DNA of 64,000 nt, taken from NCBI RefSeq assembly GCF_037975245.1, contig NC_092563.1, positions 29,971,960-30,035,959 on the forward strand. The letters run 5' to 3'. Made by a program: the position numbers and the translations under genes. The notes below the pieces were generated by a model. That model saw only the letters and a program-made list of their open reading frames with translations. It had not been told where the DNA came from and did no database searches. Source of the DNA: Apostichopus japonicus (taxonomy: Eukaryota; Echinodermata; Holothuroidea; Aspidochirotida; Stichopodidae). Below, piece by piece: positions 1 to 64,000 of the stretch (its first letter is position 1; each line of letters begins with the position of its first letter).

Positions 1-15
1 CTTTTTTATGTTTAC

Positions 16-3000
16 CTTCATCAGTTTTCTTCTCTTTGGGAACCTCTATTGCAGTACCCGCCTCATCATCACTTTTGGTGATGAGATCCATTAATCTCTC
101 ATTCACCGTCTTGGCTACCTCTCGGATATGTGACATTTTCTTGGTTAAAGACTTCTAATAAATATCTGTTTTTAAAGGTTGACTTTTAGGCTGATTTTTA
201 TTTGTGATATGCCATAGCCTGACAACAAAGAAAACTTAAGTGCTAATAACATTTTTACAGCAATTCCTATCTTCAGTACATTCACCTTTAATAATGCTTA
301 AATGCTCCTTTAAGGCTCAACTAATGATATCATCATGTCCTCGGTGCAATGTCTAACAAATTAATATGAACCCGTGTATTTAGTGATTCCAATAACTCAA
401 CCAAAACAATTTCTTTAAACTTCATATTTAAACAACAAAGGGCACCAATGGATGACGATGAAAAAAATTAGTCCTTGACAAACTTCTAATGCATTATAAT
501 ATTTTATATGACTCCATTAAAAGTCTTGTTTCTTAAAGAGGTTTGTGTTGCATCTGATGAACTGACCTAACAGTCTGTCTGTGAGACTAAGTTTGTAGAC
601 TAAGCTGTCCAGCCACTTAAACTGATGGGCCTCACATCTTTATAGGGTTATTTTCTCAGAAAATTTAAGTGGTCTAGAAAAACTACCTGGAGTGATAGCA
701 TTGGTTTGTAAGAGTCTATGACTTATCAAAATCAACTTTGTACCTTAAGTCATTGGTTTAATATATAGAAGATAAGCAGCAGTATTCCTCTTGAAGAAAA
801 TTTTGAACTGTGTGATTTATACTGTTAATATGCACCATTATTATGTCACAGCATATGATTAAAGTCATAACAAAGACTGTAAGCTACAACACTCTACCAT
901 AGACCTATCACACTTCCATCGCAGATGTACATCCTACTTTGAATATAAGAATTGAGGCTGAAGGTATAGTGATTAACTGTTGGGGATAATTAAAAGCCAA
1001 ATGTACCATTTGGAAAAGCGCAAGAAATGTTGGGCTAAAACAAACTTCGAACCAGCAACCTAAGGATTTAATACTAACCTGTGTTATACAAATTGAGTTA
1101 TCCACCCCTTAATACTTTATAAAGTCCAAATTTTTTGGAGAAAAGGAAGCCTTGTAGAGTTGACACAGAAGATTAATCTAGTTACCAGAGTTTATAATAC
1201 AGCCAAAATGGGGAATATATTTATAAACATGCCACCAGTTTATTTATGGTCACTCAAATATGATGTTTATTTTAATTATATTAATTTGTTAAAGGATATC
1301 ATGTTTCCGGGAATCTTGATATGAGATGCATGGTAATGTCTGTCCCATGATGCCAGCAGTAAAGGGAAGAAGCTGTCTCCCAGCTAGATTTAAGAACTCT
1401 GCCATCCATGCCAGTGCTGTTAGTTGTATAACTGGATCTATCAAAAATATAAGAAACATTAGTATTACAAGGCAGCCCAATCATCACTTAATAGGGAACT
1501 TAAACAAAAGCTGAATGCTTTATCAACCATGCAGCAGCAGTAGTCAAAGTAAGCTTCAAAATGCTATGAAAACTTAGGTAAAGGACAAACAAGGAGAGGG
1601 GATGATAGGGTAGGACACACAGGGAATGGGGGTGGTTAGAGTTAGGGAGAGGGCAAGGGGAGGGGGGAGGAGGAGGAGGAGGAGGAGAAGGAGGAGGAGG
1701 AGGAGGAGGAGGAGGAGGGGGAGGAGGGGGAGGAGGGGGAGGAGGAGGGGGAGGAGGAGGGGGAGGAGGAGGAGGAGGAGGAGGAGGAGGAGGAGGAGGA
1801 GGAGGAGGAGGAGGAGGAGGAGGAGGAGGAGGAGGAGGAGGAGGAGGAGGAGGAGGAGGAGGAGGAGGAGGAGGAGGAGGAGGAGGAGGAGGAAAGAATC
1901 AAGTATGACAACAACATAATAAATATTCAGATACACTATTGCTGAGCAATCCAACTATGCTAAAGTATAAGACACACTAATACAAGAATGCAGCAGATAG
2001 CAAACAAATTACTATTATGTGGATGGTGTACAAGATATCAATGGATCAAGGCAAGAAACTAGTGAATACAACAGATGTGCAAAGTACAGATACTTACAGC
2101 TGCTTAGCATTCTAATAAAAAAATAATAAATTCCCCCTATCAGGTCATGTACACTTATCATAATTCATTTAGGATTATCTAAGTAATTGAAGGCAAACAC
2201 TAGGGTTGAATTGTCATTCATGTATACCATTTTACATGTGATGTAACAATGGTCTTTTGGTCAGTTTGAACAAATAAAAAGTCATTTTATTACAGAGTCA
2301 CTTCATTTAATGGTTGAGTCATTTTCACGATCGAGTTGAGTCATGGTCTTCAGTCACTGTGATGCCACCATGGGGGGGGAGGGGAAAAACTTTGAAAACC
2401 TTATCCAAGTCACTTGATTTTTAATCTTTAGTTTGTTTTGGGGTTTGTTTTTTTCACTACTGGTTACAATCACGGATTATTTCCAAATTGATGAACTATT
2501 TGGTAGTATGATGCTCATTTCAAACAGAGAGATCTTAGAAACAAACCTTGTGATTTGCTGTGCTGTATCAGAATGTTCACCATCGATGAAAATTCTGCTT
2601 TGCTTGGATTCTTTCGTATCTGCTGCAGAAAGTTTCCAAGACAAAATTCACACCTGCCAGAGAAATGAAAGTGACATAAAAAATAAATACAAAATGGTGG
2701 ACATTGATTAGCAACAATGTTTGCTTACGAAATAACCAGGGCCTGAGATGATAATGATGATGATAATGATGAAGACGACAACAATATTTTTTGTTTGGGG
2801 GGTATGGGGTGGAGGGGAGAAGGATTTTAGCCCACATCTCACAAATTCACTGTACAGCAACCTCCAGATTGAACAATTCATTTTCAAGAGAGTTTAGGGT
2901 TTCTTCAAGCATTTTTAAGATTTTTGATACGCACATTTTCTTAACAGCTGGTGACGGATCGCCGAGCACAGTGAACAGGCCATCCAATAATTCAGGTAAG

Positions 3001-6000
3001 AAAGTAACCAAGTCAATATCTGGAAGAGAGTCCAATGTGGTAATCTAAAAGTGAAAAGTATGAAACACCACAAATGGTCATATAAGAAAAAATGGACACC
3101 AAAACCAGAATCAATGATTTCTCAATTTTCTTGCTAAAGTCTATGAAATTAAAAGGGCTACTTCAAAAGTCAGGTGGATCAACAACACCGGAGTATATAC
3201 ACCAACGGAGAGTATAACACAATAAAGAAAGAACACAGTGCAACCCCACCCCTCAATAAGGACCGGAATATATACACCAATGGAGAGTATAACACAATAA
3301 AGAAACAATACAGAAACAATACAGAACAAATTTTGTTATTCTCTGCTACTCCCCACCTCGTCATTTCATGTTTACATTTTGCTTAGCCACTCGGAAGAAT
3401 CTGAATTTTCACTTGACAATATAATACTGGAAAATATTAGATTTCTGATAAATTACTCCCCTCCCCTACCCTACCCCTCCCTTTCCCTTCACAACCCAAC
3501 AAGAGACCTCTCGGGTCTCTTGACAGACACTATAGGGGTTTATTGATGCATTTTTCTCATTACTGTTGAAATTATTATGTATTCATACATCTTTTCTTCT
3601 TTTGCAAATCAAGAGAGGAATGGTAGTAAGCATATTTAGATTTTATTAGAATGTTCAAGGAAACTTTACATTTTATTGAACAGTTCTTATTGCAAGTTGA
3701 AATTAAACAATTTGCTACAATAAGGCATCCACTTGTGAGAGTTTTATTTGCATATTTGCTGCAGTCACTTTCGTTAGAGCACAACAACAACACAATAGCA
3801 AGTTTCAATATGTCAATGAGCATCCGGCTATTGGTGGACTTGAAAAGGAAGATTTGATTTTATACAGGTCACCCCTAACGATAAATAACATGGAAATTAC
3901 ATGTCTGGTAAAATTATAATCATAATCGGTCTATGGGAAATTGCCATTTCTATCATAGCTCAGTCATGCAGTCATCATGCAGTCATCATGCAGTCATCAT
4001 GCAGTCACCATGCAGTCACCATCCAGTCACCATGCCGTCACCATGCCGTCACCATGCCGTCACCATGCCGTCACCATGCCGTCACCATGCCGTCACCATG
4101 CCGTCACCATGCAGTCACCATGCAGTCACCATGCCGTCACCATGCCGTCATCATGCAGTCATCATGCCGTCACCATGCCGTCACCATGCCGTCACCATGC
4201 CGTCATCATGCAGTCACCATGCCGTCATCATGCAGTCATCATGCAGTCATATATACTTATGCAGTCATGGACTTACAGTATATACTAACAGATATATGGC
4301 TTTACCAATACATTTATTTGACTTAGATATGAATAAAGAGTCCCCAAAAGCTCAGAAAGTAACAAATAAAAGATTCTCTACATCCTGACTCACCCACGAG
4401 AGAATGAACTGCCTCGAAACCGACTGTTTGGCATAAATATTTTTCCGTAGAAAGGCGATAAAAGATTCCAAGTCAAAGCTCCGTGACTCGGCCACGATAT
4501 CCTTTGGAGATCAAGCATGTTAGATGATACAAATTATGTGTAGAAATGGCAAGTATGACAGTCTGTAAAGATTCAATTTCTCAGAAATTATTATTCACGA
4601 TTTCTTTTCACATTGCTGAACTGGCCATTTTCTGCAAATACACAAAGAATGAAGGGGAAGCTGGAGATGAAACAAGGGGAAATGCTGGAATCAGAAGTTA
4701 GGATGTTACTTAAAGTGTGAGTTTGTCAGTATTAGATATAGATTTAAAAAAATTGAGTTTGGGTGGGAAGTGGGGAGTGGTAATGGCAAAAGGAGGAATT
4801 AAAAGCAAAGACATAAATGTGCAAACTTTCTTTGGAAGGGTAACAGTTCTTTCAATTCCACATCACTGGACTGGACTGGACTGTCACAGATATGCAGTTT
4901 ATTGAGACAGGGGGAGAGGTGGGGAACATAGAAACAATGAGAGGTGATAAATGGAACAGACAGCTTATTGAGGCAGGGGAGAAGAGGTGGGGAACAGAGA
5001 AACAATGGGAGAAGGTGATAAATGAGACAGACAGCTTATTGAGGCAGGGGGAGAGGTGGGGAACAGAGAAACAATGGGAGGTGATGAATGGGACAGACAG
5101 CTTATTGAGGCAGGGGGAGAAGAGGTGGGGAACAGAGAAACAATGGGAGGAGGTGATAAATGGGACAGACTTCATTTCTGAATACATGAACAAGTACATT
5201 GAAACATTTTGCATAACATCAAAAATAAGTAAAGTGATCAGCAGTATGTACAATGATGAAAATTACGAACCTTTACTAGTTTGTCCAACGGTTCCACACC
5301 ATTACGAACATTCAAATCATTGTCAATGACGAGCTACAAAGAATAAGAGATAGAAATTACAAAGACGAAGCAACAAACTAATACATCTAGCCACAAAACT
5401 AATCATGACAAAATATGTAGAATTCATTATTAGAGTAACAAAACTTCTCATGTTTCATTTCCATGTTACTTTGATGGTAGGATTTAAGAAAAACACAGCA
5501 AATGAGCTTCATTTGCTTGCAGATTTGTTGTTAATAATATATACATATTTATATAGCCCTTCAAAGTACTTGACATGGGATTAGATCTTAAAAAGTACCT
5601 GTATAAGATACATATAAGGTAATAAAGAATAACAAAGTCAAAGCAAAATCAGAAAATAAATCAATCAACAAAAATTAATGAAACTAATATAAACAAGGTT
5701 AAAACAAATAATAACAAAGCATACAATTTGGAAATGGTTATCTGTAGAATTGGCAGCCAATGCAGCACTCTCAATGCTGGAGCAATCAGATCATGTTTAT
5801 TAGGCCATAGTGATTAATTCTGAATGAGTTGGAGTTTGTTGATTTCACAGGCTGGGAGACCAAACAGAACACCATTGCAGTAATATTTAAACGAAAAAAT
5901 GTAACAAAAGCATGGACCAATTTTCAGCATTTCAAGAACATTGCAAATCTTCAAATTCACCATCTCAGTTGTTTAGACATTCACAAGCATATTATTATGC

Positions 6001-9000
6001 ATCCACCTTTAACACACAATTCGATCATGGCAACACAAGTTAAACTTCCCATTAAAGTTACATACAACCGGGCATCATCGACATATAGCATGTACTTCAA
6101 ACAATGACAGAGTATGATATCCTCCAGGGGTTCAGAGTATAAACTAAACAGAACCGGCCCTAAAATTATTTGGGACACCACAATCAAGAGGCAGCGTTTT
6201 CTAGATACACCAGTCAAAAGAAATCTCAATATGCTTAGAAAGAAATTTTACATTGGACATAGGTCGATAACTTCTAAAAACAGTGCTATTAAGATCACAC
6301 TTTTTCCAGGAGTGGACATAAAATGCCTGTTTGACATAGTTCAGGAAAATCTCCCAACAACATATATAAAGTACAAATCCATACATTCACTGCTTAGACA
6401 TTGTTGTTGGCACTGGATCAAGAATATGTGATTTCAAAGGAGAATTGCTGTTGATCAAACTGGGGCACTCCGAGATAGCTTTTCACCAATTGAATTTTTA
6501 ATGAGCGATAAACTGGATCGTGAGAGAGCCCTATTAAGTTTGCCTTTTTGGCCCTACTATAATTCTAGTTTTCTAATTTATTATTTACTACATTCTAAAA
6601 TTGTATGTCTCCAAAATTTCCAATCTATTCCGTCGAACTAATTATTTGATTCCTGGTGAAACTTTGGTGGATTAGAGTAACAAATCTTGCTTTTAAGTTC
6701 TTGGTCTTACTTGTAACAGTCCAGTACAGCATAACCAAACTGAAGCAAACTCAACACAAACTGCAATGTTAAATTTTACAAAAGTAAGCAGGTTATTTTC
6801 CTTTCCTTTTACTTATTTTGTTTCTTGTTTTTGCTCTCTAGTGTCAGCATTCAAATTATTTTGGACCAGAATATATGACTGAAGATGCAATATACACAAT
6901 ACAAATAAGTGAAATACACTAAATATTTACAAAGTTAAGCCAGTAGTAGTTAAGTTACTCAAGAGAGAAACTTATAACATAATAATTAATCAAACCAGAA
7001 AGCTTAAAGACTTTGCGATTCAATTTGCTCAACAATTCCACTTAACTATCTGACTAATGTAGAGCATGTGAGTTAAATTTGTCATAGCATTAAGTGTTAA
7101 TCACAAAAGATCAGAGATTTCCATCCACCTCATATTTGTAGCACTCACTTGTAGGCATCGACTAAATCACTGCTAAAGATTTAGCAATATCAATTTTTAT
7201 TCCAAAATGTTTCAATAGCCAGAACGAACTGTTTTCCTACGAGAAATATAGACAGATAGATGTTCTATGTATGAGCAAATGGACATTTTCTTTTACCAAT
7301 TTTGACCTCGCAAATCAGCTCTGCCACCAACCATCCCGAGTGGGTTCTTGTACTCTTAAAGCTTGATGTACATACCAAGTATGAAGTTCAACAAAGATGT
7401 GCTTTTGAGTACTCGTGCTTACAAAGTTTCAGAATTTGACATCTGTTGACCTCAAATTACTTTTGACCTTCACAGAAAAGTGTAGGATTCTTGTACTCAT
7501 TAAGACGGATCCACATACCAAGTATGAAGTTAATACATCATGAATTTATTTGAGTTACCGTGTGTACTGGCAGCTGTCACTTACACACACACACACACAC
7601 ACACATGTTTGTATTACATTCAGACCGAGGACCCCATTGTATTTTCCATTGTTCAAATCCACATACCCTAACCTTAACAATACCCCATACAATAGAATTC
7701 TTCCGAGGACGTGGTGATTCTTTAGAAATCACAACCGAGGACCTGAAATTCTTTTGTTCAAGTCCTTGGTCAGAATACAAAACAAACGCACACATGCCAT
7801 CACCATGGCATACACACACACACACACACAAATGCCAACACCATTGCATACAGTAACTTCACCACCGGCAAGAAATCGATCAAAACTAGTTTTCAAAACA
7901 TACAAATAGTACTGATAGATACTAACAAAATGCTGGAGAGACCCTAGCTGTTTGTTTTTTATAGCAATTTGCTCTGTAGAACAGATTACAAAATAGCACA
8001 ACTGAAAGTACAAATAGCACAACTGAAAGTACTTTGCAGTGTTTTAGATGCTGACTATGCCACTACAATCTAAACAACTTCTTGAATAGCTGACACTTAA
8101 TAAAGCTTGTTTCTGTTTCGTTTGATAACAGTTTTCCTTTAACAGTTACAACAACAAAGGCTCGTTAAAGAAAAAACTGAAGTCAGCACTTCGTGCAAAG
8201 GATTTAAAACTTGAAAAAACTTGAAAATTATCTGGGTACCTTGCAGAATATTTCAATAGGATATCTCTTGATTTTCTTTCGTTTTTATCAATCATAAAAT
8301 ATCTTTGAAACCTTTATCAGACTAATTGAGTCAAGACCTTGTAAATTTAAAAGCTTATTTTGCCAATAAAGAGTTCTTCACAAGCTGAAAGATCAAAATG
8401 GTTGCCATGAAATATAGCAGTGTAATGTTCTGTGATAATTTGCATTTGATATGAGTAGACATGCACAGTAAGCCAACTCCTCTATTCATCCCCATCTCCC
8501 TTCCCTTAAACCTACCCCACCCCACCTACCTCATTAAATTTCTTCCTCTCACCCACCAATATTCCTTTGGCATTACCCTTCCCCCTTCATTCTCTGTTCC
8601 CATCATTTTCCTACCATTATACCCTAAAGTTACTCTCAGATCTTTAACAACACAAATGTCCCTTCATTACTGACTCTTTAAACATAAACAAAGTAGGTTA
8701 ATTAGCCTCTACTATGACAATGTGACAGAGTTGTAACAATCCACTTTCAGTTTTAAGATCGAGTAGAGTACCTTCCAGTAATTTCCCTGACTCTAGTTGG
8801 GTTGCTGACTAGAGTCATTGTATTACCTCCATGGGGATAAACTCGACAAATTTGTTCCCAGCCACTAGAAAATTCAGTGACTCCAGTCCTGACTCACAAA
8901 GCAGGCTGAAATGTTAAATGTTTTTATTTCTGTCTTGGAAAAGTAACAGACTTTTGTTAAAGACAAGAAGTATCTTGATGATATTAGTTTACACACAAAG

Positions 9001-12000
9001 CAGTTTCTCTTAGAGCATAATTGATGGCGAGGGAAATTTACAACATTGCTGCAAAAAGCAATCACATGATTGAACTGAAGAAAAAGTGATTTATCTTACC
9101 CGACCAAGGATGTCAATGATCTCGTTGAGATGAACCAGAATGGTACCTCGGGTCATTTTGATGATGTTGTACAGTGCTTCACAAGCCGAATATCTGGTTT
9201 GGCTATTGTTGTCATTAAAACATCTAAGTACTGGTTTCAGGATGGTGTAGGGAGGAAGTGGTGAATCCTTTAACAAAATCAAACAGTTGTTATTAACCAA
9301 ACTTACAGAACAATAAGAAGCAATTCAGAACTGCCCATAAATAGTTTTGAAAATCTATAGATATTTAAGGTGAGAAATATAATATTATAAAAACCAAAAT
9401 AATCATGTTTGTAGCCTGCTTTTTAGTCTTTAGTGTAGGACAACAGTTTGATCTCGAAAGGCATTTATTTCAATGCATAAAGCTGTAACACAATGACAAA
9501 ATCTGCATCATGTACACAAACGAACAAAAACAACAGTATTCTTGTTAGACAAGTCTGTTTGGATATGTCATATTATTATTTTGATATGTAAAAGATAGAG
9601 AACATGATGTTTTGATCCTAGCAGGATCTTCTTTAGACAGCCTCTGAAGAAAATCCTGCTAGGATCCAAACATCAAGCCCTTTACATATTTACCTTCAGA
9701 ACCTCTTTGCAGTAGATACAAAACAGTTTGCTAACAGTTTCATTCTCTGTGTAAAAGTAAGTTGGCCTGACGTTTCGATCCTAGCAGGATCTTCTTCAGA
9801 GGCTAAATGACAAGTTACAGTAACAGAGGGGACAAAAACACGCACAGAATACAGACAGGTTAATGAGCACGGTGAACACAATGAGATGGATGAAAGGGGA
9901 TTATAAGTAGAAAGCAACAGGAGAAGAGGAGAGGAAGGAGATAAACTGTGGAGGGACAAAGAGAGGATTAAAGGTCCCCCACCGAGAAGATATCCTTGTT
10001 TGTGGACCACTTCATCAAACCTCTTGTTCCTCAGATTAATTCTTATATCCATGACACTCCAGATTTCCTCAGGAAACTTGAAGATATCAAAAACCAAATC
10101 CCCAGTACAGCCATCATCGGTACTTTCGACGTCACTTCTCTGTACACTAACATCCCTCATGCTGAAGGTATCGCAGCCACGTGTGCAGCCCTGTCTAAGA
10201 AGGTCCACCCTTGTCCACCCATCTCTGACATCAAAGCTCTCATGCAACAGGTTCTCACCAAAAACAACTTCACGTTCATGGACAAGCATTACCTTCAAAG
10301 ACACGGGACAGCCATGGGAACCAGGATGGCTCCTTCCTATGCATGCCTGTTTATGTCTAGCCTTGAAGAACGCATGCTCAGTACGGCTCCCTGTCGTCCC
10401 CTTATCTGGTGGCGCTACATCGATGACATCTTCTTCATTTGGACCAGTGATGAGGATAGCCTGCTCACCTTCATCAATCATATCAATTCTTTCCACAGCA
10501 CCATCAAATTCACCTCTGATTACTCTCACCAACAGGTTAACTTTCTCGATGTGACTGTTCGCAAGGAACACGGTTCTCTCTCCACAGACTTATACACCAA
10601 GCCCACAGACACACACCAGTATCTCCATTCTTCAAGCTGCCATCCCCGTCACTGCAAGTCTGGAATTGCCTACAGTCAAGCACTACGTCTTCGTCGCATT
10701 TGCTCTAACAATTCCTCTTTCATTCGCCATACAGATGCTTTGGAAAAACACCTTATTGCCAGGGGCCATAGTGCCAGAAGGGTGCGTGAAGCCATTCAGA
10801 GAGTCCGCTCCCTTTCCAGATCATCTACTTTGGCAGTGAAGGACAAAAAGGGACGAGATTGCGACAACAAGCTGCCCCTCGTTGTTACTTTCCACCCAAA
10901 TCTTCCTCCCCTTCAGAAAATCACCTCTAACAACCACAACATTCTCCTCACTTCAGATAGACTCCAACGAGCCGTCCCTGAAAAACCCATCATCGCCTAC
11001 AGACGACCACGCAACCTACGAGACCTTCTTGTACGTGCTGCTGTTCCACCTCTAACTTCTAACCCCACACCCATTCAGCATGGTACCTTCAAATGTGATC
11101 GTACTTCGAGATGCATCGTCTGCAGCCACCACATTGTTGAATCCAATTCCATCACCAGCCACAGCATGCAACTCACACACAAGACTAAGGGTCACATCAC
11201 TTGCACTACCACCAATGTCATCTATCTGATCTCTTGTAGAGTTTGCGGCATCCAGTATGTTGGCGAAACCAAAACCACCCTCAAGAAGCGTTTCTATGGT
11301 CACAGATCCACAGTCAACACCATGAAGACTGAGACCCCAGTTGGAGAACATTTTAACCTTCCCAACCATACCATTAACGACATGTCCCTACAGGGGATTG
11401 AATCCTTAGGTAGCCGTCCTGACCTAGTACGTATCAGCAGAGAGAGGCTCTGGATGCAACGCCTTCGTACCATTCAACCTCATGGGCTGAACATTCAGGA
11501 AGGACATGACTAACTTTCCTCTGTTCCCTACTCCTTCTCCCCTTTCTCCCTTCCCCCCCCCCCCTTTCACTCTTCCTCTCATAGCTCTCTTCCCCTCCAT
11601 TTTTCTTCACACCTTTCTGTCTTTGTCCCTCTCCAGTTTATTCCTCACCCCGTGCCTTTAATCCTCTCTTTGTCCCTCCACAGTTTATCTCCTTCCTCTC
11701 CTCTTCTCCTGTTGCTTTCTACTTATAATCCCCTTTCATCCATCTCATTGTGTTCACCGTGCTCATTAACCTGTCTGTATTCTGTGCGTGTTTTTGTCCC
11801 CTCTGTTACTGTAACTTGTCATTTAGCCTCTGAAGAAGATCCTGCTAGGATCGAAACGTCAGGCCAACTTACTTTTACACATTCTATTACACAGGCTCTC
11901 TAGTGGATAAGCAGTTTGCTAACAGTTTTATTTCATTTTGAGTTTCATTCTCTCTTTGATTTCAAATCTATTTTGAAGCAGTTTTAAGTCTAGACGACTC

Positions 12001-12756
12001 ATTTCCACAGAGAAAAGTATCAGAAATAAACACTCGACCATTTGTGACACAATTAACAAAACTGAATTAAAGGTAGAGTTTGTCACAATATTGTTACGTA
12101 ACTAAAATCTCTAAACAAAACAAGTGATGTCATTACTCTTCCAAGGCCAATGGAGGTTGCTGCCAGTCCTATTACACCACCTCTTTTAGCATTTGGATTG
12201 GAGGAGGACACAAAATCCTTGTCCAGGACTTTGATTATCTTTTCCACATCGCTGAAGTTCTTGTTGTTGGCCAAGTCCCTGATGAGTCTAAGAAAATAGG
12301 ACCAGGAAGTTTCATTTTCAATAAGCGACAAATATTATTTTATTAAATTTAATTTTGATTCAGTGTGTCATATATTGAGGAGTTGAGTTTTAGGACTCGT
12401 CTTCTGACAACCATAAAATCCCACCCATGGTGCAGGCCGGGGACAATTAATTCATAGCCGAAAGAATCAGCCAAATTGACCACATTGTGAAAACGCAAAG
12501 ATATATAGCACCATTGTACAAAGTTTGTAGTACTTTTCTGTTATTAAGAAAAGACAACACTAATCATACTGAAAATTGCACAATCAAAACATAGTCCCAA
12601 TTACTTCAAACATATTTACAAGAGTATTAGATTACGATAAAAGCTTTTTGCTCACTTTTCAATCTCTAAAGCAGCTCCTTTCCTCTTTTCATATAACCGG
12701 TCACTCAGAGCTCTTGCAATGGACTGAGGAAGAGGTCCATAATCTTTGTCTGCCAT
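16..12756 (-). CDS. VAC14: VAC14 (PIKfyve complex scaffold), N-terminal nine exons, gene runs off the left edge
   Basis: VAC14 is the HEAT-repeat scaffold that holds PIKfyve and FIG4 together on endo-lysosomal membranes to make and turn over PI(3,5)P2. Coding exons, all with continuous phase, are 12756-12656, 12287-12137, 9267-9100, 5333-5271, 4501-4394, 3044-2935, 2653-2547, 1437-1300 and 129-16 (1060 nt, about 353 codons). Landmarks resembling the vertebrate protein include [13 protein letters not shown] in exon 1, [15 protein letters not shown] in exon 2, [10 protein letters not shown] in exon 3, [14 protein letters not shown] in exon 5, [14 protein letters not shown] in exon 6 and [18 protein letters not shown] in exon 8. 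ATG 12756 is the start because the following residues align with the known N-terminus. Human VAC14 is about 780 residues, so more than half is missing to the left. All introns are GT-AG except intron 8, which is AT-AC. A Penelope-like element sits in intron 2 in antisense orientation, and a LINE remnant in intron 3. Confidence 0.93.
130..1299 (-). other. U12-type AT-AC intron of VAC14 (intron 8)
   Basis: The exon ending at 1300 is followed on the minus strand by ATATCCTTTAA, which matches the U12 donor consensus, and no GT lies near the homology border. The intron ends with AC at 131-130. A branch-site-like TCTTTAAC (about 151-144) lies 14-15 nt before that AC, within the usual 10-20 nt. Splicing here joins CAT-G to AT-ATC-CGA, giving RKHDIREVAK, which matches the family sequence without a gap. 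Intron length is 1170 nt. Confidence 0.85.
1036..1112 (-). repeat. tRNA-derived (SINE-like) fragment
   Basis: The minus strand reads roughly like a tRNA: a D-arm-like GGATAACTCAATTTGTATAA and later a B-box-like GGTTGCTGGTTCGAAGTTTG. It does not fold into a clean cloverleaf by eye, so I read it as a decayed tRNA-related SINE in a VAC14 intron and not a working tRNA gene. Confidence 0.4.
1660..1893. repeat. (GGA)n microsatellite, about 230 bp
   Basis: A nearly pure run of GGA triplets with a few GGG-GGA variants in the left third, inside the U12-flanking intron region of VAC14. It creates long false frames of poly-Arg, poly-Leu and poly-Ser in all phases. The purine strand is the non-coding strand of VAC14. 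Confidence 0.97.
3962..4250. repeat. 11-bp minisatellite (CATGCAGTCAT / CATGCCGTCAC)
   Basis: About 26 tandem copies of an 11-bp unit. Two sites vary (CAG/CCG and CAT/CAC), giving mixed blocks of variants. The unit length is not a multiple of three, so each plus-strand frame reads a shifted His/Pro/Ser-rich repeat. None is a gene. It lies between VAC14 exons 5 and 6. Confidence 0.96.
4895..5170. repeat. Four-copy ~65-bp tandem repeat
   Basis: Units built around TTATTGAGGCAGGGGGAGA and GGGGAACAGAGAAACAATGG recur near 4900, 4965, 5037 and 5103 with small indels. The array lies 100 bp from VAC14 exon 4 (5271-5333). Open frames here are products of the repeat. Confidence 0.85.
5960..6433 (-). 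pseudogene. Degenerate non-LTR retrotransposon reverse transcriptase fragment (CR1/L2-like)
   Basis: Minus-strand frames contain two separated blocks of a LINE reverse transcriptase. The upstream block (about 6433-6200) reads [16 protein letters not shown], the conserved YRPVSNLSFLSK region. The downstream block (6229-5981) has [18 protein letters not shown] and the catalytic-box relative [11 protein letters not shown]. Stops and a frame change separate them, and the sequence between the blocks (including the first catalytic aspartate region) is missing. It is a dead internal fragment in VAC14 intron 3, in the same orientation as VAC14. CR1, L2 or a related clade is an inference from motif spacing. 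Confidence 0.75.
6434..9099. other. VAC14 intron 3 sequence with dispersed repeat and CA runs
   Basis: No gene seen. About 7290-7570 matches the dispersed family found again near 20.6-20.8 kb, with shared phrases such as CATACCAAGTATGAAGTTAA, followed by (CA)n at 7582-7604. A second (CA)n lies at 7813-7830. The span 8461-8673 is a pyrimidine-rich open frame with no recognisable domain. Confidence 0.6.
9606..9682. repeat. Inverted pair of short Penelope-end remnants
   Basis: The core GATCCTAGCAGGATCTTCTTTAG at 9615-9637 is followed at about 9642-9670 by its near inverse, CTCTGAAGAAAATCCTGCTAGGATC. Both resemble the ribozyme-like tip of the Penelope element that begins about 70 bp to the right, so they look like decayed ends of a second copy. 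Confidence 0.6.
9972..11513 (+). CDS. Penelope-like reverse transcriptase with GIY-YIG endonuclease domain (5'-truncated)
   Basis: An uninterrupted frame of about 513 codons with no proper ATG at its start. The first residues ([17 protein letters not shown]) correspond to an internal part of the reverse transcriptase, so the N-terminal part is lost where the inverted repeat begins. Visible motifs are [11 protein letters not shown] (first catalytic Asp block), [18 protein letters not shown], the catalytic [12 protein letters not shown], and the thumb-side VNFLDVTV. The C-terminus has a GIY-YIG nuclease: [19 protein letters not shown] (GIQ-YVG core) with [13 protein letters not shown]. The frame is intact to TAA 11511-11513, so this copy was inserted recently or belongs to a young family. 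It is probably not able to move alone because the 5' part is absent. Confidence 0.9.
   Translation, partial: RSPTEKISLFVDHFIKPLVPQINSYIHDTPDFLRKLEDIKNQIPSTAIIGTFDVTSLYTNIPHAEGIAATCAALSKKVHPCPPISDIKALMQQVLTKNNFTFMDKHYLQRHGTAMGTRMAPSYACLFMSSLEERMLSTAPCRPLIWWRYIDDIFFIWTSDEDSLLTFINHINSFHSTIKFTSDYSHQQVNFLDVTVRKEHGSLSTDLYTKPTDTHQYLHSSSCHPRHCKSGIAYSQALRLRRICSNNSSFIRHTDALEKHLIARGHSARRVREAIQRVRSLSRSSTLAVKDKKGRDCDNKLPLVVTFHPNLPPLQKITSNNHNILLTSDRLQRAVPEKPIIAYRRPRNLRDLLVRAAVPPLTSNPTPIQHGTFKCDRTSRCIVCSHHIVESNSITSHSMQLTHKTKGHITCTTTNVIYLISCRVCGIQYVGETKTTLKKRFYGHRSTVNTMKTETPVGEHFNLPNHTINDMSLQGIESLGSRPDLVRISRERLWMQRLRTIQPHGLNIQEGHD
11828..11865 (+). ncRNA. Hammerhead-ribozyme-like motif at the Penelope 3' end
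   Basis: Order of parts: stem I strand GCCT, core CTGAAGA, hairpin GATCC-TGCTA-GGATC, core GAAA, CGTC, then stem I partner AGGC. This fits the conserved C-U-G-A-N-G-A ... GAAA ... UH layout. Stem III is almost absent, as reported for minimal Penelope ribozymes thought to act as dimers. An inverted copy lies at the left end (about 9764-9801). Activity is inferred only. Confidence 0.6.
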
Positions 12757-12968
12757 TTTCTAGAACAAAAAAATCAAAGGTAACAAAAATTTGTTTATTG
12801 AAGTACTGTAGTCAGTGTGATTGATGAAAGAAATTTAGAAAGTTTACCCTCTTTGTCAGCGATATGTTTGGTAAACACTCCTTCTGCCAGAGTCTACAAT
12901 TTTTACAGTTAATATTGACTGTTTGTCAATTTTTACTCTTGTCAATACTGACTACCACATTACCTAAA

Positions 12969-13544
12969 CTATTTAAGTCTTTTTGAAATCTTGATGTCAA
13001 AGTTGAATGTTACTTTTGAATGTTTTCCATAAATTTGCATTTTAATTGTGACAATCAACAATTTATGACAATTTGTACTAGGGACAAAGAAAGGTTCCTC
13101 TGGAACTGAAATGGAATCACTGACTACTTGCTCATGCCACTTTACAGTACATGGTGAAAAATTCCTGGTGAGAATCTCAGAACCATCAATTGCAATCTGA
13201 TTTTTAGTACTTTTATCTAGGCTTGGAAATTTGCCCATCAAACCCTAAAAATCTGTTTTATAGTGTTTCTCTTCTACTCTTGCAATAAAAGGAAAAATAA
13301 AGATAAATACAGCCATTCTCATCAAATTGTAATTTTACACAACTATAGGCTAATTAAGCACTAAACATACAGGACTGTGAAATGTTATCTCATTTGTCAA
13401 TTGATATAAATAAGAATAATTGTGATACCAGTAGCCACTCTATAGTTGGCAATAAGGAACTCTTACCTGATGCTTTGAAAAAGACTTTTTGCTTAAGAAG
13501 GCATCTTTGTGTTTTCCATGTTCCGCTTCTTTAAAACTGGCCAT
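12969..13544 (-). CDS. Complete two-exon gene for a 117-residue protein of unknown function
   Basis: Exon 1 (13544-13467) starts MASFKEAEHGKHKDAFLSKK and ends CAG before a GTAAGA donor. Exon 2 (13244-12969) follows an ATTTTTAG acceptor in phase 0 and runs to a TAG stop. The joined product has 117 residues. It is Lys-rich at the N-terminus and has no signal peptide or membrane segment. The middle and end contain WHEQVVSDSISVPEEPFF and a Lys/Phe-rich tail (VTFNFDIKISKRLK). The gene ends only 213 bp upstream of the VAC14 start codon on the same strand, so the two are tightly packed or share a transcript. I do not recognise the family. The matched splice signals and continuous frame argue that it is real. 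Confidence 0.6.
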
Positions 13545-14602
13545 GCTGCTCAGCTTCCAATAACTTAGCTGGTAGTTATATTCCAAAAAAGTGAAGGTAA
13601 GGATTGAACTACGAATCCCTTTTATTTATTAGGAGGACTGATGAGCCAAGTGGTTAAGGTCTTGTCAGTAGCCTAATTCGATTCTAAAATTGGTCAAATA
13701 TGTTTGATCTCCATAAGGCCTGCAATCTAAATTAGCTCATGACTAGTATTTGTAGGGTAATCTTTAGTTTCAAGCTTACTAATGCATTAATCCTGTCTCT
13801 ATTTGCATTTCTATAGAACTACCTCAATTTTATTCAGTTAAAGGAACATTTAAGTTAGTAAATATCTAGTTTCCTATGCAAATAGCAAAGCACAAAAGTT
13901 TTGGATATACTCCTAGCCAAGGAAGGCTTTGTAATTTTATTCTCAGGTAGGCCTAATAAGAATTGAAATATTCGTGTAATAACGGTTTCACAGAGGCTAT
14001 TCCCTACATGATATATTTAATGCCCGACCGCTAGCTGTTAATACCAGAGTAAACACTGTTCCAGCCAGTAAAGAAACGCCCTTGTGTTCCTTCTTTGAAC
14101 ATTTTAGCCTAGGTGCACGTTTCAACTCGAGTACTACTAGTACTACTAGCTCGAGATGTAGGCCTAGCCCTATGGTGTACCACTTTTGCGAAATAATATT
14201 ATTTCCGGGAAGGCATTTTAATCTGGCATGGGATTAATGCGAATACCAATGAACAAGAAACAAAAGGTTGCAGAGAAACTTACTTTTTATAACTGAACGA
14301 CGATACATAGGAAGTAATCGAAGCGTGTCCGGTTCCTTTGAGAACGATAAGGAGGTATTGTACAGCGGGTCAGGGTGAGAAAAATAAATAGGCGGTGACC
14401 ACAAACTGGACAATTAAAATGCTGTCTGCTAGGCAACATAACGAAGGCTAGTCAGGGTTGAATCTGCCGTTCCCATTTTCATGTTTCATATACCAAGTCA
14501 CGTAAGTCCTTATTGTTCAATCAATTAGAAAGTAAAAAAAAGCTCCATATCAGTCATTACATCAGCAGGGAGAACCAAAGTATTTACAAAATTCTCTTTT
14601 TG
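13545..14602. other. Intergenic stretch upstream of the 117-residue gene
   Basis: No coding frame supported. Near 13640 (GATGAGCCAAGTGGTTAAGG) there is tRNA-like D-arm wording but no full cloverleaf. At 14126-14156 there is a short palindrome, CTCGAG-TACTACTAGTACTACTAG-CTCGAG. Confidence 0.5.
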
Positions 14603-14869
14603 TTAACGTCGTTGCCCTGTTGTTTGAATTAAAAATAATGTGAAACTTGTATTGATGCGAAAAGTATCCACATTGCTAATTGAAAACCCCATCTCAGTCA
14701 GTATCTTGCCCCTAAATCGAGGTAGGTTGATTGAATGTAACCTATTTTGACTGACTAAACCTTCAACTACTCCAGCAAGATGGATCACAGCGGGCGGTCT
14801 GTGATGTAATCCGGGTAAGTGCTCTTCCAAAGCTTTACTTAGGCTTATATACTCTTCATGTTCATTTAC
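14603..14869 (-). CDS. Possible terminal coding exon of an unidentified minus-strand gene
   Basis: A frame of 88 codons follows an acceptor-like TTTGGTTTCACAG and reads VNEHEEYISLSKALEEHLPG, then PPAVIHLAGVVEGLVSQN and INLPRFRGKILTEMGFSI, ending ...TTGQRR-stop. Composition is balanced and unlike the surrounding repeats. I found no upstream exon to join to it; the next 2 kb to the right is repeat. It could be the 3' exon of a gene whose other exons lie beyond the repeats, a retained fragment, or chance. Confidence 0.35.
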   Translation of the reverse strand, partial: VNEHEEYISLSKALEEHLPGLHHRPPAVIHLAGVVEGLVSQNRLHSINLPRFRGKILTEMGFSISNVDTFRINTSFTLFLIQTTGQRR

Positions 14870-14959
14870 CTGTGAAACCAAACACTTTCAGAATGCTTGC
14901 TAAGTTGTCCAAGTACTTAGAATTTCATCAAAATGCGTCTATTATATAGAGTTTTCGCA

Positions 14960-16900
14960 ATTTGACCCCAAAATACGAAAACTTCCTGTAATGAATGTTC
15001 TATGTCAAGTACGAAGTTTGCATGATAAGGTTCTTTGGACATTCGAATAAGAATGCCTTAATTTGCATATGTTATTCATTCAATATAAAAGCATAGCGTG
15101 CTACATTCCAAAGCAGACCAAGATTGAAATTTACATTATACAGTTGCCATTGCGTTTGTCTGTCATTCGAGTTACTTTGCAGTTGTTAGGTTTGTTCACA
15201 GGGACCGACGCCACATTGTACTCCTTCATACCAAATATTAGTTCTGCCCAAGGTTCCAATATCAAGATATCATGTTTACAAGGTTTTCACAATTTGACCT
15301 ATGATGACCCAAAATGACCTCCAAAAAAAGCCAGTGGGCTTATTGTGATTCCTTGGAATTGAGATTATAATCCCAAGCTTTAATATCACATTGAACATAC
15401 ATTATAATGTACCCGTTATCTGGCAACACCTTCACACAAAGTATGATTCAATTCTGAAAATGTTTACATTTGACCCTGTGACCTCATTATTATTCATGAG
15501 ATGAGCACCAGAATTAATAGGGTTCATCTACTCACTATGGCACATGTATGTACCAAGTATGAATTCAATCTAACTTGTCGTTGTTCGGATTACCATGTTT
15601 AGTGAAAAAAACTTAAGCCCTGCCCCTAATAAATGTGCATAATATCAACTTGAACATATATCACTATGTACTCGATATCTACCAACATATTAATATTAAG
15701 TATAAATAAATTATAAATTCCTAATAAATTATTAGCATTTGAAGATTTTTACGTTGACCCCGTGACCTCATTATTATTCATGAGATGAGCACCACAATCA
15801 ATAGGGTTCTTCTACTCAGTATGGCGCATATATGTATCAAGTATGACTTTAATCCAACTTCTCGTTGTTCAGTTAACGTGTTTACAAGCTTAAGTTTATT
15901 TTCACTAAAATATATTTTAGTGAAAATAAACTTAAGCCCCGCTCCCTTCTAAATATGCATAATATCAATTTGAACATGTTACAATTTACCCACTATCTAC
16001 CAACATATTAATACCAAATTTGAATTAATTCTGACTTTTGGTTGCAGAGTTATAAGCATTTGGAGATTTTCACATTTGACCTTGTGACTTCATTATTATT
16101 CATGAGATGAGCACCAAAATGAATAGTTCATCTACCTGTACTCACTATGGAGCACTTATGTACCAAGTATGACTTCAATCCAACTTGTCTTTACTCAGTT
16201 ACCGTGTTTACAATCTATTTTAGTGAAAATCAACTTAAGCCCCGCCCCCAATAAATATGCATAGATCAACTTGAACATATTTCACCATGTAACCGTTAAC
16301 TACCAACATATTAATACCAAGTGTAAATAAATTCTGACCTTTGGTTGGGGAGTATTAGAATTCGCAGACTTTTACGTTTGACCCCGTGACCTACTTACTA
16401 TTCATAAGATGAGCACCAAAATCAATAGGGTTCTTCTCAGTATGGCGCATCTATGTACCAAGTATGACTTCAATCCAATTTGCCATTGTTGAGTTATCGT
16501 GTTTACAAGCCAAGGGCGTCACATACACACACACATACACACGCGATCACTATCGTATAGATTCCTTGAACCCCGGCAAGGAATCAAAAAGGCTTCTTGT
16601 ATTCTACGTACTCATAAGCCTATTAATGTGGTATTCTATGTACTCATAAACATTAAATGAGATCTGCCCAAGCTTACCTTGCGTGCTTTCAAAGTTTTCA
16701 CAATTTGAACCTTGGTGACCCCAAATGACCTTTGACCTCCACAAAACCTCATTAAATCAATGTTCTACTTCTACACACCAAATATGAAATGGGTCCGACC
16801 TTCCCTTCTTCAAATAGCGTGTTTAATAGCTGGGCGTCACAAACGCACACACTCGAGCCATCATATATGCAAAGGTTACATTATCATCGAACCCAATTAA
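14960..16900 (-). repeat. Dispersed repeat with three ~310-bp internal tandem units (reverse copy of 45.8-47.1 kb)
   Basis: Phrases such as CATTATTATTCATGAGATGAG, ACCAAGTATGACTTCAATCC and CTTAAGCCCCGCCCC recur about every 310 bp near 15.49, 15.78, 16.09 and 16.39 kb. The same units occur in reverse complement at 45.8-47.1 kb. A hairpin around TTCCTTG...CAAGGAA marks one end near 16560. No coding potential seen. Confidence 0.85.
15888..15937. repeat. 50-bp perfect palindrome
   Basis: GCTTAAGTTTATTTTCACTA and its exact complement meet at AAATATATTT with no spacer, at the junction of two internal units of the dispersed repeat. This looks like a head-to-head join of the conserved CTTAAGTTTATTTTCACTAAAATA end. 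Confidence 0.95.
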
Positions 16901-17223
16901 AACCGCTGATGACATTCTACACTTGCCAGTTGCATATCCAACATATCACAAACTGAAAATCCATCTCGCGACGTGTAATGCTGACATGATTTTCGCCTAA
17001 AGCTTCAAAAATTTCGAGCACATTTTGTGTACAAATCTCCGAGGATATAAATAATCAACTGATTTGGTAACAAGAGTAATTAATGTACGTCTGATCCAGA
17101 TCGTTTCTTTGTTGTTGCAAGTTTAGCAATACTCCTTATTTTGTATGCATGAATGTTGAATAGTGTATAGTTAACTACTGATGGTGCAATCATCAGGTGA
17201 ACTGTATATTATTTCAGGCTATC

Positions 17224-18274
17224 TTAAAATTGTTGGTGACTGATGGACAGTGATGAGTTTCCGTTGATGGAATTCAGCTCCAGATCCGAGGATGATTTAA
17301 TGTGCAAATCAACACTGCAATGTTGGTGTAGCCTTAAGTTGACCTTTTGACCTATGACACAATGGTGTAATGGGAGCAGTGTTCCTTCAAGGTCTCTTCC
17401 TGTTGGTGCTCTCACAGCCATATACAAAGGGTAGGGTGGTGGAAGTGCTCCACAGACATCATCAACCACAACACATTGTTCAGGCTGGTAGCAAGGGATG
17501 TAGGTGAAGCCTTTTTCAATTCTGCTCAAAAGTACCTATTAGCACAACCTGCTATCATCAAAATATGCCTCAAATATGGGAGTCCATTGATGAACCCACC
17601 CCTTTATATATATGTATGGCAGTACTTGGAAAGCTTGCGAGGTGCCCATTGGTAAGTCCATTCTCCATCCTGGCATGATAAAGGATCAGCTGAAGTGTAT
17701 TCACAAGTTTTTGTCTCAGATACAAGCTCTACAAGTCTACAGCATTCAACTTTTCACAGCAGATAGCCAACACTCTAATAACACCATCCAATTTTTTAAG
17801 TTGTATTTATTTGTAGGTCCTTAAAAAGTTTCCTTTCTTATTTTAAGGTAGTTTTGAATTGATGTTTAAAATCTCTTTAGAAATTTTCTGTACAACTGAA
17901 AACAGGATAGAAATGGCCGAATCAAGAAAGATTGACCTGACGCAAGAATAGGAAAATACTTCATTTCAAAGATAGTGTGGTACATTTTAATTTAATCATG
18001 CACACAGGAATTCTACAAGTATGTTGGCACTAACAGTTGTTAATCTTAAAGAGTTGTCAAAACTTGATAGAAATAAATAAAACAACACATAACTGTTTTT
18101 TGCTTTATATTGGTAACATTAGCAAGTAACATTCAATTCATGAGCAACAAATCCAACAATCACCGACAAGTACTCGTGTGAAAGACAATAACTCTGCCTC
18201 CATCTTGCTTGCTCTTCTCTGGAGATACCAGAACACCCATGGTACAAAGACACTCTGCAATTGTTGTCCAGTCG
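17224..18274 (-). CDS. Open reading frame across the last two host-gene exons (uncertain)
   Basis: Joining exon 18274-18164 to exon 17521-17224 keeps one frame of about 136 codons: DWTTIAECLCTMGVLVSPEK, then GFTYIPCYQPEQCVVVDD, PPPYPLYMAVRAPTGRD and a stop after SISHQQF. It is Cys-rich with no domain I recognise. No start codon was found, and the exon upstream does not give a clean extension in all duplicates. It may be a chance frame in a non-coding RNA, or the 3' end of a real protein gene that hosts the snoRNAs. Confidence 0.3.
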
Positions 18275-18549
18275 CTGCAGGAAAGAAAGAATAATCTAAG
18301 TAGGTGACACAACTTCAAAGGATAGTCTAGCAACAGACAATTTGACACTTCTGTACTGCCATCATTTACTCAGTCATAAAATTATGCAAATATCCATATC
18401 TTCCCCGTACAAAACTTCTCTCGGCCTAGCAATGCAACTTAGGCCACCTGAATATCCCTTCCAGGTACATTTACCATTTAAGTGAAATTCAATCACAACA
18501 ATTATATTAAATATAACACAAAAGTTCCCAAATCTTTACCAAACATGTG

Positions 18550-18683
18550 AGGTGTAGTTTGATTTTTCGGCACAAGATAAGCAACAAGAAACTCACTTGC
18601 TTCCTATCAAACATTTCATGTAAGCCGCTGAAATACTGGCATCTAGATACCATGGTGTACAGGTACCTGACGTGGCAGTGGCT
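18550..18683 (-). ncRNA. H/ACA snoRNA, copy A
   Basis: 134-nt RNA with two hairpins. The 5' hairpin closes with GCCACTG/CAGCGGC and has an inner stem AGGTACC/GGTATCT. Box H is ACATGA. The 3' hairpin closes with GTTTGAT/ATCAAAC and has inner AAGCAA/TTGCTT. Box ACA lies three nt from the 3' end. The pseudouridylation target was not assigned. Confidence 0.85.
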
Positions 18684-19002
18684 AGCTTAGAATTCTTCAT
18701 TTGTCACAGTTGATTATACACTGGGTTGGCTACATGCAGGCAACTGAAAATATGTTACAGTGGCCATTTTTATGAATGACACTTTTAATTAATTGCTTAC
18801 CTCGTTATGACAGAACAGCATTCATCTACATGAAAGAAACCACTTCCTCACTCATCTTTCTTTCAATATTCTGAAATGGAACACAAAGTAGTGTTGGTGA
18901 ACCTAATGCTCATTTGTTGTCAATATATATTAATTAATTAATACTAATTACGAATATAATTCAATTACGGATAACTGTCAATTATCTGTAATGAATTTAA
19001 TG

Positions 19003-19136
19003 AAATGTAGTTTGATTTTTCGGCACAAGATAAGCAACAAGAAACTCGCTTGCTTCCTATCAAACATTTCATGTAAGCCGCTGAAATACTGGCATCTAGA
19101 TACCGTGGTGTACAGGTATCTGACGTGGCAGTGGCT
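19003..19136 (-). ncRNA. H/ACA snoRNA, copy B
   Basis: The same 134-nt RNA with four substitutions compared with copy A in the parts compared. Boxes H (ACATGA) and ACA are kept, as is the GTTTGAT/ATCAAAC stem. It sits in the intron between exons 19398-19327 and 18870-18801. Confidence 0.85.
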
Positions 19137-19488
19137 AAGTTCGGCAAAACAATGAAGACTAGCTTAGCACTTGCTTTCAAAAAATTGCAAAACATCAATT
19201 TGCATACTTCATTTGTCACAATTGATTATACACTGGGTTGGCTACATGCAGGCAACTGAAAAAATATGTGTTACAGGGGTCATTTTTAGTCAATTTGAAG
19301 AATTATACCTTTAATTAATTGCTTACCTCGTTATGACAGAACAGCATCATCAACATGAAAAGAATCCGCTTCCTCACTTATCTCATTCTTTCAAAATTCT
19401 GAAATGGAAAACAAAGTGTTCATGAAGCTAATGCTCATTTGTTGTCAATATATATTTATTAATTATTAAGAATAAATTTTAAATACAG

Positions 19489-19622
19489 AAATGTAGTTTG
19501 ATTTTTCGGCACAAGATAAGCAACAAGAAACTCACTTGCTTCCTATCAAACATTCCATTTAAGCCACTGAAATACTGGCATCTAGATTCCATGGTGTACA
19601 GGTACCTGACGTGGCAGTGGCT
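19489..19622 (-). ncRNA. H/ACA snoRNA, copy C
   Basis: Same length and fold. The 5' hairpin base is fully paired here (GCCACTG/CAGTGGC), where the other copies have an A-C mismatch. Box H reads AAATGG, departing from ANANNA at the last base, so this copy may be weaker. Box ACA is intact. Confidence 0.8.
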
Positions 19623-19966
19623 AATTTTACATGAATAAATTCAGATGACAGTTCAAATTGACATTTATGCGAGTTTCTTCTACCTCATACCAACCCCAAA
19701 TGAATGTTCTCAATATATTCATGCCCTTCTGTGCCAATAGATTACAGACCTCACTTGAGCCAGAGGCTTCAGTTTGAAATTATGTTCTTCGTAAAGACCA
19801 AATAAATACTTACCACTGTTTTAGCCATGACGACAGGTTATACAAGTCATACCCTGGGTGGTAGGTAGATGAGAGTCTGATTCATGTACCTATAAACAGA
19901 AAATAAGAGCTTGTGAGTACAGCACGCATTATTACAACACAAAAGCCAGTCTGGTAAGAATAAAGG

Positions 19967-20100
19967 GAGTGTAGTTTGATTTTTCGGCACAAGGTAAGCA
20001 ACAAGAAACTCACTTGCTTCCTATCAAACATTTCATTTAAGCCGCTGAAATACTGGCATCTAGATACCATGGTGTACAGGTACCTGACGTGGCAGTGGCT
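19967..20100 (-). ncRNA. H/ACA snoRNA, copy D
   Basis: Fourth 134-nt copy, nearest the 5' side of the host transcript. Box H is AAATGA, box ACA is kept, and both hairpin stems are intact. Intron between exons 20276-20243 and 19889-19814. Confidence 0.85.
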
Positions 20101-21024
20101 AATGCAATATAAAAGTGATCCAAATCTGGATTCAACGTTTACCATGGCAACTATAGAGACAACATTCTCGATTAACACGGTAAATGAAACATGGATCAAC
20201 CAAAAAATCTGCTCAAGGAACAATGGTCTCCTGACTACTTACCATAGACTTCAGGAAGAGCAACAGATTTGGTGACCTAGGATGAATAAAAAGAAAAACA
20301 GTTGCTAGGGTTTGCTCTTTCCAGAAATTATTTAACTTGATTTAGCTTTGTGATTTCTTGCCATACAATCTGCTCAGAATTCAAAATACTGTAACTATAT
20401 AACTAATGTAGAGCAAGTGATATGAATTTGTCCAAGAATTAAGTGAAAACGACGAAAATATTTGTAGAAATCACTCAAGATTGTACAGTACAGGATATAA
20501 ACCAAATATTTCCATAACCAGAAAGAACAAGTCTTCGGATGTACCAAATTCGAGCTAGCATTTGCTGGATGCCAAGTATGTTTCATTGAAAACCTATAAA
20601 GCCCCTTCGGTGAATTGCCTGTTGTGCTCATGTGACCTTTGACTTCTACCAATGTCAATGGATTCTTGCACTCACCAAGCTCAATCTACGCACTTAGTAT
20701 TGAGTCCATGAAAGGTTGAAAACAATAGGCTCCTTGTACTAAGACTGATCCACATACCAACTATGAAGTGAATCCACTATTAAGTTACTGTGTACGAGCA
20801 AGTGTCCCATACATACACACGCACCATCACAGATTAGTTTTGCCTCTGCAAGGAATCAAATTCCATGAGCTTTCTCCATCTCACAAAATATTCATTGACA
20901 GAAATTTGGTCAGAAAATTTCAGAATTCCATCACTTTGTTCAAATTTGCATACATTTCCACTGTAGTATTTAATATTTACCAGAAAGTAACAGGAATGAA
21001 ACGATGGCAAGAGACAAAATGTTT

Positions 21025-21103
21025 ACGAGGAGAGATCTCAGAGTAACCTATCACCATTGTCTAGTCTGACTGGGGCGGTAGTATTCATCATTGAACCTCC
21101 TGT
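21025..21103 (-). ncRNA. SNORD31: Box C/D snoRNA, U31 (SNORD31)-like
   Basis: Box C ATGATGA (21091-21085) and box D CTGA (21041-21038). The guide ACCGCCCCAGT lies directly before a D' box CAGA, and a C'-like GTGATAG follows. The guide matches human U31 and is complementary to the GACTGGGGCGGT stretch of 28S rRNA. The outer stem is imperfect (AGGAG/CTCCT beyond a five-nt internal loop). Confidence 0.8.
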
Positions 21104-21437
21104 ATTTTGCAACGACCTCCTTAGCCAAAAAAAAAAAGCATTTTAATGACTCAAACTCACCTAGTATCCACCAGAGTTGAGGAATGGAACAACTGAACTG
21201 TTTAAGTAGCATCTCTCTAACAAATGAATGCAAAATGAAAGCTCTCATCAAATGGACATTCAATGTTGTTAAATGCTCACACATTTTTTACACATCTTTT
21301 AATGAAATTTACACTGAGTGCTGGTTAAAGTTAGTCCAGTATTAACATCCTAAATAGTCAACAAACCAAAATGATATCCACTTACAATCTCTGATACCTC
21401 AAGTCTGTTTTGGTACCAAAGAAAATATAATTCTTAT

Positions 21438-21511
21438 TGCAGTAATCAGAAACACGGACGTTATCCTCAAAAGAAATTGGGATAGTTAAAGGTTTACATC
21501 ATATTACTGCA
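21438..21511 (-). ncRNA. SNORD18: Box C/D snoRNA, U18 (SNORD18)-like, copy 1
   Basis: Terminal stem TGCAGTAA/TTACTGCA, box C ATGATGT and box D CTGA. The guide GTCCGTGTTT next to box D is complementary to AAACACGGAC of 28S rRNA, the U18 target. Base five upstream of box D points to the A in AAACA. Confidence 0.88.
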
Positions 21512-21768
21512 GTGAATCAAGAAAAAAAGTTAATTACCTAAAAATAGTTGCTGGCCAGAAAAGTTACTCCACATCTGCCATCATTTGGTGCCTGTGAAAT
21601 ATATAAACAGATCTTTCAAATTATTTGTGATCATGTGGTACATGTGAAATATTCAACAGTTTAAAAGTAGAGGGTATTGGCCCTTCTACTCCTTGAAAAC
21701 CTGATTTGCAAGAAAAGTATTGGTAACATTATTTAATTGCTTTAAATGCTGAATGATGCTTTGTTACT

Positions 21769-21838
21769 GCAGTGATCAGAAACACGGACGTTATCCTCAA
21801 AGATATAGGGATATGACAGTTATACATCATTTCACTGC
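21769..21838 (-). ncRNA. SNORD18: Box C/D snoRNA, U18-like, copy 2
   Basis: Same guide and box D as copy 1. The terminal stem is GCAGTGA/TCACTGC, which differs from copy 1 by a paired change, and box C is ATGATGT. It lies in the intron between exons 21994-21943 and 21591-21538. Confidence 0.88.
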
Positions 21839-22100
21839 TGTTAGAAAAACAAACTATCCAAGCGTTTAAAGCTGCTTACTAACGATAAGAAATGCAAGTT
21901 TCCTAGGATGCAGTTTTGCTTTTAATGTTTAAGTACACTTACCCTGACAACAAAAACTAATCACTCCACAAACAAGAGTATTGACAACTGGCATCTATCA
22001 AAAGAAATAAGAAAATAAGTATAAAGTATGCAACACATGTGTCTGTGGGGGGGGGGGGGGGAGTGTAACACCCTTTTTTGGTACCAACAACAATAATTCT

Positions 22101-22178
22101 TCCTGCAGCAATCAGAAACACGGACGTTATCCTCACAGAAATAGGAGTAGGTAAGGTTTTCATCACATTGCTGCAGGA
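22101..22178 (-). ncRNA. SNORD18: Box C/D snoRNA, U18-like, copy 3
   Basis: A 12-bp perfect terminal stem TCCTGCAGCAAT/ATTGCTGCAGGA, box C GTGATGA (the best of the three), box D CTGA and the same GTCCGTGTTT guide. It is the longest and probably the most stable member of the trio. Confidence 0.9.
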
Positions 22179-22433
22179 ACAAATTATTCATGCCACAAGC
22201 ACTTGAGACAAAAAAACTCTCCCAAGCATAACCTGTCTAAGTAAGAAAGGAAGATGAAACTGTACATACCTCTAATAATAGGTTGAACTCCAGTTGAATC
22301 CACCAGAATCTGTTAAGAGAGCAAAGGGAATTGACCATCAGTACATTCTTTGCAAGGCTGACAACTACATAGTTTCTTATGCTCACAACAATGTCATCCA
22401 TTGCAATGAAGGTGCAGAGTATGGATGTCACAA

Positions 22434-22506
22434 ACTGCATCAGAAAACGTATAAGTCGTCAAAGTTCTCAGATTGACTGGGACGTTAAGATTCATCATTT
22501 ACAGTA
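22434..22506 (-). ncRNA. Box C/D snoRNA, U31-related, target unassigned
   Basis: Box C ATGATGA (22498-22492), D' CTGA (22471-22468) and box D CTGA (22443-22440), with a six-pair terminal stem ACTGTA/TGCAGT. The D' guide CGTCCCAGTCAAT resembles the U31 guide but is changed at several bases. The D guide is CGACTTATACGTTTT. It is probably a diverged U31 paralogue with new targets. Confidence 0.75.
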
Positions 22507-22895
22507 TTATGACAAGTCTTCATCTATTCCTGATATAATAATAGAAATGTCTAAGTTGGCATCACAAAATATTAAAAGCACATTTTCAATCTCCATTTCT
22601 TGAAATAAGTGCTTCAGCTATTATTAAGCAATTTTTACAATGAACTTTTTATAGACAATGACTACCTTGTTACACTAGAAACATGCTGCAACTCTCGATA
22701 CAGATGAAAGAAAATAGCTTACCCTCTGTACACTGTCAAACAGATCCCAGCATAAGAAACTCAGGAAATCTGTGAAAGATTCAGATAGAAAAAGACAGTT
22801 AATAATCCAATTTTCAGACATGTTAGAAAACAGTAAATTTGGTGAACTAATACTAAACTAAGGAATGTTTGGAAGTAAAAGGGAGTTAGTATAAA

Positions 22896-22965
22896 GCTGC
22901 AATCAGTTTAAAATGCTCCTCAACGGATATCAGTACAGGTCTGTGTTTTAACATCATCTTGCAGC
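22896..22965 (-). ncRNA. SNORD25: Box C/D snoRNA, U25 (SNORD25)-like
   Basis: Terminal stem GCTGCAA/TTGCAGC, box C ATGATGT, D' CTGA and box D CTGA. The guide CACAGACCTGTA sits right before D', as in human U25, and pairs with ACAGGTCTGTG of 18S rRNA. The following TATCCGTTGAGGA also resembles the human RNA. Confidence 0.92.
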
Positions 22966-23445
22966 TCGACACCTTCACTTGGGGAATGGCAAGCCCAACA
23001 CCCCCCCCCCCCTTCCCAACAGATCAAGCAAAGAAGCTGTTTGACTGACCATTTGTTATCACTAAGACTTTCACAGGCCACTTCTACAGAAAATGTCCCA
23101 CAATTAACCAAAGTCAAAGATGATATCAAACATAAAATGGCAAAATAATTACCTGAAGGAATGTAGCTGGCTATTACACAGCACTGCAAGATCCAAGTCT
23201 GTTTTCATTCTTCCTGTGAAATAACAGGATGGAACATTTACTACCTTGCTTAACAGACATTCACAAAGTATGCAACCTCTGCATATAGAGAGCACTTCAG
23301 AAGGTCATTAATCTGCAAGTGGATTATACTAAGAAGCTTTGTTGTTCCTAGCTGTGATCCACCCACCCCCTCCCCATCTACTTTGGAAAGCTGTGCTCTA
23401 CTCTCTCTGGCCGACAAACTGCAAATGAACTAGATTCTGAAGCAA

Positions 23446-23524
23446 AGGAGCTCAGTTAATACATGCAAGTAATCATTCGATAATTGTCATACGAACGAGA
23501 CAAGAATGTTTCATCATTGCTCCC
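23446..23524 (-). ncRNA. SNORD30: Box C/D snoRNA, U30 (SNORD30)-like
   Basis: Box C ATGATGA (23517-23511), box D CTGA (23455-23452) and terminal stem GGAGC/GCTCC. The guide GTCTCGTTCGT before a variant D' box (ATGA) is complementary to ACGAACGAGAC of 18S rRNA, the U30 site. Confidence 0.85.
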
Positions 23525-24136
23525 AGATTAGAATATTCATTGATTTGCATTTTCTCTTTAAGAAAGCCAAGACTTGTTTTTAAGCAATTTTCATGGTTTC
23601 AGAATTTTGTCTTTCCCTGATTATTGTAATGTGAACTCCCTTTTGGCAATATTGGGGGGCCTGTTTTATAGCAAAATAAACCCCACTTGAAAAAACTTGG
23701 CCCAACAACGAGGGATCAAAGACCATCATGCTAAATGCAATTGCGCATTTTCATGATTTGATATTTTTTAATCCAATAAAGCAAATCGTCCTAGTGAAAC
23801 AACAAGGCAAAACCAAAAATGAAGTGTTACCTGGTAACATGTAGCCGACTAACATGAAAAGCCTTGTGGATCATCCATCTCATCCAACTTTTGGTATTTC
23901 TGTGGAGCAATATACAAAAAGAGACAGGTAACTTTTTACTCTGAAAAAATACGGAAAATGTGGCATCATTTCACAAAGATAATGCATCAATTACAAAGTA
24001 TCATCATTCCAACGAGAAAGTGCCAACGTTTTGTCTACCAGACTTGGTAATTAACTCCAGTTGAAATCATACACTAATTTGAAAATGGGTTAGAAAGCTA
24101 GTGTTTACGACCCAGAGGTAGAGTTAAATTATGATG

Positions 24137-24211
24137 CTTGCCTCAGACTTTGTTGTATGACTTCATTTGTATCAGACATATGCTTGTCAAAAATATATCA
24201 TCACTGGCAAG
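24137..24211 (-). ncRNA. SNORD27: Box C/D snoRNA, U27 (SNORD27)-like
   Basis: Terminal stem CTTGCC/GGCAAG, box C GTGATGA, D' CTGA and box D CTGA. The guide GACAAGCATATG next to D' pairs with CATATGCTTGTC near the 5' end of 18S rRNA, the U27 target. Confidence 0.92.
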
Positions 24212-24791
24212 TCTTGCACCAGAGAGCAAATTCTAAGAGAGTGAATGACTATACCAAGGAACCCTTAGAGTTTAGCTGTGCTGTAGGGACATTTAAATAA
24301 GAGCTGCAATATAGATGTTATTTCTTCATGCACAGGCACTTACCTTCAAATCATCCTTTGCCATTTCCAAGGAGACTACCATCAGAGGGCACGCTTGAAT
24401 CTAGATACAACAAATAAAGAACAGAACAAAGTGATTTAATAGTATAGAAAACCCAACTGTCAGCAATTAGAGAAGAAGGAGAAGAACCATAAAAATAAGC
24501 CTATGAACCACCCTCTTTGTACTTCAAAGAAATAAGCAACATGATGCAAATATCTCTCATTACTCAATGGACATTATCCTTAAGTTGTATCCATGATCTA
24601 GTTTCAGTTTGCTTTTGATTAGTTTTCATACCAAGCCACAAATAAACTTGAGCAACACCACTACACAACATTTAAACGCATTAATGGCACAAGTTCAAAG
24701 TGGGCTGAATGAATTATACACAAACAGATCTATTCCAAGAACTGACTTGAGAGTACTATCATCTTATCCAGTAGAATAGATCAGAATATCT

Positions 24792-24876
24792 CAGTTCCTT
24801 CAGATCCTAACCATGTATCATCACTGTAACTCAGTAGCAGGACTGACTTAAGGTGCGGAATCATCATGAAGAACTG
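24792..24876 (-). ncRNA. Box C/D snoRNA, orphan, copy 1
   Basis: Terminal stem CAGTTCTT/AGGAACTG (8 bp), box C ATGATGA, D' CTGA, C' GTGATGA and box D CTGA (24803-24800). Guides are TCAGTCCTGCTA (before D') and GGTTAGGAT (before D). I could not place a target in rRNA from memory. Confidence 0.78.
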
Positions 24877-25369
24877 TCCATTAATATTTTAATTAATCTC
24901 AAAAATAGTTGTACTTTCTTACAACATTGATCATCAAAAAGTTCACAAACTCATTCAAAATCCTACAGCATGTATGTCTTACATTATGTACGAAAGGAAT
25001 TACTGACTTCTAGGAAAATTTAGTCACCTCAACTAACCTTATTTTCCATGCATGTTTCACAGCTCTTGATACAGTGGAACCTAAAAAGAAATAAGATAAA
25101 ATGCCAACATAACCTTGAGCTACTATTATTTGTTTAAGAAATGGGTACCTTTGAGCAAAAACTTTTTGACTGTTCCAATCCTGGACGCCGTCGTTTGCTT
25201 CGCATAGGATCAATATTGCATATAAGCAGAATGGCTCAACTAATATTTAGTGATATTCACTACACAACATTTAAAAGTATCAATGGCACAAGTCCAAAGT
25301 GAAGCTGAATGCATTATACACAAACAGATCTATTCCAAGTACCGACCAGTAGAATAGATCAAAATGTCT

Positions 25370-25454
25370 CAGTTCCTTCAGATCCTAACCACGTATCATC
25401 ACTGTCATTCAGTAGCAGGACTGACTTAAGGTGCGGAATCATCATGAAGAACTG
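25370..25454 (-). ncRNA. Box C/D snoRNA, orphan, copy 2
   Basis: Near-identical to 24792-24876 with the same guides and boxes. The D' box region differs by small changes (AATGAC for GTTACA). It belongs to a ~0.57-kb tandem duplication that also doubled one host exon. Confidence 0.78.
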
Positions 25455-25831
25455 TCCATTAATATTTAAATTATTCTAAAAAATAATTGTACTTTCTTAC
25501 AAAATTTATCATCAGAAAGTTAACAAACTCATTCAAATACTACAGCATGTATGTCTTACATTATGAACAAAAGGAATTATTGACTTCTGGGAAAATTTAC
25601 AGGCACCTCTACTTACCTTATTTTCCATGCATGTTTCACAGCTCTTGATAACAGTGGAACCTAAAAAAGAAATAAGATAAAATGCCATTTGGATGCATAC
25701 TTTAATAAAGATGTCAAAGAAACAAAGAAGTGATTGACAATGAACACATTTCCCAACTGCTCAACTTCCAAACCAAACCTATGCAATTAAAATCAAAAGC
25801 TTACTGATATAAGTTATTTGCAATACTTTAA

Positions 25832-25905
25832 AAGTTCTTTCAGCCCTCAACCTTTGATCAGCATTGTAAATCAGCCGCAAAAGTGTGGATCATCATCAAA
25901 AACTG
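25832..25905 (-). ncRNA. Box C/D snoRNA, orphan, different guides
   Basis: Box C ATGATGA (25896-25890), D' CTGA (25874-25871), box D CTGA (25843-25840) and terminal stem AGTTTTT/AAGAACT. Guides are CACACTTTTGCGG and AAAGGTTGAGGG, unlike those of its neighbours. It occupies the first intron of the host gene. Confidence 0.72.
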
Positions 25906-26608
25906 ACAAATACAATTCAATACAAAAACCCATATGGTTGAGTAAAAAAATAGGTTTCCACAGCAATATATATTTCTTGGGAGTATGAAACCTCACATCC
26001 CTTGTTTTGATTAGGTTTAGTTGTAAGAATTGTTACTCCAACCTAGTAAGCCCTAAAAGGCTAGTAATATTATTAGCAAATGTCCTGTATTATTAGTCCC
26101 AGTAATCTAGGCTGGGTCGCATGTCATTCCACCATAGAAAAAGTATTTTGCTTGTGGCAGAAAGAGCACATTATTGTGGGTGCATTGTATATGCACTGAA
26201 TATTGCACTATACATGGGCCAGCAAAATCAGTTACTTAAATCGACAATCAACATCAAACCAACTAATCACACTAATTTAATTTATTCAACCAACTACCAT
26301 ATATATTTTAAGACAATGTATTGACTCGTTACGAACTATTCAATCAATTCAGCCTATCCAAAGAACCGTCACATTAAGACTGGCTATCCTTCCACGCGAT
26401 TCAAAGAAAGTTTCACCAATGCATTCCTGTACACCACAGTAAAATCCATTCCTAAAATGTACCTTTCCACAATAGGTTTAGACTTAAGAGTCTTTCTGCC
26501 ATGGCAGAAAGGATCAAAACCTATGGTGGAAAGATATGGCGGTATGTACCTATGGCAGAATGTTGCCTAAATTCATCTCGTCTTGTCCTAAGCCTAGGTA
26601 TTTTCATA

Positions 26609-26894
26609 CAAAGTGGCTATTGTTACGACTAGTCGTAAGAATAATTCCCGACTACGCATGCGCAGTTGCTATTTTCATTACCAGGAGTACTATTTTTACG
26701 ACGAGGAGAAACAATAATTTCCGGGTAGGGTTAGGGTAAGGGTTAGGATTGAGGTTTAGGGTTATGTTTAGGGTTAGGGTTACCCCTACTACATGCGCAG
26801 TTGCTTTATTTACTTTACTGCGCTTGAATTTGCCTTTGTCGTAAGAATAGTTTATAAATAATTGTTACGACTCGTCGTAAGAATAGCCACGGCC
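26609..26894. mobile_element. 286-bp MITE with 9-bp target duplication and telomere-like interior
   Basis: Flanked by ATTTTCATA at 26600-26608 and 26895-26903. The ends are inverted repeats (GTGGCTATTGTTACGAC against GTGGCTATTCTTACGAC). The centre has degenerate TTAGGG-type repeats at about 26724-26792. A 9-bp duplication is typical of Mutator-like elements. It sits in intron 1 of the snoRNA host gene. Confidence 0.75.
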
Positions 26895-27610
26895 ATTTTC
26901 ATAAGTATACTGAGAAATTCAAATACTTGGTTCAATCGAAATACAAAACATTCTGACCAGCACTATTTTATTGGAATGGTCTGGGTCATAACTCACCCTG
27001 AAACATTTTATCATTATTTTTAACAGTATTATTTTAAGTCTAAGAACTTAGGATTGATAAAAGCCATGTGGCAGTAGTATTATTATTAGGCTAGGCCTGC
27101 AAAAGGATTAAGTAAAAGGTCTAAGCTACAAAACAAATGGTACTTGGCACCTCAAGGGTCTAGATAACGGCATTGGTCAACCTCTAAATTCCTTTTGATT
27201 CTTCGGAATAATATCACTTGCATCCCGAGCAACGATGTTTAGTTCCACGCATATTCATAAGCGAGTCCTAGGAGCGGCTTCTGGGAAATGAGTAACTCTT
27301 TGCACGTGCACGCATCGATAGGCATAACACATTAGGCTATAGAAAGACCAACTGATACTGTGTGCCAAGTTTAGCCTAGCCCAAGTGTCCTCAGTCAGTT
27401 TTCATACACGTTGACACCCAAAAAAACATATAAATGCACCTCAGCACAAGGCGAAACTCTATACAACCGACGATATTCTTTCAAAACTCACCTGTTTTCA
27501 CCATTATTCGACATCTTCCTATACAGGCCTTACTACATTCACACGTGAGATTACTAAAACGTGCTGTTAATTCGGAGCTTGGCGTTAACTAGCACTCTCT
27601 GCTTCAGCTG

Positions 27611-27652
27611 CGTTTGGAAAGAACGTGTGGAATCGTACATCGGCTTTTTATA
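27611..27652 (-). promoter_or_regulatory. TATA box and TOP-like initiator of the snoRNA host gene
   Basis: TATAAAAAG at 27652-27644 on the minus strand, then CTTTCC starting at C 27621, 31 nt downstream. A C followed by a short pyrimidine run at TATA spacing is the pattern of 5'TOP genes, the class to which snoRNA hosts and ribosomal protein genes belong. The first donor (GTGAGT) follows at 27491-27486. Confidence 0.7.
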
Positions 27653-27999
27653 CTATTGCAGACACGTGGCATCATTACCAGCCCTGCATGCCATTCCTTC
27701 TTTGTGAGCCATTCGCCCAATGAACACGGCTAACGTATATTCAAGGCGGGAAGAAAGTTTGAATTGATCCAGATACAAATGTTACGAAACCAGGACCATA
27801 GCCAGAAATGTTGAGTTGCGGTGAAGGGCACCAAAAATTTAAGGAGCGGCACAATCAATGGAGTAGCCAGAGTAGGAGGGGAGGGGCCGGGGAAAAGTTC
27901 CCCCCGACACACAGATATTTTCGGGGACGGTACAGGGAGGGCTACCTGTTTTTTATAGCATCTGCCTCTCATAGGTTTTACTCATTAGCCATACAAAGC
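27653..27999. other. Upstream region of the snoRNA host gene
   Basis: No coding frame supported. Proximal promoter sequence, giving way at 28000 to transposable-element sequence. Confidence 0.5.
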
Positions 28000-30900
28000 C
28001 AGGCGCGTATCCAGGGGGAGGGGCGTTGGGGCGCGCGCCCCCGGGTAAGAAAAAGAGGAGTGAAAAAAAAGAGAAGAAAAAAGGGGGAAAAAGAGGGGGA
28101 AAGAGAGAAGAAGGAGAAGAAGGAAGTGAAAAGAAAAAAGAAGAAAGAGAGAAAAAGGAGAAAAGGAGGGAGTAGAAGATAAACGCCAAGACACCGGGAA
28201 GAGAAAGAGGAACAGTCATAATTACAGTGCTGATACCTAATCTATACACAGGGTAGCCAGTGACGGATCGAGGGTTACGGAGGGGACGTGCGCCTCACCC
28301 TACCCCTTACACCGACAACTCCATTTTTGACGTTTCCATTTTTCCTCTCTCACTAATGTATCTATATATATATATGGTCTATCATAACGCGTGTGTGTGT
28401 GTATGGACGCCTTAAACAATTGTACAATTGTGCTTTGGAACCAACTGTGGCTGGTCTTGAACTCGACCGAGTCGTCGGGGAACATGACGAATTTCTGGAA
28501 GGGGCGACTTCGACCGCCCCCCCCCCCCTGAGCAAATTTTCTTTATGATATCGCTAGTAATTTCAAAATAGAAAATGCTCAGATGCAACTTACAAGGCCT
28601 GGTAAGTGTCATTTCCAGCGATCTGGGAGGCATTTTCGGCCAAAATTTTATTGTACGCTTCGCGCCAATTCATGGCGCTACGCTTAGATAGTTTGCCTAC
28701 AGGCTTCGCCCCTCCCTTGGCAAATTCCTCGCTACACGCCTCTTCGAATTTGTTAAGCAAAGAGCAGATATCACATCATATTAGTGAGCATGAAAATGGC
28801 GTTCAAGGATGATGTCGCGTCCGTCCCAGTACGGCAAGGCAGATTTCGATGGTCGCGTGGCAGGGACGACACGAATAACGTAAATAACCAGTCCAACAGA
28901 GAGATTTAATGATTTGTGCTATTTATTCGCCGGATTGATCAGATTAAATATGTGGAAACCTATATAATTAGTATAATTTCTTGTATATTTTACGTGCCTT
29001 CACACACGGAGACCTTACACAGTAGAGGTATACAGTGAGACTGAAGTGGCATACAAAACTGTCATGCACGAGGCAAAAGACAAGATACTTTCCTCCAATC
29101 ATAAGTTAACGTTTAAGTCACGACAGCAGCAGCCAATCACGCTACATATAAGTTGAATTCCTGGAAATCATTTAAGGAATAAGTTAAACAGAGCATTTAC
29201 ATACATCTGCATATGTTAAATATCAGGCGCGTATCCAGGGGGGGCGTTGGGGGCGCGCGCCCCCCGGGTAAGAAAAAGAGGAGAGAAAAAAAAGAGAAAA
29301 AAAAGAGAAGAAAACAGGAAAAAAGAGGGGAAAAAAAGGAAAAAAGAGGGGGAAAAAGGAAAAAAGAGGGGGAAAAAGAGGAGGAGGAGATGAAGGAAGG
29401 GAAAAGAAAAAGAAGAAGGAGAGAAAAAGGAGAAATGGACGGAGTAGAAGATAAACGCCAAGACACCGGGAAGAGAAAGAGGAACAGTGACATCATTACA
29501 GCGCTGAACCCTATTATATACACCTGGCCGGGTAGCCAGTGACGAATCGAGGATTTCGGAAGGGGCGTGCGCCTCACCCTACCCCTTACATCGACAACTC
29601 CATTTTTGACGTTTCCATTTTTCCTCTCTCACTAATGTATCTATATATATATACTATATATGGTCTATCATAACGCGTGTGTGTGTATGGACGCCTTAAA
29701 CAATTGTACTATGAAACCAACTGTGGCTGGTCTCGAACTCGACCGAGTCGTCGGGGAACATGACGCATTTCGGGAATGGGGCGACGGCCGCCCCCCCCCC
29801 CCCCCGAGCATATTGTTTTTATGATATCGCTAGTAAATTCGAAATAGAAAATGCTTAGATGCAACTTACAAGGCATGGGAACTGTCATTTCCAGCGATCT
29901 GGGAGGCATTTTCGGCCTTACGCTTAGATAGTTTGCCTACAGGCTTCGCCCCTCCCTTGGCAAATTATTCGCTACGCGCCTGTTCGTATAAACAACGAAT
30001 TGTCCTAAGTATGCAGATGGAGAAAAAGTATGGAGGTCCAGTTATGTCAAAACTCTTTTTTACATTAGTAATGGCGAATTAGTCGGCCAAGCTTAGAACT
30101 TTATTTTAATTACCAAGGAGATCATTTTTAAACTATTCATTTCCTTTAGCTACATCATTACAATGTATTTTTCTTTCAGTATAGGTGCCCGAAAAATTCT
30201 CAGCATATTGCCCGAATTTTCAGAAAGAAATATTTCGTTAGGCCCCCCCCCCCCTCCCGCCTCCTTGACCTATGTGTGTAGTGTTCGGTTCGGAAATATC
30301 TGGTATTTTTTTCATTTCCTTCAACGAAGTTTTATAATAGCCGTTATAGGAGGTTTCAATATTTGTGCACCAATAAATTAACTGTGTCTGAATTTTCGAA
30401 AATTTCCTGACCAACATTCTTAATCATACTTCCCTCTACTCGTGCAATTTTGACCAGTCTGTTAGGGGTTCAAGGAGGTTTTTCTATATTGGTTGTCCAT
30501 AGACGAAATTTTTTGCAACATTATGGGTATGTTTTGAAGTGAGTTAAATCACGAGAAATGTGAATTTTGAAATTCTGAACAAAAAATGGGCTTAAAACCT
30601 TCAAAAGTGGGGCTGTCGCGGGTACTGTGGGCCGCGACGTAGAATCACCTACAAAAAGCAATGATCCACAGGAGATGCGATGTGGTCGAACATGATGTGT
30701 GACTGGTGACAATCTTCAAAAAGGTTATGGATGGGGAAAAAAAGACGATTGGGAAATACTTGGTTCTCAGGCAAACGTGTACATCTGGTTGGTCATTTTC
30801 AAGCCCGAGAAGTGTCATTTCCGGTGATCTGGGGGGGGGGGGGGGGTATCAAAACCAGAAATTTTCTTGTACGCTGCGCGCCAACCGATGGTGGCGCTCC

Positions 30901-32142
30901 GCTTAGATAGTAATTCGCGCCCCCCGGGTTAGAAAATCCTGGATACGCCACTGAATATACATGAGGGTTCACGACACTATAAGTGTATGACATAACAGAT
31001 GAACAGCCTCAAAACTGTCTATGTGTGTAGTCAAAGGCGTAGGAGCCCAATTGGATTTGGGGGCTGTAACGACTTGCCCGAAATATGTAACCAAAATTTT
31101 TCGCGCGCTTCGTCGATATCATACAAGCAAGCATCGGTTATTACATCGCATGCAATCGTGTACCGTACGGTCCGTGAAAGTTGCGCAGTATACCGCCGGA
31201 TGCTAATGTAAACAACGAAATGTCTTATGTAGATGGAGAAAAAGCATGGAGGTCCAACTATATCAAAACTCTCTTTTGCATTAGTAATGGAGAATTAGTC
31301 GGCAAAGCTTAGAACTTTACTTTAATTAATAAGGAGATCATTTTTAAACTATTCATTTCCTTAAGCTACATCATTGCAATTTATTTTTCTTTCAGTATAG
31401 GTGGCCGAAAAATTCTCAGCATATTGCCCGAATTTTCAGGGGAAAAAATTCTTTGGGGGGCTGCAGCCCCCGCCTTCTACGCCTATGTGTGTAGTGTTAG
31501 GTTTCGAAATATCTGATATCGGAAATATCTGGTATTTTTCATTTCCTTCAACGAAGTTTTATTATAGCCGTTATAAGAGGTTTTAATATTTGTACACCAA
31601 TAAATTAACTGAATTTTCGAAAATTTCCTGACCAACATTCTTCATCATACTTCCCTATACTCGTGCAATTTTGACCTGTCTGTTAGGGGTTAAAGGAGGT
31701 TTTTCTATATTGGTTGTCCATGGATTAAATTTTGTGCAACGGGTATGTTTTGAAGTGATTTAATTCACGAGAAATGTGAATTTTCAAATTCTGAACAAGT
31801 AATGGGCTTTAAACCTTGAAAAGTGGGGCTGTCGGGTATTGTAGAATCACCTACAAAAGCAATGATCCACGGGACATGCGATGAGGTCGAACATGATGTG
31901 TGACTGGTGACAATGTTCAAAAAGGTTATGGATAGAAAAAAAAACTATTGGGAAATACTTGGTTCTCAGGCAAAAGTGTACATCTGGTTGGTCATTTTCA
32001 AGCCCGAGAAGTGCCATTTCCGGTGATCTGGGGGTATCAAAACCAGAAATTTTCTTGTACGCTCCGCGCCAACTGATGGTAGCGCTCCGCTTAGTAATTC
32101 GCGCCCCCCCCCCCGGGTTAGAAAATCCTGGATACGCCCCTG
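28000..32142. mobile_element. Composite of repeated DNA-transposon-like copies
   Basis: Left ends CAGGCGCGTATCCAGGGGG at 28000 and 29224 and inverted right ends CCTGGATACGCC(A/C)CTG ending at 30953 and 32142 define one family. The left arms (28000-28745 and 29224-29985), with a long A/G-rich stretch, are about 90 percent alike by eye, as are the right arms (about 30000-30953 and 31210-32142). No transposase is seen. I could not match target duplications, so the copies may be nested or recombined. Open frames in the A/G-rich stretches are artefacts. Confidence 0.75.
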
Positions 32143-34000
32143 AAGCATAGAACGAGATATTTCTCTGAACAAAATACCTTTGATTCAGTAATTGACAATT
32201 CTAGAAAAAGTTGCTAGGTATGGCACTGGATTGTCGTCTTTCAACATCTCCATATTAGTCAATATATGAGATGGGTCTGTGTATAAATATACACACAATT
32301 AAACTAAGATATATTTGCAAATAGCATCGTAATCTACAAAGCGCTAGCCACTGGGAGCATGGGAACACGTGCCTCCTTCCCGTCCCTCTCCCAAATTTAC
32401 TTGCATATGGCTCACATTTTATAACACACGCTTTCAAATTACATATGTAGTTAAAATGAAGCTGGAAAACTAACACCATTTTGCATCTATGCCCTCTACA
32501 GAAAAAAAATCTCCCTCAAAGGGGACCATGGGAGACCCCCCCCCGCCCCCCCCCCCAACTTAAGCCTATCCCCAGTATGAACGTCAGCAACATTTTGGTT
32601 CCCTATTCCCAAAATTTGAATTCGTATAGCATACCGTAGACCATATATGGTCTCATAATAGTTTAATCAATACAAGCGTTAATTATAAACTTAATTCCCT
32701 GACATGGGATAGCCTCTCTACTTAGTTCCATGCCCAAAGCGGACGATCAGCACAACACCCACCTATAAAGTTGGGTAAACTTAAACTCTGACTCTTAAAA
32801 TGGCGTCAAAAGCTGGCTTTCCCCCTCACACCCGGCGAAGGCTGGGCGCCTAGACACGATACTCGATCACGTCATGTAACTTGTGAATGTGGTGGCATAG
32901 ATGAGGGGGCGGGGAGGGGTACGACCCGGACCCATGTGCTCTGTCTTTCAACCTTTGAATCTCAAATTTCTAACAAAGTTTCGAAAATGTTAACTTTGTA
33001 TTTCAAACTTCTAATTATTTTAACCTGAAATTTAAGGGCAGAGAAATTTTGCCTTCTTGTCCAAATGTCGACCTCCTGTTCGACCATTTTTCGAAATAAT
33101 TTTTCTGGAAATTTCGACTTCCTTTTTCAAAATGTCGACTTTACTATTCCCGGGGTATTTTCTACAAACTTACATACCTCACTTGGAAATTTGACCAAGT
33201 TATTAAAACCGTACGCGACTTATATTTCCTTATAAACTGTCGAAATTTCGGCGTATCGTCGAAATTTGTACTGTTTGACGAAATTGGCACGTTTTATATA
33301 GGCCCTATATAAAATTCGATCTCAGTATCGTAATATTGGGGGTTATGACTCCTCTGGATTATTCCATTTTTATTTATCATCATCCAAGCATGAGGAATGT
33401 AAAATACTCAGGAGGCTATTGGTCTGTTGTCAGAGCCTCAGGGAAAATTGATTTCCCATTAAAAAGTCAATATGTTATAGGAAAAATGTTTTCCTATTGC
33501 AATCGAAATTTGCATATTTTTAAATCCCCTGATATCTTGTAACCTCGCGCTACAGACATCGAAATATTCGCGATTGTACCCTGGGTGACCTGCCCAAGAA
33601 GTTTCATATTATCTCCGAGTTTATCCAGGGAGTTGGAACCGGGCGATTAATGGAACCACGGGGTGCTGTTTACCGCGAGACCATTTTCCTGAAAGGGTTG
33701 AGACCTTATTCATACCAGGGGGTAATTGGTTAAAGGTCACCACGGACTTCCTATTCTCTTAGAAGGAACTTACGTCACGGCGTTTACGTAACGGCGCTTT
33801 CAACGAAACGTGAACAACGTTGCAGGCTATTATATGAACAACACACAAGGAAGCTTACAATTGCCAACTCACGGTGGTTTCCGGCAAAAGTATATTATTC
33901 ATTCGTCATATTTCATTGTTGTGTGTTTAGACGTTAATGGCACACAGACTTCGGTTGCTTTTCGGTGGCAGTACTAAGGAAACAACACAGAGGTTCCTTA
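32143..34000. other. Gene-poor stretch between transposon block and MsrA promoter
   Basis: No gene supported. 33000-33310 holds repeated short phrases around GAAATTTCGAC / GTCGAAATTT, a decayed local repeat. The MsrA 5' untranslated region and promoter probably lie in 33.8-34.08 kb; no TATA box is obvious there. Confidence 0.5.
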
Positions 34001-34080
34001 CTAGTTGGCTCGGTTTCAGTGAAGTGCAGGTTACTATAATAATCAACTCTTAATCATATAAATATCGTGTCTTTCATTGC

Positions 34081-37000
34081 ATGGGTTCATCAGTTGGGAA
34101 GTCTAGTACCAAAGTGAGTTTTATTTGCAATCTTTGTCGTTACATCATGGGAATAGCCGTTTAATCAGATTTTGAGTTTTTTGTTATTCAGTGTAAGGTA
34201 TTCAATTGAGTTAACATTAGAACATGTAAATCTTGGTGATAACCAAAGAAGAGCCCAAAGACTTGGCTTAGTATTAAGTAGCATAGTTAGACCATGGAGC
34301 TATCTGTTTATAGCTCCATGGTTAGACCTAGTGTTGTAATGTTACGCAAGCCCAGTCGTCTCTTACCATAGTATATGTATGCTAAGATAGACCAATGTAA
34401 GTTCGGTAGTTTTTGCTTGCAAGTGGCCTAGAATATGCTACTGAATAATGGGGTTGTGGTAATGATGTTACTTTTTACTATCTAGGTATCCTACAACTTC
34501 TAGTACTTTGTCCATTCATTTGTTTACTTCTTTAACATAATTCTTACTTTTAATTTTACCCTCAGAGTTAAGCTAAATTGCCACCAGTAAACAACATTCA
34601 TATATCTCACCGATGCAATTCACATGAAAACTTGTTCCCTTATAATTTGTTAGTGGTATTTCTCTTTATTACATTGTTCTCTCAAGTTAATCACATTTGC
34701 TTTTCAATGTATCAATTGTGATCAGGGTATTGAACTAACATTTTCCTCAAAAGGAAATTGTACAAAAGTTAATCAGGAAGTGTAACTGGAAATTAGGTGC
34801 AGCAATATTACTTAAGTGACTGCTTGACTGGAGTGCCATTGTTACCACAGAATTATAATTTGTAGCCAATTTTAAGAAACAGTAAGCACAGTATGGAGAG
34901 AACTTGTTCCTCCATCTTTCCTTGAATACTCAGATTAACACATGAAGCCCACATTACACGACACAACAAGACCAGTACATACATCTATTGGCTCGTAACC
35001 AGATTCATTAGAGTACTGTGTGTGACCCAATGAATAATGTGCATGCCTGTTCAGTGATCTCAGATCCAGAGACAGGGATCAAATGAGAACACGACAGAGA
35101 TTGTAATAAAAATATTTCTGATCTTGCAAACATAGGTTCAAGATCAGGAGATCCAATGTGAACACAGCTATCATGACAAACCAACTACAAGATGTTTGTT
35201 TTGCTATATTTCTCCTTCCATTGTTTTGAACTTGGATTGGATTGGGTTTCGACTTTATTTAATTAAGGTGAACTGAATAATATACCAATGATGATGGTAG
35301 TATATCATATTGAGATGTAAAAAAAAAATTGAAAGAAAAAGCAATTTTTGTCAATGTACATCTATCACATTTTCTATTTTGCTGAACTGTTCTGTTTTAT
35401 TTTATATTAAATATTGTACAAAGGAATTTAACTGTGCAAATTTCAGCAGGATACTGAGAATGTGTTAATTATCATCCAGTCAAGAATACAGTTTACCCTG
35501 GACTATCCTTTGAAGGGGTATATCACAATCGCCTAAGAATCTTCAATACAATCTTGTAATTTGCTTCTGTGATGATGTCATGAGTTTCATTTTTAAACTT
35601 TGGGTAACATGAGGGGAAATTCATTTTAACCTTTGAATAACATCACCTACTGTAGGAAGCATGAGTATGCAATTTGTACGTATTTAAAGCACACCTATAT
35701 TTATTCTTGTTCAAACAGAATGGTGGCACTTGAATGCATTTAACACGAACTTTGGTTATTCAAATACAGTATGACGCCATAATAAACACTGTTTTATTGT
35801 GTTAGCCTCCATATAAAAGCATTCATTTATGGCTCAGATTTAGTGACACATATTTTGACCAACTGTAGAGCAAGTACTACCTTAGTGAAGAACTGTAAGT
35901 AGGACTTTAAATTCATTCAGTGTACCTGGGCCAGTCAAATTACAACTAGTGATATTGGTCTCTGTAACTAAAGCTGCTTTGTGTATTGCGACTATGTTTT
36001 AGCATGCTAACATTTCAGATAGGTGGCAAACAATAGTTACTCACAAATCAATTCTTAACAATCAGACAGTAAAATTGGACATACAGTACAAATTCCTAAT
36101 CAATTTTACTGGATTTGTGCCTTTTGGTGTCAGGTACGGTACAGTTGAAGTTTATTTTGTTGTCTTAAATGTATTTAATTTACAGTAGACATCGAGGAGT
36201 TATTACTGATAGCATCCAGTATTAGCTTTTGCTTCCATGTTGCCATGTTGTGTATCTTATTTTGATGCAGTACTTTTCTTGATTTCAATGGCAGTACAGA
36301 TGGCAGAAGAGATGGTTATTTCTGTATACTGTAGGAGGGAGGGTCTGTCTTTGCAGAGCTGGTTCATTGCTATGTAGTCCGTATTCAATACTGTCAGTCT
36401 GTGTGTTAGAGTATGTGTCTGTGTGAATTATCAAGTATTGGAGACACACTACACATGCGAACAACATGTTATATTTCAGTTCATAGTTCAAATTGATTTC
36501 AGGTTTCAATTTCACTTGTCTTATATTTGTACAGGTTCCTTAGGAGTATGAGGTGCAATGTCACAAATTTGATGATCAACCCATTTATAATAAAGGGTGC
36601 AGTGATAAATAATTGACTGTTACTTTAGAAAAACTAAAATAGTTATAATTATTTCAAGAATTACCTGCATCAGTATATTCTGACTTGTTACTTGATTATA
36701 GAAAATGTTATTTTGTTGTCACTGGAGGAAATTTGGTGATGATTTTATGGTGGAAATAGTGATTCAGTATGTTTGTTAATTTAAAAAAATTTACTTCACC
36801 TATAACATAATGGAAGAGTATTTCTACCAGCTAGACAGTGGTATATATATGTCATGTCTTGTTTCAATTGGTATGCTTAAATAGAACATGTGTATAAGTT
36901 TGAGGTATTTTGTTATATAGGGTCAGAGCTAAATAGACCTGTATCTGAAATGTAATTTGAAACAGAAGAGTATTCTGTTGCAGGCATCTGTTGCTTGTTC

Positions 37001-40000
37001 ATGTATATATGCCATCAGCTTAACATTAAAGATATAAAGAACCAGATATTGGGAGCACTTTCACAAATGGCCTGTTCAAAACCGGTGCCAAGTGAATAAA
37101 GGCGGTTGCATTTGAAGCAATGAGGCTTAGCAATCTGGAGGTCCTGGGTTGACTCACGGTGGGGTCATAGTGAGGCACATGGTTTTATCCAAGAGCAATC
37201 TGTGGTTTTCCCATCTGAAATGACTTTCTAAATTGAAATGATTCCAAATTTGCGTTAAAATGTCGAATTGGCAGCCACCTAATGCGAAAGTTGTTAATCC
37301 ATAAGCCTCTGCATGGTACTCCCACAATCACTAAAAGCATCTTAAAAATAATTGCCTGAATGATTATAAACTGTCATAATGAGTTTATCGTGAAAACTAT
37401 CAGTTTCTGGTATCTGTTCCATAATTTCCCAAACTCGGTCCTTGAAATGTGGGTTTTTTTTTTTTTTTAAGCAAACAGACCATTATGTCTCAATTTGTAT
37501 GTATTTTTTTTTTGTGCCCATATATAGATGGAGGGAACAAAGCTTCCAAGGCCAGAGCCGAACTGCCAGACAGAGAGAGCCACATTTGCACTCAGCTGAT
37601 TTTGGTTCCCCGAGGCACAGTTTGGCTGTGCCCCGGGGGTGGTCCGCACCCGAGTTGGTTATACTGGCGGTGATAAAAAGCTGCCAACTTACTACAGCAT
37701 GTAAGGACACTTTCATTTGGGGTTTTTTCTGTTTTTAATTGGTAGATGGACTAGACAGATATGGAGAGAATGTGACAGGTACTATACTCTAAAGCTGTAT
37801 TTTGTTATTTGCTACAATCTTATCTGGCCATGCCTTACTGAGCATGAGTTGGAAAGAGGGTATACCTGGAAACATGGTCTGTAACTTAAGTCCACCAAAA
37901 TGGCACCAGTAAATATGAATTGAATTGGGCTTAATAACATATTCTAGTGAAACCAAACAATGTACTTATATATGTGGGATTTTGTTGGATTAAAATGGTT
38001 AGTAAATTCCTAGTTAGGCATGTTCAATGACATGGTCATAACAGCGAAGATGATCGAGGCGGAATGAACAGGTGTTCAATTATGTATGATTTCTAGCTTG
38101 GCCAAAGTGTGACAAAAGATTGATGCTACAGAACACAAACTGAAGCTTTCACTAATTGCGTGTAAGCTATATCGGTAAAATTGATGTTACAGTTTCGTCG
38201 ATAGTTGAGGCTCGTACTGCACAGTACACACCAGGCTACAGTATATATCACACTGTTAGTCCTTGTCTAGTCTGCACAGTACACACCAGGCTATAGTATA
38301 TATCACACTGTTAGTCCTTGTCTAGTCTGCACAGTATACACACCAGGCTACAGTATATATTACAGTTAGTCCTTGTCTAGTCTGCACAGTACACACCAGG
38401 CTACAGTATATATTACACTGTTAGTCCTTGTCTAGTCTGCACAGTACACCCCAGGCTACAGTATATATTACACTGTTAGTCCTTGTCTAGTCTGCACAGT
38501 ACACACCAGGCTACAGTATATATTACACTGTTAGTCCTTGTCTAGTCTGCACAGTACACACCAGGCTATAGTATATATTACACTGTTAGTCCTTGTCTAG
38601 TCTGCACAGTACACACCAGGCTATAGTATATATTACACTGTTAGTCCTTGTCTAGTCTGCACAGTACACACCAGGCTATAGTATATATTACACTGTTAGT
38701 CCTTGTCTAGTCTGCACAGTACACACCAGGCTATAGTATATATTACACTATTAGTCCTTGTCTAGTCTGCACAGTACACACCAGGCTATATATATTACAC
38801 TATTAGTCCTTGTCTAGTCTGCACAGTACACGCCAGGCTATAGTATATATTACACTGTTAGTCCTTGTCTAGTCTGCACAGTACACACCACGCTATAGTA
38901 TATATTACACTATTAGTCCTTGTCTAGTCTGCACAGTACACACCAGGCTACAGTATATATTACACTGTTAGTCCTTGTCTAGTCTGCACAGTACACACCA
39001 CGCTATAGTATATATTACACTGTTAGTCCTTGTCTAGTCTGCACAGTACACACCAGGCTACAGTATATATATATATATTACACTGTTAGTCCTTGTCTAG
39101 TCTGCACAGTACACACCAGGCTATAGTATATATTACACTGTTAGTCCTTGTCTAGTCTGCACAGTACACACCAGGCTACAGTATATATTACACTGTTAGT
39201 CCTTGTCTAGTCTGCACAGTACACACCAGGCTACAGTATATATTACACTGTTAGTCCTTGTCTAGTCTGCACAGTACACACCAGGCTACAGTATATGTTA
39301 CACTGTTAGTCCTTGTGTAGTCTGCACAGTACACACCAGGCTACAGTATATATTACACTGTTAGTCCTTGTCTAGTCTGCACAGTACACACCAGGCTATA
39401 TAGTATATATTACACTGTTAGTCCTTGTGTAGTCAACGAGTTGACTGTTGCTGAGTGCACTTTTAGTTGTCATGCATGGCTAAGAGTATTGTTTAACTGT
39501 AATGAAGAAGAAAAAAGCACAATGATAATATAAAAAAATACAGTGTTAGTTGCTGGTTCTGCTTCTTTGTGAGTATACCTTTGATCCAGACAGTTTGCAA
39601 TAAAGAAAAAAATATTTGGTCTGCTTTTTCATTGTAATTTCCTTTCAAAGTATGAATCATGCTGAGACCCAAAAGTCCACCATATTGTTAGTTTCTCAAT
39701 TATAATTAACCCTATCAATAGAATGGCTTTTGGCATGAATAATATTTCTTTAATCAATTTTTCTCATCTATTGCCCAATGGGTACAACCATGTTTACCCC
39801 CCCCCCCCCTCTCTCCCTTTCTCTCTATCCCATAAAGGCCATGTATAAAATAGCTTTTTTGACAAACCTTTCGCATTAAAATAATGTGATAAGAGTGTGA
39901 TAGAAGTGACATAGTAGCTGAACAGTTGTATGCTAGTATTGGTTAATGCAAATATTATATTATCCCACCATGTATGTGTGCTGTAAACTTAAAGAATTCA

Positions 40001-43000
40001 TGATATCGACATACCTCTGGAACTACTTCATTCTGGTAAAATTAACCCCCCCAAAAAAAACAGCACACAAAGTAAAGGAAGTCAAATTTGCACTACTTTG
40101 TTTATTAGGCGTATGTACTTTGTACAGTAGATGTAAGGAGCTATAATGGACAGGAAGGAGATACTTGCAGTTTCACTTCTTAAGTGTTTGAATTGAAACT
40201 AATCATTGGAACACTGTTTCATGTTTATTTGTTACTGTAATTGAGGAAGTTCCGTTCAAACATATCTTTCATAGTAGCAGTGACATCATTAATCGTGTAT
40301 CTTTATGAATTGGGATGTTCAGTAGGGTTTTAAGATTCCAGTGGGGTTGTTTGTATATGAGAATAGAAGTACTTTTATGCTTTATGCTTTTGTGGTTTAT
40401 GAATACATTGTGGATACTATATGCAAACAGTGAGTTGGAATCCTGTGTTGAAAGGATTTTTCTACATTGACGTCAGAATATGACAACTATATTGAATAAA
40501 AGTAGAATGGAATAATAAACTTGATGACTCACTATTACTCCTACTCAGTTACTAGCACTGAATTACTAGTACTAAGTACAGAATTAGACCTGTGCTAGAT
40601 ACACTGATAGTACTACACTGTTTCAAATAATCGGAGACAAAATTTCTAGTTTCATTTCAGCAATGATTAACTACATTTACATTGAATGTCAGTGATTTTC
40701 ATGTGTTTATTTGCATGCAGGTTGTTAGATGTATTGATTATAAGTTCTTCTTGTTACTGTATATGGTTGTTAGCTTGTACATATCTGATAAGACTGAAAG
40801 CAAAAACAATATCTGCAATGACATAAAAATGTGCAATGTTGACATATTACCACCCAAAATGATAGCTGCCATTTTTGTTTTAAATTTCAATATCACCTTA
40901 AATTGACTTCTATCTTTTATCTATATTATAGATAGTTTTTGCTGATTCATTATCTAGCTAAATGTCAAACCCCTACAGTTGAGCATTACATTAATCACCA
41001 AACCATGATGTAGCAACTGTTCACATACATTGAATATTCACTTGCCATGTATGTGCCTAATTGCTTCCCTTCCAGTGACATTTCATTTGAAATGGGTGTG
41101 TTATGCTGATGACACAGTATCCTACGGGAGAACTTAAGGGACATTTCACTGACGGTTTATTCACAAGCATCATTAAAATTTATAGATTAAAATTAGATTA
41201 AATGAGAGAATCACTTCTGCATCACTGTTTTCCTCGATTAGCTCTTTTCGTATTGCAGAATTACTCTTTGACATCTGCAGTTTGATGTGCAGGGAAAGAA
41301 AATTGATAGCTGAAGGAAAACTTGTTTCCCTCAAAAGTATTTGGGTAACATTCCATTATTTGATGCTTGGCAAGATGTTCATACATTACAGGGTGTACTT
41401 AATATTCAATTTTCAGATTCCTATGGTTTTTGCCTTATGAGTAAGTCACCAGTACAGATGGGCCGTCAATCATACTTTTAGTTATCACCAACAATGAATA
41501 AATAAGGCATTAGAAAAGTGCACACATAGCAGCTGTTTGAGGTCCATTTCTAACATTTCATGTCTCACTTTGAATTACCATCACCCTCAAGTTGCAGTAC
41601 TACTAATGCGGTGTGGGCTGGACAAGGTCTCATTGGCCTAGGGCTTTGGTCTCTCTACTGTAGGTGGACCATGGCTTAAATTCATCATGCAGAAGATTTA
41701 AAGGTTCATGAAAATAAAACTCAGCCGGCAATCTTGCATTAATAGTGTATTAACATTTAGCACCCTAATCGACCGTGAGCTTGAGCACTGGCCTACCCTG
41801 CACGTTGCTCAATTTAGCTAAAGTGAGATTTTGATTTTGTCTGGCTCTTTGCTCCAACAAGTATTTTTCTCTTCACTCCATAGAAATTTAATTACAACCC
41901 TGGCTAGAATTAACACTTCCAGGTTACATATGTTTCAAACTGAGCTGGCTTTCTCTTCATCTTTAATACCGTTTCTGACAGCAACACTAATAGATCTTGT
42001 TTTGAAATAGGGAAATAGGGTGTAAATAGGGTGTAAATAGGGTGTACATAGGGTGTAAATAGGGGTATGCTATGCTCCAAACACAGCAAGCAGATCTCAG
42101 AGTCATCCATAGATGAATAACTTGTTTTTGATGTTGGCTAATTGTTAGCTAGCTTTCTGACATCCATCCATCCATCTGCCATCTTTCACAGACTGCCTGG
42201 TTTTATTCGTTTTCTTATTAGGGGGGACCACACTGAAACGGTCGATCTCGAGTTTGACCCTTCAGAGACCAGCTACGAGGATCTGCTCACCATGTTCTGG
42301 AACAACCACGACAGTACTTCTTGCCACAACAGACAGTATATGTCGGCCATCTTTTTCCATGGTGAGGAGCAGAAGGCACTCGCAGAGAAGACGAGGGATG
42401 AACACCAGAAGACCTTGAAGAGGAAGATTCAGACAGTGATCAAACCGGCTGAGACATTCTACGATGCTGAAGAGTAAGTAGAAACAACCACAGGATTCCA
42501 ATGGTTTCTAGAGTTGGTGGGTTTAATACCATTTAACAACAATTCTGAACTTCATGAAACGTGCACTGCTGCTGTAACATAAACTTTGAAATACTTCAGC
42601 AGTTAATAGTGGGATTAAGTAGGAAGAGATAGGGGGGGGCCATTTTGATTATATGTTACACAACAACAAAGTTCTGACTAATGAAAAGTGAAACTGTGAG
42701 GCAGGGTAATGACTAAGTGGAAGTGAGACCAGGGCACTTGCACCCATGATAGAGATTTGATTCAAACTTCAACTCTTCCCCACCTCACTCACCCCTGTCA
42801 TCTTAATACCTGACTTAACCATTGCTTTTGATGATATGTAGCACTTCTCTTTTACCTGCCTTAGTATAATCTGTTACCAGAGCAATCAGGTAACCCTTCA
42901 ATCTTCCTGGCCTCCCACCCCCCCCCTCCCCCAACCCCAATGCCCATTCTGGTGAAGTACCATATCTGGTCTAGCGATTAATTTTCATTTTTTCATCCTT

Positions 43001-43492
43001 TATACAATCTTATTGCGTACAGTTTGCTTGTAAAATATGTGATCCTTGTCAGCTTTCACCCCTTTCACTCTGATGAAGAAAGGCTGGTATCTCACAAATC
43101 ATAGTCACCTTTAAACACGGGTAGTCTTCTAAAATGGTGACAAATATATTAAAATCCCTCTCTCAAATATATACTACTATAGATGGAGGCATAGAAACGG
43201 TACTGCATGATTTCCGCACTGCTATTATGTCAAATGTTAATTCCGTCTTGTCGACACATCTCATTCCAGCTACCATCAGAAGTACATGCTCCGTCAGCAC
43301 CGCTCCCTCCTGCAGAGTTTGAACTTTGCCCCCAAGGAACTGATCAAATCTCACTCCGCTGCCCGTCTCAACGGATACGTGGCTGGCTTTGGCAAGAAGG
43401 ACAACTTTGAGAAGGAGGTGGAGGTGCTGGCTCTGAACGATGAGCAGGCTAACTATGTCAGGAGTGTTCTTGGCAGAGGTGGTAGACATTAA
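34081..43492 (+). CDS. MSRA: Selenocysteine-containing peptide methionine-(S)-S-oxide reductase (MsrA)
   Basis: MsrA reduces methionine-S-sulfoxide in proteins using a catalytic Cys or Sec. Four exons join in phase: 34081-34113, 37528-37700, 42222-42473 and 43270-43492 (681 nt, 226 residues plus stop). Residues 30-45 read ATFALS-Sec-FWFPEAQFG, aligning the in-frame TGA (37597-37599, residue 35) with the catalytic Cys of GCFW. VRTRVGYTGG, GDHTETVDLEFDP and FYDAEDYHQKYMLRQH are further MsrA blocks, and splice borders fall cleanly between them. Exon 1 encodes MGSSVGKSSTK, a good N-myristoylation signal; a start at ATG 37528 is also possible. No Cys lies in the C-terminal 74 residues, so the usual C-terminal resolving Cys is absent; Cys 45 and one in exon 3 remain. 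A SECIS-like hairpin follows in the 3' untranslated region. A broken gene is the alternative, but everything else is intact. Confidence 0.85.
34289..34320. repeat. Perfect 13-bp hairpin
   Basis: ACCATGGAGCTAT and ATAGCTCCATGGT are separated by six bases inside MsrA intron 1. No further context suggests a function. Confidence 0.9.
37085..37210 (+). repeat. tRNA-related SINE-like fragment
   Basis: GAGGCTTAGCAATCTGGAGG followed by TCCTGGGTTGACTCAC resembles a worn A-box/B-box pair (intact B box would be GGTTCGANTC), then a unique tail. It lies 320 bp upstream of the Sec-encoding exon of MsrA. Confidence 0.4.
37597..37599 (+). other. In-frame TGA read as selenocysteine
   Basis: The codon lies between AGC and TTT in GCACTCAGC-TGA-TTTTGG, at the position of the catalytic cysteine in MsrA proteins. 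A single base change from TGT or TGC explains it, as for other Cys/Sec pairs. Confidence 0.85.
38217..39434. repeat. 55-bp minisatellite, about 22 copies
   Basis: The unit runs CTGCACAGTACACACCAGG, CTAYAGTATATATTACACTG, TTAGTCCTTGTCTAGT. Copies differ by only a few bases (CTACAG/CTATAG, CACTG/CACTA, occasional extra TA pairs), which suggests recent expansion. Located in MsrA intron 2. Confidence 0.97.
39435..42221. other. Remainder of MsrA intron 2
   Basis: No exon supported. Low-complexity AT-rich intron. A four-copy GGGTGTAAATA repeat lies at about 42006-42065, shortly before the acceptor TTTTCTTATTAG at 42221. Confidence 0.6.
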
Positions 43493-45780
43493 GAAGCATT
43501 TATCAAAAGCAGAACATATTTTATCACAGATCGACAGAGGTTTATAGTTGATTATTCTTAGGTGTATAATTAATTAATAAAATCATCTTCTCTATGCCTT
43601 TTGGGGGAGAGGAGGGATGGTAAAATGGAGGGGTGGGAATAAACAGGGTTTAATAGTGTGTCCATTGGTTCTAAAGAGGCTATCATGGTACTATGCACAA
43701 CAGAAGGAGAAAGGACTAAAACAGAAAATTATTTTATATATTGTCTGATTGTCATTGACAAATCTTTCTTAAATCAGTAACCATCCCTTTCTCCTTGTTC
43801 ATGTTGAAGTGTGTGCTTTCATTGGAAAAGAAGTTTCCTTAAATTAAGATGTTAAAGAAAAATAGTTTTGTTGGTGGAATGTGATCTGGGGACTGCTTAA
43901 GATCTTTATCTGCTGGTGTCGTTCAATATTTTCTGAATTCTTAAAATAACCGGAAATTTTGCAATAACATTACAAATCTTTAACTTTGTTGTTCATTTCA
44001 CAACCATCAAGTATATATTTTCAGAAAATAGTTTCAAATTAAGAAAAATTATGTATTGGGAATGATAGATATTTAGAAGCTTCATTGTACTAACTTAGTA
44101 AACCTTGATTTGACATGCTTTCATTTAATTTTTTTTTCACTGTTGCCCAACAGAAAATGGAAATAAGAGGGGGAGTAATAATTGCTGAATCTGCTAGCAT
44201 TGGGGACAAGTTTTGCTTGATCTGGGGTTTTACCTGAATTGAAGTTTAGTAGACAATTATAGCAATGAGCAGTTTTAATTAAACTGGTATTGCCTGTAAC
44301 TGATACCAGATTATTGATGCTATATTGGGTAAATTCTTATGACTTCCAGCCATACCCCCATTTCCTTTCACATCTTTAGGACCAAATGCTCATTGACACC
44401 AGGAAATGGTAAAACGTTGTCACCAAAAGCAGTTTAAAGTTTGTAGCATTTTGGCAATGCCATGCCAGAATATCAAGCCCTGAGGATGGAATACTTCTAA
44501 ACTCCCTGATCAATGAGACTCAAACATAATAGAAATTCCTTACCTGTCAAAGTTGATGTGATTTTGAGCTTTGTCACAAACACATTTCTTCTATTTTTTC
44601 TCTGTCGAAACAGTAATATCTCAGGTGTTTTTGTGGCCAACTATCAAAATGTAGGAGTGAAAATCTAGTCTTTCTGGGAAATATATGAATAGAAAATTTG
44701 GTTAAGTGGGATATTTTTTTGTTACAAAGTTAAATGTTTTGGTCTAAACTGTCCTTGCAATTATGTGATCTATTTACTTGATGTCTGCTTTGTTTCTTAT
44801 TTGTACTCGTTAAGTTTATTCAGAGCTGCTTAATTTTTGTCATTGAACCTCTTTCACTGATGATCCCAGTAGGTCAAAGGTCAAACTATATGATGTAGTG
44901 AGGTTAAACCAAGAACTCTTGGAACCAATCTATGGATGCTCTGAAGTGCCCTCTGACTTATTTCATTGCTGAAAGAGTTTCAAGCAAAAGTTTTAAGTAA
45001 GCTATATATATGATTGAATTTCAACTAAATATAGAGAAAATCTCTTACTATCTTTGCCTGTGGTTTTCTTTTTACTTATTTGTTTATTTTTTGCTTCTCA
45101 GTATTTGGTGATACATTACTTTATTCTTTGAAACTGGAACTAAAAGTGAACATAAGGAACTCCTGTTTTGTGTTTACAGTAATAAATTGGCATTGCAATG
45201 CAAGCAGGGGGCTGTTATGTACCGTCAACATGTAAAGAGGTTGTTAGGTCATTGACCTTGTTGTTTGTCAATGCTTTCTGACCTTTGGACATTACTTGGG
45301 TCATCCAGAGACAGGTTGGTCCCCGGGGATAATTGTTACAGGGTCCACTTTATGAAGGAGAATTGTCCTTGGGGCTGTATCCTATGACCTTCCCTACCTC
45401 CCACCTCATCACCACACCTCCCCCCTCCCCCTCTCTTGTCAGCACCTGATACTACTAGTGTTTTGAGTTAATAAATCTTCAACATCTCGGATCAATCAAG
45501 CAAAATCATTAGACTAAACAAGTTAAATCACATTCTCGTCATCTCACCACAAAAGCAATATAGAACCACAAGTCTCGGAATTAAACATTTTCACATTGAA
45601 TGTAAAATATCGCTGAAGGCAAATGGTGCAAAACTCTACCGGGACTGATCTTGTTATTCATATCAATCTAGAATTATATTCATCCAACTACAGTCAAATT
45701 GATAAAGGATTATTTGTAAGATGAACCAGAGCGTGGACTACCAGGGATGAAATTGCCATATTATCAAAAGCTCAATTTGT
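43493..45780 (+). other. MsrA 3' untranslated region and downstream flank
   Basis: No further coding exon supported. An AATAAA lies close after the stop (about 43577: TTAATAAAATC) and another near 45180-45184 (AGTAATAAATT); a transcript carrying the SECIS candidate would have to use the later one. Confidence 0.45.
44881..44960 (+). promoter_or_regulatory. Candidate form-2 SECIS element of MsrA
   Basis: Core ATGA at 44890-44893. Twelve bases follow (44894-44905), then AAA at 44906-44908, then a mini-stem CCAAG-AACT-CTTGG (44909-44922). The returning strand AACC...CTATG pairs with TGTAG...GGTT around a 3x3 internal loop, ending at GGAT (44934-44937), which supplies the GA of the quartet. The ATGA-to-AAA distance, the mini-stem above the A-rich bulge and the opposing GA are what a form-2 SECIS needs. 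A lower helix can form between AGGTCA (44871-44876 and again 44878-44883) and TGACTT (44954-44959), but it is weaker. It lies 1.4 kb after the MsrA stop, on the same strand. Confidence 0.7.
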
Positions 45781-47420
45781 TTATATGCAACCATGTCCTT
45801 TAATACCCATGACTGTTTGGTTTCGATGATAATCGTAACCTTTGCGTCCATGATGGCCTATATGTGTATGTGCGTTTGTGACGCCCAGCTTGTAAACATG
45901 ATATCTCATGGAGGGAAGCATGGGCAGATCCCATATTTGGTTTTTAGATGTACCAATATCAATTTTAAGGAGCCTATTTTTGATTCCTTGCACAAAGGCT
46001 CAAGGAATCTATGTGATAGTGATTGCGTGTGTTTGTGTGTGTGTTTGTGACGCCCTTGGCTCGTAAACAGGATAACTCAACAATGGCATGTTGGATTGAA
46101 GTCATGCTTGGTACATAGATGTGCCATACTGAGTAGAAGAACCCTATTCATTTTGGTGCTCATCTCATGAATAATAATGAGGTCACAGGGTCAAACATGA
46201 AAATCTCCAAATGTTAATAACTCCGCAACCGAAAGTCAGAATTTATTCATACTTAGTATTAATGTGTTGGTAGATAGTGGGTACACGGTAACATATGTTC
46301 AAGTTGATATTATGCATATTTATTAGGGGGCGGGCTTAAGTTTATTTTCACGAAAATAGCATGTAAACATGGTAACTGAACAATGACAAGTTGGATTGAT
46401 GTCATACTTGATACATATATGCACCATAGTGAGTAGAAGAACCCTATTGATTTTGGTGCTCATCTCATAAATAATAATGAGGATACGGGGTCAAACATGA
46501 AAATCTCCAAATGCTTATAACTCCGCAACCGAAATTCAGAATTTATTCATACTTGGTATTAATGTGTTGGTAGATACAGGTGATCATGGTAACATATGTT
46601 CAAGTTGATATTATGCATATTTATTAGGGGTGGGGCTTAAGTTTATTTTCACTAAAATAGCTTGTAAACACGGTAACAGAACAACGACAAAATTGGATTG
46701 AAGTCATACATGGCACATATATGCACCATAGTGAATAGAAGAGTCCTATTGATGTTGGTGCTCGCCTCATGAATATTAATGAGGTCACAGGGTCAATTGT
46801 CAACATTTTCAGAATTGAACCATACTTTATGTGAAGGTATTGGTAGATAGCCGGTACATGATAATGTATGTTCAATGTGGTATTATGCACATTTATTAGG
46901 GGGCAGGGCTTGAGTTGATTTTTGCTAAAAATAGCTTGTAAACATGGTAAGTTAACATAATTAGTAGGTACGTCCACAGTCAGTGAAAGAACCTTGCTGA
47001 TCAATTTAATCAACAATGACGAAAGCTTGGGATTATAATCCCAATGGGCAAGGAATCACAATAAGCCCACTGGCTTAATTTCTGCATGGTTAAATGTACC
47101 ATATCAAATTTAAGGAGCCTATTGTTGCTTTTGGTGGAGGTCATTTGAAGTCAACAAATGCCAAAACATTTCTTTTACTCCCCTCTTACCTGTCTCTTTA
47201 CACTAACACACCTTCCTAAACATAATATCGCAAGGGAAGCTAGGAGCCTAGAACAGATCGCATTTTTGGTATGTAATTGTACCACATTGAGCACAAGAAG
47301 CCTAGAATTCCTAGCAGATACGTTTTTTACAATCATATATAGCGCCCTCACTACATTAGGCCAAAGCGGGAGAATACAAAGATTTTGTTTATAAATAAGA
47401 CACTCAGCTTTCAGCTGAGC
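45781..47420 (+). repeat. Dispersed repeat with three ~310-bp units, inverse of 15-17 kb
   Basis: Units start at about 46060, 46370 and 46665 with GTAAACATGGTAACTGAACA-like phrases and contain TAATAATGAGGTCACAGGGTC. The far edge (GCTTGGGATTATAATCCCAA near 47025) matches the reverse of 15360-15380. Cys- and Val-rich open frames here come from (GT)n and repeat sequence. Confidence 0.88.
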
Positions 47421-49497
47421 AATGGCGACCGTGCGATTTAGCCGAAATTCTGTCAATTTTTGCCACCATGTTCGATTGACTGCCATTTCGTCACGGTCTT
47501 TTTTTATTCGATTTGGTTCAAATTCCGTCAGCGGTTTGTGTGAATTAGTACATGCGATGTTTTATAAATTTGAAGGGCATTTGAGGTCACGAGAGGTCAT
47601 TACAGAAAACGTTAAAAATGCTACTCCTCCTAGAGCGTTCATCCAAGCTTGCTGAAATGTGGGGATACATTTGAATGGTGGTGAATCAAAGTTGTTCAGG
47701 AAAAATATTATTGTCGTCCTATGAGGGCTCAAAACAGGGCCTTATGTAAAGTTTTCAGTTATGATGAAATGTAGACCACATATTATATGCAATGATCGTG
47801 AAATTCTTTTCAAATTTTTAGTATTCATGACCAGTATACGTTTTGGTTTGAGTAGCAAAATGTCTTTCCATCTTAATTTTTCCGACATTTTTGGAGATAA
47901 TTCCAGCCGGGCGACTCTTGATCAAGTCAAATATATACCTGTCATTCAGGCGTCCTACCAAGTTCGACATGTCATTCTCTGTAAAAAGGGCCACTTGGCA
48001 GATTTGCATTTTGAACTTATCAACAATTTGTGTGTGGAATACGACATATGTTAGAATGACTTGAGAGCTGGTTCCAACTTTTTCTGACGTTTCTCTGTGG
48101 TAGGTCGATTGAAAACAAGTTGCAGGCCGTTCTATTATCGTATGGATGCAATTTTCGTGAGAAACTTTTGGTTTAGCACAATTCAAACGTGATATCCACA
48201 ACATTTTAGCAGAGAAATACTTTTTGTACGTTTCGTTCTATTGGCATGAATGAAAACTACGAACTTGAGTGCATATATATACTGTCGGTTCTATGCTTTT
48301 GTAATGAGGCATATAGTTTACCTATAGTAATAATGACAACGTTTTATTGCATAAAATAAGTTTGTGACAGTGTTTCTACTGCGAAGGCAATTTTATTGAA
48401 TACGAAAATATTGGCGACGACCAAGGGGCGGTTCATACACACCCTAGGGTAATTAGGGCTAACAGCCATTGAAATCCGTCTATTTAGGGAAATATAGTCA
48501 TCGGATTCAAGATATGTAGCGGCGCAATTCTAGGAAATTCGTTCTTTAATGTGGAATCACTGGTTATTGATCCCAACTTCAATGCCATGATCATGTGTCG
48601 AACATGTGCTACTTCCTTGTAAAACAATGGTTGCCCATGATGAATCCGACCGCTACGCAACACATTAGCATATCTCAACAATCTAAATAAGGCATCAGCG
48701 TGGTGACGTCATGGTCAAGTATAGTGCAGTGCGGTTAATTGTCTTTGTTATCATAACCACATTTTTTACCGCGCCTGCTATACGGTAGTACATTTTGTTT
48801 GGTTTCCCGAAAGGGAAAACTGTGGATTCACTCTTACCGACCTTGCAAAATTCTGAAAGGGGGGGGGGGGGGGAGGGGCGGAATTAGCAAAGTCGGCAAT
48901 GACTATAGGGCGGAATTAGCAAAGTCGGCAATTACCATTACGATTAGATATGTTTCAAACATCAGCATACAGAAACAGAAACGTATTCAAATCCGAAACC
49001 AAAGTGAAGTACCTCACTTCCTTTTGTCGAAACATTTCATACTGTATATACTTTTGATTTTTATATAGAACTGTACAACCCTACCGAAAACTTCTTTCAA
49101 ATATGTTAGCGTTTTAGATAACTTATAGATATATCTGTGCCTTTGTTAAGAATTTTCTTTGTTTCGTTGATAACTATTAATGATGTTTTAAAGTTTGTCC
49201 CTCTTTGCAAAATTTTGGATCATAAACAAATCTTTCAAATAGAGGCTAAGCTGAGCTTCTGTAGTATTGCTTCTCTCGTTGAGTAAATTTACTCAAACCT
49301 CGTGAAATTTTTAATTTTACCGTGCAGTTGAGTAACATTTTACCGTGCAGTTGAGTAACATTTTACCGTGCAGTTGAGTAACCAGCGGGCAGGAGGGATG
49401 AGATAGACGGTTCCCAGATCAAATTTTTACCGTTGTATCCACTGCTTGTAAAATAAACTTGGTTGGCATTGCATACACAAGATCATATGGGCACAAC
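47421..49497. other. Unassigned stretch with overlapping open frames
   Basis: Between 47422 and 48204 frames of 77 and 97 codons (plus) and 128 codons (minus, 48204-47818, with RPATCFQSTYHRETSEKVGT) overlap. I recognise no domain and see no splice context, so I call no gene. At 49290-49382 ACCGTGCAGTTGAGTAACATTTT repeats three times. Confidence 0.4.
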
Positions 49498-50140
49498 GGT
49501 GACATCCCTATGTTCCGACGTCTCTATGTTCCGACGTCTCTATGTTCCGACGTCTCTATGTTCCGACGTCTCTATGTTCCGACGTCTCTATGTTCCGACA
49601 AACTGTTTGGACTGTAATTTTTTTTGACCAAATTTTATTCGGATCCCATTCGTGACCCAATTTTTTTCGGACCCCATTTTTTTGGAACCAATTATTTTGG
49701 ACCAAAATTTTTCGGACCCAAATTTTTTGGGACCCAACTTTTGGACCAACATGATTTCTGACCAATTTTTTCCCTGACTCCTAATTAGGTCCCAAAAAAT
49801 TGGGTCCCAAAATATTAAGTCTCAAAAAAATTTGGGTCCCCACAAATTGGGTCCACAAAAATTAGGTCCAAAAAAAATTGGGTCCACAAAAAAATTTGGG
49901 TGACCAAAAATTGGGCCAGAGAAAAAAAGGGCCCGAAAAAAATTGGGTCTGAAAAAATTGGGTCCAAAAAGAATGGGGTCCGAAAAAAATTGGGTCACAA
50001 AAAAATGGGTCCGAAAAAATTTTGGTCAAAAAATTTTTTGAGTCCAAACAATTTGTCGGAACATAGAGACGTCGGAACATAGAGACGTCGGAACATAGCG
50101 ACGTCGGAACATAGAGACGTCGGAACATAGAGATGTAACC
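49498..50140. mobile_element. 643-bp long-hairpin element with 8-bp target duplication
   Basis: Target duplication GGCACAAC at 49490-49497 and 50141-50148. The ends are inverted: GGTGACATCCCTATGTTCCG against GGTTACATCTCTATGTTCCG. Each arm carries tandem 17-bp CTATGTTCCGACGTCT units (about six left, five right), then G/A-rich GGTCCAAAAAATT phrases. The whole segment is nearly self-complementary about a centre near 49785 (CTAATTAGG). Confidence 0.88.
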
Positions 50141-51115
50141 GGCACAACATGGTAGGTTGATTAGAGACCAATTTATTCCATCTTCATAATCAATCCTATT
50201 AACATCCATGGACAATGGGAGATGGACCAAAGCCGCGCGCGCAGACTATCTTTTCTTTGTGATCGAAGCGATAAGGAGCTTGAAATATATCGGTATTTAG
50301 TATTTTAATAAATAAGCCATAAAATTAAACCAGGGAACAACAGACTAGCTATATAAAAGGAATATATCTTCGCGTTGCGTGTGAGTTTTCTCCATTACAA
50401 ATATTACGCGTAGAGCAAACTTTCATGCCATGACATCCTCTTCAGAGTTGCCCGTATTTTAAATTATAAGCCATTTGATAGTTTTAACTTACTTCTTCAA
50501 GCAAATTCTGGTAACTTGATAATTATAAACAATCAGGTCCGGCGAGGGCCAGGTCGGGTTAATTATATCACAAGTGCCCCTGTTTGCACTGCTCCATTAT
50601 ATTCGTGCATATCACCCAACCCCCCCCCCCCTCCCCGCCCTCCCACATTTTCCCGGCCCGCAAATTGATCCCGGGACTGTAACAACCCCTACCAGGTCAC
50701 CCACCCACGGTCTTGCTGGGCCAAGAATTTGCCTAAGTACTGTAACTTGTACACAGTTGTTATTTCAGACCACAAGTGTGATGGCGTTTCTTATAGCTTT
50801 TATGTTGGTTATCAGACGCATTGAAGCTAGCTCAGTATAATTAGCATATAGTTTAGGACATATCTATCGATTTGTGAATTTATTTTTGGTAGATTGACGA
50901 AGTTTATGGTCTGATCAGCAAGTAGCCAATAATGTAGCTGCCTGGCTGGGTGTGTAACTGTTGTTATTTATAGACACAGGTGGTTCGATGTTACGTAGTT
51001 AAAATCGGGGATGTCACATTGTGTTACCATAGAGGTATTGTTAAACAGACGGGGAAGTTAAGAGTAAATGAAGGTTTGTTTTGCAGCAGAGCCTATGCGG
51101 GTATGGCAAGCCGTT

Positions 51116-53035
51116 TTAACATTTACCTCTCTATTCTACTTAAGTAGAATTAATTCTACTTAAGTAGAATACAATTAAGCTTAAGTGAAATGAATTGCAC
51201 TTAAGTAGAATTGCATTTTACTTAAGCTTAATTGTATTCCACTTAAGTGGAATTCATATTAGCTTAAGTTTAAACGGTTCTTGTTTACATCGTATTTTAC
51301 TTAAGTAAAATACAATTCTACTTAAGTAAAATACAATTCTGCTTAAGTAAAATTCAATTCTACTTAAGTAAAATGCAATTCTGCTTAAGTAAAATTCAAT
51401 TCTACTTAAGTAAAATGCTATTCTACTTAAGCAAAATGGCTTTTCAATTTCACTTAAGCTAAATTGCATTTTACTTAAGTGAAATAGAATTACGCTTAAG
51501 TGAAATGTGATTGGTCAATCTATTTCACTTAAGTAAAATGCAATTTAGCTTAAGTAAAATGTGATTGGTCAATCAGTATATGCTACTCATTGCGTCACTG
51601 TACTTGCCGCGAAGTCCTACTTTGTATACTATTATAGGTACCTCACCACGTGTTCATCCGCTCAATAGGTTAACCATTGTCAGAAAAGACGTAAAAATAC
51701 CTAACGTAAAGCTTGCTTAAGCATGTTATCATTTACTGTCATCGTTTTTTCTGCCTTCATATGAAAGAGCATAATTTTAAGTACAGATGGTGTGAAAATA
51801 GGGAGGATCGAGGGTGATATAAACCATTTTAAAAATCTTTTGTTTAATGTTGATATTACTCCGGGCGAGCATATGGAAGGGCTCAGTGTGATAAACTTGC
51901 TCCTCTTCTAGCTCATAATCTAAACGGTCATGATATGGAAGTTTGCAAGTGCCATGATAGGCCAAGAGCACAGCTATCATGTGGTGGGTAGGATATACCA
52001 GATGAAAACTTCTATCTATGCTTTGGCAGGTCTTGAAAGTGATGAGTTTAGTATGTAAGTCAATGGAACAATTAATTGTGATGCGAGACCTATAGAGTTA
52101 CGTTCAAGACGTACTAGTTACGTAACCATTTGCGGCCATTCCCCCATTCTGCGATACTTATCAAGCTTTCGTTGTGTATATACGAACATAACACCATACT
52201 TAGCAAATGAAGCAAAGCTATGTTTATCACTGAGTCTGAACGTTAGACATTTGGTAAATGCAGCCAGCCAATAAATCGTTGCAAAATGTTGCTGATGCAG
52301 TTGGAAAAGCACTTTTGAGGGCAAGGGAACGACTACAACACGACATACCACCAAGCAGTGGTACTAGTAGTAGTAGTAGTACCACAAGGCACGGTACCAT
52401 GTAAACATTGCCCCCAGACCAACCACTTCTCCACACGAGGTAAATGTTATAACGGCTTGCCATATCCTTCAATTCCACTTAAGCTAAATTGTATTTTACT
52501 TAAGTAGAATTGAATTTTACTTAAGTATAATGCAATTGTATTCTACTTAAGTAAAATACAATTCTACTTAAGTAGAATACAATTAAGCTTAAGTTAAATT
52601 CAATTTCACTTAAGCTTAATTGTATTCTACTTAAGTAAAATACAATTTTACTTAAGTAAAATGCATTTAGCTTAAGTGAAAAAGAATGACACTTTTACTT
52701 AAGCTAAATTAAATTTTACTTAAGTAGAATTGTATTTTACTTAAGTAGAATACAATTAAGCTTAAGTGAAATTGAATTTAACTTAAGCTTAAAAGAAAGT
52801 GGTAATTTTACTTAAGTGGAATACAATTAAACTTAAGTAAAATGCAATTCTACTTAAGTGCAATTCATTTTACTTAAGCTAAATTGTATTCTACTTAAGT
52901 GCAATTCATTTCACTTAAGCTGAATTGTATTCTACTTAAGTGCAATTCATTTCACTTAAGCTTAATTGTATTCTACTTAAGTGGAATTAATTCTACTTAA
53001 GTAGAATAGAGAGGTAAATGTTAAAACGGCTTGCC
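51116..53035. mobile_element. Inverted-repeat element packed with CTTAAG palindromes
   Basis: Ends TATGGCAAGCCGTTTTAACA and AATTCTACTTAAGTAGAA are inverted at 51116-51165 and 52987-53035, with TGCGGG directly outside both. The arms (51131-51570 and 52475-53010) are arrays of short palindromes centred on CTTAAG every 15-20 bp. A second right-end copy (TATAACGGCTTGCCATAT, 52447-52464) suggests a nested or doubled element. The middle 0.9 kb has no coding frame I recognise. Confidence 0.85.
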
Positions 53036-53494
53036 ATATGCGGGGTTTACAAAGTCCATTGTGAAGTGCATATCGTATACAAACACACGGATAATGCAAT
53101 CCACGGCATAAACAAAGGTGGCGCTGTATGTACACACTATATATTGCATTGAGGTTTTCGCAATAACTTGTTCTGTTCGAAAATTGCAAGGATAATTCCG
53201 TTTTCAAAGGTCATTACTTTCTAGACTGACTGTTCAAAGGGGCAAGATGATCCAAGCATCCTTAATTGTAACTAAATTGTGCATTCTATTTCAGGAAGCC
53301 TTTTTGAGGTACAAGTTGTAGCATGTGGGGTTAATATGGGTTTACTGGTTGTTGTGCAAAATTATGAACTTAAGCAGGTGTGGATCCTGGTGTGTTTGTG
53401 TTTGTGTGAGGTCAAGTACGTCGCTAGAGGGGGGGGGGTGTGGGGGGTGTCTCACCCCCAATCTTGGTAAAAATGACGATAGTTGGAAAATTTG

Positions 53495-53590
53495 AGTGCG
53501 ACAGTCGGAATTTCCGACTGTCGGAATTTCCGACTGTCGCCAGCTTCAATTCGGAATTTCCGACTGTCGCGCTCTAATTTTTCTGACTGT
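53495..53590. repeat. Short palindromes around CGACAGTCGGAATTTCCGAC
   Basis: A perfect palindrome CGACAGTCGG-AATT-CCGACTGTCG is followed by two further partial copies within 90 bp. It probably belongs to a decayed element that begins near the G-run at 53430. Confidence 0.8.
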
Positions 53591-54186
53591 CGCACTCTTA
53601 TTTTCATATTTTCTTGTAAATTGTGAGTGACATAAAATTTTCGATCAAAATTGACCTTTAATCAGTCATATTTACCACGTTTTCCTCGTCACATTGAGAA
53701 ATTGTATTTCGCGATCCTTATGCTCCACCATACAAAACTTCGTATGATTTTGAATACTCTAAAAAAAAATACAACGTTCGCCAGCTTCAATTCGGAAAAT
53801 TTATATATTAATTTTGCTATTGGGTGGGTCGACCCTGTTCGCTAGCTTAAAGCAAGTTCAGGATATACCAGGGACGTAGCCAGGGGGAGCAGGGGAGCGA
53901 CTGCTCCCCCCTTTGAGTGTCGAAAAAAAATGTTTAAAAACTGTTGTAGTTTTTTTAGCATGGTATTTTGTCAGTGCTCTTTTGATCTTGAATACTCGTC
54001 AGCTCCGTTAACTCGATTATAATCGTAATAACATGCAGGCCTACTGATTCAACTACTTACTTAGTTTGGCAGATGCAATTAGATAAATTTAGACTATTTC
54101 AAACCTACAGTTGGCCACTGCGTAATAAAATACATATTGCCTACCTAACCTCACTCGATGGAATGTCACGAACCGTATGCACAACG

Positions 54187-56119
54187 CAGTGGCGGAGAAA
54201 CAGGGGGGTTGGGGGGGTTTTAACCCCCCCACTTTTTGAAGAGGGGGGTTGGCCCACACAATCAACCCCCCCTAGTTTTTGCCAGTAATGTTTTGTTATA
54301 GCCTATGTTATGTGCTCCAAATGGCATAATAAATCAAATTATTAAATTTGAAATTGTTAAAGTCATTTCAACCTTTTACCTGGTAGGCTACATCAACAAT
54401 TAACGACAGAAAACTGAGTTAGAATTGACCCACACATTATTTCTAGCCCCTTTCCCCCACCTTGCGCATTGGAACTTGTAGCTCATAGCGCTAACTTCAC
54501 CCCACAACAGACATACACAAATAACGTTTTGCTGTTGAATAGCTTTGGAACTGTATACACTTGCCAACTTCAACGAGGTGAAGGAAGGAAAAGAAAAAGA
54601 AGAAAGAGAGAAAAGGATGGAGTAGAAACTACGGCAAGAAAACGGGAAGAGAAAGAGGAACAGTGACAAAATTATTCGAATTTGTAAAGCAAACAGCAGA
54701 TATCACATCATATCAGTGAGCATGAAAATGGCGTTCCACGATAAACAGCCTCCAAACCATGGGCGCAGATCCTGATGAGGACAGCGGGACGCGTCCCCAC
54801 CAACTTTTTCAGTAGTGGGGACATGATATACCGTGTCCCCACCAATTTGTCTTGACCAATAGCTGCATTTCAAGCTCCCCTGTATTGAACTTTGGCGCAG
54901 TTTGATTCAGCATTGTGCAAATGACATGCAGCAGTTCTCATTTTATTGTATTTTATCCAGTTGTTAAATATAGGACGGAAATCGCATTTGCGGCAGTCTA
55001 TATTTGTTTTCTGGGAGAGGACACCAGACCCATCGTATATACAAAAGTCTACTTGGATTATTTGTCCCCTGATTTTCTTTCTGCAGACGCCCATGTATTT
55101 CTCCAAACTAAATTTCTAAGCCATGAGATCTAAAACTTAAGGAGGTTTAGGAGCATCATTAGGTCTGGGAAGTGTTATTTCTGGCGATCTGGGAGGTATA
55201 TTTGCCCAAAAAAATCGTACGCTACGCGCGAACCCATGGTCGCGCTCCGCTTAGATAGTGTCATAGAACAGACACGCGTCCCCACCATTATCCAAGACTG
55301 ATCTGCGCCCATGCTCAAAACTGTCGATGTGTGTAGTGTTCGGTTTCGGAAATATCTGGTATATTTTTATTTCCTTCAACAAAATTTTTTAGTAGCCGTC
55401 TGAATTTTCGAAAATTCTCTAACCAACATTCTTCATCATACTTCATCATACTCGTGCAATTTTGACCCGTCTGTTAGGGTTTGAAGGAGGTATTTCTATA
55501 TCGGTTGTCCATAGATGATATCTTGTGCAACATTATGGGTATGTTTTGAAGTGAATTTATTCACGAGAATTGTGAATTTTCAAATTCTGAACAGTGGGGC
55601 TGACGGATATTGTGGGCCGCGATGAAGAATCACCTACAAAAGCAATGATCCACAGAATATGTGATGAAGTCGAACATGATGTGTGACTGGTGACAATCTT
55701 CAAAAAGGTTATAGATGAGAGAAAAAGTATTTGGAAAAAACTTGGTTCTCAGGCAAAAGTGTACATATGGTTGGTCAGTTTCAAGCCCGAGAAGTGCCAT
55801 TTCCGGTGATCTGGGGGTACCAAAACCAGAAATTTGCTTGTACGCTGCGCGCCAACCAATGGTGGCGCTCCGCTTAGATAGTAATACGCGCCCCCGGGTT
55901 AGAAAATCCTTCATACGCCCCTGGTTAAATGCAGCTTTTCAAGGCTTGGGCAATGCCATTTACTGCAATCTGGGAGGCAATATTTGCCTAAAAATTCTTG
56001 TGCACTTCGCGCCAACTTATGGTGGCACTCCACTTAGATAGTGAGCCAGCAGTTATGACTTTTTATTTCATCAATGGCCTGCAACCCCCCCCACTTCTGA
56101 CAAGAAATCTCCGCCACTG
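54187..56119. mobile_element. hAT-like element (1.9 kb) with 8-bp target duplication, containing nested copies
   Basis: Target duplication GCACAACG at 54179-54186 and 56120-56127. Inverted ends CAGTGGCGGAGAAACAGGGG and CAGTGGCGGAGATTTCTTGT. Inside, 55310-55921 is a partial copy of the right arm seen at 30.0-30.95 kb, ending CATACGCCCCTG. No intact transposase. Confidence 0.85.
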
Positions 56120-57686
56120 GCACAACGACGACAAGTTCGTTCTCATCCGTTTTATGATTCGTCCTAAATTGTTGCACGAACAGCATGTTATGAAGCTAAG
56201 CTAGCAATCGTACGTGATACGCACTTCCTATAAATAAATATTACACTGTTAAGACACGGAGATAACGATATTTTTTAGGCCACTGCAAATCTGGATGAAA
56301 GTTAAAAAAGTTTATATTGTCCATCAATTAAGTTCGTCAAATGTATTTAAGTCCAGACATTGGACAATAAATAAGAATCATCCTTCTGGAAAAATTGTAA
56401 AAGAGCACTATGTTTGTCTTTCTGATATATTATGTAAAAGAACATGTAAAAGAATTCAAACAGGAAACAAAATCTGCTGATAATATGATATCATATGATA
56501 ATGATGAAACTGGCAACAAATTGCACCAGATCGCATCTAAGGACAATCAATTGTTCAAAAAAATCTCAAAGGGGAGGGGGACACCCCCTCCCCTTAGACC
56601 CCTCCCCCATATCAATCACAAAAAAAGTGCTTCCCTTTTCAAATTCCTGGCTACGACGTTGGGATATACATTGTCTCTATGGTATACAATTAAAACACTC
56701 AATGCTAATCTACGGAAGTTTAAAAGTGCCATCAACATAAGCAAAAACTTGCCCCATAAGGTACAAAACTACAAATGTATTGAAAAAAGTTCAGAACAAA
56801 AGTGCAGTCGCGAAAGATGGGGTGTCTGACTGACACTGACCGTATCGTTGACGATGAGTGCGGGGGGGGGGGGGGTACAAGGCAGCAGTCGGAATTTTCT
56901 GACTCCAAAACCCATCCAGTTGGAATTTCAGCTACTACACCCCCCCCCCCCCCAATCATCAGGCCTTATAGCTACGTCCCTGTGTGAGGTGTACAGTTAT
57001 TCACTCCTCCTTTTCAACCAATTAAGTAGTCGTTAGTACAATAATGCGTTTAGAAATAATCATAAAACCAAATGTTATGGTCCACATATGCCTCATTATG
57101 CAATTAGACGTCTGCAATTATTTTCCCTTACTGAAGGTGGACCCCCCCCCCCCCCCCAGAAAAATGTTCAAGAGACAAGCAAATAAATTCATATTATAGA
57201 TAACACGTACATCACCCCAACATGTGCATATGGGTGTGTTTCCTGAGAAGTTGCATCCCTAATTTCTTATTTAAAATTGATGTAACGTGTACTTACATCC
57301 CCAAGTACTGTACACTTAACAGCGCATTATAACTGTATAATAAGTTTGTCGAAAGCCTACCTTATTACCAACAATGTGTAAAATTGAACAAACAAGAATT
57401 TTGCTTTTGGTAAATGAATAACGGTCTCGGATATCAGCAACCACTAACTTGATCTTCATTGTTGGTACAATATGACCACAAGATGTTCATTTCATCCAGG
57501 ATACTCAGTTATTAATATTTTTTCTTTCCAAAGTTCAAAAATAGTTACAGCATGGATTTAAAATATAGTTTTGCAAATAAAGCGTTTAGAAATTCAAGTT
57601 AACTTTGCCAAGTTAAATTCAAGATTGCAACAATGTACATGAAATGTGTAAATATTGACCGATACTTGGTCACCATTCTATGAAAG

Positions 57687-59474
57687 CAAGGGCGGCGGAA
57701 CCGGGGGGGGGCACAGGGGGCACGTGCCCCCCCACTTTTCCTCAGGTTAAAAATGTGCCCTTTTTCTACATAAAAATTGTACCCTTTATCACCTTATTAG
57801 GTCAGCGATATTTCAGTAAGAGATCTAATCCTAATTTAGAACTATCAGGGGCGTAGCCAGTATGTAGCACTGTAGGCCCGGGCCTATCGTTCATTAACAG
57901 ACTTTATATGTATAGAGCTGCAACACTTTGTTGCCTGTTGTTGTCACGATCGGCGTTCCAAGTTCCAAAACAGCCTTTTCGATAAACATTCACTAGCTAC
58001 AGTTGTATCAAAGACAATTACTGGCTATAGTTGCAACCAAGGGTGGCGGAATCGGGGGGGGGGGGCACAGGGGCACGTGCCCCCCACTTTTCCTCAGGTT
58101 AAAAATGTGCCCTATTTCTACATAAAATTGTACTCTTGATCACCTTATTAGGTCAGCGATATTTCAGTAAGAGATCTAATCCTAATTTAGAACTATTAAT
58201 GAATTTCTGTGGGTCAAACTCAACTAAGCTATATCGAATGGAAAAAATTGTTAGTATCTCTCCTGTCTGACCACAATGACATTCGCCTGGCTATTCCGAA
58301 TGTTCTCTGCATGCCTATATACACATATACCTACTGGCACCAATGAGCGCAGCCTCCGGAGAGAGATCCTTCTCCGTACAACGCCGGATAAAGACATACT
58401 TGCGGAGCACAATTGGTGAAAAACGGTATAATAATATGCTAATGCTTCATATCCATAAAGCAAGAACGGACGGATTAGTTATACGGGACATCGCTAAAGA
58501 GTTTACAAAGCGAAACCCACGTCGAATGAAATATTTCGGGAAGTTTTAAATGTTTACTACCACAAGGTTTGTAACCAGTGGCGGAGCGTCCATACAGTCA
58601 GGGGGCGGATGCCCCCCTGACGGACTCAAATGGACTGCTTGTGCCCTTTTCAGCTTTTTACCACTTTTCACTTATTCGCGATTATTGACTTTTTAATTGC
58701 GCTCTCATCTACCTATTGACATTTGTCACGTTTTGTTGGTGTAATTTTCTGACAAAATGGCGATGACACCTATTTATTCTTCGTTTATCTGCAAATTAGC
58801 AAAGCCCGGAAAGGGTCATTTCCGGCGATCTAGGGAGTATCTTGACTCATAAAATTTCTCTACGCTTCGCGCCAACCTGTGGTGGCGCTCCGCTTAGATA
58901 GTGTCGAAAGCGCCCCTACAGACCATTCTCGACCCCCTGATCAATACCCCTAGCTCCGCATGGCTTCTAACATTCTGGTGAGTGCCATTGTGCATATTCA
59001 ATTTCAAAAAAAAAATTCCAATGAATTTCGAAAAATGCATTGCTATATTATATTGTAACTTTCCAATAAGCAGAAGCCATTTATAGCCTACTATGAATAA
59101 TGAGTATAGTTTAATATCCCATAACCTACCCCATCCTTTCGTATTTTAACATATTTCATTTGCTTTCATGCATGTATCGATCGCGTGTCCAGGGACTTTA
59201 CAATGATTTCACCTCATTTTGTCTCGAAAGAAAACTTGTTCCTTGTTTCCCAATTTGCACATTGGATATTGCAGTGCTAGTGTGCATTTTTTCCTCGATG
59301 GTGGGGGGGGGGGGGGCGTTGACGGAGTGATGTGTATACGCAAATAAGATAATACAATAAGAGTTATAAAGGGTACTAAATATCAGGCTGCCACAGTCCA
59401 ATCAAATTTCTGCAAAGTGCCCTTCGACGTCGGTGCCCCCCCCCCCCAGATTAAAAGTGCTTCCGCCGCCCTTG
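57687..59474 (+). mobile_element. hAT transposon (1.8 kb, decayed) with 8-bp target duplication
   Basis: Target duplication TATGAAAG at 57679-57686 and 59475-59482. Inverted ends CAAGGGCGGCGGAACC and CAAGGGCGGCGGAAGC. About 160 bp of the left end (57687-57847) is repeated at 58029-58197. A nested CAGTGGCGGAGCG element starts near 58576. A transposase remnant lies inside. Confidence 0.88.
58262..58549 (+). pseudogene. hAT transposase C-terminal dimerisation domain, frameshifted remnant
   Basis: The frame from 58343 reads SAASGERSFSVQRRIKTYLR, STIGEKRYNNMLMLHIHK and ends at a stop after YFGKF. This is the conserved ERSFS..RRIKTYLRSTMG region of hAT transposases. Upstream residues (about 58262-58320, LAIPNVLCMPIYT) are in another frame, so at least one indel breaks it. 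The rest of the transposase is gone. Confidence 0.85.
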
Positions 59475-59670
59475 TATGAAAGCAACTATGCCCCCCCCTT
59501 CAAAAAAGAAATAAAATAGAAATTTAAAAACATGTAAAGGAGAATCGGGAGTTGGATTTACTGAGAACGTTCTAAATTGTGATTCCCAGAGGTTGTAAAT
59601 ATGTTTTCAAAATGTAACCCGGGACGGGAGGCCTTTCCTATAAGGATCAGTCACTTGTATACCATGTGAA

Positions 59671-60703
59671 CAGGGGCGTAGCGAGCGGGGGGTGTGGGGG
59701 GTGAATAGCTGAATAGAAAAAGGAGAACGGGAGCTTCTTCCGTGCCAAATTTGACTTAAAATATGCACCAGATTGCATCTAAGGACGTTCAAACTAATTT
59801 TTCCAAAGGGGAGGGGTAGACCCCCTACCCTTAGACCCCTCCCCCATTTCAGTCACCACTTCCAGATCCGTCGGCAAATCAAATTTGACTTAAAATATGC
59901 ACCAGATTGCATCTAAGGACGTTTCAAAACTAAAATTTTTCCAAAGGGGAGGGGGACACCCCCTCCCCTTAGACCCCTCCCCTTAGACCCCTCCCCCATT
60001 TCAGTCACCACTTCCAGATCCGTCGGCAAATCAAATTTGACTTAAAATATACATCAGATTGCATCTAAGGGCGTTTCAAAACTAAAAATTAGAACCCTCC
60101 CCCATTTCAGTCACCACTTCCAGATCCGTCGGCAAATCAAATTTGACTTAAAATATACATCAGATTGCATCTAAGGGCGTTTCAAAACTAAAAATTTTCC
60201 AAAGGGGAGGGGGACACCCCCTCCCCTTAAACCCCTCCCCCATATCAGTCACCACTTCCAGATCCGTCGGCAAATCAAATTTGACTTAAAATATACACCA
60301 GATTGCATCTAAGGACGTTTCAAAACTAAAAATTTTCCAAAGGGGAGGGGGACACCCCCTCCCCTTAGACCCCTCCCCCATATCAGTCACCACTTCCAGA
60401 TCCGTCGGCAAATCAAATTTGACTTAAAATATGCACCAGATTGCATCTAAGGACGTTTCAAAACTAAAAATTTGAACCCTCCCCCATTTCAGTCACCACT
60501 TCCAGATCTGTCGGCAAATCAAATTTGACTTAAAATATACACCAGATTGCATCTAAGGGCGTTTCAAAACTATAAATTTTCCAAAGGGGAGGGGGACACC
60601 CCCTCCCCTTAGACCCCTCCCCCATATCAGTCACCACTTCCAGATCCGTCGGCAAATCAAATTCCCCACACCCCCCAACAAAAACCCCTTCGCTACGCCC
60701 CTG
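59671..60703. mobile_element. hAT-like MITE (1.03 kb) filled with a tandem repeat
   Basis: Target duplication CATGTGAA at 59663-59670 and 60704-60711. Inverted ends CAGGGGCGTAGCGAGCGGGG and CAGGGGCGTAGCGAAGGGGT. The interior is seven tandem units marked by CAGATC(C/T)GTCGGCAAATC, spaced about 140 or about 105 bp depending on a deleted G/C-rich block (GGGGAGGGGGACACCCCCTC). Confidence 0.92.
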
Positions 60704-60711
60704 CATGTGAA

Positions 60712-62523
60712 GCTGTCGTAGATCTGTGTATAACTTAGGAGTGTAAATAAATTAATCAAATTAACAACACCCAGTACTGAACTCCCTCTCTTATTATTAT
60801 TATTCGTGTTCTGTCTTTTGAAACTTTACTTCCAAACTCCAGCCTGGAAAACCTTCTCACAATTTACACGTACTGGCTATAGGAGAGACGGTAATCTTCC
60901 AGTGTAAATACTTCCCAGAACTCAGTCAGAATATCAGGCTACGCTACCGTGGATAAACTTTCGACCTTCTCCCACAAATTCAACATTTCCTCCAGTATTC
61001 TGTAAACTTTATTTGAACTGTAAATCTGCTAAAGTTCAAAGCAGTAATAGTAACCAAGGCGACATGAATGAAACATGTGCTCTGGCTACCGTACTGAATA
61101 TATGCCCTTAGTTCGACCTATTACTCATTGTGTATGCGGGTGCTTCCATCATGTTGTCAGTGTGGCAAAACTGTGTGTTACGCATTTCTCGTGGAATATT
61201 CCAATGTGAATGTGATCAGGGAGTTGTTATCCATAACTCCCTGATGTGATATACCCTGGGCATTCCAGTTCTCCAATGCGCCATAACAACTCACTTCGTT
61301 TCGTAGAAACCTCACACCTATGTACCCACACACCAATAAACAATTGTGACCTCTGTACAGAAATGCCATGGAGAGACGTTCAAATTAATTACAGTTCTTG
61401 TCAAACAGGGTAAAAATCTCAAGTTGGTCGTTTTGCCGAGAAAAAGCAGTTTATGACAAGAGGAGTTACACATTTTAAATGTTAGCGTTTTTGTTGAACT
61501 ATAATTCGGTGAATTTTCAGTTAGGGTTTTTCTTTTTACGTGGTCAGATAGCAACAGTCCTGTTGCTACAAGGGCGATCGAGGGAGAAAATTCAGTGGCG
61601 TGAGCAGGATTTCAAGGGGGGGGGGGGGGGCTCTAAATTCTCCGGACAGGTTTAGGAAGGGGATGTACCTTTATGGAAGGCCAGAGGCGAATCAAGGAAG
61701 AAAGGGAGGGGTTGGCTCCTGGAGTGGTTGCAGACGGCTGTTATGTTGATGGGTGCCTGGGGTCCCTCAAATGTTTCGACGTCAAATGGTCCATATTATA
61801 CTGTATAATAAGATCTAAGTGCAAGATTGTTAAGATGAATAATCTTGCTTTTGTATGGTTGAAAAAATGGGGAGGGGGTAATATATGGTGTGCACCAGGA
61901 GGAGTGGTCTAAAATATCCCCGTACTGAGCCATTTCCCCAGACTGGCGCCGATGGTGAGGTGGGCATATTCTGCCGTCCGCCGGCCCAGCCCTTGGGCAA
62001 TTCCAACATCCAAGGCGCAATTGCTGGGCAAACTTCCCACTGTATAGTGTTAATAGAATTTGACCTTAGAGAGAGAGAACCCATGGAGGAGCTGGGGTCG
62101 GACATCGAGATTACGCGAATGTTAAGAAAGGGAGAAGTATATACTGTCGAATATAAATGGAAAACCTGGCACACTTCTTTGCAGAAGGAAAGGGCCCGAA
62201 GTTACGATTTCATAAAAGGATGATTAGTGATGTTCTAATCAATCCAACTCTGAACAATATTTCAAGTTGTTTGCAGCCTAAGACCGAAACGTCGCATCCT
62301 GTAGCTTTCAAACAAGTTCACTGTTTCAGTCAACACCATTGCTGGATTTACCATTGGACCAGATGGAACGGCGCACCCCCCCCCCTTAAAAATAATATTG
62401 GGAAAGAGAAATGTAAACCATTAGAAAAGTTTAATCGAATGTCTGTAAATAAACTTTTTTTTAGCATCTTCATATATCATTCGTAAAAACACAAATTCGC
62501 GAATTACATCAATCGAATGTTAC
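60712..62523. other. Gene-poor stretch
   Basis: No gene supported. An 11-bp hairpin (ATCAGGGAGTT/AACTCCCTGAT) lies at 61215-61245, and a CAGTGGCGTGAGCAGG left end of another hAT-like element at about 61593. Frames of 112-114 codons on both strands at 61830-62223 overlap, have no recognisable domain, and I do not call them. Confidence 0.45.
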
Positions 62524-62895
62524 CAGTGGCGTAGAAGGTACTTTTGAGTGGGGGGGGGGCTGAAGACTGATGGCCGGCCTGGGGGAGGGGTCTAAGGGGA
62601 GGGGTGTCCCCTCCCCCTTTTGAATTTTTGCATTTCCAGGTGGCCTCAGATGCAATTTGGTGCAACATAGCACACTTCAACACCCACTCCATTTTGTAAA
62701 GTTAATTTTGTATTTTCACCTGGCCTTAGATGCAATTTGGTGCTCCAAATGAGCATTTTTTCTCATTTGGAAATGAAAAAGGGGTTTTCTGACTTGCGAA
62801 GCGGGGGGGGCGGAATGATACTTCCGCCCCTCCACATTTTTCACTGGGGGATGGCGCCCCCCCCCCCAGCCCCCCCCCCGGTTCCTACGCCCTTG
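62524..62895. mobile_element. 372-bp hAT-like MITE with 8-bp target duplication
   Basis: Target duplication AATGTTAC at 62516-62523 and 62896-62903. Inverted ends CAGTGGCGTAGAAGG and CAAGGGCGTAGGAAC. It contains the TCTAAGGGGAGGGGTGTCCC block shared with 59671-60703 and with 56560-56620. Confidence 0.88.
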
Positions 62896-62903
62896 AATGT
62901 TAC

Positions 62904-64000
62904 AAATGCGATCTTTATAAAGCTTCCCGTTTTTATTACAGCGTATTAACTGTACGCCTGGATTAATATGTGTACACAATGAACTGCTGTCTCGGCTGTC
63001 TTATGCCATATGTGTAGAGGCTAGTGACCCCGCCAAATTGGTAAATCCGACCCTGCTCAACCATATTAAAATATCAGCCATGTTTATGTGGTCCTGTATT
63101 TTTAAGGCCTTTACGTAGCCCTTTATTCCATGCTCCTACAATGTGACGCACGTCTACTTTCACATGATGCAGATAGAGCCTTCCCCGACGTAAACAACAG
63201 GATGTGACCTCATGAGGACACTATCAAAGCAGCAACGTCCTCCCCTCAGAGATGTAACACTTGCAATGACCAACATATACATAAGGTAAAGTTTATCGAT
63301 GTGTTGAAGCTAAGGTCTTACACTAAAAGTATTGAAATATTATCAAGAAACCCTGTATAAAACTTTCTTACATCTATTTTCCAAGTACCAACCGTTACAC
63401 GTATAAGAGTATTTCGTAACCACGCATTCCAGTTTTGATCAACACATTGACAACTAGCTCATTATCATAGAATGGATATGTGAAGGTCAAATGAAGGTCG
63501 CTTAAAAAACAATCGCCTTTGTTCCTTTCAGAGCGAAATATCATATCTGCGATTCAACTGTTTTCAACGGTACTATTTCATTGACATATTCAATTGTATA
63601 TAGCGTAATTTTGGTTCTAAAATTACGAGAAAGCACCCAAGTTTGTCAAATTTTGTAAGATTTCTGTATTGCTAAATAATTGATAAAGAAATCTCCCAAT
63701 TAGTCACGAGGTCATTTGACATTGCGAAATTTCAGGTACGCTCTGATTGGCTCAAATCTGGAGGCTTGTTGCTAACATTGCAGAAGTCCGAATACAAAGA
63801 TGAAAAGGAAACAAATATTTTTAATTTGCTTAAATTGTTAATTTTTTACATTTAAAAATACAAAACGGCAATTAAATATATATAATATGGATTTAATTAA
63901 GATATTTTGTATTAAAAAGAATTTTAAATACAATTTATAGTGCACTAATAGGAGCATTTAAAAATAATCTCCCTACGTAAGAAATGAAAGTACCCTATTT
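62904..64000. other. Right-edge stretch with no recognised feature
   Basis: AT-rich unique sequence. I see no coding frame, RNA gene or repeat worth calling. Confidence 0.5.

Follow-up and report, generated by a model that had tools for sequence, protein, structure and literature searches.

Gene Organization at the Locus

The MsrA gene of Apostichopus japonicus lies on the forward strand of the 64-kb window, by which we mean the whole stretch of DNA that was analyzed. It has three coding exons of 173, 252, and 223 nt, which together give 648 nt and 215 residues (Table 1). Both introns are of the GT–AG type, and their phases match; the preliminary description had likewise called the splice borders and phases correct. 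That description had counted four exons, but three coding exons were found within 37528–43492; it had also placed the TGA at residue 35, which is codon 24 when counted from the ATG at 37528. The sole internal stop in the frame is this TGA (context ALS-U-FWFPEAQFG). Its position at the catalytic Cys, as had been proposed, is confirmed by the exon joins and by the alignment to solved MsrA structures. No frameshift and no second stop occur across the 215 codons, and the frame terminates at the TAA at 43490–43492.

A TAG is found in frame immediately 5′ of the ATG at 37528. A T-rich stretch with a terminal AG also lies 5′ of this ATG, and an upstream exon is therefore possible. None was identified, and the 600 nt directly upstream, read in frame, contain many stops.

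Table 1. Features of the analyzed window (positions within the 64-kb stretch).
Feature	Position	Strand	Remarks
Open frame of 513 aa	9972..11513		reverse transcriptase 36.7 bits; GIY-YIG 22.7 bits (cut-off 22.6); presumably a Penelope-like element
MsrA coding exon 1 (first identified)	37528..37700	+	residues 1–57 and two bases of codon 58; holds the catalytic TGA; open if TGA is read as U; donor GTAAGG
In-frame TGA, codon 24, catalytic position	37597..37599	+	matched to the catalytic residue in solved MsrA structures; predicted to be read as Sec
Tandem array in first MsrA intron	38217..39434		55-nt unit, about 22 copies
MsrA coding exon 2	42222..42473	+	acceptor AG, donor GTAAGT, phase kept; contains the start (residue 82) of the 100% match to A. 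japonicus P0006
MsrA coding exon 3 with TAA stop	43270..43492	+	encodes the helical domain, residues 164–208
Third SECIS-like stretch	T at 44514		−1.1
Weak SECIS-like stretch	44890..44937	+	−10.7 kcal/mol; ATGA, AAA 12 nt later, GGAT; about 0.35 expected in 2.6 kb
Best-scoring SECIS-like stretch	45878..45929	+	−20.5 kcal/mol, a level reached 3 times on both strands of the window; AAA 12 nt after GTGA, the usual spacing

Family Assignment and Domain Architecture

For domain searches, U was replaced by C in the translated protein. The PMSR family of Pfam covers residues 18–153 with 137.9 bits (curated cut-off 23.7), and the C-terminal domain MsrA_helical (PF20939) covers residues 164–208 with 39.5 bits (cut-off 23.7). 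TIGR00401 scores 119.1 bits, above its cut-off of 108.1. The best solved relatives are the MsrA structures 4u66, 7c13, and 4lwj–4lwm, with alignments that span residues 14 to 208/209. In these structures, residue 24 aligns with the Cys of the ALGCFW motif at chain position 16. Cys16 is termed catalytic in the account of Clostridium oremlandii MsrA (entry 4LWK), which likewise has a two-domain plan (PMC4479559). The PMSR score, the alignment of the catalytic residue, and the TGA at this site in 68 of 79 prokaryotic relatives (from the best 80 of 553 loci) suggest that the in-frame TGA is more than a chance occurrence.

The public A. japonicus protein (P0006, 134 aa) is 100% identical to the translation over its full 134 residues. 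It starts at residue 82 and thus misses the catalytic exon. On the strength of this one protein, A. japonicus is the most likely source of the window. A close relative, P0002, shows 85% identity over 82% of the query, which argues against decay of the gene.

Conservation of the Catalytic TGA

The TGA at the catalytic position is conserved in relatives. We examined the best 80 of 553 prokaryotic loci found; 79 of them align over the site, and one has no alignment there. The catalytic codon in the 79 aligned loci is TGA in 68, TGT in 10, and TGC in 1. The 11 Cys forms in this set include Haloarcula and its kin, two Thermoplasmata records, and two Atribacteria records. None of 231 pattern matches in viral contigs was a relative.

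Among database proteins, the catalytic site was examined in the best 120 of 3376. Trp is written there in 53, Cys in 30, and another residue in 7, while the remaining 30 start after the site. The 53 Trp residues probably reflect a TGA translated with code 4. The records from Lytechinus variegatus, Amphimedon queenslandica, and Nematostella vectensis have as their first residue the one directly after the site, and that of Acanthaster planci begins one residue later. Judged from such shortened records and from those with W, the TGA appears to be conserved in animals as well. Echinoderm homologues had been suggested as a check of the site: the Lytechinus and Acanthaster records do begin just past it, whereas the TGA itself is what we infer there. 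With 68 TGA codons in 79 prokaryotic loci (best 80 of 553), records that start after the site, and published animal Sec-MsrA proteins, Sec is the best reading of the catalytic position of this animal MsrA, as had been claimed.

Two database proteins, P0030 from Ptychodera flava and P0090 from Acanthaster planci, represent a Cys-type relative with the GCFWG motif and a hydrophobic N-terminus. P0090 ends in KDEL, and this relative may therefore be a secretory-pathway paralogue.

Surroundings of the Active Site

The sea cucumber MsrA has the active site S-U-F-W-F and Cys residues at positions 13, 34, and 92. We compared the flanking residues with those in the best 120 of 3376 proteins. In the 53 rows with W at the site (W-type), residue 23 is S in 48, A in 4, and G in 1; in the 30 Cys-type rows it is G in 19, A in 7, N in 3, and Q in 1. 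Residue 27 is F in all 53 W-type rows and in none of the 30 Cys-type rows. A Cys at positions 91–94 is present in 38 of the 53 W-type rows, in 24 of the 30 rows that start after the site, and in 4 of the 30 Cys-type rows. Among the best 80 of 553 prokaryotic loci, residue 23 is G in all 68 TGA loci and residue 27 is G in 62 of these 68, and both residues are G in the 11 Cys loci; a Cys at 91–94 occurs in 2 of the 68 TGA loci and in none of the 11 Cys loci. Taking these counts together, S-U-F-W-F and Cys92 are therefore traits of an animal-like Sec group and not of bacterial Sec-MsrA.

Cys92 is aligned to a Thr of the C. oremlandii enzyme (CoMsrA), five residues ahead of the conserved Tyr97. 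In the bovine enzyme, an Asp of the active site lies near this region. Cys92 may be hypothesized to act as a resolving thiol. The strings SUFWF and UFWFPEA gave no match in open-licence papers. The animal-type S-Sec-F-W-F signature is possibly new, and its link to Sec is not proven.

The 122 rows of a quick tree comprised the window sequence, 93 of the best 120 of 3376 database proteins, every fourth of the 68 TGA loci (17 in all), and the full set of 11 Cys loci; in this tree, the Cys-type row P0069 carried the label "truncated". The window sequence pairs with P0002 (SH-aLRT 97) and then with Lytechinus (89), and the Acanthaster and Branchiostoma rows are nearby. This tree requires at least 8 changes between Sec and Cys and has weak support (<80) at 45 of its 119 forks. 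A second tree, built without the motif, contained the window sequence, the 28 prokaryotic loci of the first tree, and the 83 proteins in which the site is W or Cys. It requires 10 Sec/Cys changes. The well-supported independent Sec/Cys pairs number 2 (7 on all branches), which is not enough to reach significance. In these two pairs, F27 goes with Sec both times and S23, on average, in 1.9 of 2. For the extra Cys, the figures are 0.5 with Sec and 0.3 against it; it is inconsistent across the pairs, and the control for relatedness therefore gives no support for its link to Sec.

It is conceivable, though we hold it to be doubtful, that animal Sec-MsrAs share a distinct active site linked to selenium. 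Both glycines of GCFWG would be replaced (S-U-F-W-F), and the added Cys (92 or 93), which is near the active site in the alignment, would serve as a resolving thiol within the protein and form a selenenylsulfide, whereas the bacterial enzyme is free of thiols. A change from Sec to Cys would then require the flanks to revert, as in the Cys-type arthropod relatives. If S-U-F-W-F and the extra Cys prove to be linked to Sec, they would provide a sequence test that separates Sec from Cys forms, and they could be used to study how the surroundings in an enzyme shift when selenium is lost.

Search for a SECIS Element

The SECIS family in Rfam gave no match at the gathering score in the whole window, and none at E values up to 10 in 43200–50200, 45800–45960, or 43480–45700. 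We also used a structure scan, which was widened to short SECIS forms and then made strict with the whole-window rate taken into account. The strict scan of 43493–46100 returned three stretches (Table 1). On both strands of the whole window it returned 61, with 3 at −20 or lower and 17 at −10 or lower. The energy level of the weak stretch at 44890 is thus reached 17 times on both strands of the window; this is near the chance rate, and we do not take the stretch as evidence for a SECIS. No further copy of the region 44800–45000 was found within the window.

The best-scoring stretch lies inside an interspersed repeat with copies at 16874–16766 and 46020–46079. The copy near 16.8 kb is without the fold, and the segment 45842–45945 folds no better than shuffled sequences (z −0.42; 57 of 200 shuffles were equally good). 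For these reasons the stretch was set aside as evidence; it is probably not a SECIS. The regions 45840–46957, which contains this stretch, and 15381–16874 are one repeat of about 300-nt units in opposite orientation, with 81–85% similarity across some 600 nt. At 49620–50033, tandem repeats that are short and A/T-rich occur in both orientations and show matches to miRNA families far below gathering scores. These matches near 49.7 kb were rejected, as all are below gathering and located in the tandem repeats.

Thus, neither Rfam nor the structure scans (strict over 43493–46100) gave a convincing SECIS in the MsrA 3′ flank. SECIS elements are hard to find in single-sequence scans. AATAAA signals are present 3′ of the gene at 43576 (84 nt past the stop), 43638, 45181, and 45470. 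If the signal at 43576 is the one used, there is no room for a SECIS.

Interpretation and Alternatives

The locus is very probably a working nuclear sea cucumber gene for a selenoprotein-type MsrA with a C-terminal helical domain, in which the UGA at codon 24 is read as Sec by the eukaryotic Sec machinery via a putative SECIS. The gene would then be expressed and its product active with Sec in place. The selenolate would attack the sulfur of methionine-S-sulfoxide, and methionine would leave. The oxidized selenium would be reduced back by a thiol, which may be that of glutaredoxin, of thioredoxin, or of the enzyme's own Cys92.

An alternative is that the SECIS was lost in the sea cucumber lineage, so that the TGA ends translation and the gene is a recently silenced MsrA whose frame is otherwise open. 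The outcome of the Rfam and structure scans and the early AATAAA at 43576 are in line with such a loss, and remnants of animal Sec-MsrA have been published, among them an incomplete Capitella copy without a SECIS (PMC3473315). Against it, the 215 codons have neither a frameshift nor a second stop, the splice sites are intact, the flanks of the site (S23 and F27) are as in Sec-type relatives, and P0002 is 85% identical. In addition, a SECIS is often missed when a single sequence is scanned. We regard silencing by loss of the SECIS as improbable.

Alternatively, the codon may truly be TGC or TGT in an ordinary Cys-MsrA and have been turned into TGA by an error in sequencing or assembly, as 30 of the best 120 of 3376 database relatives have Cys at the site. 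The surroundings are of the Sec type, however, since F at residue 27 is shared with 53 of 53 W-type rows and with 0 of 30 Cys-type rows, and the records of two other echinoderms start just past the site. Such an error is very unlikely. Finally, the TGA might be read as tryptophan or skipped by another kind of recoding. A W is indeed written at the site in 53 of the best 120 of 3376 database proteins, but it would be the output of gene callers for TGA under code 4. Trp offers no nucleophile, as is established chemistry, and 30 relatives in the same set have Cys at the site. In the bacterial enzyme with this domain plan, that position holds Sec (PMC4479559). Such a recoding is barely conceivable.

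Comparison with Known Selenocysteine MsrA Enzymes

The gene is a real selenoprotein-type MsrA in an echinoderm, and it belongs to a Sec-MsrA family that is already known from animals, algae, and bacteria. The preliminary description had stated that Sec-MsrA occurs in algae, bacteria, and some invertebrates and that vertebrates have Cys, and the literature agrees (PMC7539508, PMC4479559, PMC3473315, PMC4244043). MsrA is listed among the selenoproteins of Amphimedon, Trichoplax, Nematostella, Capitella, and Branchiostoma by Jiang et al. 2012 (PMC3473315), who report both Sec and Cys forms in invertebrates and Cys in vertebrates; in the main text of that paper, the sea urchin has a single mention, about SelU3. 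Chipman et al. 2014 (PMC4244043) describe Sec-MsrA in Strigamia, Daphnia pulex, Ixodes scapularis, and Branchiostoma floridae and propose that the ancestral MsrA had Sec, with Cys arising later in insects and vertebrates. SelenoDB 2.0 treats MsrA as a selenoprotein family (PMC3965025), and it ranks with the most widespread Sec proteins in algae (PMC7539508). No report of an echinoderm Sec-MsrA was found in our searches of the open-licence literature or in the main texts of PMC3473315, PMC3281104, and PMC4244043; a mention elsewhere is possible. With the present gene, the sea cucumber very probably joins the animals that have a selenocysteine MsrA.

Like the sea cucumber gene, the published Sec-MsrA genes of invertebrates (PMC3473315, PMC4244043) carry at the catalytic position a TGA that lies in frame and stands for Sec, but the main texts of these papers name no echinoderm MsrA. 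We compared them with the sea cucumber protein via the database rows of Amphimedon, Nematostella, and Branchiostoma. The vertebrate-type Cys MsrA (PDB ID: 1fvg) shares the catalytic domain (E 1.1e-25, residues 5–150). Its match stops at residue 150, so the helical domain is outside it, and vertebrate MsrA has Cys according to PMC3473315.

The Sec-MsrA of Clostridium (Alkaliphilus) oremlandii (4u66, 7c13, 4lwj–4lwm) has the same catalytic and helical domains, with Sec or Cys at the aligned position, and its Glu55 aligns with Glu63 of the sea cucumber protein. It is a Sec protein, and its activity is 20-fold higher in the Sec form than in the Cys form; it has no Cys, can form dimers through the catalytic residue, and accepts glutaredoxin as its reductant (PMC4479559). 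The sea cucumber enzyme, in contrast, has Cys13, Cys34, and Cys92. The flanks of the site differ as well: the bacterial motif is GUFWG/H (PMC13188914), whereas that of the sea cucumber is S-U-F-W-F.
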